Source: Stutzerimonas stutzeri (GTDB lineage: Bacteria > Pseudomonadota > Gammaproteobacteria > Pseudomonadales > Pseudomonadaceae). From it: a stretch of DNA of 64,000 bases. Shown here one piece after another: positions 1-64,000 of this stretch. The translations under genes and the position numbers were made by a program. Position 1 is the first letter of the stretch. Every line of letters begins with the position of its first letter. The stretch is taken from assembly GCF_000952685.1 (NCBI RefSeq), contig NZ_JYHV01000015.1, forward strand, positions 186,001 to 250,000. Direction: 5' to 3'. A model generated the notes under the pieces. The model saw only the letters and a list, made by a program, of their open reading frames with translations, did no database searches and had not been told where the DNA came from.

Positions 1-1
1 G

Positions 2-712
2 AACGAAATGACTTGCGCAGTCGAAGAGGTGGCCAGCAATGCCGTGTCCACTTCTGAAGCGTCGCGGGCCTCCAGCGAGTCGGCTCAGCAGGGGCGTAAG
101 CAGCTCGAAGAGGCGATCGCGTCGATTCAGGCGTTGGCGGATGACGTCGTCAGCGCTTCGGCACGCGCCGGCGAACTGGCCGATCAGACCCATAACATCA
201 CCCGAGTACTGGATGTGATCCGTGCCGTTGCCGACCAGACCAATCTGCTGGCGCTGAATGCGGCCATCGAAGCTGCTCGCGCCGGCGATGCCGGGCGTGG
301 TTTCGCTGTCGTGGCGGATGAAGTACGAGCGTTGGCCAAACGTACCGGCGAGTCGACCCGCGAAATCGAATCGATGATTGGTAGCATCCAGCAAGGCACG
401 GGGCGGACGGTTGAAGCGCTGCAACAGGGTGCCGCTCGCGCCCAGGGCACACTCGATAAAGCCGAGGCGGCTGGCGTCGCCCTGGTGCGGATCGCCGAGA
501 CGGTGGCTGGGATCAACGAGCGCAATCTGGTAATTGCCAGTGCGTCGGAGGAGCAGGCGCAGGTCGCCCGTGAGATCGATCGCAACCTGGTCAGCATTCG
601 CGATCTTTCGGTGCAAACATCCGCTGGCGCCCAGCAGACTAGCGTGGCGACTCAGGAGCTCTCGCGCCTGGCGGTGGGCCTGAATGGGCTTGTGCGTCGT
701 TTCCGCATGTAG
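2..712 (+). CDS. Methyl-accepting chemotaxis protein, C-terminal part (truncated by window edge)
   Basis: This is the cytoplasmic signalling half of a chemoreceptor; the N-terminal sensor, membrane segments and HAMP domain lie outside the window. The frame is open from base 2. The highly conserved hairpin tip is present ([18 protein letters not shown] followed by [15 protein letters not shown]), which binds CheA and CheW. The flanking helices show the heptad pattern of the four-helix coiled coil. The protein ends in VRRFRM and lacks the C-terminal NWETF-type tether for CheR/CheB. The ligand cannot be inferred. Confidence 0.93.
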
Positions 713-735
713 CCATTGAGCGGCGTTTGTACTTC

Positions 736-806
736 TGTTGGAGCGAATTGGTCTGCTAGGGCGTTCTCGCGAGGGGCCTGGCTGGCGAGCGAGCTCGCTC
801 CTGCAA
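736..806. repeat. REP-like inverted repeat between convergent genes
   Basis: The arm TGTTGGAGCGA at the left is mirrored by GCTCGCTCCTGCA at the right, and a further GCGAGCGAGCTCGCTC palindrome lies inside. Pseudomonas genomes carry many copies of extragenic palindromes with this GGAGCGAGC / GCTCGCTCC theme. It sits between the converging chemoreceptor and liuD genes, the usual place for such elements. Confidence 0.5.
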
Positions 807-891
807 AGGGCAGCACCGACGTCCCGCAGGCTATCACCGGGGGGCGCCACTGGCAGGTGCTCCCGGATCTGCCAGCCGCCGGTAACGGTCA

Positions 892-2802
892 TCACTCAAG
901 CTCCACCAACGTGGTGCCTTCGCTGATCATCTCGCCTTCGGCACAGTAAACGGCTTTCACCACGCCGGCTTCTGCCGCACGGATGCTGTGCTCCATCTTC
1001 ATCGCTTCAAGCACGATCAGCGTGGCCCCGGCTTCAACGCTTTGCCCGGTCTCGACCAGGACGCGCACGATGCTGCCATTCATAGGGGCCGTCAGGCCGC
1101 CGTGGTGCTGATGGCTGGCTTCGGCTTCGGCGATGGGGTCGAATGCGGTTACCGCGTGCAGCTCGCCGTCCCACTCCAGGTAGAGCGTGTGGCCTTGGCG
1201 AATTGCCTTCGGCTTGCGTACCCCGCCAGCTGCAGGTTCGCGCTGAATGGCCGGTTCATCCACCCGCACCAGGCGGTTTTCACCGTTACACGTCAGGTGC
1301 ACGCCAATCCGCGCCGGCATCCCGAAGCGCAGACCGGCGCGATTCGACCAGGGCGAGTGGACGTCATCACTGCGTACCTTGGCCGGTTCGGTTTCGATGT
1401 ATAGCTCAGCGGCCAACTGCCAGAACGCATCCGCCAGTTCGCCTGGCTGGCGCATCAGTTCGGCTTCGTGCCGGGGAATGAAGCCGGTATCCAGTTCCGC
1501 CGCCGCGAAGGCAGGATGCCCAACCACCCGCCGCAAGAACGCCAGGTTAGTGCGCACACCGCCAACACAGGTTTCGCCGAGCATGGCCAGCAGCCGCAGA
1601 CGCGCCTCTTCGCGGTTTTCGCCCCAGGCGATCAGCTTGCCAAGCATGGGGTCGTAGAACGGCGAAACCGTATCGCCTTCAGCCACGCCGCTGTCGACCC
1701 GACGACCCGGCCCCTCAGTGGATTCGCGATACAGGTCGAGGGTACCGGTGGCCGGCAAGAAGTCATTGTCAGGATCTTCGGCATACAGTCGCACCTCGAT
1801 GGCGTGGCCGTTAAGCGGTACCTGATCCTGGCTGATCGGCAGGGGTTCACCGCGGGCGACGCGGATTTGCCAGGCGACCAGATCGAGACCGGTGATGGCT
1901 TCGGTGACTGGATGCTCGACCTGCAGGCGGGTGTTCATCTCCATGAAGAAGAACTCCCCGCGCGCATCGAGCAGAAACTCCACGGTGCCAGCACCGACAT
2001 AACCGATGGCCTGCGCCGCCTTGACCGCCGCTTCGCCCATGGCTCGGCGCAATTCGGGGGAGAGGCCTGGCGCTGGTGCTTCTTCGACGACCTTCTGATG
2101 GCGCCGCTGGATCGAGCAGTCGCGTTCGTTGAGGTACAGGCAGTTGCCGTGCTGGTCGGCGAACACCTGAATCTCCACATGGCGTGGTTTGAGCACGTAT
2201 TTTTCCACCAGCATCCGCGAATCGCCGAACGAGGATTGCGCCTCACGCTGGGCCGATTGCAGTGCTTCGGCGAGATCCACTTCGCGCTCCACGACCTTCA
2301 TCCCTTTGCCGCCACCGCCGGCGGTGGCCTTGAGCAGCACCGGGTAGCCGATCTTCTCGGCGGCAGCGCGGAAGGTTTCCACATCCTGGGCTTCACCGTG
2401 GTAGCCCGGTACCAGCGGAACACCGGCCTTTTCCATCAGCGCCTTGGCGGCTGACTTGCTACCCATGGCGTCGATGGCCGAGGCGGGCGGGCCGAGGAAA
2501 ATCAGCCCGGCGCCTTCGATGGCACGGGCGAAATCAGCATTCTCGGACAGAAAGCCGTAGCCCGGGTGGATCGCCTGGGCGCCGCTGGCTTTGGCTGCGG
2601 CGATCAGCTTGTCGATCATCAGATAGCTTTCGGCGGGCTTGGCACCACCGAGCTCGACGCGGATGTCGGCTTCGCGCGCATGGCGTGCGTCACGGTCGAT
2701 GGCGCTATGCACGGCGACGGTGGTCAGGCCCATGGCCTTGGCGGTGCGCATCACGCGGCAGGCGATTTCGCCGCGGTTGGCCACCAGAAGGGTGGTTATC
2801 AT
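892..2802 (-). CDS. liuD: Methylcrotonyl-CoA carboxylase, biotin carboxylase/carrier (alpha) subunit
   Basis: Carries out ATP-dependent carboxylation of biotin for the conversion of 3-methylcrotonyl-CoA to 3-methylglutaconyl-CoA in leucine breakdown. Domains in order: biotin carboxylase N-domain (VANRGEIACRVMRT at the start), ATP-grasp with the glycine loop GGGGKGM and the EMNTRLQVEHPVTE motif, biotin carboxylase C-domain, then a linker and a C-terminal biotinyl domain. The biotin-accepting lysine is Lys602 in AMKM. The chosen ATG at 2802 gives 636 aa; an upstream TTG is in frame but adds only seven residues. The ATG overlaps the liuC stop by 4 bp, showing translational coupling. Last gene of liuABCD; liuE (HMG-CoA lyase) does not follow here. 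Confidence 0.95.
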   Translation of the reverse strand: MITTLLVANRGEIACRVMRTAKAMGLTTVAVHSAIDRDARHAREADIRVELGGAKPAESYLMIDKLIAAAKASGAQAIHPGYGFLSENADFARAIEGAGLIFLGPPASAIDAMGSKSAAKALMEKAGVPLVPGYHGEAQDVETFRAAAEKIGYPVLLKATAGGGGKGMKVVEREVDLAEALQSAQREAQSSFGDSRMLVEKYVLKPRHVEIQVFADQHGNCLYLNERDCSIQRRHQKVVEEAPAPGLSPELRRAMGEAAVKAAQAIGYVGAGTVEFLLDARGEFFFMEMNTRLQVEHPVTEAITGLDLVAWQIRVARGEPLPISQDQVPLNGHAIEVRLYAEDPDNDFLPATGTLDLYRESTEGPGRRVDSGVAEGDTVSPFYDPMLGKLIAWGENREEARLRLLAMLGETCVGGVRTNLAFLRRVVGHPAFAAAELDTGFIPRHEAELMRQPGELADAFWQLAAELYIETEPAKVRSDDVHSPWSNRAGLRFGMPARIGVHLTCNGENRLVRVDEPAIQREPAAGGVRKPKAIRQGHTLYLEWDGELHAVTAFDPIAEAEASHQHHGGLTAPMNGSIVRVLVETGQSVEAGATLIVLEAMKMEHSIRAAEAGVVKAVYCAEGEMISEGTTLVELE

Positions 2803-3602
2803 TGTTGTGGCTCCTGCATCCAATTCGGTTTGCGCTTCTCCAGAAAGGCATTCAAGCCTTCTTGCCCCTCAGGGCTGACGCGGATACGGGCGATGCTGTT
2901 TTCGGTATAGCGGCGAAGCGCCGGGTTGAGCGATCCGCTGCTGGCTTCGCGCATCAGATCCTTGCTGGCGCGCATGGCCTGCGGGCTGTTCAGCAGGAGC
3001 GTATCGATCCAGCCGCAGAGGTTGTCGTCCAGCGCTTCAGCGGCATAGGTTTCCGACAGCAGGCCAAGATCGCGAGCGCGTTCGCCGCTGAAGCGTTCGC
3101 CGGTCATCGAATAGCGGCGCGCGGCCCGTTCGCCGATGGCCTTGGCCACGAAGGGGCTGATCACCGCTGGCGCGAGGCCGATGCGCACTTCCGAGAGCGA
3201 CAGTTGTGCGTCCTGCGCGCCAATGGCCATGTCGCAGCAGGCGATCAGCCCGACTGCGCCTCCAAAGGCCGCGCCTTGCACGACCGCAAGCGTCGGCAGC
3301 TTCAAGTGGTAAAGGCTGTACATCATTTCAGCCAGTTCACGGGCATCGGTGAGGTTGGCATCGAAGTCCAGCTTCGCCGATTGCTGCATCCAGGCGAGAT
3401 CGGCTCCTGCGCAGAAGTGCTTGCCACGGCCACGCAGCAGCAGGAAGCGCAGGCTCTTGTCCGATTGCACCTGATCGATGGCGAGCACCAGTTCACGGAT
3501 CATCTCGGCGTTGAAGGCGTTGTTTTTTTCCGGTCGATTGAGCCAGAGCGTGGCGAAGCCGCGCGGATCCATTTCCAGTTGTACGGTGGTGAAATCGGTC
3601 AT
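2799..3602 (-). CDS. liuC: 3-methylglutaconyl-CoA hydratase (crotonase family)
   Basis: Member of the enoyl-CoA hydratase/isomerase family. The operon position assigns it to hydration of 3-methylglutaconyl-CoA to HMG-CoA in the leucine pathway. Oxyanion-hole segments are visible: CAGADLAWMQ and GAAFGGAVGLIACCD. The 267 aa length is normal. It lies 38 bp behind liuB and overlaps liuD by 4 bp. Crotonase sequence alone does not fix substrate; the assignment rests on the liuA-B-C-D order. Confidence 0.92.
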   Translation of the reverse strand: MTDFTTVQLEMDPRGFATLWLNRPEKNNAFNAEMIRELVLAIDQVQSDKSLRFLLLRGRGKHFCAGADLAWMQQSAKLDFDANLTDARELAEMMYSLYHLKLPTLAVVQGAAFGGAVGLIACCDMAIGAQDAQLSLSEVRIGLAPAVISPFVAKAIGERAARRYSMTGERFSGERARDLGLLSETYAAEALDDNLCGWIDTLLLNSPQAMRASKDLMREASSGSLNPALRRYTENSIARIRVSPEGQEGLNAFLEKRKPNWMQEPQQ

Positions 3603-3640
3603 GACGGCAAATCCTCAATCACTGGGGGCGTGAGCGCCGC

Positions 3641-5248
3641 TCACATCCGGAATACGCCAAAGCGGGTCGGCTCGATCGGCGCGTTGAGACTGGCCGAGAG
3701 TGCCAGGCCCAACAGATCGCGTGTCTGCGCCGGGTCAATAACCCCGTCGTCCCATAGCCGGGCGCTGGAATAGTAGGGGTGTCCCTGGCGTTCGTACTGT
3801 TCGAGAATCGGCTGCTTGAGGTGGGCTTCGTCCTGCTCGGAAAACTCCTGTCCGCTGCGTTCAGCCTGCTCACGCTTGACCTGTACCAGTACGCCTGCAG
3901 CCTGTTCGCCACCCATCACGCCGATGCGCGCGTTGGGCCACATCCACAGGAAGCGCGGATCATAGGCGCGTCCGCACATGCCGTAATTGCCGGCGCCGAA
4001 GCTGCCGCCGATGACCACGGTGAATTTCGGCACCTGAGCGCAGGCCACCGCGGTGACCAGCTTGGCGCCGTGCTTGGCGATGCCGCCGGTCTCGTACTTC
4101 TGCCCGACCATGAAGCCTGTGATGTTCTGCAGGAACAGCAGCGGGATGCCGCGTTGACAGGCCAGCTCAATGAAGTGCGCACCTTTCTGCGCCGCTTCGG
4201 CAAAGAGGATGCCGTTGTTCGCCAGGATAGCGATGGGGTAGCCGTGTAGCGTGGCGAAGCCGCAAACCAAAGTGGTGCCGAACAGGGCCTTGAATTCATC
4301 GAACTCGCTGCCATCGACCAGCCGTGCGATCACCTCGCGCACGTCATAAGGCTGCTTGGCCTGGGCCGGGATCACCCCGTACAGCTCGTCGGCGGCGTAC
4401 AGCGGCGCGCGTGGTTCGCGACTCTGTAGCTGGCCGAGCTTGCGCCAGTTGAGGTTGGCCACGCAGCGACGGGCGATAGCCAGTGCATGCTCGTCATTCT
4501 CGGCGTAATGGTCGGCCACACCGGACGTCTTGCAGTGCACGTCGGCGCCGCCCAGGTCTTCAGCGGTGACCACTTCGCCGGTGGCGGCTTTCACGAGGGG
4601 CGGGCCAGCGAGAAAGATCGTCGCCTGGTTGCGCACCATGACGGTTTCATCGGCCATCGCCGGCACGTACGCGCCGCCGGCAGTGCAGGAGCCCATCACC
4701 ACGGCAAGCTGCGGAATGCCCATCGAGCTCATGTTGGCCTGGTTGAAGAAAATGCGGCCGAAGTGCTCGCGGTCCGGGAAAACCTCGTCCTGACGCGGCA
4801 GGTTGGCACCGCCCGAGTCCACCAGGTAGATGCAAGGCAAGCGGTTCTGTTGAGCGATGGCCTGGGCGCGCAGGTGTTTCTTCACGGTCAATGGGTAGTA
4901 GCTGCCGCCTTTTACCGTGGCGTCGTTGGCGATGACCATGCATTCGACGCCTTCGACGCGCCCGATGCCGGCGACCACGCCAGCGGCGGCAACGTCCTCG
5001 CCGTAAACCTCGTAAGCCGCCAGCGGCGCGACTTCGAGAAACGCCGAACCGGGGTCGAGGAGGGCATTGATGCGGTCGCGTACCAGCAACTTGCCGCGGG
5101 CGATGTGACGCTGCTGGGCCTTCTCGCCACCGCCTTCACTGACACGGCCGAGCAGGGTGCGGAGGCTTTCCACCTGCTCGAGCATAGCGTCGCGATTGGC
5201 GGCGAATTCGGGGGAGCGGGTGTTGATCTGGGTATTCAGGATAGCCAT
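3641..5248 (-). CDS. liuB: Methylcrotonyl-CoA carboxylase, carboxyltransferase (beta) subunit
   Basis: Transfers the carboxyl group from carboxybiotin on LiuD to 3-methylcrotonyl-CoA. Two tandem crotonase-like carboxyltransferase lobes fill 535 aa. Motifs seen include [16 protein letters not shown] in the N-lobe and [17 protein letters not shown] and [17 protein letters not shown] in the C-lobe. The ATG at 5248 is preferred over an in-frame GTG at 5257 because GGAG lies 8 nt before it. It is 79 bp downstream of liuA; that gap holds a hairpin repeat. Confidence 0.95.
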
Positions 5249-5281
5249 GCGGCTCACTCCGAATTGAATATCTTGCGTAGC

Positions 5282-5312
5282 GTGGGCTGAGCGACGTTCC
5301 GCTTCAGCCCAC
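5282..5312. repeat. GTGGGCTGA / TCAGCCCAC hairpin inside the liuA-liuB gap
   Basis: Nine-base perfect arms GTGGGCTGA (5282-5290) and TCAGCCCAC (5304-5312) flank a 13-nt loop. The same motif recurs at 21963-22023 and 34709-34740, so it looks like an interspersed repeat family of this genome. There is no T-tract, so it is not a typical intrinsic terminator. Within the operon it could modulate the liuA to liuB transcript ratio. Confidence 0.6.
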
Positions 5313-5327
5313 CGTTATTCGGCGAAC

Positions 5328-6491
5328 TTATTTGGTTTCGTTGTACAGCTCGCGGCCGATCAGCATCCGGCGAATCTCACTGGTACCGGCGCCGATTTCG
5401 TAGAGTTTGGCGTCGCGCAGCAGTCGGCCAGTGGGAAATTCGTTGATGTAGCCGTTGCCGCCGAGGATCTGGATGGCCTGCAAGGCCATTTGCGTTGCCG
5501 CTTCGGCGGTGTAGAGGATCACTCCAGCGGCATCCTTGCGGGTGGTTTCACCGCGGTCGCAGGCCTGCGCCACGGTGTAGAGATAGGCGCGGCTGGCATT
5601 GAGCTGGGTGTACATGTCGGCTACCTTGCCCTGGATGAACTGAAATTCGCCGATGCTCTGGCCGAATTGCTTGCGGTCGTGGATATAGGGCACGACCACA
5701 TCAAGGCAGGCCTGCATGATTCCGACCGGGCCGCCGGCCAGTACCACGCGTTCGTAGTCCAGCCCACTCATCAGTACCTTCACGCCGCCGTTCTCGACGC
5801 CCAGCACGTTCTCTTCCGGCACCTCGACGTCATCGAAGAACAGCTCGCAGGTGTTGGAGCCGCGCATGCCGAGCTTGTCGAACTTGTTCCCACGCGAGAA
5901 TCCCTTCCAGTCACGCTCGACGATGAACGCAGTGATGCCGTGGGCGCCTCTGTCCAGGTCGGTCTTGGCATAGATCACGTAGGTGTTGGCGTCCGGGCCG
6001 TTGGTGATCCAGGTCTTGCTGCCATTGAGCACGAAGCGATCGCCCTTGCGGTCTGCACGCAGCTTCATCGAGACCACGTCGGAGCCGGCATTCGGCTCGC
6101 TCATCGCCAGGGCGCCGACGTGTTCGCCTGAAACGAGCTTGGGCAGGTACTTGGCCTTCTGCTCGGGTGTGCCGTTGCGGTTGATCTGGTTGACGCAGAG
6201 GTTCGAATGCGCACCGTACGAGAGTCCAACCGAAGCCGAGCCGCGGCTGATCTCCTCGATGGCAATGACGTGCGCCAGATAACCCATGCCAGCGCCGCCG
6301 AATTCCTCGTCTATGGTGATACCGAGCAGACCCATGTCGCCGAACTTGCGCCACATGTCACTGGGGAAGAGGTTGTCACGGTCGATGGCTTCGGCGCGGG
6401 GCGCCAGCTCGTCAGCCACGAAACCGCGCACCTGGTCGCGGAGCATGTCGACGGTTTCACCGAGGGCGAAGTTGAGGCCGGAGTAGTTCAT
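5328..6491 (-). CDS. liuA: Isovaleryl-CoA dehydrogenase
   Basis: FAD flavoenzyme that oxidises isovaleryl-CoA to 3-methylcrotonyl-CoA, the first committed step of the leucine acyl-CoA branch; electrons go to ETF. It is 387 aa with the acyl-CoA dehydrogenase N, middle and C domains. The catalytic glutamate is in GLDYERVVL, the position specific to isovaleryl-CoA dehydrogenases, while the usual catalytic YEGT is replaced by [12 protein letters not shown]. This separates it from the two short-chain paralogues elsewhere in the window. It is first in liuABCD and divergent from an acyl-CoA synthetase gene. Confidence 0.95.
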
Positions 6492-6638
6492 GTGCCACCT
6501 GTTCTGTTTTGTAGTTGTTCTGATTCGACTGCCGGACGTCGCGAAACGTTGATAACGCCTGTCGTCCGGCCTGTTCGCTCACCACGCTCCAACAGCGACT
6601 TTAGATGTAGGGTGCGGTGGGTTGTCACGCTGTTACCT

Positions 6639-6652
6639 TTACGTTAACGTAA
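6639..6652. promoter_or_regulatory. Palindromic operator in the liuA / acyl-CoA synthetase divergent region (LiuR-like)
   Basis: A perfect 14-bp palindrome, TTACGTTAACGTAA, lies between the divergent starts at 6491 and 6735. The right half and its flank (ACCTTTACGT) recur on the opposite strand at 10618-10635, before the ABC importer. MerR-family LiuR regulators of leucine catabolism are known to bind palindromes of ACGT-NN-ACGT type in gammaproteobacteria; I assign it by resemblance and position. No LiuR gene is present in this window. Confidence 0.6.
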
Positions 6653-6734
6653 TCAAACGCCGGGATAACTGTCAACTCATCGATATCCCCGGACGGCAAG
6701 GCCTCATAACAAACATAAGACTGAGGAGTCCGAC

Positions 6735-8411
<1,677 letters not shown>

Positions 8412-8481
8412 CCAAGCAGCGGCGTGCCGGTCAGCAGCACCGGCCGCTCGCATTGTCGATCGCAACGATACGGAGCGCCAC

Positions 8482-9075
8482 ATGACTCAATCGATCAGTC
8501 GTTTCCCGCTCGTCGAGGATCTCGCCGCGCTGCCTGCGGATGTACGCGAGCGTATTCTCGCCGTGCAGGAGAAGGCAGGCTTCGTTCCTAACGTTTTCCT
8601 GATGCTGGCTCATCGGCCTGCTGAATTTCGCGCGTTCTTCGCGTACCACGATGCGCTGATGGAGCGCGAGTCCACCAGCCTGACCAAGGCCGAGAAAGAG
8701 ATGATCGTGGTCGCGGTGAGCGCCGATCATGGCTGTCTGTATTGCGTGGTGGCCCATGGCGCGATCCTGCGCATCCTGGCCAAGGATCCTCTGATCGCCG
8801 ATCAGGTCGCCGTCAACTATCGCACCGCGCCGATCAGCCAACGCCAGCGGGGCATGCTCGATTTCGCCCTGCACCTGGCTGCCAAGCGTGGCGTATTGGA
8901 TGACGCTTGGCAGACACGACTGGAGAGTCTGGGCTTCACGCTGGACGACATCTGGGACATCGGCGCGATTGCCGCGCTGTTCGGTCTATCCAATCGTCTG
9001 GTGTCGATGGCGCGCACACCGCCCAACGACGAATTCTATTTGCTGGGCCGCGTGCCCAAGCCTGCCGCGAGCTGA
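8482..9075 (+). CDS. AhpD-like peroxidase-related protein (carboxymuconolactone decarboxylase family)
   Basis: A 197-aa all-helical protein of the uncharacterised peroxidase-related (AhpD/CMD) family. The redox CxxC is visible in HGCLYCVVAHGAI, with the conserved His three residues after it. Such proteins act as peroxidase or disulfide relay partners, but the physiological role of this subgroup is unknown. The ATG at 8482 has GGAG just upstream and removes a 27-residue non-conserved extension. It lies 70 bp after the acyl-CoA synthetase and is probably co-transcribed. Confidence 0.85.
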   Translation: MTQSISRFPLVEDLAALPADVRERILAVQEKAGFVPNVFLMLAHRPAEFRAFFAYHDALMERESTSLTKAEKEMIVVAVSADHGCLYCVVAHGAILRILAKDPLIADQVAVNYRTAPISQRQRGMLDFALHLAAKRGVLDDAWQTRLESLGFTLDDIWDIGAIAALFGLSNRLVSMARTPPNDEFYLLGRVPKPAAS

Positions 9076-9178
9076 GCGACAGCCCTGGATTTGCCGCATA
9101 TGCGGTAGATACGAGCCCCGGCTGGAGCAGGTCGGGCTCACAGCTGCATCAACCAAGACAATAACAAGAGAGATGACT

Positions 9179-10444
9179 ATGCAACTGAAACCCCTGAGCC
9201 GTTTTTTCATCCTAAGCAGCCTGACGGCATCCGCCCTGGGCGCCTCGACGATGGCTTCAGCCGCGTTTTTCGACGACAGCAAGGCGGCCGTCGAGCTTCG
9301 CAACTTCTATATGAACCGTGATTTCCGCGAAAGCGGTGCGAGCCAGTCCAAGGCCGACGAATGGGCTCAGGGCTTCATCATGAAAATCGAATCAGGCTAC
9401 ACGGACGGGCCGGTCGGCTTCGGCCTCGACGCCATCGGCCTGTTGGGCGTCAAGCTCGACTCCAGCCCTGATCGTTCCGGCACCGGCATTCTGCAGCGCG
9501 ACCTGGAGACCAAGCGCGCCCAGGATGACTACGGCACCGCGGGGCTGACCGCCAAGGCGAAACTATCAAACACCACGCTGCACGTTGGCACCCTGCAGCC
9601 GATCATTCCGGTGCTGATGCGCAACGACAGCCGCCTGCTCCCCAACGTCTACCGCGGTGCCTGGCTGCAGAGCAAAGAAGTCCAAGGGCTGACCCTGGAT
9701 GCGGGGCGGCTCGATCGCACCAGTTATCGCGACTCGTCCGATTACGAGGAGATGGCAGTATTCAATGGCGGCGCACGGAATATCCAGCTGGGTAGCACCA
9801 AGACCAGCGACGAGTTCCTGTTTGCTGGGGGCAAATATCAGTTCAGCCCCGAACTGACCGGCAGCTACTACTACGGCGGACTGGACGGCATCTACGACCA
9901 GCACAACATGCAGTTGGTCCATATCATGCCGCTGGGTGAGAACCAGAGCTTCAAAACCGATCTGCGCTACGTGCGCTCCACCGACGACGGCGGCAGCAAC
10001 GTCGACAACAACGCGTTCGGCGCGCTGTTCACCTACCGGCTCGGCGGCCATGGCTTTACCGGTGGCTATCAGAAGATGAGCGGCGACACCGGCTTTGCAT
10101 ATGTCAGCGGTGGCGACAACATGCTGATCAACCTTTTGCAGATCAATGACTTCGGTAACGAAGATGAGAAATCATGGCAGGTTCGCTACGACTATGACTT
10201 CGCTGCCGTGGGCGTGCCAGGGTTGAGCCTGATGACTCGTTACGTGTCCGGTGACAACGTCAACCTGGCCGCCGGTGGGGAAGGCGAGGAGTGGGAGCGT
10301 GACACCGATATCGCCTACGTGGTGCAGAGTGGACCGCTGAAGAACTTTGGCATGAAAGTGCGCAACGCGACCGTGCGCAGCAACTTCGGCTCCGACCTGA
10401 ACGAAACCCGTCTGATCCTCAGCTACACCCTGGCGCTCTGGTAA
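9179..10444 (+). CDS. OprD-family outer membrane porin
   Basis: Predicted substrate-selective outer membrane beta-barrel of the OprD/OccD-OccK family (421 aa). A signal peptide is visible (basic start, hydrophobic stretch, cleavage near ASA before AFFDDSKA). The mature start continues with VELRNFYMNRDFRE, typical of the family. Alternating beta-strand patterns continue to the terminal aromatic-containing ALW. The ATG at 9179 is chosen over the one at 9173 because GAGAG is correctly spaced (6 nt). OprD porins take up small carboxylates or basic amino acids. The neighbours (CoA ligase, ABC importer) favour a carboxylate. Confidence 0.9.
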   Translation: MQLKPLSRFFILSSLTASALGASTMASAAFFDDSKAAVELRNFYMNRDFRESGASQSKADEWAQGFIMKIESGYTDGPVGFGLDAIGLLGVKLDSSPDRSGTGILQRDLETKRAQDDYGTAGLTAKAKLSNTTLHVGTLQPIIPVLMRNDSRLLPNVYRGAWLQSKEVQGLTLDAGRLDRTSYRDSSDYEEMAVFNGGARNIQLGSTKTSDEFLFAGGKYQFSPELTGSYYYGGLDGIYDQHNMQLVHIMPLGENQSFKTDLRYVRSTDDGGSNVDNNAFGALFTYRLGGHGFTGGYQKMSGDTGFAYVSGGDNMLINLLQINDFGNEDEKSWQVRYDYDFAAVGVPGLSLMTRYVSGDNVNLAAGGEGEEWERDTDIAYVVQSGPLKNFGMKVRNATVRSNFGSDLNETRLILSYTLALW

Positions 10445-10485
10445 CCGGAGAGCGCAACACCGCAACCCCTCCTCGTTGATCTTTG

Positions 10486-10510
10486 CCGGGCCGTTGTGGC
10501 CCGGTTTTTT
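10486..10510 (+). terminator. Intrinsic terminator after the porin gene
   Basis: A perfect 7-bp GC stem (CCGGGCC / GGCCCGG) with a 5-nt loop is followed by six T. It ends the acyl-CoA synthetase / AhpD / porin transcript and separates it from the ABC importer operon. Confidence 0.9.
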
Positions 10511-10617
10511 AGGCTACCTTCAATGAGGAATTCCGTTCGGGCGGCCTCGAATCATTGACTCCAGAAGTCAATCGGCCGTTTGAAATTGCAGCTTGCCTCG
10601 AGTCGTAAGCGGTTGTT

Positions 10618-10635
10618 ATCGTTTACGTAAAGGTC
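10618..10635. promoter_or_regulatory. Second LiuR-like operator, before the ABC importer
   Basis: On the minus strand the sequence reads ACCTTTACGTAAACGAT, matching 13 of the first 14 bases of the ACCTTTACGTTAACG element upstream of liuA. On the plus strand the core is TTTACGTAAA (10622-10631). It lies about 55 bp before the livG-type start. The shared motif suggests that the importer and the leucine genes answer to one regulator. Confidence 0.5.
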
Positions 10636-10689
10636 ACGCAGCGACCTGCGCCATAACCAACAACAATAATCAAGGTTAGAGGGCATCCA

Positions 10690-11463
10690 ATGGAACCAGA
10701 GTTCGTGCTGGAAACGCGCGGCCTGACCAAGGAATTTCGCGGCTTCACCGCAGTGGATTCCGTTGATCTGCGCGTACAGAAGGGACACATCCATGCACTG
10801 ATCGGCCCCAACGGCGCCGGTAAGACCACGGTATTCAACCTCCTCACCAAATTTCTCACGCCCACTCGCGGCGACATTCTCTACCGCGGCAAAGCGATCA
10901 CCTCGATGAAAGCCAACGAGATTGCCAGGCTGGGCCTCGTGCGCTCATTTCAGATATCGGCGGTGTTCGGTCACATGACCGTGCTGGAGAACGTCCGTGT
11001 CGCGCTGCAGCAAAAGCTGGGCAATTCCTATCATTTCTGGAAATCCGAACGGATTCTGCGTGAACTGGACGACCGTGCTATGCAGCTGTTGGCGGACGTG
11101 GATCTGGAAACCTTTGCCCAGACGCTCGCCATCGAACTGCCTTACGGCCGCAAGCGGGCGCTCGAACTTGCAACCACGCTGGCGCTGGATCCGGTTGTGC
11201 TGCTACTCGACGAACCCACCCAGGGTATGGGGGGCGAAGACGTCGACATGGTCGTGGCGCTGGTACGGCGAGCCGCAGTGAATCGCACGGTGCTGATGGT
11301 CGAGCACAACCTCAGCGTGGTGAGTCGGCTTTGCGACCGCATCATGGTGCTGGCGCGCGGCGCGGTGCTGGCCGAGGGGGACTATGACACCGTCTCGGCC
11401 AATCCCCAGGTGCGCGAGGCCTACATGGGCAGCGAAGCCGCCGCAGAAGAGGTGCACCCATGA
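10690..11463 (+). CDS. ABC importer ATP-binding protein, LivG type
   Basis: One of two ATPases of a branched-chain amino acid (HAAT) family importer (257 aa). Walker A is GPNGAGKTT and the Walker B region LLLDEPTQGMGG. The signature region reads LPYGRKRALELA, the degenerate form normal for LivG. The H-loop is in VEHNLS. First gene of a five-gene operon (two ATPases, binding protein, two permeases); it overlaps the next gene by 4 bp (ATGA). Family members also carry ureas, amides and aromatic or aliphatic acids, so the substrate is open. Confidence 0.9.
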   Translation: MEPEFVLETRGLTKEFRGFTAVDSVDLRVQKGHIHALIGPNGAGKTTVFNLLTKFLTPTRGDILYRGKAITSMKANEIARLGLVRSFQISAVFGHMTVLENVRVALQQKLGNSYHFWKSERILRELDDRAMQLLADVDLETFAQTLAIELPYGRKRALELATTLALDPVVLLLDEPTQGMGGEDVDMVVALVRRAAVNRTVLMVEHNLSVVSRLCDRIMVLARGAVLAEGDYDTVSANPQVREAYMGSEAAAEEVHP

Positions 11464-12176
11464 CGCCCATGGCCGACCGCGACCAGCTGCGACTGGATGA
11501 TCTGCATGCTTTCTATGGCGAGTCCCATATTCTTCACGGTGTCGATCTGGTCGTCGGGCGGGGCGAGCTCGTCACGCTGCTCGGCCGCAACGGTTCCGGT
11601 CGCAGCACGACGTTGCGCGCAATCATGAACATGGTCGGGCGACGCACCGGCTCCATCGTGATCAACGGCAACGAAACCATCGGCATGCCGGCCCACCAGG
11701 TTCCAAGGCTCGGCGTTGGCTACTGTCCCGAAGAACGAGGCATCTTCTCCAGCCTCAGTGTCGAGGAAAACCTGCTGCTGCCGCCCACTGTCCGCAGCGG
11801 TGGCATGGGGCTGGACGAACTCTACGAGATGTTCCCCAACCTGTATGAGCGCCGTTTCAGCCAGGGCACGCGATTGTCCGGCGGCGAGCAGCAGATGCTC
11901 GCCATGGCGCGCATTCTACGTACCGGCGCCAACCTGCTGCTGCTCGATGAGATTACCGAAGGCCTGGCCCCGGTGATCGTGCAGAAGCTCGGCGAAGTGC
12001 TGATCAAACTGAAGAAACGCGGGCTGACCATCGTGCTGGTGGAGCAGAACTTCCGCTTTGCCGCCCCTCTGGCCGATCGTCATTACGTGATGGAGCACGG
12101 CCGGATCATCGAAGAGATCAGTGCTGCAGAACTGGATTCGAAAAAGGAGTTTTTGAATAGCTGTCTGGGGGTCTGA
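11460..12176 (+). CDS. ABC importer ATP-binding protein, LivF type, with Arg in place of the Walker A Lys
   Basis: Second ATPase of the importer (238 aa). It has an intact signature LSGGEQQML, Walker B LLLLDEITEGLAP and H-loop VEQNFRF. The Walker A reads GRNGSGRST: the invariant lysine is arginine, encoded by CGC at 11601-11603. Everything else looks functional and the gene is uninterrupted. LivF and LivG form a heterodimer, so one altered site could leave the transporter active with a single competent or asymmetric ATP site. Start ATG overlaps the livG-type stop. Confidence 0.88.
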   Translation: MTPMADRDQLRLDDLHAFYGESHILHGVDLVVGRGELVTLLGRNGSGRSTTLRAIMNMVGRRTGSIVINGNETIGMPAHQVPRLGVGYCPEERGIFSSLSVEENLLLPPTVRSGGMGLDELYEMFPNLYERRFSQGTRLSGGEQQMLAMARILRTGANLLLLDEITEGLAPVIVQKLGEVLIKLKKRGLTIVLVEQNFRFAAPLADRHYVMEHGRIIEEISAAELDSKKEFLNSCLGV

Positions 12177-12270
12177 CGGCCCTTTTCGTCAGGAAGTCCC
12201 GCCGGTTCGAAGTGCACGCCGGCCAATACACCAAGAGCCACAACAACAAAAACAAACACAGTGGGTGAAT

Positions 12271-13488
12271 ATGAAAACCATCAAGAAGACCGCAGCTGCC
12301 GTTCTGGTTTCCAGCATGATCGCCGGTGCCGCGCAGGCCGAAATCAGCAACGACGAAGTTCGCATCGGCTATCTCGCCGATATGTCCGGAACCTACCGTG
12401 ATCTGTCCGGCCCGGGCGGCCTCGAAGCACTGCAAATGGCGATCGAAGACTTCGGCGGCACGGTCAATGGCAAGAAGATCGTGACCTTTAACGCTGATGA
12501 CCTGAACAAGCCCGACGTGGGCGCCAACACCGTGCGGCAGTGGATCGACGAGCGCAATGTGGACATGGTGACCGGCATGGTGGCCAGCTCCGTAGTGCTG
12601 GCGGCGGCCAAGGTCGTGGAGCAGGGCGGCAAGCTGGCGCTGATTTCCGGCGCGGCCGCATCGAGCATTACCAACGAGTACTGCTCGCCCAGCCATATTC
12701 ACTGGACCTACGATACCTTCGCGTTGGCCAACGGCACCGCTAATGCAGTGCTCAAGGATGGCGGCAAGAGCTGGTTCATCCTCACCGCCGACTATGCCTT
12801 CGGTCACGCCATGGAGGCCGATATCACCAAAGTCGTTGAGGCTGAGGGCGGGAGCGTGGTCGGCACCGTTCGCCATCCGTTCCCGAGCAGTGACTTCTCG
12901 TCCTACATCCTGCAGGCACAAGGGTCCGGCGCTGACGTGGTCGCCCTGGCAAACGCCGGCGCCGACACGGTGAACTCGCTCAAGACCGCCAGCGAGTTCG
13001 GTGTGACCCAGTCCGGTCAGAAACTTGCCGGGATGGTGGTGTTCCTTAACGACATCCACGCGATGGGGTTGGACGTAACCCAAGGCCTGATGCTGACCAC
13101 CGGTTGGTACTGGGACATGAACGAGGAATCCCGCGCCTGGGCCAAGCGTTATTTCGATCGCGTCGGCCGCATGCCGGGCATGGTGCCGGCCGGCATCTAC
13201 TCGGCGACCATGCACTATCTCAACGCCGTGAAAGAAACCGGCAGTGATGATGCTCAAGTGGTTCGTGCGCAGATGGCCAAGACGCCGATCAACGACATGT
13301 TCGCCAAAAACGGCAGCATCCGCGAGGACGGGCGCATGGTGCATGACATGTATCTGGTCAAGGTGAAAACCCCAGCCGAATCCAAGGGCGAGTGGGACCT
13401 TTACAAAATGGTCAGCACCATCCCTGGCGATGAAGCGTTCCGGCCTATAGGCGAAAGCCAGTGCCAGAAGATGGCGGCGAAGAACTGA
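12271..13488 (+). CDS. Periplasmic substrate-binding protein of the HAAT-family importer
   Basis: Type I periplasmic binding protein (Peripla_BP_6 / LivK-like, 405 aa). The signal peptide runs from MKTIKKTAAAVL to cleavage after AQA, before EISNDEV. The first strand IGYLADMSGTYRDLSGPGG is the typical ligand-lip region of the family. An in-frame GTG at 12265 is an alternative start. Its ligand decides the operon's function. It resembles the ABC binding proteins found beside acyl-CoA metabolism genes rather than classical LivJ/LivK, but this is an impression only. Confidence 0.9.
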   Translation: MKTIKKTAAAVLVSSMIAGAAQAEISNDEVRIGYLADMSGTYRDLSGPGGLEALQMAIEDFGGTVNGKKIVTFNADDLNKPDVGANTVRQWIDERNVDMVTGMVASSVVLAAAKVVEQGGKLALISGAAASSITNEYCSPSHIHWTYDTFALANGTANAVLKDGGKSWFILTADYAFGHAMEADITKVVEAEGGSVVGTVRHPFPSSDFSSYILQAQGSGADVVALANAGADTVNSLKTASEFGVTQSGQKLAGMVVFLNDIHAMGLDVTQGLMLTTGWYWDMNEESRAWAKRYFDRVGRMPGMVPAGIYSATMHYLNAVKETGSDDAQVVRAQMAKTPINDMFAKNGSIREDGRMVHDMYLVKVKTPAESKGEWDLYKMVSTIPGDEAFRPIGESQCQKMAAKN

Positions 13489-13568
13489 CTCGCCCGATCC
13501 GTGCCTTTACCTGGCCGGCTCTCGCCAGAGCGGCTGGGTACCCCGGAAAATTCCTTGGGTAGTGAATC

Positions 13569-14456
13569 ATGACTCTCGTTTTCGGCGTCCCCCTGAGCGT
13601 TCTGTTCGGGCAGCTACTGCTCGGCCTGATCAACGGGTCGTTCTATGCGCTGCTGAGCCTTGGTCTGGCGATCATCTTCGGCCTGCTGCGCATCATCAAC
13701 TTTGCCCACGGCGCGCAGTACATGCTCGGCGCCTTTGCGGCGTTTCTCGGGCTGAACTACCTGGGCATCAATTACTGGGCGGCACTGTTGCTATCGCCCT
13801 TGCTGGTCGGGCTGCTTGGCATCGGAATCGAGCGCGGCCTGCTGCGCCGCATCGCTGGGGAAGATCATCTGTACGGCCTGCTGCTGACCTTCGGCCTGGC
13901 GCTGATCGTCGAAGGCAGCTTCGTCAAACTGTTCGGCGTCTCGGGTTCATCCTATCCAATGCCGGACATGCTCAAGGGCGGGCATAACCTGGGCTTCATG
14001 TTCCTGCCGACCTACCGTGGCTGGGTCATTGTTGCAGCGCTGACGGTGTGCTTCGCCACTTGGTACATGATCGAGCGAACCCGGTTGGGCTCCTATCTGC
14101 GCGCTGGTACCGAAAACCCCAAGCTGATGCAGGCCTTCGGCATCAACGTACCGCTGTTGATCACCCTGACCTATGGGTACGGTGTGGCGCTTGCTGCCTT
14201 TGCCGGCGTGCTGGCTGCGCCGATCTACGCGGTGACGCCGGGCATGGGCTCGAATCTGTTGATTGTGGTGTTCGCCGTAGTAGTGATCGGTGGTATGGGT
14301 TCGATCATGGGCGCGATCATTACAGGGCTCGCCATGGGGCTGATCGAGGGACTGACCAAGGTGTTCTATCCCGAGGCGGCAAACACGGTGATTTTCGTGA
14401 TCATGGTTCTGGTCCTGCTGGTTCGCCCCGCCGGCCTGTTTGGTAAGGAGGCATGA
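13569..14456 (+). CDS. ABC importer permease, LivH type
   Basis: Inner membrane permease (295 aa) with about eight hydrophobic helices. LINGSFYALLSLGLAIIFGLLRIINFAHGA is split across the first two helices and is the LivH family signature region; ENPKLMQAFGINV forms the cytoplasmic EAA-like coupling loop. It follows the binding-protein gene by 80 bp and overlaps the start region of the next permease. Confidence 0.92.
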   Translation: MTLVFGVPLSVLFGQLLLGLINGSFYALLSLGLAIIFGLLRIINFAHGAQYMLGAFAAFLGLNYLGINYWAALLLSPLLVGLLGIGIERGLLRRIAGEDHLYGLLLTFGLALIVEGSFVKLFGVSGSSYPMPDMLKGGHNLGFMFLPTYRGWVIVAALTVCFATWYMIERTRLGSYLRAGTENPKLMQAFGINVPLLITLTYGYGVALAAFAGVLAAPIYAVTPGMGSNLLIVVFAVVVIGGMGSIMGAIITGLAMGLIEGLTKVFYPEAANTVIFVIMVLVLLVRPAGLFGKEA

Positions 14457-14458
14457 AC

Positions 14459-15469
14459 ATGTCGACTCAAGAAAGCGTTCAAGCGTCTCCGGTGGCCACG
14501 CGAGCCAACGCCGAACGCGAGCGCCGCCGTGCTGCGATGCGCCGCAAATACCTGTTCTACGTGGTGCTGTTGGGGCTGGCGCTGGTGGCGCCGATGATGG
14601 TTTACCCCGTGTTTCTGATGAAGCTGCTGTGCTTCGCGTTGTTCGCCTGCGCCTTCAATCTGCTTTTGGGCTATGCGGGCTTGCTGTCCTTCGGGCATGC
14701 GGCGTTCTTCGCCTGTGGCGGGTATATCACCGGCTACATGCTCAGCAGCTACAGCGGCCTGAGCACCGAGCTGGGTATTCTCGCCGGCACGCTGGCATCG
14801 ACAATATTGGGGCTGATCTTCGGACTGCTGGCTATCCGTAGGCAGGGCATCTATTTCGCGATGATCACCCTGGCGTTGGCGCAGATGGCCTTCTTCGTCT
14901 TCGTGCAGGCACCGTTCACAGGCGGCGAAAACGGTATGCAGGGCGTGCCGCGCGGGTTCTTGCTGGGCCTGTTCGACATGCAGAACAACATGGCGCTGTA
15001 CTACTTCGTGCTAACGGTGTTCGTGTTCGGTTTCGCCATCATTCAGCGCACCATTCACTCACCATACGGCCAGGTGCTCAAGGCTATTCGCGAAAACGAA
15101 CCCCGGGCGATATCGCTCGGCTACAACGTCGATGCGCACAAGTTGCTGGCATTCGTCATCTCTGCGGCGTTGACTGGCCTGGCCGGCTCGACCAAGACTG
15201 TGGTGTTCCAGCTCGCCTCGTTGACCGATGCGCACTGGCACATGTCCGGCGAAGTGATCCTGATGACCTTGCTGGGCGGCGTCGGCACTATTCTCGGTCC
15301 GATCGTGGGTGCGACGGTGGTGGTGACTTTGCAGAGCTCGCTATCCAACGGGCCGCTGGGCGAGTGGGTGCATGTGATTCTGGGCGTGATTTTCGTGCTC
15401 TGCGTGCTGCTGTTCCGCTCCGGCATCGTGGGTTGGCTGGAGCGGCTGATCAAACGCAATTTCAAGTAA
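14459..15469 (+). CDS. ABC importer permease, LivM type
   Basis: Second permease (336 aa): a basic N-terminal tail of about 30 residues, then eight to nine hydrophobic helices and the coupling loop AIRENEPRAISLGYN. The ATG at 14459 is chosen because AAGGAGG ends 7 nt before it; the ATG at 14453 would sit almost on the ribosome site. It completes the importer. Confidence 0.92.
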   Translation: MSTQESVQASPVATRANAERERRRAAMRRKYLFYVVLLGLALVAPMMVYPVFLMKLLCFALFACAFNLLLGYAGLLSFGHAAFFACGGYITGYMLSSYSGLSTELGILAGTLASTILGLIFGLLAIRRQGIYFAMITLALAQMAFFVFVQAPFTGGENGMQGVPRGFLLGLFDMQNNMALYYFVLTVFVFGFAIIQRTIHSPYGQVLKAIRENEPRAISLGYNVDAHKLLAFVISAALTGLAGSTKTVVFQLASLTDAHWHMSGEVILMTLLGGVGTILGPIVGATVVVTLQSSLSNGPLGEWVHVILGVIFVLCVLLFRSGIVGWLERLIKRNFK

Positions 15470-15784
15470 AAGGCGACCGGAAGCGGAGACAGGAGGCGTC
15501 CGGGTCCCCAGGCAGGACCGATCGCACAGCAGTAGCTCGCCAATGGTAGGAGAGTTACCCGGGTGAAGCGGCCAGGGTTGGGCGGTCCGGTGGGCATTCG
15601 CTGCGGGGCGCGCCTCTCACGAAAGCGGGCCGGTGTGGGTGCCAAAGCCGCGGTGAGCAAGCGCACGCCAATTGGGGAGGTCCCGCATGCGACGTTCGGT
15701 AGATACGGTCTGTGGGGAGCCCCGCCCCCGGGGCGAAGCTGTCTAGCGGTGAGATAGCCCTGCAGTCGCGCAGGGCCTTGTTGC
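15470..15784. other. Intergenic region between the ABC operon and a convergent enoyl-CoA hydratase gene
   Basis: No convincing gene in 315 bases. Short open frames lack ribosome sites and codon bias. Near the right end (15757-15776) a 7-bp stem GCCCTGC / GCAGGGC with a 6-nt loop could act as a weak bidirectional terminator; the T-run after it is poor. Confidence 0.6.
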
Positions 15785-16561
15785 TCAGGCGTTTTTCCAG
15801 CTCGGGCGGCGTTTTTCCAGGAAGGCATTGACGCCTTCCTTCTGATCCTGGGTATCGAACAGTTCCGCGAACAGCTCACGCTCGGAGGCCCAGCCATCGG
15901 CGTGGGTCTCGTTGCGTGCATTCATCACCAGGCGCTTGCAGCGGCTGATGGAGGACGGGCTCTGTGCGCTGACGCCTGCTGCGAGCTTGAGCGCAGCCTC
16001 GAGCGATTGTCCGCGTGGGACGACTTCCTCGACCAGGCCAATCTTCTCGGCCCGCTGTGCATCGATGCGCTCGCCACAGAGAATCATGCGCTTGGCCCAG
16101 CCTTCGCCCACCAGCCAGGGCAGGTTCTGGGTGCCACCAGCGCAGGGCAGCAGGCCGACGCTCGCTTCGGGAAGCGCCATTTGCGCCTGTTCCTCTGCGA
16201 TGCGGATGTCGCAGGCCAGCGCGCATTCCAGGCCGCCACCCATGGCGTACCCGTTGATCGCCGCGATGGAAACGCCGCGAAAACGCGTCAGCGCATTGAA
16301 GGCATGGCCGAAGCGCTCGGCTACTTCGCGGGCGCTGGCCTTGTCGCCGTCGGCGAATTGTTTGAGGTCGGCACCGGCCGAGAAGAACTTTTCACCCTGA
16401 CCAGTGATGACCAGCGCATACACGTTCGGATCGTCGTTGAGCTGACCGATCAGTTGTTCCAGCAAGGCCAGCGACTCGCGGTCCCAAGTATTGGCCGGCG
16501 GGTTGGCGATGGTCAGCAGGGCGGTGTGGTCGCGTATCTCGAGCTGGATCTTCTGGCTCAT
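15785..16561 (-). CDS. Enoyl-CoA hydratase
   Basis: Crotonase-fold protein of 258 aa. The oxyanion-hole segments FSAGADLKQFA and GYAMGGGLECALACD are present, and both catalytic glutamates of true hydratases can be placed (GGGLE and LPEASVGLLP). It is divergent from a LysR gene and close to HSD10-type dehydrogenase, thiolase and acyl-CoA dehydrogenase genes. Hydration of tiglyl-CoA in the isoleucine pathway is therefore plausible. Confidence 0.88.
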   Translation of the reverse strand: MSQKIQLEIRDHTALLTIANPPANTWDRESLALLEQLIGQLNDDPNVYALVITGQGEKFFSAGADLKQFADGDKASAREVAERFGHAFNALTRFRGVSIAAINGYAMGGGLECALACDIRIAEEQAQMALPEASVGLLPCAGGTQNLPWLVGEGWAKRMILCGERIDAQRAEKIGLVEEVVPRGQSLEAALKLAAGVSAQSPSSISRCKRLVMNARNETHADGWASERELFAELFDTQDQKEGVNAFLEKRRPSWKNA

Positions 16562-16737
16562 GTCGGTTCCTTCTCGTTGGAATGATGTGCACGTCGTAAG
16601 GCGAGCAGGGTTCGATGAACGAGCCTAGCAGTGTAAAAATAGTAAACACATGCGACTAAATGCAGATGTATTCTGTTTTTTTGCACAGCCGGCCCTGTTG
16701 GCGTGCGCGCGATGACCTCACGGATCTGGAGCCTACG

Positions 16738-17628
16738 GTGGATTGGGACAACCTGCGTTTCTTTCTCGAACTGTCGCGCGCGGGCAAGTTGACGGTGGCG
16801 GCGCGGCGCCTGGCGGTCGATCACACCACGGTCGCGCGCCGGGTGCAGGCACTGGAAAAGGCGCTGGACAGGCAGCTGTTCATCCGCGCCAAGGCGGGCT
16901 ATCGGTTGTCCGAAGCCGGTCGTGAATTACTCACCCAAGCCGAGGCGATGGAGAGCGCCATTACCTCCATCGAACAGCCGAGCCTGACGGCTGACAAACT
17001 CTCCGGTCAGGTCCGCATCGGCGCGACCGAGGGCTATGGCACGCTGATGCTGGCCGGACAACTGGCCACGCTCACCCGCGACTACCCGCACCTCAGCGTG
17101 GATCTGCTGGCCGTTCCGCGCTCGGTGCGTCTGGCGCGCCATGAAGCGGACATCGTCATCACGCTGGAACGGCCGGAACGTGGCCCCTACGTGATCACCA
17201 AGCTGACCGACTACGTGTTGCGGCTCTACGCGTCGGAGGCCTATCTCGCTCAACATCCGCCCATCCGCAGCCGTGAAGATTTGAGCCACCACGTGTTCGT
17301 CAGCTATATCGAGGACCTGCTTTACAGCAAGGAGCTGTTCTTCCTCGACGAGATCGTTCGCCCCCGTCAGCATTCGCTGCGCAGTACCAGCATTCTTGCG
17401 CAGCAGGAAGCCGTCGCCGCCGGGGCCGGGCTTGCGATACTGCCCGCATTCTCCGCACGCAAGGAGCCGTTGCTCAAGGAGGTGCTGGTCGACGAAATCG
17501 AGTTCACCCGTACGTTCTGGATGCTGATGCCCGTGGAAAACAAGGACCTGGCGAGGATGCGCGTGTGCTGGGATTTTCTCCGCGCCGTCGCCGCCAGCAG
17601 CCAGGATCAGATGATGGGGCGCGCATGA
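16738..17628 (+). CDS. LysR-family transcriptional regulator
   Basis: A 296-aa regulator with an N-terminal winged HTH (residues about 1-60, WDNLRFFLELSRAGKLTVAARRLAVDHTTVARRV) and a LysR substrate-binding domain. The start is GTG at 16738: GGAG is 6 nt upstream and homologues begin at DWDNLRFF; a longer upstream frame has no support. It is divergent from the enoyl-CoA hydratase gene and overlaps the AraC-family gene by 4 bp, so it probably controls one or both neighbouring acyl-CoA blocks. Confidence 0.9.
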   Translation: MDWDNLRFFLELSRAGKLTVAARRLAVDHTTVARRVQALEKALDRQLFIRAKAGYRLSEAGRELLTQAEAMESAITSIEQPSLTADKLSGQVRIGATEGYGTLMLAGQLATLTRDYPHLSVDLLAVPRSVRLARHEADIVITLERPERGPYVITKLTDYVLRLYASEAYLAQHPPIRSREDLSHHVFVSYIEDLLYSKELFFLDEIVRPRQHSLRSTSILAQQEAVAAGAGLAILPAFSARKEPLLKEVLVDEIEFTRTFWMLMPVENKDLARMRVCWDFLRAVAASSQDQMMGRA

Positions 17629-18644
17629 TCCGCGAGGACAAGGGCACCATTTCGGTCCAGTTGGTGCACGAGGCACTGCTGGCCTTTACGACGCCGGTGC
17701 TGCCTGTTCAGGCCCTGCTGGATAACCTCGGACTTTCGCCAATCGCGCTCGACGACTCGGAGGCGCGGGTCGATGTGACTGAATACAGCAAGCTCTGGCG
17801 GCGACTGGCACGGCATTTCGACGATGAATTCTTCGGCATGGATGCGCGGCGAATGCGAGTCGGCAGCTTTGCCTTCGTCTGCCGCGCAGCGATGGCGCAG
17901 CCGACCTTGGACAGTGCGATGCAAGTGGCGCTGGACTTCTTCGGGTTAACCTTCGAAGCCTTCCGCGGCGAACTGAACCGTAGCGAAAGTCTGGCCGAGA
18001 TCGTGCTGCTGGAGCGCGATACGTCGCCACGACGGGCATTTACCTACTTCACCTTCTGGATGTTGCTGCATGGGCTGGCGTGCTGGCTGGTCGGGCGGCG
18101 CATTCCGTTGCTGGCGGTGGAGCTGCGCTGCGACGAGCCTGACTACAGCGATGACTATCGTGTGATGTTTTCGGACAACCTGCGGTTTTCGCGTTCCACC
18201 ACGCGCCTTATATTCGCCGCCGAGGTGCTGGGTCTGCCCGTTCGCCGTAGTGAGTCCGAACTGCATGGCTTCCTGGCCCAGGCGCCAGCGAACATTCTGG
18301 TCCGGTACCGTGATGACACCAGTCTGGCCAGCCGCATCAAGGCGAAATTGCGCGGGCTGCCGGCCGAGCAATGGCCGACCAGCCACCTGCTGGCTCAAGA
18401 ACTGTGCGTTTCGCCGTCGACCCTGCGCCGTCGGCTGGCCGAAGCCGGGCTGCCGTACCAGACCATCAAGGACTTGGTGCGGCAGGAAATGGCGACCTTG
18501 TGGCTAGCCGATGCCGCCATCACCTATGGCGAAATCGCCGATCGCCTCGGCTTTGCCGATGTCAGCTCCTTCTACAAGGCGTTCCGCAAATGGACCGGGA
18601 CCAACCCCGGCCAGTACCGCCGACTGATTCTGGGTACGGTCTAG
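17625..18644 (+). CDS. AraC-family transcriptional regulator
   Basis: A 339-aa protein with an N-terminal ligand-binding domain of the Arabinose_bd (PF12625-like) type and a C-terminal double HTH (ELCVSPSTLRRRLAEAGLPYQTIK, then ITYGEIADRLGFADVSSFYKAFRKWTG, read as two helices-turn-helices). The ATG sits in an ATGA overlap with the LysR stop. It precedes the dehydrogenase/thiolase/acyl-CoA dehydrogenase operon by about 170 bp and is its most likely activator. Confidence 0.9.
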   Translation: MIREDKGTISVQLVHEALLAFTTPVLPVQALLDNLGLSPIALDDSEARVDVTEYSKLWRRLARHFDDEFFGMDARRMRVGSFAFVCRAAMAQPTLDSAMQVALDFFGLTFEAFRGELNRSESLAEIVLLERDTSPRRAFTYFTFWMLLHGLACWLVGRRIPLLAVELRCDEPDYSDDYRVMFSDNLRFSRSTTRLIFAAEVLGLPVRRSESELHGFLAQAPANILVRYRDDTSLASRIKAKLRGLPAEQWPTSHLLAQELCVSPSTLRRRLAEAGLPYQTIKDLVRQEMATLWLADAAITYGEIADRLGFADVSSFYKAFRKWTGTNPGQYRRLILGTV

Positions 18645-18811
18645 ACTTCAGTCAGGTCAGATTGGCCAAAACGGTCAGCCAGATTGAGAAGAACGACCAT
18701 TGTCCGCACCGATCGGGCTGATGAAGATGCCGCCAAGGGGATCGCTTGGGCGCCGGCCTTGACCATAGGTGCCTGCGGCGGCGATCTCGGACGCTTTCGA
18801 GAGGTTGTGCT

Positions 18812-19579
18812 GTGGACATTCAAGACAAGGTTTTCCTGATCACCGGAGGCGCCTCCGGGCTGGGCGCGGCGGCTGCCGAAATACTGCTGCTGGCCGGTGC
18901 GAAAGTCGTGCTGGCGGACATCAATACCAAGCTGCTGAACGAGCGCTGCGAGACGTTGGGCGCCAATGCCCTGGGTGTGATCACCAACGTATGTGACGAA
19001 GCTGCGGCGCAGGGGGCTGTGAATGAGGCGGTGGAGCGGTTCGGCGCGCTGCACGGGCTGGTCAACTGCGCCGGCGTTGCCAGCGGCGAAAGAATACTCG
19101 GTCGTCAGGGGCCGCATGGTCTGGACAGTTTCGGCAAGGTCATCGGCCTCAACCTGATCGGTACTTTCAACATGCTGCGCCTGGCTGCCGAGGCCATTGC
19201 CAGGAATGAACCGGACGCCGAGGGCAATCGCGGCGTGATCATCAATACGGCCTCCGTCGCGGCCTACGACGGCCAGATCGGCCAGGCTGCCTATGCGGCC
19301 TCCAAGGGTGGTGTGGTCGCGATGACGCTACCGGCCGCACGTGAATTGGCACGCCACGGCATTCGGGTCATGACCATCGCCCCCGGCGTGTTCGAGACGC
19401 CGATGATGGCCGGCATGACTCAGGAAGTGCGCGATTCACTGGCCGCAGGCGTGCCGTTCCCTCCGCGGCTGGGTCGCGCGCCGGAATACGCAGCGTTGGT
19501 ACGCCATATCATCGAAAACGACATGCTCAACGGTGAAGTGATCCGCCTCGACGGTGCGCTGCGCATGGCCGCGAAATAA
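18812..19579 (+). CDS. HSD10-type 3-hydroxyacyl-CoA dehydrogenase (SDR family)
   Basis: A 255-aa short-chain dehydrogenase with the nucleotide motif TGGASGLG, the NCAG motif and the catalytic YAASK. The [14 protein letters not shown] segment is typical of the type II 3-hydroxyacyl-CoA dehydrogenase (HSD17B10) group. That group oxidises 2-methyl-3-hydroxybutyryl-CoA in isoleucine breakdown. Start GTG at 18812, preceded by GAGAGG. It is 12 bp from the thiolase gene, the next step of the same pathway. Confidence 0.9.
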
Positions 19580-19591
19580 TCGGAGACAGCA

Positions 19592-20779
19592 ATGAACAAC
19601 GATCCAATCGTGATTCTGGGCTCGGCCCGCACGCCCATGGGCGGTTTCCAGGGCGATCTGAAAAGCCTCAGCGCGCCGGAGCTGGGCGCGGCGGCGATTC
19701 GCGCTGCAGTGGAGCGCAGCGGTGTTTCAGCCGAACAGGTGCAGGAGGTGCTGATGGGCTGCGTGCTACCAGCCGGCCTCGGCCAGGCACCGGCACGTCA
19801 AGCCGCGCTTGGCGCCGGGTTAGGCAAGGCAACCGCTTCCACCACGCTGAACAAAATGTGCGGCTCGGGCATGCAGGCGGCGATCCTCGCCCATGACGCG
19901 CTGCGCGCTGGCAGCGTCGACCTGATCGTTGCCGGTGGCATGGAAAGCATGTCCAACGCGCCGTACCTGCTGGAAAAGGCCCGCGGCGGCTACCGCATGG
20001 GCCACGGCAAGGTGCTTGACCACATGTTCCTCGACGGCCTCGAGGACGCCTACGACAAGGGCCGCTTGATGGGTACCTTTGCCGAGGACTGCGCGCAGAA
20101 TCATGGTTTCAGCCGTGAGGAGCAGGATGCCTACGCGGTGACCTCACTGCAGCGGGCGCGCGACGCCATTACCGCTGGCCGTTTCGCCAGTGAAATCGTC
20201 CCGCTGGAGGTCACGCAGGGTCGTGAGCAGCGCACCGTGCGCGATGACGAACAGCCGCCCAAGGCAATGCCGGAGAAGATTCCGTCTCTCAAGCCGGCGT
20301 TTCGCGAGGGCGGCACTGTTACCGCAGCCAACTCCTCCTCGATTTCCGATGGCGCCGCCGCGCTGGTGCTGACGCGACGCTCCCGGGCCGAAAAGCTCGG
20401 CCTGAAGCCGCAAGCGGTGATCCATGGCCACGCGGTATTCGCCGATGCGCCCAACCTGTTCCCGACCGCGCCCATCGGTGCCATCCACAAGCTGCTGGAG
20501 CGCACCGGCTGGCGTCTCGACGAGGTGGATCTGTTCGAGATCAATGAGGCCTTCGCCGTAGTCAGCATGGTCACCATGCGCGAGCTCGGTCTGGATCACG
20601 CCAAGGTCAACGTCAACGGCGGCGCCTGCGCGCTTGGCCACCCGATCGGTGCATCCGGTGCGCGCATTCTCGTCACGCTGCTCGCCGCGCTGCGCGACCG
20701 TGGGCTGCGCAAGGGCATTGCGGCCATCTGCATCGGCGGTGGCGAAGCGACCGCTATGGCCGTCGAACTACTCGACTGA
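19592..20779 (+). CDS. Acetyl-CoA C-acyltransferase (thiolase)
   Basis: A 395-aa degradative-type thiolase. The acyl-accepting cysteine is Cys90 in NKMCGSGM, with [17 protein letters not shown] (catalytic His) and the C-terminal [10 protein letters not shown] (second Cys). Context suggests cleavage of 2-methylacetoacetyl-CoA to acetyl-CoA and propionyl-CoA. It is flanked by the HSD10-type gene (12 bp) and an acyl-CoA dehydrogenase gene (9 bp), a tight operon. Confidence 0.93.
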
Positions 20780-20788
20780 GGAATTGCC

Positions 20789-21922
20789 ATGCTGCTCAAT
20801 GATGACCAGACCAGTATTCGCGACATGGCTCGACAATTCGCCCAGGAACGGCTGAAACCCTTCGCCGCCGACTGGGACCGCGAGCATCGTTACCCGGCCG
20901 AGGCGATTGCCGAGATGGCTGAGCTCGGCTTCTTCGGCATGCTCTGCCCGGAACAGTGGGGCGGCAGCGACACCGGGTATATCGCCTATGCGCTGGCACT
21001 CGAAGAGATCGCGGCTGGAGACGGCGCCTGCTCGACCATCATGAGCGTGCACAACTCGGTCGGATGCGTGCCGATCCTGCGCTTTGGAAATGATGAACAG
21101 AAACAGCGCTACCTCACGCCGTTGGCCAGCGGTTCGCAGATCGGTGCCTTCGCCCTCACCGAGCCCCATGCCGGCTCCGATGCGAGCAGCTTGCGCACCC
21201 GCGCCCGACGTGACGGCGATGGTTACGTTATCAACGGCGCCAAGCAGTTCATCACTTCGGGCCAACACGCCGGCACGGTAATTGTCTTCGCCGTGACCGA
21301 CCCGGACGCCGGCAAGCGTGGCATCAGCGCCTTCATCGTGCCGACCGATACACCGGGTTATCACGTGGTACGGATCGAGGACAAGCTCGGCCAGCACGCC
21401 TCCGACACTTGCCAACTGGCGTTCGAAGAGATGCGCGTGCATGAGTCGCAGCGCTTGGGCGAGGAGGGCGAGGGCTACCGCATCGCACTGGCGAATCTGG
21501 AAGGTGGCCGCATCGGCATTGCCGCCCAGGCCGTGGGAATGGCCCGAGCGGCCTTCGAAGCCGCGCGCGATTACGCGCGCGAGCGTGAGGCGTTCGGAAA
21601 AGCCCTTACCGAACACCAGGCCGTCGCCTTTCGCCTGGCCGACATGGCCACCCAAATCACCGTCGCTCGGCAGATGGTGCTGCACGCTGCCGCACTGCGC
21701 GAGGCCGGCCAGCCTGCACTGGTCGAAGCCTCCATGGCCAAGCTGTTTGCCTCGGAAATGGCGGAGAAGGTTTGCTCGGCAGCGATCCAGACGCTGGGTG
21801 GTTATGGGTATCTGCAGGACTTCCCGGTGGAACGCATCTACCGCGACGTACGTGTCTGCCAGATTTACGAAGGCACCAGCGATATTCAGCGATTGGTAAT
21901 TGCGCGCAACTTGGGGGAGTGA
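20789..21922 (+). CDS. Acyl-CoA dehydrogenase (short/branched chain type)
   Basis: A 377-aa FAD acyl-CoA dehydrogenase with the catalytic glutamate in [13 protein letters not shown]. The [14 protein letters not shown] loop binds FAD and substrate. Short/branched-chain enzymes of this type oxidise 2-methylbutyryl-CoA, which fits the isoleucine context. It is the third gene of the dehydrogenase-thiolase operon. Confidence 0.9.
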
Positions 21923-21962
21923 ATCCTCTGTTCGATATTGATGCGCAAGCCGTTTGGCTCCG

Positions 21963-22023
21963 GGTGGGCTGAAACTCACCACAATGGGGCGGCAACCATG
22001 GCCCTGGTGGGCTGACGCTCACC
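21963..22023. repeat. Tandem GGTGGGCTGA ... CTCACC repeats between convergent genes
   Basis: Two near-identical 18-mers, GGTGGGCTGAAACTCACC (21963-21980) and GGTGGGCTGACGCTCACC (22006-22023), lie 43 nt apart. Each can fold on itself (GGTG / CACC). The core GTGGGCTGA also occurs at 5282 and 34710, marking a repeated family. Confidence 0.6.
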
Positions 22024-22105
22024 TACGGGGCTAAATCTTAGGCTGCGTCGATATTCCAGATGACACTGGCTTGCGAAGCGGAAGGGTGATGACCTCACCT
22101 CTCGT

Positions 22106-23185
22106 TCAATCCCAGCCTTTCGTGTCCTCTGCCGAGTCCCTGATTGCCCCCGGCGTTCGCGAAAAGCGCGGGGCGGGTGCGGCGTGGGGGGTGCCGTCGA
22201 TGTCGCGGTACACGCCGCGTTCCCGCATGTGCGGGTGCTGCGCGGCTTCTTCCAACGTGAGTACCGGCGCGAAGCAGGCATCGGTGCCTTCGAGCAGCGC
22301 GCACCAGTCGGCTTGGTTCCGGCTGGCGAACAGTGTGGCGAGTTGCTCGCTCTGTTCCTGCCAGCGGTCCGGGTCGGAACAGCCTTGGCGCAGGCTCTCC
22401 GGCGCCTCGATGCGCTGCATCAGCTCGGAGAAAAACTGCGGCTCCAATGGCCCAACGGCAATGTCGCGACCATCAGCACAGGTGTAGCAGCGGTAGTGCG
22501 GGGCGGCACCGGAGAGCAGGTTGCGGTCTCGCTCCAGGGAGATGGCGCCGCTGGGCAGGAGCCCGGCGAAAAAGGTCATCATGGACGACACACCATCGAC
22601 GATGGCGGCGTCGACCACTTGCCCCTTTCCCGAACGATCCCGCTCCCAGAGGGCAGCCATGATGCCGAACGCGAGATACAGCGAGCCTCCGCCGAAATCG
22701 CCAACGAGATTCAACGGTGGGATCGCCGGACTTTCGCGGCCGCCGATGGCAGCCAGCGCGCCAGTGATCGCCAAGTAATTGATGTCATGGCCGGCGCTCT
22801 TGGCCAGTGGTCCGGTCTGGCCCCAACCGGTCATTCGGCCATAGACCAAGCGCGGGTTGCGCTCGTGCATCTGCTCCGGCCCAAGGCCTAGTCGCTCCAT
22901 CACCCCGGGGCGAAAACCTTCGATCAACACGTCCGCGTTTTCGGCCAAGGTCAGGCATCGCTCGCGCCCTGTGTCCGTACGGACGTCGAGTGTGATTCGC
23001 TTGCGGCCGCGATCCGCCACCGGATTGGGCCAGCCGTTGCCGCCTTCACGCTCGATGCGGATAACCTCGGCACCGAGATCGGCCAGTAGCATTGCGCAGT
23101 GCGGGCCGGGGCCGATGCTGGCGAATTCGAGCACCCGAAGGCCGAGCAGGGGACCTTGGCGGGGTTGTGATTGGTCTATCGACAT
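22106..23185 (-). CDS. Class III CoA-transferase / alpha-methylacyl-CoA racemase family protein
   Basis: CaiB/BaiF family, 359 aa from the ATG at 23185, which has GGGAGC upstream; a longer frame to 23245 has no ribosome site. Family motifs: LRVLEFASIGPGPHCAMLLADLGAEVIRIE (as two halves) near the N-terminus and the aspartate in GHDINYLAITGAL. The GRMTGWGQTGPLAKSAGHD segment favours the alpha-methylacyl-CoA racemase subgroup over formyl-CoA transferase. A racemase could interconvert 2-methyl-branched acyl-CoAs, which fits the neighbouring genes. Confidence 0.85.
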   Translation of the reverse strand: MSIDQSQPRQGPLLGLRVLEFASIGPGPHCAMLLADLGAEVIRIEREGGNGWPNPVADRGRKRITLDVRTDTGRERCLTLAENADVLIEGFRPGVMERLGLGPEQMHERNPRLVYGRMTGWGQTGPLAKSAGHDINYLAITGALAAIGGRESPAIPPLNLVGDFGGGSLYLAFGIMAALWERDRSGKGQVVDAAIVDGVSSMMTFFAGLLPSGAISLERDRNLLSGAAPHYRCYTCADGRDIAVGPLEPQFFSELMQRIEAPESLRQGCSDPDRWQEQSEQLATLFASRNQADWCALLEGTDACFAPVLTLEEAAQHPHMRERGVYRDIDGTPHAAPAPRFSRTPGAIRDSAEDTKGWD

Positions 23186-23281
23186 CGGTAGCTCCCGAGG
23201 CTTAGCGCATCGAACGGGCAGATGGCTCGGCGAAGCGAGATCCAACTGTGGTGGTCGTAGGATGGGCGCAACCCTGGCGGT

Positions 23282-24919
23282 TTAGCTGCCCACCGCGCTC
23301 ATCTCAAGCAGGTGGTTGCGGTAGCGGTCGCGCAGGGTCTTCTTGTCGATCTTGCCAGTGGCGGTTAGCGGAACGCTGTCGAAGATCACCGCGTCGGGCA
23401 TCCACCATTTGACGATCTGCGGTTCCAGATAGGCGAGAACGGCTTCAGCGCACACTTCAGCGTCATCGTGGGCTTCGATGATGAGAATCGGGCGCTCCTC
23501 CCATTTTTCGTGGGTCACACCAACCACCGCCGCGATTCGCACGCCGGGGCAGGCCACGGCGATGTTTTCGATATCGATGGAGCTGATCCATTCGCCGCCG
23601 GACTTGATCACGTCCTTGCTGCGATCGGTGATGCGCATGTAGCCGTTGGGGTCGATGGTGGCGATGTCACCGGTGTCGAACCAGCCATCCTGGTCCAGTG
23701 CGCTGGAGTCGCTGCGGAAGTAGCGCTCGACCGTCCAGGGGCCGCGCACCAGCAGCGCGCCGGAGCTGGTGCCATCGTGGGGCAGCTCATTGCCTCTTTC
23801 GTCAACGATCTTGAGCTCGATGCCAAATTGCAGCCTGCCCTGGCGGGTCCAGATGGCCTCGTTGGTGGCCGCTTCGCCCTGGGCGGCCAACTTGGGCGTC
23901 GGGGTGGCGACCACGCCGAGCGGGCTGGTTTCGGTCATGCCCCAGAGCTGGCGGACACTGACGCCATAGCGGGTCTCGAACTTCTCGGCCAGCGCCCTGG
24001 GTACCGCCGAGCCGGCAATGACCAGGCACTTGAGCTGGCCGGTGCCCTCGCCGGTGCGTTCCAGATAATTGAGGTACATGGTCCAGATGGTCGGCACACC
24101 GCCGGAAAAGGTCACGCCTTCGTTCTGGATCAGCTCCTGCAGGCTGGCTCCATCCATCTTGTCGCACGGCAGGACGAACTTGCAGCCGTTTATCGCCGCG
24201 GTGAAGGGCACGCCCCACGCGGTCGCGTGATAGAGCGAGGAGCAGGGCATGATGCAGTCGAACGCCGAGAAGCCGAAGGCGCCGGTGAGTCCCGCGGCCA
24301 TGGCATGCAGGACGACGGAGCGGTGGCTATACACCACACCCTTCGGATGACCGGTGGTGCCAGAGGTGTAGCAAAGCATGGCGCCGGCATTCTCGTCGAA
24401 CTGCGGCCAATCGGTGATCGGTTCTTCTTGGGCAATCAGGGTCTCGTAGCTCTGCGCACCTACTTCGCCGGGTTCGGTGCGTTGGGCATCCGACAGCATG
24501 ATGAAGGTATGGATGTGCTCCAGCCGTGGCCGAACGCGTTCGACCACGGAGAGAAAGCTGCGATCGAACAGCAACACGCCACTGCCGGCGTGATTCAACG
24601 TGTAGATGATCTGGTCATCCGACAGCCGCGGATTCGCGGTGTGGAGCACGGCGCCGACGCCCGGTACGGCAAAGAACAGCTCGAAGTGACGATGCGTATT
24701 CCAGGCCATGGACGAGACCAGGTCGCCGGCTTTGACGCCCAGACTGCGCAGCATCGAGGCCGCCTGGCCTGCGCGTTTCGCCAGCCCGGCATAGTCATAA
24801 CGCCAGAGAGGTTCGTCTACCAGCCGCGAGACGATTTCCCGATCGCCATGGGCGAGGGCGGCGTGGGTCAGGATGCCGCTGATCATCAGCGGGGTCTGCT
24901 GCATCGTACCTTTGAGCAT
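23282..24919 (-). CDS. Acyl-CoA synthetase, DmdB/FadD-like (AMP-binding family)
   Basis: A 545-aa CoA ligase with the P-loop [36 protein letters not shown] and a C-terminal lid ending [12 protein letters not shown]. It resembles the fatty-acid/methylmercaptopropionate CoA ligase branch. The ATG at 24919 is preferred: an AAGGA ribosome site lies upstream, and the longer frame begins with a non-conserved leader. It is 97 bp from the racemase-family gene. The substrate is unknown. Confidence 0.87.
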
Positions 24920-25131
24920 CTTCGTATCCTTTTTATTGTTGTGTGGATGGCGGCTGATATGGCTCGACATCCATAACTCGGATTACTGACTGCTTGTCGT
25001 CTTTAACGGGTCTTACCCGCCAGCTTTAATGATTTCGCGCTGAACTAGCGCTCCCTTGGCCCTCCAGGTTGCATTCGCGAGCCTGGCCACGAACAGATGA
25101 GTCCGCGCGCCGCTTTTCCATGCGCGATCTT

Positions 25132-26283
25132 TCACAGCCCATAGTTGTTGAGCTCCCGAGCGATCAGTAGCCGCTGAATCTCGCTGGAGCCTTCATAGAT
25201 CTGCGTAATGCGTGCGTCGCGGTAGTAACGCTCGACCGGATAATCCTCGAGATAGCCGTAGCCACCGTGGATCTGCATGGCCTTGGAGCAGACGTATTCG
25301 GCGACTTCCGAGGCGAATAGCTTGGCCTGGGAGGCTTCGGATAGGCATGGCAGGTTGGCGCTGCGCAGACGCGCCGCATGCAGGATCAGCAGTCGCGCGG
25401 CGTTGAGGCGGGTGTGCATGTCCGCCAGCATGTTTGCCACACTCTGGTGCTCGATGATCGGCTTGTCGAACTGGATGCGCTCGCGGGCATATCCCAGCGC
25501 CGCCTCGAACGCCGCGCGGGCGATGCCCAGCGCTTGGGCGCCAATGCCGATGCGCCCACCTTCGAGATTCGACAGGGCAATGGCCAGTCCCTTGCCGCGT
25601 GGGCCGAGCAGATTGGCTTCGGGGATGCGGCAGTCGCGCAGGGTGACGCCGCAGGTATCCGAAGCACGGATCCCCATCTTGCTTTCCATCCGATCTACGA
25701 CGAAACCGGGGTTGTCGGTAGGCACCAGAAAAGCCGAAAGACCCTTCTTGCCCAGCTCCGGATCGGTGACTGCGAAGACGATGGCGATCTTCGCGCGCTT
25801 GCCGTTGCTGACGAATTGTTTGGCGCCGTTGATCACCCATTCGCCGTTCTCCAGCACGGCGCGGGTGCGCAGGTTGTGCGCTTCGGAGCCGGCCTGGGGT
25901 TCGGTAAGGGCGAAGCAGCCGATGGCGCGCCCGGCGGCCAGATCCGGCAGCCATTCGTCCTGCTGTTCCGGCGTGCCGTATTTGAGGATTGGACCACAGC
26001 CGACCGAGCTGTGAATGCTCATCAACGCGCCGATGGCACCGTCGCCGGCCGAGATTTCCTCGACCGCCAACGCGTAGGCGACGTAATCGATGTAGGTGCC
26101 GCCCCATTGCTCGGGAACGATCATGCCCAGCAGACCGAGCTCGCCCAGCTGGGTCACGGTCTCGTCACCGATCCAGCCGGCCTGCTCCCAGGCCTGGGCT
26201 TTGGGTGCGATTTCGGCGCGGGCGAAGTCGCGCGCCATGTCGCGGATCATCCGTTGTTCTTCGCTCAGTTCGATGTCTTGCAT
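25132..26283 (-). CDS. Acyl-CoA dehydrogenase, probably isobutyryl-CoA dehydrogenase
   Basis: A 383-aa FAD enzyme with the catalytic glutamate in [13 protein letters not shown] and the [14 protein letters not shown] loop. It sits 13 bp after the 3-hydroxyisobutyryl-CoA hydrolase gene and in line with mmsB and mmsA. Oxidation of isobutyryl-CoA to methacrylyl-CoA in valine breakdown is therefore the best guess. The start ATG at 26283 has GAGGGA upstream. Confidence 0.9.
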
Positions 26284-26296
26284 GGATTGTTCCCTC

Positions 26297-27352
26297 TCAG
26301 ACGCCCGCGAAGAAATCGGCAACCCGCTGAGGCGTCACCTCACTCAGCGTAGGCGGGTTCCAGCGTGGGTTCTTGTCCTTGTCGACGATCAGTGCACGAA
26401 CGCCCTCGATGATGTCGCCCTGATCGAACCACTGGCGGTCCAGGTGCAGCTCCATACGGAAGCAATCGGCCAGTGAGAGTGCGCGTCCGCGACGAAGCAT
26501 TTCCAGCGTGATGCCGAGCGAAAGAGGCGAGCGGCTGTCGATGATCTTGAGCGTCTCGGCCGCCCAGTCGCGGTATTCCGGACGGTTCTCGCTCGCCAGG
26601 GAGTCGCGGATGGCCGCGACGTCGTCATGCCCGAAGTGCTTCTCGATGGCCGGGAAAAGCCCTTTGAACGAGGCGTCCGGCAGCTCGGTGCAGCCCAGCG
26701 ATACCAGCAGATTGGTCAGCGCCTGCACCGGCGGGGTGCTCCAGTCCTGACGGTCCAGCGCCTGTTCGAGTTCAGCGAAACGCTCATGGCGCACGCAATA
26801 ATCGGCGAGTCCGGCATAGAGCGCATCGGCCGAATCGATGTGGTTGCCGGTCAGGCCCATGTAGATGCCGAGGTTGCCCGGCAGGCGCGGCAGGAAGTAG
26901 CTACCACCGACGTCCGGGAAATAACCGATGCCGACTTCCGGCATGCCCATGCGCGTGCGCTCGGAGATCACCCGCAGCGAAGCGCCCTGGACCAGCCCCA
27001 TGCCCCCGCCGAGCACGAAGCCATTCATCAGTGCCAGCAGCGGCTTGCTGTAGGCGTGGATGTATTGGTCGAGGGCGTATTCCTCCTCGAAGAAGACGCG
27101 GTGAAGGTCCTCGCCGTTCTGGTAGCTGTCGTACAGCGAGCGGATGTCGCCGCCGGCGCAGAAGGCCTTTTCGCCGGCGGCGCGCAATACCACGGCGACC
27201 ACGTCTTGGTCGTCAGCCCAGTCCTGCAGTTGACGATGAAGGCTGCGGACCATCGGCAGGGTCACTGCGTTCAGTCCGGCCGGACGGTTGAGGGTGAGGT
27301 AGCCGACGCGGTTACGAACCTCGATCAATACCGGCGCTTCTGCCTGGGTCAT
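26297..27352 (-). CDS. 3-hydroxyisobutyryl-CoA hydrolase (crotonase family)
   Basis: A 351-aa crotonase-superfamily protein, longer than hydratases because of the C-terminal extension typical of 3-hydroxyisobutyryl-CoA hydrolases. Diagnostic segments are [27 protein letters not shown] and [18 protein letters not shown]. It releases 3-hydroxyisobutyrate, the substrate of the next enzyme MmsB, whose gene ends 2 bp before this ATG. Confidence 0.92.
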
Positions 27353-27354
27353 GC

Positions 27355-28245
27355 TCAATGCTCCTGACGGTAGAGTTTGATGATCGCGGAGAAGTCCAGC
27401 GCACCGTTGCCCTGCATGCTGAAGGCCTGGTACAGCTGTTGCGCGAGGCCACCGAGGATAACCGGCTGGCGTACCTGCTTGGCCGCTTCACTGGCAAGAC
27501 CCAGGTCTTTGAGCATCAGATCGGTGCCGAAGCCGCCGCTGTAATCGCGCGAGGCGGGGCTGTTTTCCACGACGCCGGGAAACGGGTTGTAGATCTCGGA
27601 ACTCCAGCAGCGACCGCTGGAAGAGTTGATCACCCCGGCGAGCACTGTGGGGTCCATGCCCAACGCGACGCCTAAGGACATGGCTTCGGCGGCGCCAATC
27701 ATGGAAATGCCGAGGAGCAGATTGTTGGCGACCTTGGCCACCTGGCCGTTGCCGCTGCCGCCGCAATGGACGATGTTCTTGCCCATCGTCGCGAGAATCG
27801 GCTGGGCTTTCTGAAAATCCGCCTCATCGCCCCCGACCATGAAGGTCAGGGTGCCGGCTGCCGCGCCAACGGTGCCGCCGGAGACGGGGGCGTCGAGCAT
27901 CGGGTTGCCGTTCTTCGCCGCGGCGGCGGCGACTTCGCGCGCACTCATCGGGTCGATGGTGGACGAGTCGATCAACAGCACCTCGGCCGGCACGTGCGCG
28001 AGCAGGCCGTCATCGCCCAGGTAGACCTGTTTTACATGGGCCGCAGCCGGCAACATGGTGATGATCATCTCCACGCCGGCCTGGGCGACGGCGGCGGGCG
28101 AGGTGACTGCCTTCGCGCCGGCCTCCACCAGATTGGCGACCGCCGCGGCGGAAAGATCGAAGACACAGACCTGATGACCGGCCTTGAGCAGGTTGTGGGC
28201 CATGGGCCCGCCCATGTTGCCGAGTCCGAGAAAACCGATATGCAT
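27355..28245 (-). CDS. mmsB: 3-hydroxyisobutyrate dehydrogenase
   Basis: NAD-dependent oxidation of 3-hydroxyisobutyrate to methylmalonate semialdehyde. It is 296 aa with the Rossmann motif GFLGLGNMGGPMAHNL, the substrate loop DAPVSGGTVGAAAGTLTFM, and the catalytic lysine in LMLKDLGLA. It lies 69 bp downstream of mmsA, as in P. aeruginosa mmsAB. Confidence 0.95.
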   Translation of the reverse strand: MHIGFLGLGNMGGPMAHNLLKAGHQVCVFDLSAAAVANLVEAGAKAVTSPAAVAQAGVEMIITMLPAAAHVKQVYLGDDGLLAHVPAEVLLIDSSTIDPMSAREVAAAAAKNGNPMLDAPVSGGTVGAAAGTLTFMVGGDEADFQKAQPILATMGKNIVHCGGSGNGQVAKVANNLLLGISMIGAAEAMSLGVALGMDPTVLAGVINSSSGRCWSSEIYNPFPGVVENSPASRDYSGGFGTDLMLKDLGLASEAAKQVRQPVILGGLAQQLYQAFSMQGNGALDFSAIIKLYRQEH

Positions 28246-28314
28246 GGCCGTTTCCTTCTTCTTATTAAGGGCGATTGGCGGCGCCGCGACCGATGGCCAC
28301 GACGCCTGCCGCGG

Positions 28315-29826
28315 TTATTTCAGGTTGATGGTGGTGTTGACCGATCCGCCGACTTCGTTCTCGTCGAACCAGCGCTGGGTGACGGTCTTGGTCTGGGTAT
28401 AAAATTGCACCACCTGTTTGCCGTACGGGCCGAGATCGCCGAGCTTGGAGGCGCGCGAGCCGGTGAAGGAGAACATCGGCACCGGCACCGGAATCGGCAC
28501 GTTGATGCCGACCTGACCAACGTCGATTTCTTCCTGGAAATGCCGTGCTGCGGCGCCGGAACGGGTGAACAGGGCGGTGCCGTTACCGTTGGGGTTGGCG
28601 TTGATCAACTCGATGGCTTCATCAAGCGTGTCGACCTGCATCACGCAGAGCACGGGGCCGAAGATTTCTTCGCGGTAAATGCTCATCTCAGGCGTCACGC
28701 CGGAGAAAATCGTCGGCGCGACGAAGTTGCCCTTCTCGAAGCCCGAGACCTGCGGGTTGCGGCCGTCGAGGACCAGATCGGCACCTTCGGCAACACCGCG
28801 TTCGATCAACGAACTGATGCGATCGAGTGCGGCACAGGAGACGACCGGGCCGACATCGGTGCCGCTTTCGGCGCCCGCATTGACCTTCAGCGTCCTGGCC
28901 TTGGCGACCAGATCCGGCAACCAGCTTTGGGCTTCACCGACCAGAATCAGTACGGACAGGGCCATGCAACGCTGGCCCGCAGCGCCAAACGCGGCACCGG
29001 CCAGGTTGTTGAGTGTCTGCTCCTTGTGCGCGTCGGGCAGGATGATGCCGTGGTTCTTCGCGCCCATCATGCATTGCACGCGCTTGCCGGCCTGGCTGGC
29101 GCGGTTGTAGACATGGGTGCCGACCTTGGTCGAGCCGACGAATGAAACGGCCTTGATGTCCGGGTGGTCGCAGATCAGGTTCACCGCATCGGCGCCGCCA
29201 TGGATGACGTTCAGCACGCCCGGCGGCACGCCGGCTTCAAGCGCCAGTTCGGCCAGGCGCATGGTCACCATCGGGTCCTGTTCGGACGGCTTGAGCACGA
29301 AGGTATTCCCGGTGGCGATGGCCATCGGGAACATCCACAGCGGGATCATCGCCGGGAAGTTGAACGGGGTGATGCCGGCACAGACGCCCAGCGGTTGCAG
29401 CAGCGTATAAGTGTCGACGCCGTTGGCGACGTTGTTGGCCAGCTCACCGAGCTGCAGGTTGCCAATGCCGGCGGCGTGTTCGACCACTTCCAGGCCGCGG
29501 AACACGTCGCCCTCGGCATCCGGCAGGGTCTTGCCCTGCTCGGCGGTGAGGATTGCGGCCAGCTCCTTCATGTTTTCGCGAATCAACTGCTGGTACTTGA
29601 GGAATATCCGCGAGCGCGCGCCGATGGGCGTCTTGCGCCAGGTCTTGAAGGCTTCCTTGGCGCTGGCGACGGCGGCGTTCATTTCCGCTTCGGTGGCGAA
29701 GGGTACGCGGGCCAGTACTTCCTGCGTCGCCGGGTTGATGATGTCGCGCCACTCGTTGGTGGAGGACTCGACCAGCTCACCGCCGATCAGGAGTTTGACT
29801 GTGGGGATGGCACTTGACTGGGTCAT
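28315..29826 (-). CDS. mmsA: CoA-acylating methylmalonate-semialdehyde dehydrogenase
   Basis: Converts methylmalonate semialdehyde to propionyl-CoA, the end of the valine pathway. It is 503 aa of the aldehyde dehydrogenase superfamily. The catalytic cysteine is in [12 protein letters not shown], and the MmsA-type [14 protein letters not shown] and [11 protein letters not shown] segments are present. First gene of the minus-strand valine block mmsA-mmsB-hydrolase-acyl-CoA dehydrogenase. No MmsR-type AraC gene adjoins it; the divergent neighbour is a sensor kinase. Confidence 0.95.
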
Positions 29827-30048
29827 GGTGGGTCCTAGCGATTGTTGTTATTGAATAAAGGCCGATTGAGCTTTCCTGATCCTAGAGTGCAAATTTATCC
29901 ACATCAATGCGGGTTGGCGCATAGTGGGTCTGCATAAATACACAGCGTTGGCTGAGCTCGCGTTGCCACGCCGAGGGTAAGCCTGCATATCGCAGCGCCT
30001 GGTTCACTGGCAAAACGAGACCCAACTGTGACCTTGGAACAACTATAG

Positions 30049-31830
30049 ATGTTGAGTACCGATAGTCCCGGCGTGAAACAGGTGGTCGATCGACCCGACT
30101 GCCCGTTGCCCTTCGATGAAGCGCTATTGGATGTGCTGCCGATCGGCGTCTGCACGCTCGATGCCGATGGCGCGGTGCTGCGTTACAACCGAATCGCCGG
30201 TCAGCTTTGCGGAAGCGGGCTGGAGGTGTATGGGCGGCTTCGTATCCTGCGCCCGGATGGAGCTGCGTTGGCATTCGCCGACTCACCGCTGGCGGATACG
30301 ATCCGTACAGGACGTACCAGTCAGGACATTGCCCTGCTGATCGAACGGCCCGATGACGAGCCGATGCCGGTCCTTGCCAACATCCAGGCGATGCGCAGCG
30401 ATACCGGGCAGATCACCGGTGCCGTCATCTGCTTTCAGGGCAACACGCCATCCCGACAGTGCAACGCCGATCGTCGACGCAGCGTCGAATGGCTGAGCGC
30501 CATCGTCGAAAACACGCCTGAGTGCGTAAAGGTCGTCGACCAGGACGGCACTCTGGTGCAGATGAACCCGGCGGGCCTGCGCATGGTGGACGCGAAAAAC
30601 CCATCCGATGTGGAGGGGCTGAGTGTCTTCGATCTGATCGTGCCGGAGCACCGACAATACTGGCGGGACCAACACCGGCGGGTGTGTGAAGGCGAGAAGC
30701 TCAACTGGGAATTCGACATCGTCAGCTTGGGTGGAACCCGGCGGCACATGGAGACCCATGCCGTTCCCATGGCGCTGCCCGGCGGCCTCCGCGGCGCGTC
30801 AGGTGGTTTCGTGCAACTGGCGGTGACGCGCGATATCACCGTTCGCAAGCGTCTGGAGGCGGCGACCCGCGAGGCGGAGCGTCGGCTGGCCGACCTTCTC
30901 GATGCGCTGCCCAGCGCCGTCTATACCACCGACGCGAACGGTAAGGTCACGTACTTCAACCAGGCCTGCGTAAAACTGGCGGGCCGCGTGCCGGCGATCG
31001 GCACCGATGAGTGGTGCATTACCTGGCGGCTGTATTGGCCAGACGGCACGCCGATGCCTCACGCGACCTGTCCGATGGCCATCGCGCTCACCGAGAACCG
31101 CGCCATTCATGGTGCCGAGGCGATGGCCGAGCGACCGGATGGCACTCGGGTGCCATTTCTGGCGTACCCCGCACCGTTACACAACGAGGCTGGTGAACTG
31201 ATCGGCGCGGTAAACATGCTGGTGGATATCACGGAGCGCAAGGTCGCCGAGGATCATCGGCAGTTGTTGCTCAACGAGTTGAATCACCGGGTCAAGAACA
31301 CCCTGGCAACCGTACAGTCGATCGCCGCGCAAAGTTTCCGGAGGAACGAGATCAGCGAAGGCTATCGCTGGTTCGAAGGACGCCTGATCGCACTGTCCAA
31401 GGCTCATGACGTGCTGTCGAAGGAGAACTGGCAAGCTGCCAGTCTGAACGACATCATCGATCAGGCGGTGGCGCCGTTTCAGGCCCCAGGTCACCAGCGC
31501 TTCGTTATCGAGGGGCCGCCCCAGCGCCTGAAACCTAAAGCTGCGTTGGCATTGGCGATGGCTTTTCACGAGCTGTGTACCAACGCTGCGAAGTTCGGTG
31601 CGCTGAGCAGTGAGAGGGGCTTCGTTCGCATTCATTGGACGGTCACACCCTCTAAGTCCATGCATCTGTTTTGGAAGGAGGTTGGCGGCCCCCCGGTTTC
31701 GCCATCGGCGCGCAAGGGGTTCGGATCGCGCCTGCTCGAGTACGGTCTGGCGGGTGAACTCGATGCCGAGGTACGACTGGCTTATCCGGTCGACGGTGTG
31801 ACCTGTGATATCGAGGTTCCGCTGCCATGA
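30049..31830 (+). CDS. PAS-domain sensor histidine kinase, HWE family
   Basis: A soluble 593-aa kinase without membrane segments. Three PAS-like domains (about residues 25-140, 143-265 and 275-400) are followed by an HWE-type dimerisation/phosphoacceptor region. His413 lies in ELNHRVKNTLATV, and the W-x-E signature is in RWFEGR. The ATPase domain has the N-box FHELCTNAAKFG. HWE kinases often answer to light, redox or general stress. No LOV-type cysteine motif is seen in these PAS domains. The stop overlaps the response-regulator start by 4 bp. Confidence 0.9.
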   Translation: MLSTDSPGVKQVVDRPDCPLPFDEALLDVLPIGVCTLDADGAVLRYNRIAGQLCGSGLEVYGRLRILRPDGAALAFADSPLADTIRTGRTSQDIALLIERPDDEPMPVLANIQAMRSDTGQITGAVICFQGNTPSRQCNADRRRSVEWLSAIVENTPECVKVVDQDGTLVQMNPAGLRMVDAKNPSDVEGLSVFDLIVPEHRQYWRDQHRRVCEGEKLNWEFDIVSLGGTRRHMETHAVPMALPGGLRGASGGFVQLAVTRDITVRKRLEAATREAERRLADLLDALPSAVYTTDANGKVTYFNQACVKLAGRVPAIGTDEWCITWRLYWPDGTPMPHATCPMAIALTENRAIHGAEAMAERPDGTRVPFLAYPAPLHNEAGELIGAVNMLVDITERKVAEDHRQLLLNELNHRVKNTLATVQSIAAQSFRRNEISEGYRWFEGRLIALSKAHDVLSKENWQAASLNDIIDQAVAPFQAPGHQRFVIEGPPQRLKPKAALALAMAFHELCTNAAKFGALSSERGFVRIHWTVTPSKSMHLFWKEVGGPPVSPSARKGFGSRLLEYGLAGELDAEVRLAYPVDGVTCDIEVPLP

Positions 31831-32222
31831 TCGATCACAGCGCGAATACTAGAAGCGAGAGAAGTTTTGAACATCTCCGGGTTCTGGTCGTGGAAGACGA
31901 GGCGCTGGTCGGCATGTTGCTAGAGGATATGTTGAGCGACATCGGCTGCGCACACGTGGAAGTTCTGTCGCGCTTCGCCGATGGGCTGCAAGCGGCCGAG
32001 ACCGGGTCTTTCGATCTGGCCGTGCTGGATGTCAACCTTGATGGCGTCGCCAGTTTTCCGATCGCCGAACAGCTCATCGCCCGCAACATCCCGCTGCTGT
32101 TTGCCACCGGCTATGGGGTCGATGGCATGGACCCGCGATTCTCCGACATCCCCACCTTGCAAAAGCCGTTCTTCTTCAGCGATCTGGAGCGAGTCGTATC
32201 TCAGGCGTTGGAAGGGGCTTGA
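31827..32222 (+). CDS. Single-domain response regulator
   Basis: A 131-aa CheY-like receiver without output domain. The acidic pair is in VVEDEALVG, the phospho-acceptor Asp in LAVLDVNLDG, and the conserved Lys in LQKPFF. It is coupled to the HWE kinase by an ATGA overlap, so the two form a phosphorelay pair whose output must be another protein or a binding partner. Confidence 0.92.
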   Translation: MIDHSANTRSERSFEHLRVLVVEDEALVGMLLEDMLSDIGCAHVEVLSRFADGLQAAETGSFDLAVLDVNLDGVASFPIAEQLIARNIPLLFATGYGVDGMDPRFSDIPTLQKPFFFSDLERVVSQALEGA

Positions 32223-32259
32223 ATTGCATCAGGCATGCGTCGAGGTAGCCACTGACAGC

Positions 32260-32281
32260 AAAAAGCCCGCGTTCAGCGGGC
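32260..32281 (-). terminator. Intrinsic terminator for the curlin-repeat gene
   Basis: On the minus strand a 6-bp stem GCCCGC / GCGGGC with a TGAAC loop is followed by five T. It lies 28 bp after the stop of the curlin-repeat gene. Confidence 0.8.
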
Positions 32282-32308
32282 TTGTCGAGGAGGCTGGGCG
32301 GTAACCCT

Positions 32309-33406
32309 TTACGGGCCTTGAGTCACGAACGCCGAGTTGCCCGTTCCGTTCTGCATGATCGCAGCGTTGTAACTCTGCGGGCTATCCAGCGTGCCGGTCT
32401 GCACGACAGACGCGTAGTTCTCGGTGCCGATCTGACCGACGTTGGCAGAGCTGTAGTAGCCGGACTGATCCACATCGATTTCGTTGGCGGTTCCGTTCTG
32501 GTCGATGATCAGGCTGCTGCCGTCGAAATCCTGCCGGATATCCACCCGGTTGTAATCGCCAGTGGAGTTCCCCTCTACGCTAGTCGAACGCCCGCTTTGC
32601 TGTGCGGTCAGCTCGTTGCCGGTGCCATTCTGCGTGAAGGAGAACGAGCCGAAGCCGGCAGACTCCACGACATCCGCGACGTTGTCCGTGCCGATCTGAA
32701 TCAGCTCAACGGTACCCGAGGAGTAGCGACCGGGTGAACGTTGGTCGAGCGTCGCCTGGTTAGCCGTACCGTTCTGACTGATCGTTGCGGTGGCGCCGAA
32801 GGGGAAGCCATCCTGAGTGAGGTTGATGGCGTTATCCGTACCGTTCTGCTCGGTCTGCGCATGAGTATCGCCTATTTGTTCGATATAGGCGGTGTTCCCA
32901 GAGCCGTTCTGCACCCCACTGTAATTCTTGACGAGGAAGCCTTCCTGAAACACCTCGATTGAGTTGTTCTCTCCGTTCTGGCTGATAGCAGCGCTGTTTG
33001 CGTTGAAGTCCAGCTGCTCGATATAGGCCAGATTGCTCGTACCCACTTGCGAGATGGATGCCGAATGGCCAACTTCTGCTGAAGACTGAAGTACGGTAGC
33101 GAGGTTGTAAGCACCGTCCTGGTTGACAGTGATTTCGCCGTTCAAGCCTGTTTGCTCGATGGTGGAGATGTTGCCGTTGCCAGTCTGGTTGCTGTTGGCC
33201 GTAAGACCGACCCCGCTCTGGTCGGTGTAGGCAACATTGCCTGTGCCGTTCTGTACTTGCGTAATGCTGCCCTCGTCGCCTTGCTGCATCACATCGGCAT
33301 AGTTGTCGCTGCCCGTCTGATCCTGGGTCGATTCACTGACGGCGTAGGCGTGATTCGCCAGTAATACTGAAATGGCCGCTGCCAGGATTGTTTTTCTTGT
33401 CTGCAT
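32309..33406 (-). CDS. Curlin-repeat secreted protein, predicted functional amyloid
   Basis: A 365-aa protein. It has a signal peptide (MQTRKTILAAAISVLLANHAYA) and a mature part built of repeated short strands. The strict motif Q-x-G-x-x-N occurs 14 times by my count, often extended to N-x-A-x(3)-Q as in CsgA (for example QNGSGNTAYIEQ and QVGTSNLAYIEQ). The composition is rich in N, Q, G, S, T and poor in K and C. It has roughly three times as many repeats as E. coli CsgA. None of csgB, csgD, csgE, csgF or csgG is nearby. The start has AAGGAAC upstream, and a terminator follows. The role is probably extracellular fibre or adhesin. Confidence 0.85.
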   Translation of the reverse strand: MQTRKTILAAAISVLLANHAYAVSESTQDQTGSDNYADVMQQGDEGSITQVQNGTGNVAYTDQSGVGLTANSNQTGNGNISTIEQTGLNGEITVNQDGAYNLATVLQSSAEVGHSASISQVGTSNLAYIEQLDFNANSAAISQNGENNSIEVFQEGFLVKNYSGVQNGSGNTAYIEQIGDTHAQTEQNGTDNAINLTQDGFPFGATATISQNGTANQATLDQRSPGRYSSGTVELIQIGTDNVADVVESAGFGSFSFTQNGTGNELTAQQSGRSTSVEGNSTGDYNRVDIRQDFDGSSLIIDQNGTANEIDVDQSGYYSSANVGQIGTENYASVVQTGTLDSPQSYNAAIMQNGTGNSAFVTQGP

Positions 33407-34702
<1,296 letters not shown>

Positions 34703-34708
34703 ACCTAG

Positions 34709-34740
34709 GGTGGGCTGGAGGCGTGCCGCTGCAGCCCACC
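34709..34740. repeat. GGTGGGCTG / CAGCCCACC hairpin repeat
   Basis: Nine-base perfect arms with a 14-nt loop, 6 bp after the SDR stop. It belongs to the same family as the elements at 5282 and 21963. The lack of a T-run argues against a simple terminator. Confidence 0.55.
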
Positions 34741-34980
34741 GAGCAACACTGTACGGTTCGGAGGGCTGAAGCCGGTCTGCAACGCCACAGGCACAGCGGC
34801 AGCGTCCCATGAGCACGCAAGGTGCTGGGATTCACAGGGAGATGGTTGTTCAGATCGAAATGCAGCAGGCGCTCTGGAGAGCGGTTTTGCGAGAGTAGAC
34901 GAAGAGGGGAGCAGCGGGGCGTTTTGATCAGGCGCTGCGTCCACAAGGGACGTCAGCGGCCCGGTTTTCGAATGAGGTGC

Positions 34981-35253
34981 TTAGTTCACCGCATCTTTCA
35001 GCGACTTGCCCGGCTTGAAGCCCGGCAGCTTGGCTGCGGAAATCTTGATTGTCGCGCCGGTCTGCGGATTGCGACCGTCACGCGCAGCACGCTCTTTGAC
35101 GGCAAAGGTGCCGAAGCCGACCAGCGTCACGCTGTCGCCGTTCTGCAGGGTATTGGTCACGCTTTCGGTGAAGGCATCCAGTACACGGGTGGCAGTGCTC
35201 TTCGGAACATCGGCGGAGGCTGCGATAGCTTCAATCAACTCGGCTTTATTCAC
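34981..35253 (-). CDS. hupB: DNA-binding protein HU, beta-type
   Basis: A 90-aa nucleoid protein starting at GTG 35253 ([18 protein letters not shown]), with GGAG 8 nt upstream; a longer frame would add 22 unrelated residues. The DNA-binding arm [21 protein letters not shown] and the C-terminal [11 protein letters not shown] are complete. It bends DNA non-specifically and compacts the chromosome. Monocistronic. Confidence 0.95.
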
Positions 35254-35601
35254 GGGTGTGGCTCCAGATTGGGTTGGGTGGTCAGTATAAGCAGCGTCTC
35301 GCCCTGTCGCCTGCGGCAAATTTCCTCTTTTGTAAAAAAAATATGTTGGCCGGCTGACAAAATCGCATGTTGCAGCTGATCCGGACGCTTCTGTCTGGAC
35401 AGCGTCCTGTCAGCTTCGGTTCATTGCCCGCCCGACCATCGGCTATTGCTGCAATCGCTCCCCGCGACGCCTCGTTGCAGGCGTTTGGTGACGGTGTGGC
35501 CCTGGTTTGGCCGGGCCAGGCATGCGCGTGGCTGGCGATCCGGCGGGACTCGCTCAGGCACCGAACCGACACGCCGATCTGCCCGCCGGGACCGGCAGCG
35601 G
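35254..35601. other. Intergenic region upstream of the HU gene
   Basis: A 348-base stretch between two minus-strand genes. It must carry the HU promoter; an A/T-rich patch (TTTTGTAAAAAAAATATG, 35328-35345) lies about 75-90 bases before the start. I see no gene or clear structure in the rest. Confidence 0.5.
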
Positions 35602-36030
35602 CTAGTAGCGAATATCGATATCCAGTTCGGTCGGCGCTGTGCCGCTTACCGCGAACTCGCTTTCTTCGAACGTCGGCGGGCCCATCACCTTGGGGTTGTT
35701 GGACAGCCCGTAGCCCTCCGTGGGAAACATGCCGAAGCGGCGATCCAACTCGCCGTTAGCGTTCTCATCGTGGTAGACCATGATGGCGTACTGGCCGGCG
35801 GGCACGTCCTCGAACAGCAGCGTGACCGTACCTCTCGCCGCCGGGGCCTCCTGTGTGGCGAAAGCCTTGTCGACCTTGCGAAAGCTCTTCGGGTCGGAAA
35901 ACAGCGCGACCCGGACAGCCCCTTGGTCATGCTGGATGCCGTTCAGCCTTACGGTCAGTGCCTGGCCGTCGGCAAATGCCGCACCGCTCGCCGAAACGGC
36001 AAGCAGCAGAAATACTGCGCGTAGTGTCAT
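35602..36030 (-). CDS. DUF2141 periplasmic protein
   Basis: A 142-aa exported protein. The signal peptide ends after GAAFA. The mature domain starts LTVRLNGIQHDQGAVRVALF and contains YAIMVYHDENANGELDRRFGM, which is diagnostic for DUF2141 (PF09912), a beta-sandwich family of unknown function. It has no operon partners here. Confidence 0.88.
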   Translation of the reverse strand: MTLRAVFLLLAVSASGAAFADGQALTVRLNGIQHDQGAVRVALFSDPKSFRKVDKAFATQEAPAARGTVTLLFEDVPAGQYAIMVYHDENANGELDRRFGMFPTEGYGLSNNPKVMGPPTFEESEFAVSGTAPTELDIDIRY

Positions 36031-36230
36031 CGATAAGCTCCGGTGGTTCGTCTAGCATCATCTGGCTGCAGCGGTCCGCGCGGCGACTCCGGCACGTTGC
36101 GGATCGGGCGTGCCATAGTGGCGTCGTTGCGCTCGGACGGCCAGCGCGACGCGTCACAACAGCACTGGGTCATGGCTCTCCGCCGCCTGCGATGCCATGC
36201 TAGCCGGCCACTCCTCTCACCCGAGCCCGC

Positions 36231-36707
36231 ATGGATAAGATTCATCTGCAGACGCTGATCATCGACAAGCTGCTCGCCGATCTGAGGATCGCCGAGGACG
36301 CACTGAGGGCGTCTCACGAGGCGGCCACTCATGCCGAAAGCAAGGCGGAAAACAAATACGACACCCGCGGGCTGGAAGCGGCGTACCTGGCGGACGGCCA
36401 GCGCCGCCGGGTCGCAGAAATCGAAGCGGCGCTGGCGAGCTATCGCAACCTGCCTATGCGCGATCTGACGGGCGAGCCGATTCGGCTGGGTGCTCTGGTT
36501 TCGCTTGAACTGGCGAGTGGTTGCCGGTGGGTTTTCCTAGGTCCGGACGCCGCAGGGCTGAAGGTAAAAGTGGGCGAAACCGAAGTGCTGGTCATTTCTC
36601 CGCATTCACCGCTGGGACGGGCCTTGCTCGGTTGCCACGAGGGTGACGAGGGCAAGCTGCTAGTAGATGGCCGACCCCAGCAGTACGGCGTACTGACGAT
36701 CTGTTGA
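36231..36707 (+). CDS. GreA/GreB-like transcription factor (C-terminal domain with helical leader)
   Basis: A 158-aa protein. The N-terminal about 75 residues are helical and charged (DKLLADLRIAEDALRASHEAA), like a coiled-coil secondary-channel finger. The C-terminal half resembles the FKBP-like domain of GreA/GreB/Rnk (EVLVISPHSPLGRALLGCHEGDEG). Such proteins bind RNA polymerase. The spacing of acidic residues at the coil tip is not clearly that of a cleavage factor, so it may be a Gre-like regulator without transcript-cleavage activity. Confidence 0.75.
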   Translation: MDKIHLQTLIIDKLLADLRIAEDALRASHEAATHAESKAENKYDTRGLEAAYLADGQRRRVAEIEAALASYRNLPMRDLTGEPIRLGALVSLELASGCRWVFLGPDAAGLKVKVGETEVLVISPHSPLGRALLGCHEGDEGKLLVDGRPQQYGVLTIC

Positions 36708-36937
36708 TGGGGGAGCGCCAGCCAGAGGTGGTGTCTCAGGCTTTACTATGTCTTGATACAGTGAAGATACGTTTCATATTCAGTTAGTTTACATCATATT
36801 TTGCATCTGGTTTGTCATGTTTATGGCTTGGCATGAGAGGCTTGCGTCGGAGCGAAACTTTGGCTCTGCGGGAGACACAAAGCCCGCTTTCGACGCTGGT
36901 TGCGCGTACTTCATCAGGGCTGCGGTGCGTTCGGGGC

Positions 36938-39900
36938 TCAGCCGATGGTCATCAGGCTGGCGTTGCCGCCGGCCGCCGCGGTGTTGATGCTCAGGGCGCG
37001 CTCGATCAACAGCCGCTCCAGCGGGATATCGGTTTCGCCCGGCGCCAGCCCTTGCACGCCGACGATAGGGCCGCTGCGCTGGGACAGTCGCTGGTTGACG
37101 TCACGCAGTTGGTCGGGCTCGCCATGGTGCAGCACCGCATCGAAGCGTACGGCGTCACTGGTCCAATCCGCGACGCGGATGATTCGGGCTTGCACGGCTT
37201 CGGGCAGCTGGCCGATCAGGTTGCTGCTGGATGGGTTATCCGCCAGTACAGCTTCGCTGCCGACGGTCAGCACTGCCGCTAGCTGGGTCAGTAGATCGCG
37301 TTCATCCTCGGCCAGGCACAGCACATATTCGCGTGGTAGCAGGCTGTAGCTGTTGCGTTCCCCTGTGGGCCCGTTGAGCAGCCGCGTGGTGCCGCTCTGG
37401 GATTGCTCGGCGTAGCGATCGCACAATGCGGCCAGTTCGCCTCGGCCATTGTCGTGCGCCCATTGCCTGAACTGCTTGGCGGCAGCGGTTTGCGCCGGAG
37501 ACTGCTGCACCTCGGGCAATGTCTGAGCACCACCGAAGTTCAGCGCGCGCAGCAATGCATCGTAGGGCCGCTCCGACAGCAGGCGATACAGATACAGTGG
37601 ACCGCCGGCCTTGGGTCCGGTGCCCGAGAGCCCCTCGCCGCCGAATGGCTGCACACCCACCACTGCGCCGACAATGTTGCGGTTGACGTATAGATTGCCA
37701 ACCTTGGCGCGGTCGATGACTTTGGCGATGGTTTCGTCGATGCGGGTATGCACGCCCAGGGTCAATCCGTATCCGGCGGCGTTGATCTGGTCCAGCAACT
37801 TGTCCAGATCGGCACGGCGATAGCGCAGCACATGTAACACCGGGCCGAAGATCTCCTGCTGCAACTCGTCCAGGCGTTCCAGCTCGATCAGTGTGGGCGT
37901 CACGAAGGTGCCATGGGCACATTCCTGTTCGTCGACGCGAGCCATCTGATGCACCCGGCGGCCCTTGTCCCGCATGGCCTGTAGGTGCCGTTCGATATTG
38001 TCCCGCGCTTCGGCATCGATAACCGGACCGATGTCCACCGCCAGTCGCTGCGGGTTGCCCATGCGTGCTTCGGCCATCGCCCCCTTGAGCATGCCGATGA
38101 CCCGTTCGGCAACGTCTTCCTGCATGCAGAGCACACGCAATGCCGAGCAGCGCTGACCGGCGCTGTCGAAGGCTGAGTTCATCACGTCCATCACCACCTG
38201 CTCGGCGAGTGCCGAGGAGTCGACGATCATCGCGTTCTGGCCGCCGGTTTCGGCGATCAGTGGAATGCTCCGCCCGCGCTCATCCAGCCGTCCGGCGATG
38301 CTGCGCTGGAGGATCGAGGCGACCGCCGTAGAACCGGTGAACATCACACCACGAACGCGCTCGTCACTCACCAGGCGCGCACCAACGGTTTCGCCGCGCC
38401 CGGGCAGCAGCTGCAAGACACTTCTGGGAATGCCTGCATCGTGGAGTATCTGCACCCCAAGCGCGGCGATCAGCGGGGTTTGCTCGGCCGGCTTGGCCAA
38501 CACCGTATTGCCGGCGCCCAGTGCGGCACAGACCTGGCCGGTGAAGATCGCCAACGGGAAGTTCCAGGGGCTGATACAAACTACCGGGCCGACTGGGCGG
38601 TGGGTGTCGTTATCGAAATTGCAGTTCACTTCGGCGCCATAGAAGCGCAGGAAGTCCACTGCTTCGCGAACCTCTGCGATGGCGTTGACGTAGGACTTGC
38701 CCGCTTCACGAATGAGCACGCCCATCAGCATCTGCATGCGCTGTTCCATCAGATCGGCAGCGCTTAACAGCGCCGCCGCACGTTCTTTCGGCGCAGTGGA
38801 TTGCCAGGCAGCAGCATGCTCCACTGCGCAACGCAGGGCATTGTCGACATCCTCCTCGCTGGCTTCCTGCACCTGACCGACCACGTCTTGCTGATCCGCA
38901 GGATTGAGCAGCGGCTCGACCGGCATCGTCGAAACCGTCTCGCAGCCTAGCTGAGGCGCTGCCGTATGGCGCTGATGGGCGCTGGCGAGCAGGGCGGAGG
39001 AGAGCGAGGCCAGGCGCTGTTCATTGGCAAGGTCGATGCCGCACGAATTGAGGCGACCTTCACCGTATAGGTTGCGCGGTAGCGGGATTCGCGGGTGAGG
39101 CAAGCCAAGCGTGCCTTCCGCCGCGAGCATCTGTTCGACGGTTACCACCGGATCGGCCACCAGCTCTTCCAGCGAAATGCTCTTGTCGGCAATGCGGTTG
39201 ACGAAGGAGGTATTGGCGCCATTTTCCAGCAGACGCCGCACCAGATAAGCCAGCAGCGTTTCGTGGCTGCCGACCGGGGCGTAGATACGGCACGGCCGGT
39301 TGAGTCTGCCTTCGCCCCTGCCGACCACCTGTTCGTAGAGCGGCTCGCCCATGCCGTGCAGGCACTGGAACTCATACTGACCGGGGTAATAGTTCTGGCC
39401 GGCGAGGTGGTACACCGCGGCCAGGGTGTGGGCGTTGTGGGTGGCGAACTGAGGGTAGATTGCCTCGGGCGCGGCGAGCAGCTTGCGTGCGCAGGCAATG
39501 AAGGACACATCGGTGTAGGCCTTGCGGGTGTAAACCGGGTACCCCTCGAGGCCGTTGACCTGTGCCAGCTTGATTTCGCTGTCCCAGTAAGCGCCCTTGA
39601 CCAAGCGAATCATCAGCCGATGGCGGCTACGCTTGGCCAGATCGATCAGGTAATCCACTACATAGGGGCAGCGTTTCTGATAGGCCTGGATGACGAAGCC
39701 GATGCCGTTCCAATCGCTCAGCGAGGGTTCGAAGCAAAGCCGCTCCAGCAGATCCAGCGACAGCTCCAGGCGATCCGCTTCTTCGGCATCGATGTTGATG
39801 CCGATGTCGTAGCGCCGCGCCAGTTCGGTCAAGGACAGCAAGGTCGGGTACAGCTCGTCCATCACGCGGTCGTATTGCGCACGGCTGTAGCGCGGATGCA

Positions 39901-40885
39901 GCGCCGACAACTTGATCGAGATTCCCGGGCCTTCATAGATGCCGCGCCCGCGCGAGGCCATGCCGATGGAATGGATCGCCTGCTCGTACGAGGCCAGATA
40001 GCGCCGCGCATCTGCGCTGGTCAGGGCCGCCTCGCCGAGCATGTCGTAGGAATAGCGGAAGCCTTTGGCTTCCATGGTCTGCGCATTGCTCAGGGCTTCG
40101 TTGATGGTTTCGCCGGTGACGAACTGCTCGCCCATCAGCCGCATTGCCATGTCCACGCCTTTGCGGATCAGCGGCTCGCCCCCCTTGCCGATCAGGCGGT
40201 TGAGCGAGGAGGAGAGGTTGGATTCGTTATGCGTGGCGACCAGCCGGCCGGTGAGCATCAGGCCCCAGGTCGCGGCGTTGACGAACACCGACTGGCTGTT
40301 GCCCAGGTGAGGTTGCCAGTTGCCGGTGCTGATCTTGTCGCGGATCAGCGCATCGCGCGTGCCTTTGTCTGGCACGCGCAACAGGGCCTCAGCCAGACAC
40401 ATCAGTGCCACGCCTTCTTGGGACGACAGCGAGAACTCCTGCAGCAGCCCCTGCACCAGGCCTTGGCGTCCGCCAGCGCTTTTCTGATTGCGCAGCTTCT
40501 CGGCGATACGCAAGGCCAGCCGGTGCGTGGCTTCGGCCCTTTCCGGTGACAGGCGCGCCTGCTCCAGCAGGACCGGCACCGCTTCCGGCTCCGGACGGCG
40601 GTAGGCTGCGGTAATAGCCGCGCGCAACACCGACTGCGGTAGCACGCTCTCGGCAAATTCGAGAAACGGCTGGCTATCGGATGTGATCTCTACGTCCATA
40701 TGATCGGCGACGTGTTCCACCGGGGCGGCGCCGAGAGGGGCTGTGCCGCTTTCCAGCTGTTCGAGGTAATTCAGCAGCGCCTGTTTTACCAACCACTGTG
40801 GCGTGCGGTCGACCTGCCGGGCGGCTGCCTCGAGTCGATCACGGGCAGCCTCGTCTAGCTTGATGCCGAGCGTAGTGGTCGCCAT
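36938..40885 (-). CDS. putA: Trifunctional PutA: proline dehydrogenase / P5C dehydrogenase / repressor
   Basis: A 1315-aa membrane-peripheral flavoenzyme that oxidises proline to glutamate. The N-terminal ribbon-helix-helix (ATTTLGIKLDEAARDRLEAA) binds DNA and represses put genes. The proline dehydrogenase barrel carries RLVKGAYWDSE. The P5C dehydrogenase domain holds PWNFPLAIFTGQ and the catalytic Cys in GQRCSALRV. A C-terminal ALDH-like tail follows. The ATG at 40885 is chosen (AGAGGA 7 nt before) over one six codons upstream. putP is not in this window. Confidence 0.96.
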   Translation of the reverse strand: MATTTLGIKLDEAARDRLEAAARQVDRTPQWLVKQALLNYLEQLESGTAPLGAAPVEHVADHMDVEITSDSQPFLEFAESVLPQSVLRAAITAAYRRPEPEAVPVLLEQARLSPERAEATHRLALRIAEKLRNQKSAGGRQGLVQGLLQEFSLSSQEGVALMCLAEALLRVPDKGTRDALIRDKISTGNWQPHLGNSQSVFVNAATWGLMLTGRLVATHNESNLSSSLNRLIGKGGEPLIRKGVDMAMRLMGEQFVTGETINEALSNAQTMEAKGFRYSYDMLGEAALTSADARRYLASYEQAIHSIGMASRGRGIYEGPGISIKLSALHPRYSRAQYDRVMDELYPTLLSLTELARRYDIGINIDAEEADRLELSLDLLERLCFEPSLSDWNGIGFVIQAYQKRCPYVVDYLIDLAKRSRHRLMIRLVKGAYWDSEIKLAQVNGLEGYPVYTRKAYTDVSFIACARKLLAAPEAIYPQFATHNAHTLAAVYHLAGQNYYPGQYEFQCLHGMGEPLYEQVVGRGEGRLNRPCRIYAPVGSHETLLAYLVRRLLENGANTSFVNRIADKSISLEELVADPVVTVEQMLAAEGTLGLPHPRIPLPRNLYGEGRLNSCGIDLANEQRLASLSSALLASAHQRHTAAPQLGCETVSTMPVEPLLNPADQQDVVGQVQEASEEDVDNALRCAVEHAAAWQSTAPKERAAALLSAADLMEQRMQMLMGVLIREAGKSYVNAIAEVREAVDFLRFYGAEVNCNFDNDTHRPVGPVVCISPWNFPLAIFTGQVCAALGAGNTVLAKPAEQTPLIAALGVQILHDAGIPRSVLQLLPGRGETVGARLVSDERVRGVMFTGSTAVASILQRSIAGRLDERGRSIPLIAETGGQNAMIVDSSALAEQVVMDVMNSAFDSAGQRCSALRVLCMQEDVAERVIGMLKGAMAEARMGNPQRLAVDIGPVIDAEARDNIERHLQAMRDKGRRVHQMARVDEQECAHGTFVTPTLIELERLDELQQEIFGPVLHVLRYRRADLDKLLDQINAAGYGLTLGVHTRIDETIAKVIDRAKVGNLYVNRNIVGAVVGVQPFGGEGLSGTGPKAGGPLYLYRLLSERPYDALLRALNFGGAQTLPEVQQSPAQTAAAKQFRQWAHDNGRGELAALCDRYAEQSQSGTTRLLNGPTGERNSYSLLPREYVLCLAEDERDLLTQLAAVLTVGSEAVLADNPSSSNLIGQLPEAVQARIIRVADWTSDAVRFDAVLHHGEPDQLRDVNQRLSQRSGPIVGVQGLAPGETDIPLERLLIERALSINTAAAGGNASLMTIG

Positions 40886-41185
40886 GTCGCTGTCCTCTGT
40901 CATGCGATGTGGTTGGGTTCGCCAGCCCCATCCTGTTAGTCGGAGCGTTGCACTGCCTTCTAGCAGCGTAGACCCTCACGGCACCGCAGTCGGAAGGTGG
41001 CGGCGAGCGGTAAAACCCTGATACAGCTCGACACGCTCTTGTTGGCAGCCTATTCAGTCAGTCATGACTAATCTTCAACCATGGACCGTAAGGCCATTAT
41101 TCGAGGATTCGGGTGAGCCGTCTGCGGACGCGGCATCTACTCGTCAGCGAGTGGCTGCGTACCATCGAAAGGCGTGGAGAGGAAT
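40886..41185. other. putA upstream region
   Basis: A 300-base divergent control region between putA and a helical-protein gene. It contains the short palindrome AGTCATGACT (41059-41068), which may be a PutA or other operator. This is unproven, and I see no gene. Confidence 0.4.
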
Positions 41186-41644
41186 ATGAAAATTGAACGA
41201 TTCGAAGACCTCATCGACTGGACCCGCGATACCCACCGAGAGCTTTCCAGATGCCTGGGACGCAGCGCTTTGCGTCACGAAGAACAGCGAGCACGATGGT
41301 TGCTGGCCTATCTCGCTGATCACGAAAAGATCCTGGCCAATACCATTGAACGTGTGGAGCGCCACGCCGATCCGAAAGCTCTGCGTACCTGGATTTATGA
41401 CTACGTGGCGCGCAATCCGGTGATTCGCAGCCAGCCCCAAGCCATGCCGTACGCGGCGATGAGCGTTGAAGAAATTTCCTATGAAGTTTTCACCATTCAC
41501 AATCAGGTGATGGATCTGTATCGCTCACTGGCACGCCGAGCCGAAATTGACGGTGCGCGGGACCTCGCCAATGATTTGCTGGCGCTCGAGTCTCACGAAA
41601 CGATGCGTCTGGCGGTGCAGTTCAACCGGGTCGACGAGGTTTGA
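41186..41644 (+). CDS. Conserved helical protein of unknown function
   Basis: A 152-aa, mostly alpha-helical protein; the ATG at 41186 has GAGAGGA upstream. Features are an N-terminal amphipathic helix (ERFEDLIDWTRDTHRELS) and repeated His/Glu-bearing helices (HEEQRARWLLAYLADHE and LLALESHETMRLAVQF), reminiscent of ferritin- or hemerythrin-like four-helix bundles. I do not see a complete metal-binding set. I cannot name it; Pseudomonas genomes carry similar small proteins. Confidence 0.75.
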   Translation: MKIERFEDLIDWTRDTHRELSRCLGRSALRHEEQRARWLLAYLADHEKILANTIERVERHADPKALRTWIYDYVARNPVIRSQPQAMPYAAMSVEEISYEVFTIHNQVMDLYRSLARRAEIDGARDLANDLLALESHETMRLAVQFNRVDEV

Positions 41645-41681
41645 ACGTTGGTCCCAAGTAATAGGGCAGGCGAAACCGGTT

Positions 41682-42770
41682 TCAGCGCTTTTCCGGCTCA
41701 GGCACATCGGATTCGCTGAGGTCTTTCTCACCCATCTTTTGCGCGGCCTCCTGCTCGTCTGCTGCGCCGCCTTGCAGGCTCTGTTGCTCGGAGGCGGGGT
41801 CGTACTGCAGTTCGACCAATACGGGGAAATGATCCGAGCCGAATGATGGCAATCGCTGGATACGCACCAGCTGGAAATGGTGGCTATGGAACAAGTGGTC
41901 CAGCGGCCAGCGCAGGTACCAGTGCTGGGCATGAAAGCTGTTAATCATGCAACGGCCGACCCGCGGGTCGAGCAATCCGCTGATTTTGCGGAACAGACGT
42001 GTGTTGGCTGACCAGGCAACATCGTTGAGGTCACCGGTCACGATGATCGGTGTGTCGGGCTCGTCGTCCTGAACGCTTTTGGCCACCAGCAGCAGCTCGA
42101 TATCGCGTTCGGTGGATTCGTCGTTCTCCGTGGGGCTGGGTGGCGCCGGATGCAGGAAATGCATGCGGATCGCCAGCCGGTCGTTCAGCCGGACCTGCGC
42201 ATGCATCGATGGGACATCCTGCTCGACCAGAAAGCAGGTTTCGGCATTTTCCAGCGGCAGTCGCGACCACACATGCATGCCATAGAGGTTGTCGAGCGGA
42301 CATCGGATGCAGTGGGGATATTCCTCGGTCAGCTCTTCGAGCTGCATCTCCCACCAGTCATCGGTTTCGAGCGTCACCAGTACATCGGGTCGATGTTCGC
42401 GGACCAGACTTCTGAGCATGTCGGCCTGACGGTTCGGCATCAGTACATTGGCCGCCATGACACGGATACGAGGTCTGTTGCGACTGGTGTCGGCGGACTT
42501 TACTTCGGGCCGCCATAACCGGGTGTACGGAATGATCCACCAGGCCTGGTAGCCGAGACAGCCGGCAGCTGCCAGCGAGATCAGGATCTGCAGCGGCTCG
42601 GAGTAAGACAACAGCAATGCCTGGGCCAACAGCAGTACCAGGGCCAGTGCGCACAGCTGCAAGCGAGGGAAATCCAGCCCTCGCACCCACCAGGCGGGAT
42701 GCTTCCAGAGTGGCAAAAGGGTCAGTACGACGAGCAGGCCCGTCGCTCCCAACAAGATGCCTTCCGTCAT
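41682..42770 (-). CDS. Membrane-anchored endonuclease/exonuclease/phosphatase-family protein
   Basis: A 362-aa protein. Three N-terminal hydrophobic segments (about residues 5-22, 37-57 and 62-80) are followed by an EEP-fold catalytic domain. The motifs are VLVTLETDDWW, TGDLNDVAWS and a C-terminal SDHFPV, corresponding to the Glu, Asp-Asn and Asp-His active-site elements. The C-terminal tail is acidic and glutamine-rich. The catalytic domain would sit in the periplasm or cytoplasm depending on topology. The substrate (DNA, phospholipid or phosphoinositide-like) is unknown. Confidence 0.87.
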   Translation of the reverse strand: MTEGILLGATGLLVVLTLLPLWKHPAWWVRGLDFPRLQLCALALVLLLAQALLLSYSEPLQILISLAAAGCLGYQAWWIIPYTRLWRPEVKSADTSRNRPRIRVMAANVLMPNRQADMLRSLVREHRPDVLVTLETDDWWEMQLEELTEEYPHCIRCPLDNLYGMHVWSRLPLENAETCFLVEQDVPSMHAQVRLNDRLAIRMHFLHPAPPSPTENDESTERDIELLLVAKSVQDDEPDTPIIVTGDLNDVAWSANTRLFRKISGLLDPRVGRCMINSFHAQHWYLRWPLDHLFHSHHFQLVRIQRLPSFGSDHFPVLVELQYDPASEQQSLQGGAADEQEAAQKMGEKDLSESDVPEPEKR

Positions 42771-42926
42771 ACCCGATCCTCGGCGTTTTTCAGGTCGACG
42801 TCATGCCAACCTTTCCGGTACCTGAAACCAGGCACAAGGAATTCGTCCCATTGACCATTGAATGGTTCCGTTTGCCTGAGGTTGTGGTGAACAAGGGTGG
42901 TTTGCAGCGAGCGCGAGACCGGGCGC

Positions 42927-42959
42927 AAAAAAGGCCTGGCACGCAATACGTGGCAGGCC
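42927..42959 (-). terminator. Intrinsic terminator of the GH5 gene
   Basis: On the minus strand an 11-bp stem (GGCCTGCCACG / CGTGCCAGGCC, one mismatch) is followed by six T, 20 bp after the GH5 stop. Confidence 0.88.
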
Positions 42960-42978
42960 CTGGCGTATTTGCAGAAGG

Positions 42979-44733
42979 TTACATCGGTTCGCCAATCGCA
43001 GCGCAACTATTCGGTGTATTGGCGTGCTTGCGCAGAACCGGCAGTTGGGGCTGTTCAGCGCCCCCCGATACGTCGAGCGCGAGGATGTATTTGCCCCACC
43101 ATGGGCCGCCGGCCCAGTACGTGAGCGGCACGCAATTCTCGCGCAAATAACCGAGGAGATTGTCCATGGCGACGATCGCGTCGGGCGCATAGTTCGGTAC
43201 GCCCATCTCGCCGATGAAACCGCGCAGATTGTTGGTTCGCAGCCAGTCCACGAAGGGTTTGGCGCGGTTGATTCCCAGGTCCGGCGCAAAGGTTTCGGTC
43301 TTGTCGATGTACAGGCCCGAGGTGTCGCGGTCCAGATACATATGGGCTTCGAAGATCAGCTTGTTCGCAGGGTCGCGCATCCAGGGATCGGCAATCAGTT
43401 GAGTATTGGACTGAGGCCAATGCCATGCGCTGGAGAAACGGTCGCCGGCAACGTAGATCCAGTGGGTCTTGTCGACCTTGCGAATTTCCTTGGCTGCGGC
43501 CAGTGCCGCTTCAGGCCAAAGCCCCTTGGTGTTCGGCTCGTTCATCAGGCCGTAACCGCTGAGCGCTGGGTGGCTACCGACCTTCTGCGCGATGCGTTTC
43601 CAGGTGTTGGCGAACGACGGGATGGGCACCGTCTCGGAGCCAATCGGCTGCTTGTAGTAGCGGTAGTAGTTATGCATGTCGAGCACGACCTTGACCCCGT
43701 ACTTCTGCGCGAAATCGAGCGACTGGGTCAACAATGCCACTTGCGCGGCGTCGAGCTCCGTATTCAGCCGCGGTTGTATGCGTTCCCAGAGAAACGGCAG
43801 GCGAACCAGCTTCAGGCCTTGCTCGGCGTACTTCTTGTAATACGACTCGGCCGGATAGATGTAATTGGTGCCGTGCTTGCCGGGCAGCACAGAAGGCCCG
43901 AAAGCGGCCCCGGACAGCGCAACGCCTACCAGCTGCACCGGACCGGACGCAGGCAGCACTGCTTCTGCGACCGGAGCGGAAGGGGCAGCGGGCTGAATCG
44001 TTGGCGCAGCCACCAGGCTGAGCTTGTTCGGATAGCCCACCACGTTGCCGTCGAGCGCGGGACCGCTCATGAACACGCTCAGAGCGCCGCTGGCGGGCTT
44101 GACCGAGGTAATCGTGCGGACCTGGCCGTCCGCCGTGCGCACCGACGCGCCCGCTACGAAAGCGGCCCTGTTTTGCGCGGTGGCCGCGACCGATACGCCA
44201 GCAGAGGCGCGCCAGGAACCGTTCAGCCAATACGTGTTGGTGAATTTGTTGATCAGCGCGGCGTAGCTTGGCGCAGCGACTGCGGTGTTGCTCGGCGCGG
44301 TTGTAACCGGCGTTGGGGCGGGTACGTTGCTAACACTGAGTCGGTTGGGATAGCCGACCACCGCACCATTCAGTGCTGGGCCGTTCATGAATATCGTCAG
44401 CGCACCGCTGGCGGGCTTCACCGACGTGACGGTACGTATCTGGCCGTCGGCTGTCCGTACGGCGGTGCCGACACGAAATGCCGCAATGTTCTGCGCGGTA
44501 GCGGCGACCGAAACACCCGCCGAGGCACGCCAGGAGCCATTCAGCCAGTAGGTATTGGTGAACTTGTTGATCAGCGCCGAGTAGGAAATTGCCGATGTGC
44601 TGGTGCCGTTGACCGTGGCTGCTTGAACATCGTTGGCGCCAGGGCAGAAGCCCAACAGTGCGGCTAGGGCGATGGCGGACATGAGGCCTTTGCGGACGCT
44701 CGGAAAAGCTGTGATGGGCATTTGACTCACCAT
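42979..44733 (-). CDS. Secreted glycoside hydrolase family 5 (cellulase-like) with duplicated N-terminal module
   Basis: A 584-aa exported enzyme; the start is ATG 44733 or, four codons later, ATG 44721. A signal sequence ends near VQA. Two copies of an 84-residue module (residues 51-134 and 157-240) agree at about 69 of 84 positions. A Pro/Ala linker then leads to a GH5 barrel. Acid/base Glu399 is in GLMNEPN and nucleophile Glu509 in GFIGEMGVP, with the DMHNYYRYY segment typical of the clan. The duplicated module may bind carbohydrate or cell surface. Possible substrates are cellulose-like or self-made exopolysaccharide. It is monocistronic with its own terminator. Confidence 0.88.
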   Translation of the reverse strand: MVSQMPITAFPSVRKGLMSAIALAALLGFCPGANDVQAATVNGTSTSAISYSALINKFTNTYWLNGSWRASAGVSVAATAQNIAAFRVGTAVRTADGQIRTVTSVKPASGALTIFMNGPALNGAVVGYPNRLSVSNVPAPTPVTTAPSNTAVAAPSYAALINKFTNTYWLNGSWRASAGVSVAATAQNRAAFVAGASVRTADGQVRTITSVKPASGALSVFMSGPALDGNVVGYPNKLSLVAAPTIQPAAPSAPVAEAVLPASGPVQLVGVALSGAAFGPSVLPGKHGTNYIYPAESYYKKYAEQGLKLVRLPFLWERIQPRLNTELDAAQVALLTQSLDFAQKYGVKVVLDMHNYYRYYKQPIGSETVPIPSFANTWKRIAQKVGSHPALSGYGLMNEPNTKGLWPEAALAAAKEIRKVDKTHWIYVAGDRFSSAWHWPQSNTQLIADPWMRDPANKLIFEAHMYLDRDTSGLYIDKTETFAPDLGINRAKPFVDWLRTNNLRGFIGEMGVPNYAPDAIVAMDNLLGYLRENCVPLTYWAGGPWWGKYILALDVSGGAEQPQLPVLRKHANTPNSCAAIGEPM

Positions 44734-44912
44734 GACAATGAACTTTCAAACGCAAAAAGCGCGGCGTTTAAATGAAGACGGGATATCGAGAACAGCGCTG
44801 TGAAAGCAGGTGAAATCCCACAGGCAGAACGAACCCTTTGGCGAAACAGAAGAGCGGATGGGTGCAGTCCCGCTTCGTTGGGTAGCTTTATAATTTGTTT
44901 TATAAATAGATG

Positions 44913-45053
44913 GAACTACGTTCGACCGGATACCGACGTCAATAATACGTCCGGTTGTCTGGGTGTGATCGCTTTGATATTGAAAGGCTACTATTAGGTG
45001 CGCTCTGAGCCAGCTAAATCTGGCGCCTGGTTAATTAATGGCGCCATTTTTTT
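44913..45053 (+). ncRNA. Candidate small RNA with promoter and terminator
   Basis: A plausible promoter (TTGGGT at 44878, 17 nt, TATAAA at 44901; also TATAAT at 44889) precedes about 140 nt that end in a textbook terminator. The only open frame in the span (44800-44997) starts before the promoter and lacks a ribosome site. A non-coding transcript is therefore the better explanation. It matches no RNA family that I recognise. Confidence 0.35.
45021..45053 (+). terminator. Orphan intrinsic terminator
   Basis: A 7-bp stem TGGCGCC / GGCGCCA with a 12-nt A/T-rich loop is followed by seven T. No plus-strand gene ends here, which supports a small transcript upstream. Confidence 0.85.
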
Positions 45054-45305
45054 GAACATTGATAACGTGTTGATCAACCGTTAATTGATGCAAATCCGAC
45101 AAACGGTAAGTTGATGTTTGAACTTATCCGAATCGGCTCGATTGATTCCGTGCTCGCCTCGTTCGCATGATCGGCGAGATGGCTTCATAACGACTTTGTC
45201 TTTTCGTTGCGGCGGTGAGCGAAGAACCAAGGATTGGTAGTGCTTGTAAAGCGGTCGGGCTTCGGGCAGGGTCGAAGTCAGCTCTCTTGTTGCGGAGTCA
45301 TCTCC

Positions 45306-46439
45306 ATGTCGGACCTTTACCCGCTCGTCGACCCTGATGGGCTGATCGAATATTCGGTCGTCTTCACGGACCGCTCGCTGAATCACATGTCCCGGTCGTT
45401 CCAGACCGTGATGACCGATATTTCCGCCACCCTCAAATCCGTTTACAACGCCCACGCGGTGGCGGTGGTGCCCGGCAGCGGCACGTTCGGCATGGAAGCG
45501 GTGGCACGCCAACTGGCACATGAGCGCAGCTGTCTGGTGATTCGCAATGGCTGGTTCAGTTATCGCTGGACCCAAATCTTCGAGATGGGAGGTATTCCCT
45601 CGCACGCCACCGTGCTCAAGGCGCGACCGCAAAGCCAGAGCCCCCAGGCTGGATTCACGCCCCCGCCTATTGACGAGGTGGTTGCCATCATTGCTGCACA
45701 GAAACCGGATCTAGTGTTTGCGCCGCACGTGGAAACCTCGTCTGGGATAGTCCTCACGGACGACTATCTGCAGGCGGTGGGCGAGGCGGTGCATGCGGTT
45801 GGCGGTTTGTTCGTGCTGGATTGCATCGCCTCCGGCGCGCTCTGGGTGGACATGCAGGCCAGCGGTGTCGATGTGCTGATCAGCGCGCCGCAGAAGGGCT
45901 GGAGCGCATCACCTTGCTGCGCATTGGTGATGCTCAGCGAGGCGGCCCGGTTGCGTGTCGAGGCAACCCAGAGCAGCAGCTTCGCATGCGATCTGAAGAA
46001 GTGGCTGCAGATCATGCAGGCCTATGAGCAGGGCGGGCATGCCTACCACGCGACTATGCCGAGCGACGCCTTGGCGCGGTTTCGTGACGTCATGCTCGAA
46101 ACCAGAGGCTATGGTTTCGAGCAGCTTCGTTCGCAGCAGCAGGAGTTGGGTCGCAGGGTGCGGGCGCTTCTTGCCGAGAAAGGTTTCAACAGCGTTGCGG
46201 CGACTGGCTTCGAGGCGCCTGGTGTGGTGGTGTGTTACACCACCGACAGCGGAATCAAGAATGGCAGCAAGTTCGCGGAGCAAGGGCTGCAGATCGCCGC
46301 GGGCGTACCGCTACAGTGCGACGAACCGGCTGATTTCCAGACCTTCCGCATCGGCCTGTTCGGACTGGAAAAGCTGAGAAACCTGGACCGTACCGTCGAG
46401 ATTCTGCAGCGCGCGTTGGGGAAGATTCTCGGCGAGTAA
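45306..46439 (+). CDS. Class V aminotransferase (alanine/serine-glyoxylate aminotransferase-like)
   Basis: A 377-aa PLP enzyme of fold type I, class V. The PLP lysine is probably Lys197 in SAPQKGWSASPCC. The phosphate-binding PGSGTFGMEAVARQL, and the ETSSGIVLTDDYL and LDCIASGALWVDM segments, match the AgxT/PhnW-like group. The ATG at 45306 has GGAG upstream; the longer frame has no site. The amino donor and acceptor cannot be fixed: no phosphonate or glyoxylate gene adjoins it. Confidence 0.88.
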   Translation: MSDLYPLVDPDGLIEYSVVFTDRSLNHMSRSFQTVMTDISATLKSVYNAHAVAVVPGSGTFGMEAVARQLAHERSCLVIRNGWFSYRWTQIFEMGGIPSHATVLKARPQSQSPQAGFTPPPIDEVVAIIAAQKPDLVFAPHVETSSGIVLTDDYLQAVGEAVHAVGGLFVLDCIASGALWVDMQASGVDVLISAPQKGWSASPCCALVMLSEAARLRVEATQSSSFACDLKKWLQIMQAYEQGGHAYHATMPSDALARFRDVMLETRGYGFEQLRSQQQELGRRVRALLAEKGFNSVAATGFEAPGVVVCYTTDSGIKNGSKFAEQGLQIAAGVPLQCDEPADFQTFRIGLFGLEKLRNLDRTVEILQRALGKILGE

Positions 46440-46669
46440 CAGACGACTCGTTCGATCATCGATACGTCGTCGTATGCCACCGAAGCTGGGCGACGATGGA
46501 GTTGGCAACCCTTATCGAGCCGTTTGGCTTCGTTCGAGCTGTTGGGGAAGATCGCTGGAACCTGCGTCCTAGACACATTTTTGAAACAAAATTGTGTTTG
46601 CGCATGTGCTCAGGGTAGCTACGCTGAACCTTATACAAGGCTTACTACAACAACAAAGAGGGGCTCAGT

Positions 46670-46888
46670 ATGATCAACAACCAGAATGCTCAGGTCGTTG
46701 CACTCGAATTGTGGCGCTTCTGTGCGCACTGCATAGCCGTAATCGTGGTTGTAGGAGCGGTACTGATTGGTTTCCTTGGATCATGGGAGCTCGCGCTGAA
46801 GGTCGGTGTGCTACCGCTACTGGCACTTGTGGCGGCTGACATATTGGCCAAGCGCAGGGAGCAAGACATTCAAGTCAGGAATTCTTAA
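46670..46888 (+). CDS. Small two-helix membrane protein
   Basis: A 72-aa protein, with AGAGGGG 6-7 nt before the ATG. Two hydrophobic segments (IAVIVVVGAVLIGFLG and LALKVGVLPLLALVAADIL) frame a short hairpin. The C-terminus is charged (AKRREQDIQ). No family is recognised. It is followed by a long hairpin at 46896-46930. Confidence 0.7.
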   Translation: MINNQNAQVVALELWRFCAHCIAVIVVVGAVLIGFLGSWELALKVGVLPLLALVAADILAKRREQDIQVRNS

Positions 46889-46895
46889 CTTCCAT

Positions 46896-46930
46896 TCCCT
46901 GCGCAAACCGTCACGGGGTTTGCGCAGGGA
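46896..46930. repeat. 14-bp perfect inverted repeat without T-run
   Basis: Arms TCCCTGCGCAAACC and GGTTTGCGCAGGGA pair perfectly around a 7-nt loop, directly after the small membrane-protein gene and before the convergent uvsE stop. It is a very stable RNA hairpin in both directions, but no U-tract follows. It may still limit convergent read-through or protect 3' ends. Confidence 0.6.
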
Positions 46931-47000
46931 CTCGCCAGGCGGGCTGAGCCGTCCAGGCAGGCCAGCGCTAGTCGTGCGCTCTGCAACCGCAACTTCCACA

Positions 47001-48077
47001 CTAGCAATGACTCCCTCCGGTTCCTGTATTTGTGGCGGCGTTAAAGGCTTTTACCGCTGCCCCGTCTGCCAGGTAGCCGGCGTAGTAATCCAGGGCCGCA
47101 AGGTTCTTGTCCTTGGCCTCGAACATCATGTCGAAGCGGTCTAGAAATTCTCGAACATACTGATTGGTCCAGTCGTTCCACATGCGCTTGCTATGGCTGT
47201 ACAAGTCGCGCTTGCTGACTTTCTCCAGCAGGGCCGGCATCTCGAGTTTCTCCTCTGCGCAGAAGCCCAGCTCCATCAGGCTTTCCGGTGGTTGCGAGTA
47301 ATGCATGGTCGGACGCACGCCGTGCCAGCTGTCGATGATCCGCTCCACCCGTGGGTCGTGCGGGTCGATGTAGTCATCCTCGTTGATCCAGCAGTGGTGG
47401 ATGTCCAGCACAACTGGCGCCAGATCGGCCAGCGCCAGACAGTCATCGACACCGTAGGTTTTCTCCTCGTTTTCGAAGGTGATGCTGTAGCGGGCCTCCT
47501 GCGACAGGCGCGACCATACCGCCCGTATGCCTTCTACACCCAGGCGACCGGCGATGTGAACGTTGCATTTGAAGTCCTGGAACTGCCGGCCGAAGCCCAT
47601 CATGCGGATCATGTCGGCGTGGTACTCGAACTCCGCCAGGCTGTTTTCTACCACCTGCGGTTTGTCCGAGCCGAGTACGCAGTATTGGCCGGGGTGCAGC
47701 GAAAGGCGGATGCCCAGTGACCTGGCAGCGGCGCCGATTCTGGAAAAACCATTCTCGATCATTTTGCGCACGTCGGGCTGGCGGTAGAAGTCTGCGGCTT
47801 CGGGGTGGCTGTAGAAGGGCAGTAGATCGCTGCTCAGGCGCAGCATGCGCAACTGTTTTGGCAGCGTGCCGACGTAGTCGAGCAGCCGCGATTGTGCCGT
47901 CAGGTTGTGCTCGATGATGTCGCTGAGCTTTTCCCGTGCCACGTCTTGCGACACGCTGTTGAGCCAGCGCAGCGTGGTCGAACGCGGATTGAAGGCGCGT
48001 TCGATGGTTTCCAGCTCCTTCAGCGACTCGCTGTGGCCGGGATGGCGGTACATGCAGGCGAAACCGATTCTGAACAT
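47001..48077 (-). CDS. uvsE: UV damage endonuclease UvsE/UVDE
   Basis: A 358-aa TIM-barrel endonuclease that nicks 5' of cyclobutane dimers and 6-4 photoproducts, starting light-independent alternative excision repair. Family landmarks are IGFACMYRHPGHS near the N-terminus, SLHPGQYCVLGSDKPQVVENSL, LVLDIHHCWIN-like PVVLDIHHCWINEDDY, and TMHYSQPPES. These supply the His/Glu/Asp residues that bind three metal ions. It is uncommon in bacteria and here coexists with phrB about 6 kb away. No obvious operon partner. Confidence 0.92.
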   Translation of the reverse strand: MFRIGFACMYRHPGHSESLKELETIERAFNPRSTTLRWLNSVSQDVAREKLSDIIEHNLTAQSRLLDYVGTLPKQLRMLRLSSDLLPFYSHPEAADFYRQPDVRKMIENGFSRIGAAARSLGIRLSLHPGQYCVLGSDKPQVVENSLAEFEYHADMIRMMGFGRQFQDFKCNVHIAGRLGVEGIRAVWSRLSQEARYSITFENEEKTYGVDDCLALADLAPVVLDIHHCWINEDDYIDPHDPRVERIIDSWHGVRPTMHYSQPPESLMELGFCAEEKLEMPALLEKVSKRDLYSHSKRMWNDWTNQYVREFLDRFDMMFEAKDKNLAALDYYAGYLADGAAVKAFNAATNTGTGGSHC

Positions 48078-48265
48078 AACGACCTGTGGTGAGCAGCACT
48101 CCTGAGCCGGGTGCTACAGATGGCTGTCCTCATTAGTGCCCAGACCCCGCATGGCGTGCCGTTAATCTGACGAACGTTAGTTGATCGATCCCTTGCGTGG
48201 ACGCCAGCCGGCGGCGAAAAACCCTTACCATAACAATCACCTGTTGATGCACCGGTTGGTTTTTC

Positions 48266-50242
48266 ATGTTGTCTGCCGTCAAGCGCTACAAGCTTCTGCT
48301 GTCAGGGGCCCTGACACGTTGTTTCCCTCGTACATCGGCTTATTTGCAGTCGGAGGAAGAGTTGGTGCTGCGGCGCTGGCCCAGTGCCACCACCAGTACA
48401 GCCAAGCGCGCCACCAAGAAGCCCGGCACCCCGCCGGCCAAGGTCGGTCGCGCGCCCAAGCAATCGGCCGGGGAGAAGACCGTCAAGCCTCGGGTTGCAT
48501 CGCGCAAGGCTGCTAGCGAAGGCATTTACGGGCCGGCAAAGCTCGTAGTCGACGACCCGCAGGTCCAGGCAATGCGCTTGCGAGTCGGTCGTGCAGTCGA
48601 AGCGGGCGTGATCTGTGCGCCTTCGGACGAACAATGGGCAATGATCCTCAGCGATAGCCCGGTGACGCGGATCTTTGCTGGGGCCGGCTCGGGCAAATCC
48701 ACCACGCTCGTGTTGCGGGTGGTCTTCATGCTCTGTCACATGGGCATCGCGCCAGAGCGGCTGACGGTGATTTCCTTTACCAATGCTTCCTGCGCGCAAC
48801 TGCGCGAGCAATTGATTCGGGTGCTGGGTTTCTGGAACTTCGATTTCGATCCGGCCAGTGCGCGCCAATGCGTGCGAACCTTCCACTCGGCGATGGCGGT
48901 GTTGGCCAAGGACGTGCTGGGCAAGCCGGTCTGGTTCGAGCAATTGGACGAGAAGGGCGCATCACCCACCGACCTGGACAATCCACTGACCACCGCGCGT
49001 CTGCGGCCGGCACAGCAGCGTCTGCTGAAACAGGCCTACCAGAACTGCTACGCCGAAGATCAAGATTTCCGTTCGCGGGTGCACGAGCTGCTGCAGCTGC
49101 CGTTGCCGGACGAGTCGAAGCGCAAGCGCGTACCCAAAGCGCCGCTCGACAAGTTCAAACTGGTCGGCGAGTTCAGCGCGGTACCGTTGTTCGAGGCCTT
49201 CTACGTGCAAGCCGGTTTTATCGAGAGCATCGGCATCCGGATCGAACAGATGCAACCGGACCGGATGGACTGCTCCGCAGCTGAACGTGCGTTCATCGAA
49301 GCGCTAGGCCTGTTCTGGCAGCATTTCCAGGCTCTTCTTGAGCGTGAAGGGCTGACCACTTTCAACGGTGCCTTCCAAGGGTTGACTAAACGCTTGGCCG
49401 ATCGCGGCCTGCCGCCCGCCGCCCTGGCACCGTTCAGCCATCTACTGATCGATGAATTCCAGGACATCTCGCCGCAGATCGTGCAGTGGCTGCAGGCGCT
49501 GCATCGTGCGCTGACCCGCCAGGGCGAAACGGTGAGTCTGATGGCCATTGGCGATGACTGGCAGTCGATCTATGGTTGGCGTGGCAGCTCGCCGGAACTG
49601 TTCATGGATTTCGATAAGTACTTCCCCGGGCGCGGCGCGTCGAAGAAGAGCAGGGTGCTGATGCTGGAAACCAACTACCGCTCGATCGAACCCATCATCC
49701 GCGATGGCGAGGCAGTGCTGGGCGACGTGGCGTTCAAGCAGGCAAAGACCAGCCAGGCGGCCAAAGCGACGCAGCCGGGAGACCATGGGGTGAAGCTGAT
49801 CACCCGTTTCGACGTGAAGACGCAACTGCCTGATCTGGTCCGCGAGATTCAGGCCCAGTGCGAACATGTCGGCAAGCGACCGAACGCGGACCGCAATGCG
49901 GTATTGGTACTCAGCCGGCGTAACGAACCCTTGCGGGCCATCGAGGCGCAGCTGGACCGCAAGTTGCCGGTCAAGACCTACACCATTCACCGCGCCAAGG
50001 GCCTGCAGGCGGAGGTTGCGATTATCGTCGATGACTGCCTGCCAGCTGAGCGTCACCCTCTGCGCAACGCGCTGTATGCCTACTGCGGGTTCTTTCGCAA
50101 CAGCTACGATCAGGCCATGGCCGACGAGGCTTTGCGCCTGGCCTATGTGGCGATCACCCGTGGCGTCAGTCGGGTGTTCTGGTATACGCACAAGCCCCAG
50201 GGTGCAACTCGGCTGCTGGCTGGCCGGGGGAGGAGTCGGTAG
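48266..50242 (+). CDS. UvrD/Rep-family superfamily 1 DNA helicase
   Basis: A 658-aa SF1A helicase. A basic, Ala/Lys/Pro/Thr-rich N-terminal tail (residues about 41-81) precedes the core. Walker A is AGAGSGKST with Lys144; motif Ia is VISFTNAS; motif II is LIDEFQDISP; motif III is GDDWQSIYGWRGS; motif IV is ETNYRS; motifs V/VI are YTIHRAKGLQAEVAII and RLAYVAITRG. It is close to the stand-alone UvrD-like helicases of Pseudomonas with unknown role, shorter than UvrD (about 720 aa). Co-location with uvsE hints at repair, but they are divergently transcribed. Confidence 0.88.
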   Translation: MLSAVKRYKLLLSGALTRCFPRTSAYLQSEEELVLRRWPSATTSTAKRATKKPGTPPAKVGRAPKQSAGEKTVKPRVASRKAASEGIYGPAKLVVDDPQVQAMRLRVGRAVEAGVICAPSDEQWAMILSDSPVTRIFAGAGSGKSTTLVLRVVFMLCHMGIAPERLTVISFTNASCAQLREQLIRVLGFWNFDFDPASARQCVRTFHSAMAVLAKDVLGKPVWFEQLDEKGASPTDLDNPLTTARLRPAQQRLLKQAYQNCYAEDQDFRSRVHELLQLPLPDESKRKRVPKAPLDKFKLVGEFSAVPLFEAFYVQAGFIESIGIRIEQMQPDRMDCSAAERAFIEALGLFWQHFQALLEREGLTTFNGAFQGLTKRLADRGLPPAALAPFSHLLIDEFQDISPQIVQWLQALHRALTRQGETVSLMAIGDDWQSIYGWRGSSPELFMDFDKYFPGRGASKKSRVLMLETNYRSIEPIIRDGEAVLGDVAFKQAKTSQAAKATQPGDHGVKLITRFDVKTQLPDLVREIQAQCEHVGKRPNADRNAVLVLSRRNEPLRAIEAQLDRKLPVKTYTIHRAKGLQAEVAIIVDDCLPAERHPLRNALYAYCGFFRNSYDQAMADEALRLAYVAITRGVSRVFWYTHKPQGATRLLAGRGRSR

Positions 50243-50346
50243 CGATATACCGTCCGATGGCGCATCGCAGTGCTAGCTGATGTCACCGGTTTACCGCTAG
50301 GGTGCAGGTTTTGGCGCGCAGCGCTGGCGGATGAGAGGGTAGATGC

Positions 50347-50967
50347 ATGGTGAAGCTCTGGGGTCGGATCAATTCAACGAACGTGAAAAAGGCGCTGTGG
50401 TGTCTGGAAGAACTCGGTGTGCCCTACACACGCATCGACGCCGGTGGCACCTTCGGCGTAGTCGGTGAGGCCGAATATGCTGCGATGAATCCGAATCGCC
50501 TGGTGCCCTGCCTGCAAGACGGCGAGCTGGTGCTCTGGGAGTCCAACTCCATCGTCCGCTACCTCGCCGCGCAATATGGCGCAGAACCGCTATGGAATGC
50601 CGATCCGCGCCGGCGTGCCGAGGCGGACAAATGGATGGACTGGGTAACGTCATCCTTGGCCGCACCCTTCCGTCCGCTGTTCTGGAACATCGTGCGTACC
50701 GCACCGGAACAACGCGACATGGCGGTGGTGCAGGCGGCGCTGGCGGAATGCGGCAAGTTGCTGGCGATCGCCGATCGGACGCTCTCGGAGCAGCCCTATC
50801 TGTCCGGCACTTCATTCGGCATGGGCGACATTCCTCTGGGATGTTTCGCCTATGCCTGGTTCGAGATGCCGATCGAGCGGCCGGATCAGCCGCACCTGCG
50901 CGACTGGTATGAGCGATTGCAGCAGCGTACGGCGTATCAGACCGCGGTGGTTACGCCGCTAACCTGA
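50347..50967 (+). CDS. Glutathione S-transferase family protein
   Basis: A 206-aa protein with a thioredoxin-fold N-domain (LWGRINSTNVKKALWCLEELG; a Ser/Asn-containing active site, not Cys) and the glutathione-binding turn NRLVPCL...LWESNSIVRYLA. The C-domain is all helical and contains GMGDIPLGCFAY. A GAGAGGGT ribosome site precedes the ATG. It likely detoxifies electrophiles. It is convergent with a LysR gene. Confidence 0.9.
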   Translation: MVKLWGRINSTNVKKALWCLEELGVPYTRIDAGGTFGVVGEAEYAAMNPNRLVPCLQDGELVLWESNSIVRYLAAQYGAEPLWNADPRRRAEADKWMDWVTSSLAAPFRPLFWNIVRTAPEQRDMAVVQAALAECGKLLAIADRTLSEQPYLSGTSFGMGDIPLGCFAYAWFEMPIERPDQPHLRDWYERLQQRTAYQTAVVTPLT

Positions 50968-50973
50968 TCGGGC

Positions 50974-51885
50974 TCAGCGGCTGCAGGATTCGTTGGTCAG
51001 CCAGTCGAGGAAGGCCTTCACGGGTGGGTGGCGCTCGCGGCCGGGGACGCAGAGCGCCGTATAGGAGGCGCCGGATACGGTAATTTCGCTGCGGTAGGGC
51101 TGTAACAGCCCCATTGCCAGGCTCTGCGACACCAGCACATTGCTCGCCAGCACCAGACCCTGTCCTGCAATGGCGGCCTGCAAGGCGTAATGCTCCTCGT
51201 CATATTCACGCAGCTCGGCGGTGTCCATCCATGTCTCGCCCGCAGCCTCGCACCAGGCTTTCCAGCTGCGATCATAGAGCTGCGAATTGCGCCAGCGCAC
51301 GGTAATCAGGGTCAGGCGCGTTGGGTCGAGCGACGCCAGCAGGCCCGGTGCGCCATAAACGCCGAAACACTCGTCGAGCAGGCATTGACTGTGCAAGCTG
51401 GGGTGATCGTTATAGCCATAGCGGATCACCAGATCGATGCTGGCATCCTGATGCAGATCGAGCAGTTCGGTGCTGGTCTCGACACGCACCTTTATGCCTG
51501 GGTGAGCCTGATAGAAGTACCCGAGCCGCGGGATCAACCAGAGTGCGGCGAAGGCCGGCGTCGTGGACAACGTCAGGCTGCCGGTACTGGGTTGGGGGCG
51601 CAAATGGTCGACCGTTTGCACGACGTCCAGCAGCGCCCCATGCAGACTGCGAAACAGCCGCTCGCCGCAGTCAGTCAACCGTACGCCGCGGGCCATCCGC
51701 TGAAACAACGGTACCCCCAACCAGCCTTCGAGCAGCTTGATCTGATGGGAAACGGCAGTGGGCGTTACCGCGAGCTCCTCGGCTGCTGACTTGAAACTTT
51801 TCAGCCGCGCCGCCGATTCAAAGGTGCGTAATGCAGTGAGAGGCAGATTCGCGAACATATCGATGCTCAGGTGAATTGAATTCAT
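50974..51885 (-). CDS. LysR-family transcriptional regulator (GcvA-like)
   Basis: About 303 aa from ATG 51885 (an internal ATG at 51858 is also possible). The N-terminal HTH is LPLTALRTFESAARLKSFKSAAEELAVTPTAVSHQIK, read in two pieces; this SHQIK form is typical of GcvA/AmpR-like members. The substrate-binding domain follows. It is divergent from the azoreductase gene across about 90 bp, so it probably regulates the azoreductase-SMR unit. Confidence 0.88.
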   Translation of the reverse strand: MNSIHLSIDMFANLPLTALRTFESAARLKSFKSAAEELAVTPTAVSHQIKLLEGWLGVPLFQRMARGVRLTDCGERLFRSLHGALLDVVQTVDHLRPQPSTGSLTLSTTPAFAALWLIPRLGYFYQAHPGIKVRVETSTELLDLHQDASIDLVIRYGYNDHPSLHSQCLLDECFGVYGAPGLLASLDPTRLTLITVRWRNSQLYDRSWKAWCEAAGETWMDTAELREYDEEHYALQAAIAGQGLVLASNVLVSQSLAMGLLQPYRSEITVSGASYTALCVPGRERHPPVKAFLDWLTNESCSR

Positions 51886-51975
51886 TCTGGACGAGTATTG
51901 CTCATTTGTCGTCCGGGCTGGCAGCAAATAACTTGGCTCCTACAGCCGCACTGGCGCGGCTTACGGAGGTCACTG

Positions 51976-52611
51976 ATGAAAAAAATTCTAGCTGTGCAAG
52001 GTAGCCCACGAGGCGAGCGTTCACACTCTCGGCGTTTGCTCGATCACTTCCTCGAGGCGCTGACAGCCGAGCAGCATGGCGCTGAGATCACGCATCGGGA
52101 GGTAGGGCGCGTTTCATTACCCGCAGTAACCGAAGGTTGGGTTGCAGCCGCCTTTCACGACCCCCTTACCCGTTCCTCGACGATGCAGGCGGACCTTGCT
52201 CTCAGCGATGAGCTGGTTGATGAGTTGCTCGCCACGGATCGTCTCGTCATCGCCGCGCCCATGTACAACTTCGGTGTTCCCAGTGGGGTGAAGGCCTGGA
52301 TCGACCAGATCGTGCGCATCGGCCGGACCTTCGACTTCACCCCCGAGGACCCGACGAGCCAGTACAAACCACGGGTCCTGGGTAAGCGCGGGTTGATCAT
52401 TACCACCCGAGGTGATCGCGGCTACGGTCCGGACGGTGTGAACGCCCACCTCAATCATGCCGATACCCACTTGCGCGATGTACTGGGACTGATCGGCATT
52501 ACCGACGTCGAGGTGATTGCTGTGGAAAACGACGAGTTCGGTGGAATGGCATTCGAAGATTCCTACCAGGCTGCGCAGCGGCGTCTGGCGCAATTGGCGA
52601 TGGACTTCTGA
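51976..52611 (+). CDS. azoR: FMN-dependent NADH azoreductase
   Basis: A 211-aa flavodoxin-fold quinone/azo reductase. The FMN phosphate loop is GSPRGERSHSRRL, and PMYNFGVPSGVKAWIDQIVR is the AzoR signature. It carries out two-electron reduction of quinones and azo compounds. The start at 51976 has GGAGGT upstream. Its stop overlaps the next ATG (TGATG), coupling it to the SMR transporter. Confidence 0.92.
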   Translation: MKKILAVQGSPRGERSHSRRLLDHFLEALTAEQHGAEITHREVGRVSLPAVTEGWVAAAFHDPLTRSSTMQADLALSDELVDELLATDRLVIAAPMYNFGVPSGVKAWIDQIVRIGRTFDFTPEDPTSQYKPRVLGKRGLIITTRGDRGYGPDGVNAHLNHADTHLRDVLGLIGITDVEVIAVENDEFGGMAFEDSYQAAQRRLAQLAMDF

Positions 52612-52922
52612 TGGCCAGCGGCTGGGCATTCCTCCTGCTGGCAGCTGGCTTCGAAGTGCTGTTCGCGATGTCGATGAAGTATGCCGAGGGTTTCACTCGG
52701 TTGCTTCCCAGTGGTTTGGTGGTCGTCGGCGCGAGCGCGGGGATTTATTTCCTGACGTTGGCGCTGCGCGATCTGCCGGTGAGCATCGCTTATCCCATAT
52801 GGACCGGTATCGGCACGCTGGGCACGGTGTTGCTGGGTGCCTTGCTGCTGGGCGAGGCGCTGACGCCGCTCAAGCTCTTGTCGATCGCACTGATCGTGGC
52901 GGGCATTGCCGGTCTCAAGTGA
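52611..52922 (+). CDS. Small multidrug resistance (SMR/Gdx-like) transporter
   Basis: A 103-aa inner membrane protein with four hydrophobic helices. The essential membrane-embedded glutamate is Glu15 (AAGFEVLFAMSMK), and SIAYPIWTGIGTLGTVLLG matches the family. FAMSMKYAEGFTR resembles the SugE/Gdx (guanidinium exporter) subgroup more than EmrE. It is coupled to azoR upstream and overlaps by one base an ABC ATPase remnant downstream. Confidence 0.9.
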   Translation: MASGWAFLLLAAGFEVLFAMSMKYAEGFTRLLPSGLVVVGASAGIYFLTLALRDLPVSIAYPIWTGIGTLGTVLLGALLLGEALTPLKLLSIALIVAGIAGLK

Positions 52923-53080
52923 TGGTCATCACCCATGAGATGCGCTTCGCCCGTGAAGTGGGCAGCAAGCTGGTGTTCATGCACCACGGTAAGGTGTATG
53001 AGGTTGGCGATTCCCGCGAGCTGTTCGCCAATCCGCAGACCATCGAGCTGCAACAATCTATCGGCTCGGTCAGCCTTTAA
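52922..53080 (+). pseudogene. C-terminal remnant of an amino-acid ABC transporter ATP-binding protein (HisP/GlnQ type)
   Basis: The 52-residue frame begins MVITHEMRFAREVGSK, which is the H-loop region of polar amino acid ATPases, and continues to a normal family C-terminus (GDSRELFANPQTIELQQ). Walker A, the signature and Walker B are absent. Upstream sequence in the same frame is the shadow of the SMR gene, so the loss is a deletion or fusion at the SMR stop codon, not a frameshift. The residual frame is open and could be translated by coupling, but it cannot bind ATP. Confidence 0.85.
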
Positions 53081-53086
53081 CGGCGC

Positions 53087-53848
53087 TCAGCGATCCCCGA
53101 ACGCCTGCGCGACCAGTGCCGGCAGCTGTTCGCCCGCTGGGCCAGCCAAGGTGTATTCCCGTTCGCGGTGCTGCCTATGGGGCAGGGGATTGACGTGGAC
53201 GATGACCGCCCCGGCACGCCAGGCAAGCCCAGGAATTTCTGCGGCGGGATAAACCATGCCGGAGGTGCCGACCGAAATCAGCAGGTCGCACGTTTCTGCG
53301 GCTTGGAAGGCGGCGCTCAAGGCAGCGGCAGGAAGGTTTTCGCCAAACCAGACGACACCGGGACGCAACAGGCCGCTGCAAATGGTGCAGCTTGGCGGTT
53401 GCAGCCGACGGCCGCCTTCCGGCTCGTTGGGCATGTCCAGCGGCTGCTTTGGGGATTCGCCACATTTGCAACAGCGCGGCTGATGCAAACTGCCGTGAAG
53501 ATGAACGACCTCGGTGCTACCGGCGCGCTCATGCAGATCGTCGACGTTCTGTGAAACGAGCGTGAGACGGGGCACCTGTCGGGCCAATTCGGTGATGGCC
53601 AGGTGGGCCGCATTTGGCTGAGCCTGCAGGACCTTCATGCGGCGCCATTCGTACCGGCCCCAGACCAGCGCGGGGTCCGCTTGGAAAGCTTCGGGTGTAG
53701 CCAGCGAGGTGGCATCGAAACGCGCCCAAAGACCGGTCAGCGAGTCGCGAAATGTCGGAATGCCACTCTCTGCCGAGACGCCAGCACCGGTAAATACCAC
53801 CACATGGCGGGCTTGGCGCAGTGCCTCGATCAGCGGGGCAGGGATCAT
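53087..53848 (-). CDS. Sirtuin, NAD-dependent protein deacylase
   Basis: A 253-aa Sir2-family enzyme. The NAD motif is TGAGVSAESGIPTFR; QNVDDLHERAG and the catalytic His in HLHGSL are present. Two CxxC pairs (CCKCGE and CTIC) form the zinc site. It is a class III-like bacterial CobB. The ATG at 53848 has GGAG 8 nt upstream. It lies 131 bp behind phrB on the same strand and may be read through from the photolyase operon. Confidence 0.92.
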   Translation of the reverse strand: MIPAPLIEALRQARHVVVFTGAGVSAESGIPTFRDSLTGLWARFDATSLATPEAFQADPALVWGRYEWRRMKVLQAQPNAAHLAITELARQVPRLTLVSQNVDDLHERAGSTEVVHLHGSLHQPRCCKCGESPKQPLDMPNEPEGGRRLQPPSCTICSGLLRPGVVWFGENLPAAALSAAFQAAETCDLLISVGTSGMVYPAAEIPGLAWRAGAVIVHVNPLPHRQHREREYTLAGPAGEQLPALVAQAFGDR

Positions 53849-53979
53849 GGGCTCGGCTCCTGTCGATTGTTCATGGTGAAGCTCTTCGCTTCTCAAGGCG
53901 CAATCAAAACACCGCGTCATGTCGATTCCAATCGGTGCTACAAACCGGCATTGGCTTCAGCGCGGCGAGAACGGATGAA

Positions 53980-55407
53980 TCACAGTCGCTCGCCCAGATT
54001 CCTGAAGGCGGACAGGGCGCGCTCGCGGCTCGTCGTCAGATCCACGATCGGCAGCGGATATCCGGGGGTGCCGAAGAGCCCGCTGGAAGCGCGCGGGTCG
54101 TGGATGTCTCGGTTGCTCAAGTGAGCCAGCTCCGGCAACCATTGCCGCAGAAAGTCACCGTGCGGATCGAATTTGGCCGATTGGCTGAGTGGATTGAACA
54201 GGCGGAAGTAGGGCACCGAGTCGGTGCCGGTCGAGGCGCTCCATTGCCAGCCGCCATTGTTCGCGGCGAGGTCGCCATCGATCAGGTGTCGCATGAACCA
54301 GCGCTCACCTTCGCGCCAGTCGATCAGCAGGTTCTTGCTCAGAAACATGGCGACGATCATGCGCAGTCGATTGTGCATCCAGCCGGTCGCCAACAGCTGA
54401 CGCATGGCGGCATCGATGATCGGAAAGCCGGTGCGACCCTGTTGCCAGGCCGCCAACTCGTCGGGTGCGTGGCGCCAGGGCAGGGCCTCGGTTTGGCTAC
54501 GGAAGGCCCGACCCATCGAAACCCTCGGATAGCCATGGAGGATGTGTTTGTAGAACTCCCGCCAGAGCAATTCGTTGATCCAGGTGACAACGCCCGGATT
54601 ACCGCTGTCTAACTCGCCCTGGTTCATTGCCAACGCGGCGTGTAGGCATTGTCGCGGCGAAATGACGCCCGCAACCAGGTATGGCGACAGCTGACTGGTA
54701 CCGGATTGAGCGGGAAAATCGCGACGCTGTTGGTACTCGGCCAGGCCATGCTCGGCAAACGATGCCAAGCGCTTGTGTGCCGCCTCTTCACCTGCGGGCC
54801 AGCGCCCACGTAATACGTCGCTGGGCGAGGCGAAATCTGCAACGGCCGTTGGTACCGGATCGCTAGGAACGGGCATCCAGGCTTGCGGGGCGGGCACTGG
54901 CAGGCAGCGCGGCAGCGAATGGCTCAGGCGCAAATAGCAAACCTTGCGGAACTGACTGAAGACCTTGAAGCAATCGCCCGCGAGGGTTTTCACACTGCCC
55001 GGCGCAAAGAGCAACTGATCCAGGTGCCGCTGAAGTCTCGTAGGGGTATTGCGAAGTGCTTCGGCGGTCGCCTCGTCGCGGCGTTGCTCGTTCACTCCGT
55101 ACTCATCGTTGATATGCAGGGTGTCGATCTGATACTGACGGCACAGATCGACGATCTGCGTCGGTACCGCCTGCCAGTGTTCCACACGGCGAATCAGTAA
55201 CGGCACGTTCAGCTCGGCGAGACGCGTGGAGAGCACGCCCAGGTTGCGCAGCTGGAAGTCGATCTTGCACGCGGCGTCGTCATGGGCGAGCCATTGCGCG
55301 GGGGTAATCAGATACAGGGCGACGGTGGGGCCGGCGTTCATAGCCGCGGCCAGGGCGGTATTGTCGGCAACGCGCAGGTCGCTGCGCAGCCAGAGCAGTT
55401 GAGTCAT
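53980..55407 (-). CDS. phrB: Deoxyribodipyrimidine photolyase (class I CPD photolyase)
   Basis: A 475-aa blue-light DNA repair flavoprotein. The N-terminal antenna-binding alpha/beta domain starts LLWLRSDLRVADNTAL. The FAD domain carries WINELLWREFYKHIL, TGFPIIDAAMRQL and the GDLAANNGGWQWSASTGTD segment with DNA-binding Trp and FAD contacts. It splits cyclobutane pyrimidine dimers using light. It is 23 bp behind the DUF523/DUF1722 gene, in an operon driven from the promoter/operator at 56416-56476. Confidence 0.95.
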   Translation of the reverse strand: MTQLLWLRSDLRVADNTALAAAMNAGPTVALYLITPAQWLAHDDAACKIDFQLRNLGVLSTRLAELNVPLLIRRVEHWQAVPTQIVDLCRQYQIDTLHINDEYGVNEQRRDEATAEALRNTPTRLQRHLDQLLFAPGSVKTLAGDCFKVFSQFRKVCYLRLSHSLPRCLPVPAPQAWMPVPSDPVPTAVADFASPSDVLRGRWPAGEEAAHKRLASFAEHGLAEYQQRRDFPAQSGTSQLSPYLVAGVISPRQCLHAALAMNQGELDSGNPGVVTWINELLWREFYKHILHGYPRVSMGRAFRSQTEALPWRHAPDELAAWQQGRTGFPIIDAAMRQLLATGWMHNRLRMIVAMFLSKNLLIDWREGERWFMRHLIDGDLAANNGGWQWSASTGTDSVPYFRLFNPLSQSAKFDPHGDFLRQWLPELAHLSNRDIHDPRASSGLFGTPGYPLPIVDLTTSRERALSAFRNLGERL

Positions 55408-55430
55408 TTCAGATTTGGTTTCCAGTCGCG

Positions 55431-56393
55431 TCAGATTGCGTTGCGCAGGCTGAGATTCTCGGGGTGCGGCTGCAGATAGGCCTGATTGGCAACATAGCGA
55501 TCCGGATGCCGGCGAAAGTGATGCTTGAGCAGCGTCAGCGGCACCACCAGCGGCACGACGCCTTCGCGGTATTGAGTGATCAGGTGCTGCAGCTCCTGCT
55601 TATCTTCGCTGCCGATGTCACGTTTCAAGTAGCCGCTCAGGTGCTGCAACACGTTGCTGTGGTTGCCGCGCGACGCGGTCTTCTTCAAGGCTTGCATCAA
55701 TTGGCGGAAGTAGGTGGGAGCGAATTCGTCCAACGGCATCTTGCCGATCGTCGCGACCATCCGACCGAGTGCCTTGTACTGCAATGGATCGGTCGCCATC
55801 AGCTGATACTTGTAACGTGAGTGGAAATCCACCAGTGCCTTGCGCGTCAGTCCAGTATCCCGCAGGCGCTGCCATTCGGCGTGGGCGAAGACCCGCGTCA
55901 GGAAGTTTTCTCGCAGCACCGGATCGTTGAGCCTGCCGTCTTCTTCCACCGGCAAATCCGGCCGTGCCTGCATGAGGGCGCGCGCGAACAGACCGGATCC
56001 GCCGCCATCAACCGGATGACCATTGGCCTGATAAACCTTCACCCGCTCCATACCGCAGGAGGGGGACTTCTGCATCAGGATGTAGCCGCTGAGGTCATCC
56101 AGTTCAGCGGCGATCCGCTCGCCGTAGGCGGTTAGCGCGTCGCTGACGTCCAGCTCCGGATGCACGGTACCGACGGCACGAGGATTGGTGGGCTCGCCGA
56201 CCAGCCGAATCGGCTCGCGTGGTGTACCCAGGCCGATGGCCACTTCCGGACAGATCGGCACGAATTCGAAATGACGAGCCAGCGTTTCGCTGCATAACCG
56301 TGATTCCTTGTGACCACCATTGAAACGTACAGGACTGCCCAGCAAACAGGCGCTGATACCAATCTTGATGACAGGACGTGACGGAGTAAGCAT
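55431..56393 (-). CDS. DUF523 / DUF1722 fusion protein (YbgA family)
   Basis: A 320-aa protein. The N-terminal DUF523 (about 1-150, with the conserved cysteines in ISACLLGSPVRFNGGHKES, FVPICPEVAIGL and LMQKSPSCGMERVKVY) is followed by DUF1722/YbgA (about 190-305, including TDPLQYKALGRMVA). Function is unknown, but this protein is repeatedly encoded beside photolyase in Pseudomonas and enterobacteria (E. coli ybgA-phr). The cysteines suggest thiol or metal chemistry. First gene of the phrB operon. Confidence 0.92.
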   Translation of the reverse strand: MLTPSRPVIKIGISACLLGSPVRFNGGHKESRLCSETLARHFEFVPICPEVAIGLGTPREPIRLVGEPTNPRAVGTVHPELDVSDALTAYGERIAAELDDLSGYILMQKSPSCGMERVKVYQANGHPVDGGGSGLFARALMQARPDLPVEEDGRLNDPVLRENFLTRVFAHAEWQRLRDTGLTRKALVDFHSRYKYQLMATDPLQYKALGRMVATIGKMPLDEFAPTYFRQLMQALKKTASRGNHSNVLQHLSGYLKRDIGSEDKQELQHLITQYREGVVPLVVPLTLLKHHFRRHPDRYVANQAYLQPHPENLSLRNAI

Positions 56394-56415
56394 TGGGCTG
56401 GCCTCAACTATTTAT

Positions 56416-56439
56416 TGTACAGACATACTTATATGTACA
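56416..56439. promoter_or_regulatory. LitR/PplR-type operator TGTACA-N12-TGTACA
   Basis: Two perfect TGTACA hexamers start at 56416 and 56434 with exactly 12 nt between. This equals the T(G/A)TACA-N12-TGTACA consensus that I recall for class II LitR of P. putida. It covers the predicted transcription start and first transcribed bases of the photolyase operon, a natural position for a repressor. Confidence 0.8.
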
Positions 56440-56448
56440 ATTTTGTCC

Positions 56449-56476
56449 ATTCTAGGTTCGCCTTTGTACAAGTCAA
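56449..56476 (-). promoter_or_regulatory. Promoter of the DUF523-phrB operon
   Basis: On the minus strand, TTGACT (56476-56471), a 16-nt spacer and TAGAAT (56454-56449) match sigma-70 hexamers at five of six positions each. A lone TGTACA (56465-56470) lies in the spacer next to the -35, and the full TGTACA pair lies just downstream of the -10. Confidence 0.65.
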
Positions 56477-56635
56477 TCGTCTCAATGACCTCGCCCGAAT
56501 GATCATGCGTGGTATCACAGGTTTTTGGATTTTCCGCAAAGAAGCCGGCGGCAACGCCGAGGCGACGATTTTGCGCGGCGGAGTGGGACGGCGCGCCCCA
56601 CAGTGCGGCTAAAAGCTGTGCATATTAACCCTGCC

Positions 56636-56659
56636 TGTACAAGGCTATTATCAAGTACA
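56636..56659. promoter_or_regulatory. Second LitR-type operator, facing the epimerase/hemH operon
   Basis: TGTACA (56636-56641), 12 nt, AGTACA (56654-56659): 11 of 12 positions fit the same bipartite site. A possible -10 TATTAT lies inside it at 56646-56651. It is 58 bp before the ATG at 56718. Confidence 0.6.
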
Positions 56660-56717
56660 TGGCCGTCCAGCCTCCGGGGCAGGAGCGGTCCTTCGCTGAA
56701 CCAAGGAGGTCGCCATC

Positions 56718-57629
56718 ATGAACATATTGCTGACCGGTGGGACTGGCCTGATCGGGCGAAAGCTCTGCCAGTACTGGCTGGCAGAGGGGCATAAGCTCTG
56801 GGTTTGGAGCCGTACGCCGGAGCGAGTGGCCGAGCGCTGTGGCGAGGGGGTGACGGGCGTCGGTCAGCTGCAGGAGATGGATCAAGTTCCGCTGGATGCG
56901 GTTATCAACCTGGCGGGTGCACCGATCGCAGATCGCCCCTGGACCCGCTCGCGCCGCCTGCTGCTCTGGAACAGCCGGATCAATCTTACCGAGCAGCTGA
57001 TCGAATGGCTGTCCGGGCAATTGAAGCAACCGCAGGTGCTGATATCCGGCTCGGCAGTGGGTTGGTACGGCGATGGGGGCGAGCGCGAGCTGAGCGAAGA
57101 CGATGGCCCTGCCGGCAACGATTTCGCCAGCCAGCTCTGCGGAGCCTGGGAAGAAAGCGCCATGCGCGCGAAGCGCCTCGGAATCCGCGTTGTCCTGGTG
57201 CGCACCGGTTTGGTGTTGGCCCGAGACGGAGGATTCTTGCAGCGTCTGATGCCACTGTTCCGGCTGGGGCTGGGCGGTCGTCAGGGTAGCGGCCGGCAAT
57301 GGATGCCATGGATTCACATAGACGACGAAATCGCCTTGATAGATTTTCTGTTGCGGCAGCCGGCTGCGCACGGCCCCTACAATGCCTGCTCGCCGCAACC
57401 GGTGCGCAACGCCGAATTCGCCAAGGCCCTGGGGCGCAGTCTGGGGCGTCCGGCGATATTACCGGTTCCGGCGCTCGCCTTGAGAGGCACGCTGGGTGAG
57501 TTGTCCGGGCTGATTCTCGGTGGTCAGAAGGCAATCCCGGCGCGGTTGAGGGCAGCAGGGTTTCACTTTCGCTTCGTCGAGCTGGATGCGGCATTGGCGG
57601 ACCTGCGCAAGCCGCAGTCAGCTGTGTGA
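56718..57629 (+). CDS. TIGR01777-family NAD-dependent epimerase (YfcH-like)
   Basis: A 303-aa extended-SDR protein. The Rossmann motif TGGTGLIGRKLC is N-terminal, and ISGSAVGWYGDGGERELSE includes the family-specific Tyr region. The C-terminal DUF1731 segment is present (ALRGTLGELSGLILGGQKAIPARLRAAGF, in two parts). Substrate is unknown. Members are often linked to photolyase/hemH clusters in Pseudomonas. AAGGAGGT precedes the ATG. It is followed after 60 bp by hemH. Confidence 0.92.
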   Translation: MNILLTGGTGLIGRKLCQYWLAEGHKLWVWSRTPERVAERCGEGVTGVGQLQEMDQVPLDAVINLAGAPIADRPWTRSRRLLLWNSRINLTEQLIEWLSGQLKQPQVLISGSAVGWYGDGGERELSEDDGPAGNDFASQLCGAWEESAMRAKRLGIRVVLVRTGLVLARDGGFLQRLMPLFRLGLGGRQGSGRQWMPWIHIDDEIALIDFLLRQPAAHGPYNACSPQPVRNAEFAKALGRSLGRPAILPVPALALRGTLGELSGLILGGQKAIPARLRAAGFHFRFVELDAALADLRKPQSAV

Positions 57630-57689
57630 AAATGCGCCGCCCGCGGCGGGTTGGCGGCGTAATTCTTTAATCAGTAGTCAGGAATATGC

Positions 57690-58715
57690 ATGACTGAGCA
57701 GGCGTTGTTATTGGTCAACCTGGGTTCACCGGCTTCTACCGAGGTCGCGGATGTGCGCCGCTATCTCAATCAATTTCTGATGGATCCCTATGTCGTCGAT
57801 CTGCCATGGCCCATCCGCCGCTTGCTGGTATCGCTGATTCTGGTCAAACGCCCGGCGCAATCCGCTCATGCCTACGCATCGATCTGGTGGCCGGAGGGGT
57901 CGCCACTGGTCGTGCTCAGCCAGCGCCTGACCGATGCAGTGCGTCCTTACTGGACTGAAGGTCCCGTTGAACTGGCAATGCGCTACGGCGAGCCATCGAT
58001 CGAGAGTAAGCTGGTCAAGCTCGCGAAGCAGGGCATCAAGCAGGTGACCTTTGCGCCGCTGTATCCGCAGTTCGCCGACAGCACCACGACTACCGCCATT
58101 GACGAGGCGCAGCGTGTGATCCGAGAGAAGCGCCTCGAGATCAAGCTTTCGATCCTGCAGCCGTTCTATGACCAGCCGGAATACCTCGACGCGCTGGTCG
58201 ATAGTGCTCGGCCGTACCTGGCGCAGGATTTCGATCATCTACTGTTGAGCTTCCACGGTTTGCCCGAACGCCACCTGCACAAGACCGACCCGACGGGCTC
58301 GCATTGCCTGAAAAGCGCGGACTGCTGCCAGCGAGCCGAAGGCGAGGTGCTCGCCAATTGCTACCGCGCCCAATGCATGCAGAGTGGCGCGGCATTCGCC
58401 ACGCGCGCCGGGCTTCGCCCGGAACAGTGGTCGGTTTCGTTCCAGTCACGGTTAGGCCGCGCCAAGTGGATCGAGCCCTATACCGAAGCGCACCTGGAAG
58501 AGCTCGCGGCTATGGGCGTGAAAAAGCTCTTGGTGATGTGCCCGGCATTCGTTGCGGACTGCATCGAAACCCTGGAGGAAATCGGTGATCGCGGCCGTGA
58601 GCAATTCATTGGCGCGGGAGGTGAAAACCTGCAGCTGGTTCCCTGCCTGAATACGCACGAAAGCTGGGTGCAGGCGCTGGTCGCGCTCTGCCGGAGGGCG
58701 CCGCAGGCCTTGTAG
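57690..58715 (+). CDS. hemH: Ferrochelatase
   Basis: Inserts Fe(II) into protoporphyrin IX, the last step of haem synthesis. It is 341 aa. The start [12 protein letters not shown], the catalytic His in SFHGLPERH and the [16 protein letters not shown] signature are present. Protoporphyrin IX is a photosensitiser, so induction of ferrochelatase by light makes sense. Together with the upstream LitR-type box this supports membership in the light regulon. Confidence 0.95.
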
Positions 58716-58783
58716 GAGGCCAGCCACAGCTTGCAGCTCAGTGGGTCAGGTGCGAGCGCGGCTCCCGCTACGGAAGCCTGCGA

Positions 58784-61420
58784 TCACGCCACGACTACAA
58801 GCTGCAGCGCTTCGAACTCGTTCAGTGGGACGGGGCGACTGAACAAGTAGCCCTGGAACATCTCGCAGCCGTTGGCAATCAGCAACGAGCGTTGCGCTTC
58901 TGTTTCGACCCCTTCAGCGATGACTTCCAGATTGAGCCCCGCGGCGAGCGCGCAGGTGGCCCGGACGATCATCTGGCTACTGGGGTCCTCGGCCAACTGG
59001 CGGACAAACGACTGATCGATCTTCAACTGATCGAGCGGTAACCGCTGCAGGTAGGCCATGGACGAATAACCGGTGCCGAAATCGTCGATCGCAAAGCGGA
59101 TGCCGTGCTGTTTCAGGATGTTCATCCGCACGACAGCTTCTTCCATGTCATCCAGCAGCAATGATTCGGTGATCTCGAGCTTGAGTAGTCGTGGGTCGGC
59201 GCCAGTGCGCTCCAGCAGCTCGAGCAGGCGGTGGGCGAAGTCGGACTGATACAGCAGGCTCGCGCTGAGGTTGACCGCCAGCGTCAGTTCGTCTCGGCCC
59301 GGCTGGTGGGCCCAAGCGGCAAGCTGCTCGCAGGCCTGGGTCAGTACGACGAAATCCAGCGCTTCGATCAGTCCAGCGCGCTCGGCCGGTCCGATGAAGT
59401 GGATAGGGAACAGCAGGCCGCGTTGCGGATGCTGCCATCGCGCCAGCACTTCCGCCCCGACGAGCCCCCGATGTCGTTCGATCTGTGCCTGGAACTGAAT
59501 CACGAACTCGCCGGCGTCGAGCCCGCGGCGAATCTCCTCTTCCAGACGCAAACGTTCCTGCACCGCTTGCTGCATGCGCGGGTCGAAGAAGCGCAGCGCG
59601 TTCCTACCAGCTTGCTTGGCTTCGTACAGGGACATGTCGGCGCGCTTCATCAGCTCCTCGGCGTCGCCGTCGCAGGCATTAAGGAGTACTACGCCGATAC
59701 TGGCGCTGCTGTGTAACAGTAGCGACTCCAGCCGGTAAGGCGCGCTGAGCGCCGCGAGCAGTTTTTCTCCGATCTGCTCGGCCCGGGCTGCCGCATATTC
59801 CGCCCGTAAGTCCAGGTCTTCGAGCATGACCACGAACTCGTCGCCGCCGAGCCGGGCGATAGTGTCGATCGTGCGGACCTCGTTGCTTAGTCGTTCGGCG
59901 ACCTGGCAAAGCAGCTGGTCGCCCGCCTGATGGCCATGCAAATCGTTGATGTTCTTGAAATTGTCCAGGTCGATGAACATCAATGCACCGTAACGCTGGC
60001 TGCGATTGGATGCTGCTAACGCCTGTTTGAGACGATCAAGCAGCAAACGGCGGTTAGGCAGGCCGCTCAGTGGATCGTAGAAGGCGAGGTGATGAATGCG
60101 CTCTTCCGCTTCCTTGCGCTCGGTGATGTCGGTGAAAGCCGCTACGTAATGCGACACCTTGCCGTGCGCGTCAAGAACCGTAGTGATCGACAGCCACTCG
60201 GGGTATATCTCACCGCTTTTGCGCCGGTTCCAGATTTCCCCCTGCCAGGCGCCGGTCTGCTCGATACTGCGCCACATGGCCTGGTAGAAGTCGGGAGTGT
60301 GCCGTCCGGAGGCGAGCAGACGAGTGTCCTGACCAATGGCTTCCGCTGCGCTGTAGCCGCTGATATCGCTGAATGCCTGGTTCACCCGCAGAATACGATT
60401 CTCCGCGTCGGCGATGATCATGCCTTGCTGGCTTTCGAATGCGATCGAGGCGATGCGCCGCTCCTGCTCGGCATTGGCGCGCTCGCTGATATCGCGGCTC
60501 AGACAGACCACTGCCGGCTTATACGGTTGCGCCAATGTCAGGCATTGTGCCCGTACTTCGAAGACCTTCAGCCCGCCAGCGCTTTGGATGGAATATTCGA
60601 AAAGGCCGGGCGAATCGCTGGCGAGAGTACTGCGGATGAATTCACGAAAACGCGATGCCTGCGATGCTGGAAGCACGTCATCCAGGGTTTTGCCCACCAA
60701 CGTTGGGTCAGTGCCATGGGAAACGGCGGCATCGTTGGCGATCACTTCAAGGTAGCGACCATCCTCATCGAGCACCATCAGCACGTCGGGAATCGCTTGG
60801 GTAATAGCCCTCAAGCGAGCTTCGCTGAGGTGCATCGCGCGTTCGATCTGCGCGCGATTGAGCATGTCGGCCAGCATCAGGCCGAGTAACACCACCGCGG
60901 TCGGCATGACCAGCAACATCGGAACCGCGACCTGATCGATGGTGGGTGCCACGAAGGGCGCTGGCAAAAGCAGCAGGGTGGCGACAACGCAAGCATGCAG
61001 CAGCAGGCCAAACAGCAGCAGCGGCCGGAAGCCGATCGCCAGTTGTCCGCGCTGATGAAAATATCGATAGCCGAGCCCCAGACCGATTGGCAGCATTACG
61101 TTGAGCAACCCGACCCAGACGCCCGAGCCGCCGAGCCACAACCGGTAGCTGCCTGCCAACACGCCGGCGATACCGGCGACGATCGGGCCGCCGAACAGCG
61201 CCCCCATGCTCAGCACCACGGTGCGCGCGTCGAATATGATTCCCGACTGCATGGAGAGCGGCATCAGCATGCCGACGATGCAGGCGCCGCCGAACCACAG
61301 GCCCGCCATGCACTTTGCCCGGCGGTGATGGCGCTGTCCCCACTGGCGCGCGGTATAGGACAGCAGCCAGCAGAGAGCGAGCATTACCGTTGCGTTTTCG
61401 GCGAAAGCGTAGGCGGTCAA
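58784..61420 (-). CDS. Membrane sensor PAS-PAS-GGDEF-EAL protein (cyclic di-GMP turnover)
   Basis: An 878-aa protein if the TTG at 61420 is used; an ATG twelve codons later (61384) is possible. About six N-terminal hydrophobic helices (residues 10-190) resemble the 5TM-5TMR_LYT sensor. PAS domains follow at about 200-320 and 325-445. The cyclase domain has an intact RLGGDEFVVML. The phosphodiesterase domain carries EVLARW (EAL variant), LEITESLL, DDFGTGYSS and KIDQSFV, so both activities look possible. It separates hemH from the LOV gene and is transcribed in the same direction as the LOV gene, 159 bp behind it. Confidence 0.9.
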   Translation of the reverse strand: MTAYAFAENATVMLALCWLLSYTARQWGQRHHRRAKCMAGLWFGGACIVGMLMPLSMQSGIIFDARTVVLSMGALFGGPIVAGIAGVLAGSYRLWLGGSGVWVGLLNVMLPIGLGLGYRYFHQRGQLAIGFRPLLLFGLLLHACVVATLLLLPAPFVAPTIDQVAVPMLLVMPTAVVLLGLMLADMLNRAQIERAMHLSEARLRAITQAIPDVLMVLDEDGRYLEVIANDAAVSHGTDPTLVGKTLDDVLPASQASRFREFIRSTLASDSPGLFEYSIQSAGGLKVFEVRAQCLTLAQPYKPAVVCLSRDISERANAEQERRIASIAFESQQGMIIADAENRILRVNQAFSDISGYSAAEAIGQDTRLLASGRHTPDFYQAMWRSIEQTGAWQGEIWNRRKSGEIYPEWLSITTVLDAHGKVSHYVAAFTDITERKEAEERIHHLAFYDPLSGLPNRRLLLDRLKQALAASNRSQRYGALMFIDLDNFKNINDLHGHQAGDQLLCQVAERLSNEVRTIDTIARLGGDEFVVMLEDLDLRAEYAAARAEQIGEKLLAALSAPYRLESLLLHSSASIGVVLLNACDGDAEELMKRADMSLYEAKQAGRNALRFFDPRMQQAVQERLRLEEEIRRGLDAGEFVIQFQAQIERHRGLVGAEVLARWQHPQRGLLFPIHFIGPAERAGLIEALDFVVLTQACEQLAAWAHQPGRDELTLAVNLSASLLYQSDFAHRLLELLERTGADPRLLKLEITESLLLDDMEEAVVRMNILKQHGIRFAIDDFGTGYSSMAYLQRLPLDQLKIDQSFVRQLAEDPSSQMIVRATCALAAGLNLEVIAEGVETEAQRSLLIANGCEMFQGYLFSRPVPLNEFEALQLVVVA

Positions 61421-61579
61421 GGATACGGGTCCGAATGCATCCGCCGTTCAGCTAGGCGGTGGTTAATGGTTGACTATCTGTTCGCAGCAGGGCGATCTGA
61501 CACATCGGCCATGCTTCAAGCGTATCGGCGACAGTTTGACCGGCTGAAGGGCAAATGGATAAAGGACGACCAGAGGCGG

Positions 61580-62026
61580 TTAGCGTTTAAGTGCGGCGAG
61601 CTGACTTTTGAGTTGCTGCACTTCGGCTTCCAGTTCGACGACCCGCTGTCCAGTCTCGACCTCGAGGCTGACGTCCTTTTGAATACCGATGAAATAGGTG
61701 AGTTGGTCAGCTTCGTTGAATACCGGTGTGATCGAAAGCTCGTTCCAGAACGCGCTGCCATCCTTTCGGTAATTGCGGATGATCTGGCGGCAGGGCTGGC
61801 TGCTCCTTATCGCCTCGCGAATCGCCGCGACACCGGGCTGGGCGCGGTCGTCTGCCTGCAGGAAGCGGCAATCCTGATAGAGGATATCCTCCACGGCGTA
61901 ACCGGTCAGGCGTTCGAAGGCTGGGTTTGCATAGATCAAGATGGTGTCCTCACCCTCTTGCTCGGCAATCACGATCCCATCGTTCGAGGCGTCGATTATC
62001 CTTTGCAGCAGCTTGGCATTGATCAT
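61580..62026 (-). CDS. Short LOV blue-light photoreceptor (SB-LOV type)
   Basis: A 148-aa single LOV domain with short N- and C-terminal helices. The photoactive cysteine is Cys53 in YQDCRFLQADD, with Arg54 and the FMN-binding RNYRKDGSAFWNELSITP segment. The conserved signalling Gln116 is in YFIGIQKDV. Numbering and sequence parallel P. putida PpSB1-LOV closely. No effector domain is present; the C-terminal coiled coil (LEAEVQQLKSQLAALK) should mediate dimerisation. AGGGG precedes the ATG. Divergent from the LitR-type regulator, its likely partner. Confidence 0.93.
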   Translation of the reverse strand: MINAKLLQRIIDASNDGIVIAEQEGEDTILIYANPAFERLTGYAVEDILYQDCRFLQADDRAQPGVAAIREAIRSSQPCRQIIRNYRKDGSAFWNELSITPVFNEADQLTYFIGIQKDVSLEVETGQRVVELEAEVQQLKSQLAALKR

Positions 62027-62170
62027 CTGAGGCCCCTCATTCGTGGTCGCGGCATTCTAGATCAACTTCGGACGGGACGGCACGGTCTGGCGTGGGGCAG
62101 AGCGGCCGGTCGATACTGGAGCGAGCCGAACTGCGTATTTCAGCACGGTCTGAACGGCTCGGGCCTGGGC

Positions 62171-62176
62171 TACAAT
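62171..62176 (+). promoter_or_regulatory. Putative -10 element of the LitR-type regulator gene
   Basis: TACAAT lies 31 bp before the ATG at 62208; no good -35 is visible at normal spacing. No TGTACA site was found between the LOV and regulator genes, so autoregulation through that site is not apparent. Confidence 0.35.
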
Positions 62177-62207
62177 GCGCCGATCATCTGCATGAGCTGC
62201 CCGCGTC

Positions 62208-63161
62208 ATGACCGAACCTGCCCAGGTATCCACACGGCTTTCTTCCGACACGCTCCGGCAGGAAGAGCTGTTCCCGATTCGGGAAGTCTCGCGTCTGACG
62301 GGCGTCAACCCGGTCACGCTGCGCGCTTGGGAGCGGCGCTATGGTCTGATCCAGCCCACCCGCACCGAAAGTGGCCATCGCCTTTATTCCCTGACCGATA
62401 TTGAATCCATTCGCAGCATCCGGTCCTGGACCGACCGTGGCGTCGCCGTCAGCAAGGTGGGCAGCATTCTTTCCCGCCATGCTGCAACCAGAGCCGCCTT
62501 ACCGGTGGAGCAGCAGGAAGCGATAGGTGAATGGAGCGAATGGATGGTGCAGGTGCAGCACGCCGTGAGCAGTTTCGATGGGGCCCGGCTGGATCAGCTT
62601 TACGGGCAGATTTTCTCCCTCTATCCGCAGGCGGCGGTCTTTCAGGATGTGTTGCTTCCAGTGTGGCAACAGCTGCTGCTGCGTCAGGGCGAATATGGCC
62701 AGACCAGCGAATGGCTATTTCTCGATGCGTTCCTCCGCGCCCGCGTGCTGCAGCGGTTACAGATTGCCAGCAGCCAGGCAGAAAAGCGCGTCTTGCTAGC
62801 GGCCTTGCCAGGACCGTGTCGAGAGCTCGAGCTGTTGATCACCGGTCTGCTGCTGTCCAGCGACACCGTAGCCGTCAATGTGCTGGGGCTCGGACAGCCT
62901 CTCGATGAGCTTCCGCTGGTTTGCGAAAAGGCTCGTCCGCGCGCGCTGGTGCTTTATGTCAACGCCCCGCCGAGCGCGGTACTAATGCGCCAAATGACCA
63001 AGCTCTCGCTGGGCATCGACTGCCCGCTGGCGTTGGTAGGCGAGGGGACAGAATTTTCGGAAGAAGTTTTTAGAGGGGCCTCGATTGCCTGCCTCGGCAC
63101 TTCGGGCAAGTTGATGCAGCGCCGCCTGTTGCAGCTTCTCGACGGGCATCTGGATACCTAA
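62208..63161 (+). CDS. MerR-family regulator, LitR/CarH-like without B12-ligand motif (class II LitR, PplR type)
   Basis: A 317-aa regulator. The N-terminal winged HTH (about residues 22-90) contains PIREVSRLTGVNPVTLRAW and ERRYGLIQPTRTESGHRLY, typical of the CarH/LitR branch of MerR. The C-terminal part has the helical-bundle plus Rossmann-like layout of a cobalamin-binding module (LLAALPGPCRELELLITGLL). The conserved E/DxHxxG cobalt-ligand histidine is missing: the sequence is GPCRELE where B12 binders have a His. It is therefore unlikely to sense light through B12. Its LOV neighbour is the probable photosensor. Confidence 0.88.
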   Translation: MTEPAQVSTRLSSDTLRQEELFPIREVSRLTGVNPVTLRAWERRYGLIQPTRTESGHRLYSLTDIESIRSIRSWTDRGVAVSKVGSILSRHAATRAALPVEQQEAIGEWSEWMVQVQHAVSSFDGARLDQLYGQIFSLYPQAAVFQDVLLPVWQQLLLRQGEYGQTSEWLFLDAFLRARVLQRLQIASSQAEKRVLLAALPGPCRELELLITGLLLSSDTVAVNVLGLGQPLDELPLVCEKARPRALVLYVNAPPSAVLMRQMTKLSLGIDCPLALVGEGTEFSEEVFRGASIACLGTSGKLMQRRLLQLLDGHLDT

Positions 63162-63212
63162 CGACCACCGACACGGCCGTCAGCCGGCCTTGCTGAACGG
63201 CGCGCAGGGTCC

Positions 63213-63226
63213 GATGCTTAAGCATC
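63213..63226. repeat. 14-bp palindrome GATGCTTAAGCATC
   Basis: A perfect palindrome between the LitR-type gene stop and the pqqF-like start. It could be an operator for the peptidase gene or part of a terminator. No T-run follows. Confidence 0.35.
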
Positions 63227-63286
63227 ATTGTGTCGGCCGCGACTCGGCGCGATGCTTAGCGACCTCAGCCGGAACACGATGACGCC

Positions 63287-64000
63287 ATGCTCCAGACTTC
63301 CGATCCGACGCAGCGTCCTCCACAAGTGGCTCTGACCAAAGGATTGCGGGTGCGCCTGCTACCGTTGTCGCACGGCGCGCAGGCCGCCGCCCTGGTGCGG
63401 GTTCATGCCGGTTCCCATGACGCTCCCGAGAGTTACCCAGGGCTGGCCCATTTCCTCGAGCACCTGCTGTTTCTCGGCAGTCGCGACTATGGCGCGGCAC
63501 AAAGCCTGATGCCTTTCGTTCAGGGGTGCGGCGGGCAGTTGAATGCCTCGACTCGCGAACGTCATACCGACTTCTTCTTCCAGCTCCCGGCCAGCAAGCT
63601 CGAAGCAGCTTTGCGGCGTCTGTTGGATATGCTGGCGCATCCGCTGCTCGATCCCTCTGCACAGCTGCGCGAACGCGAGGTGTTGCATGCCGAATACCGC
63701 GCCCGCGCCCAGGACATCGAAACGCTCTGCGATGCCGCATTGAGCACAGCCTTCGATCCTGCTCACCCGTTCAGCGGTTTTCATGCCGGCAACCGGGACA
63801 CGCTACCGGTGGAGGATGCGCAGTTTCAGCAGACGCTGCTCGATTTTCATCAGCGCTTCTACCAGTGTGGACAGATGGAGCTGTTGTTGGCCGGACCGCA
63901 GAGCGTTGCCGAACTGCAGCGGCTCGCGGCCCTGGCGGACGACACGCTCACAGCGGGCGGCGCCGTCACCCGCGCCGTGCAGCCTTTGCGTTGCAATCGT
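63287..64000 (+). CDS. pqqF: PqqF-like M16 (insulinase family) zinc peptidase, N-terminal part (truncated by window edge)
   Basis: The first 238 codons of a pitrilysin-type peptidase run to the window end without a stop. The inverted zinc motif HFLEHLLF (HxxEH) is present, as is the third metal ligand Glu about 75 residues on (REREVLHAEY). CGGQLNASTRERHTDFFF is the substrate-strand region. PqqF takes part in maturation of the PqqA precursor of the PQQ cofactor. The name rests on family resemblance and genus habit; pqqABCDE are outside the window. Confidence 0.8.
   Translation, partial: MLQTSDPTQRPPQVALTKGLRVRLLPLSHGAQAAALVRVHAGSHDAPESYPGLAHFLEHLLFLGSRDYGAAQSLMPFVQGCGGQLNASTRERHTDFFFQLPASKLEAALRRLLDMLAHPLLDPSAQLREREVLHAEYRARAQDIETLCDAALSTAFDPAHPFSGFHAGNRDTLPVEDAQFQQTLLDFHQRFYQCGQMELLLAGPQSVAELQRLAALADDTLTAGGAVTRAVQPLRCNR

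Follow-up and report, generated by a model that had tools for sequence, protein, structure and literature searches.

The minus-strand gene studied here encodes a long curlin-repeat protein that is, in our judgement, quite probably an accessory curli subunit of the CsgA type, dispersed from the csg operons, separately transcribed, exported through a CsgG-CsgE-CsgF pore shared with other curlins of the genome, and capable of forming fibres. Curli are adhesive protein fibres that give bacterial biofilms their cohesion. The initial annotation of the window (the whole 64-kb stretch analysed, contig C14:186001-250000 of a 4.90-Mb Stutzerimonas genome) had proposed a CsgA-like amyloid candidate lacking curli secretion genes. 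The candidate itself is supported by evidence from family membership, predicted fold and conservation, whereas its orphan status is not. The gene and the putative export signal at its start are placed as follows.

32309..33406, minus strand: CsgA-type curlin-repeat subunit gene; 365 aa, ATG start, 14 strict QxGxxN repeats
33341..33406, minus strand: putative Sec signal peptide, residues 1-22, with a candidate cleavage site between AYA and V, by sequence inspection

That this gene is real and encodes a curlin-repeat protein is confirmed. The count of fourteen strict Q-x-G-x-x-N motifs in 365 residues, first made by reading the sequence, proved exact; when the residues were shuffled 2000 times, the count averaged 0.44 and never exceeded 3. 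Pfam Curlin_rpt (PF07012) recognizes 12 stretches of the protein (E 4.2e-32), at 110 bits against a family cut-off of 20.7, while the scores fall below both NCBIfam equivalog cut-offs (CsgB, 120 against 165 bits; CsgA, 110 against 160 bits). The repeats had been called irregular in length, and the motif spacings do range from 21 to 27, with one skipped repeat giving 44, yet they depart little from the mean of 23+/-5 published for the family (PMC10192328). The N-terminus, MQTRKTILAAAISVLLANHAYA followed by V, is Sec-like by eye with a candidate cleavage site at AYA-V; A20 and A22 are invariant across 14 orthologues, and AlphaFold2 assigns low pLDDT to residues 1-21. The signal peptide claimed at the outset is retained as putative. 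The mature N-terminus is without the Gly-rich N22-type export signal known from E. coli CsgA; N22-like sequences are exceptional among CsgA homologues (PMC10192328).

Structure prediction, suggested initially as a check for a stacked beta-solenoid, returned such a fold: the AlphaFold2 model, computed from an input of nine sequences, is a predicted beta-solenoid with a strand about every 11 residues (pLDDT 89.4, pTM 0.84). The best solved match is 8C50, a long curli subunit also found by sequence profile (E 6e-46), and VIA-align places the model on this structure with a Z of 38.6 over 336 residues (rmsd 8.4), against 21.7 or lower for unrelated beta-solenoids. The Foldseek match to 8C50 is weak (E 0.15); the correspondence rests on sequence and VIA-align, and the modelled fold is a beta-solenoid like that of 8C50.

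Full-length orthologues occur in 15 genomes, the host included, at identities of 56-100% and with near-constant length (364-366 aa). Across the 14 intact copies none of the 42 Q, G and N positions of the motifs varies, while 72 of the 323 other positions and 29 of the 74 remaining Q/G/N residues are constant, and dN/dS lies between 0.11 and 0.24; the gene is under purifying selection. The exception is the G035 orthologue (L026), whose reading frame is interrupted by a TAG at codon 85; its locus has kept the receiver gene described below and is without the HWE kinase. As a separate observation on curlin content, one congener (G020) yields 18 matches to the protein, the most of all relatives searched, and two of them, adjacent at 166868 and 168053 on its contig C1, suggest local duplication.

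The orphan appearance arose because the window spans only 64 kb. No csg export genes are found within it, as had been reported for csgB, csgE, csgF and csgG, and the genome's csgG, csgE and csgF matches are confined to contigs C12 and C19. The genome search recommended as a check located CsgG, CsgE and CsgF on C12, in one cluster with a csgD-like gene, csgB (158 aa) and csgA (424 aa), so that the supposed absence of secretion genes is rejected at genome scale. A second set on C19 comprises a csgD-like gene, csgE, csgB (161 aa) and csgA (310 aa); neither csgF nor csgG was found in it.

L014:5773-8397 (contig C19): second csgD-csgE-csgB-csgA set (csgDEBA-2), kept in about 20 congeners, without csgF/csgG

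Lone curlin genes are also present on C13, C24 and C27, bringing the genome to eight curlin-repeat proteins at six places, with one CsgG. Four of the eight are lone genes outside any csg operon, including the window gene, whose neighbours encode an HWE kinase, a receiver protein and an SDR dehydrogenase.

Within the genus, CsgG and curlins tend to occur together. Of 56 Stutzerimonas genomes, 49 have curlins, and 47 of these give a strong CsgG match (E below 1e-60); among the 7 curlin-negative genomes the number is 0, all as raw counts that ignore kinship; in a published survey CsgG is missing from only 2% of CsgA-bearing genomes (PMC10192328). The two exceptions, G017 and G053, keep several curlin genes and have no CsgG by profile or protein search; neither carries an orthologue of the window curlin. 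G017 (2 contigs, 100% complete; L076, L084, L085) retains the csgDEBA-2 set, and G053, an 80-contig draft, is also without csgE. Recent loss of CsgG or another export route is possible in both, and a search for a csg-operon scar by way of the flanking aldo-keto reductase gene found no close orthologue of that gene in either. In a further congener (G043:C1:4583791-4584620) the csgG match is split in two close to the start of the gene, and one of the parts contains a stop, which suggests a frameshift or a wrong start.

The gene is probably a transcription unit of its own, flanked by the following elements.

33493..33504, minus strand: conserved promoter element ATTAATCCCCCG (TTAATNCNCC), some 97 bp before the ATG, in 15/15 orthologues
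33463..33468, minus strand: GGATAC, a possible -10-like hexamer at a conserved alignment position, 36 bp downstream of the element start
32263..32283, minus strand: terminator-like hairpin with T run, downstream of the curlin gene

The upstream block ATTAATNCNCCG lies at -95 to -101 before the start codon, and its core TTAATNCNCC recurs throughout the orthologues; the 12-mer pattern of the element has 2 exact sites genome-wide. It is kept also in orthologues for which no SDR gene was found upstream, which argues that the element goes with the curlin gene. It may resemble the E. coli CsgD box. A promoter scan found no sigma-70 consensus upstream of the gene. A second upstream block, TTATCTCCAATTGATACAAAGCA (minus strand, window 33530-33595), is partly conserved in most orthologues and adjoins an inverted repeat, AAAACGCTGG/CCAGCGTTTT. 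Upstream of csgB, the C13 curlin and csgD there is no significant match to the TTAATNCNCC element, and a promoter box common to all curlins was rejected: only csgB2, of the C19 set, carries a related form, TTAAT[CT]C, which all 9 of its orthologues have near -105, with modest scores. The csgB, csgB2 and C13 promoters are similar by eye around TTCGAT. On the other side of the gene, the terminator described initially has a fitting counterpart in the hairpin AAGCCCGC-TGAAC-GCGGGCTT with T run at 32283-32263(-), some 26 bp beyond the stop codon, but hairpins of this kind are no rarer than chance in shuffled sequence, with about 2 chance matches expected here.

Beyond the hairpin, and convergent with the curlin gene, lie two genes that had been offered as a control pair.

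30049..31830, plus strand: PAS-HWE histidine kinase, convergent with the curlin gene (PF07536, E 5e-28)
31827..32222, plus strand: receiver-only response regulator (PF00072, E 1.5e-8), its start overlapping the kinase stop by 4 bp

Both genes are as described, and control of the curlin by them is possible. The pair is, however, intact beside the curlin at only 9 of 15 loci (the regulator alone persists in G035, and five loci have neither), so that its role in control is unproven. At one of those five (L051) the curlin directly adjoins the MMSDH gene, which indicates that the kinase-receiver module is separable from it.

Several other explanations have to be weighed against that of an accessory subunit using the shared pore. 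The most substantial, which we nonetheless consider unlikely, assigns the window curlin to the csgDEBA-2 set on C19, under the control of the CsgD-like regulator of that set. All 15 genomes with an orthologue possess the stand-alone csgE2 set, and the orthologue is found in 15 of 20 genomes with this set and in 0 of 29 other curlin-positive congeners; the related motif in all csgB2 promoters would fit such a link. The co-occurrence tracks one clade, however, and could therefore be explained by shared ancestry, while the common motif is 7 bases long, several csgB2 copies score modestly, and 2 of 9 do not stand out from upstream regions of other genes. Somewhat less probable still is a separately regulated curli fibre formed by the window curlin on its own for a distinct condition, which the HWE kinase and receiver would help to define. 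This would accord with the gene's own transcription unit and nearly gene-specific promoter element, with orthologues that retain both repeat positions and length, and with the adjacency of kinase, regulator and curlin in 9 of the 10 genomes with an intact kinase orthologue; the sole orthologue with an in-frame stop (G035) is also without the kinase, a link that amounts to one case. Against it, no kinase stands beside 6 of the 15 orthologues, the convergent orientation means that curlin and kinase-regulator genes have no common promoter, and G017 has kept kinase and receiver with the curlin absent. A broader variant, which we regard as improbable, would have dispersed one-gene curlin loci, with their own promoters and a fixed repeat register, feeding one CsgG pore, the composition of the fibre being chosen by subunit switching and the window curlin possibly controlled by an HWE kinase and receiver dedicated to it.

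The protein might alternatively be a nucleator or minor subunit of the CsgB kind rather than a bulk subunit, and its NCBIfam score is indeed better for CsgB than for CsgA. Both scores are under cut-off, the true csgB genes of this genome encode proteins of about 160 aa and lie beside csgA, in contrast to the 365 aa here, and published CsgB homologues are of nearly uniform size (PMC3521004); we therefore hold this to be quite improbable. Least credible of all, and very improbable, is a decaying, functionless duplicate: the in-frame stop in G035 would be its one sign, and a degenerate pseudogene is rejected by the invariance of the motif positions, the dN/dS values and the promoter element retained in every orthologue.

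The preferred explanation, an accessory CsgA-type subunit served by the shared pore, itself has points counted against it, namely the NCBIfam scores below cut-off, the lack of an N22-type start, the weak Foldseek E-value and the CsgG-less curlin carriers G017 and G053. According to this explanation, the gene would be transcribed by itself, as a unit of one gene, and the protein would cross the inner membrane by Sec and leave the cell through the CsgG-CsgE-CsgF pore, whose genes lie on another contig. Once exported, it would fold into a beta-solenoid of about 14 coils and assemble into curli-type amyloid fibres, either as a filament of its own or together with other curlins. What appeared to be an orphan amyloid is thereby seen as an ordinary but useful case, in which one export pore probably serves eight curlin-repeat proteins. 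If the subunits are made under different conditions, the composition of the fibre could be adjustable, and the CsgG-less genomes provide a natural test for another export route.

Comparison with known systems sets these features in proportion. With CsgA and CsgB of E. coli the window curlin has curlin repeats and a (here putative) signal peptide in common, as well as csgEFG in the same genome; it differs in lying outside a csg operon, in having no N22-type start and in falling under both NCBIfam cut-offs, and its 365 aa with 14 strict repeats contrast with about 152 aa and 4-5 repeats (PMC3521004). The initial description of the protein as long, irregular and unlike that of E. coli is accurate, yet long CsgA homologues are common outside the Enterobacterales (PMC3521004, PMC10192328): in 2012 they were known to reach 529 aa and 22 repeats, in up to six copies (PMC3521004), and by 2023 up to 14 CsgA copies per genome, with a maximum of 30, had been recorded (PMC10192328). 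The closest structural counterpart, CsgA R15.5 of Pontibacter korlensis (8C50), is alike in length (365 against 363 aa in the chain), repeat family and predicted beta-solenoid, but it is described as centrosymmetric and very acidic (PMC10192328), and the spacings of 21-27 with a skipped repeat bring the window curlin nearer to the degenerate repeat class published in 2023 (PMC10192328). The literature searched held only passing mentions of Stutzerimonas curli, and no description of this promoter element or of the orthologous family with its fixed 14 repeats. Compared with other genomes that carry multiple CsgA copies, this one has eight curlins at six places served by one CsgG, four of them lone genes, and the window curlin has a conserved promoter element to itself. 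Genomes with many CsgA copies and CsgA homologues of great length are known; new, relative to the papers searched, are the promoter element conserved among the orthologues and the orthologous family of 14 repeats.
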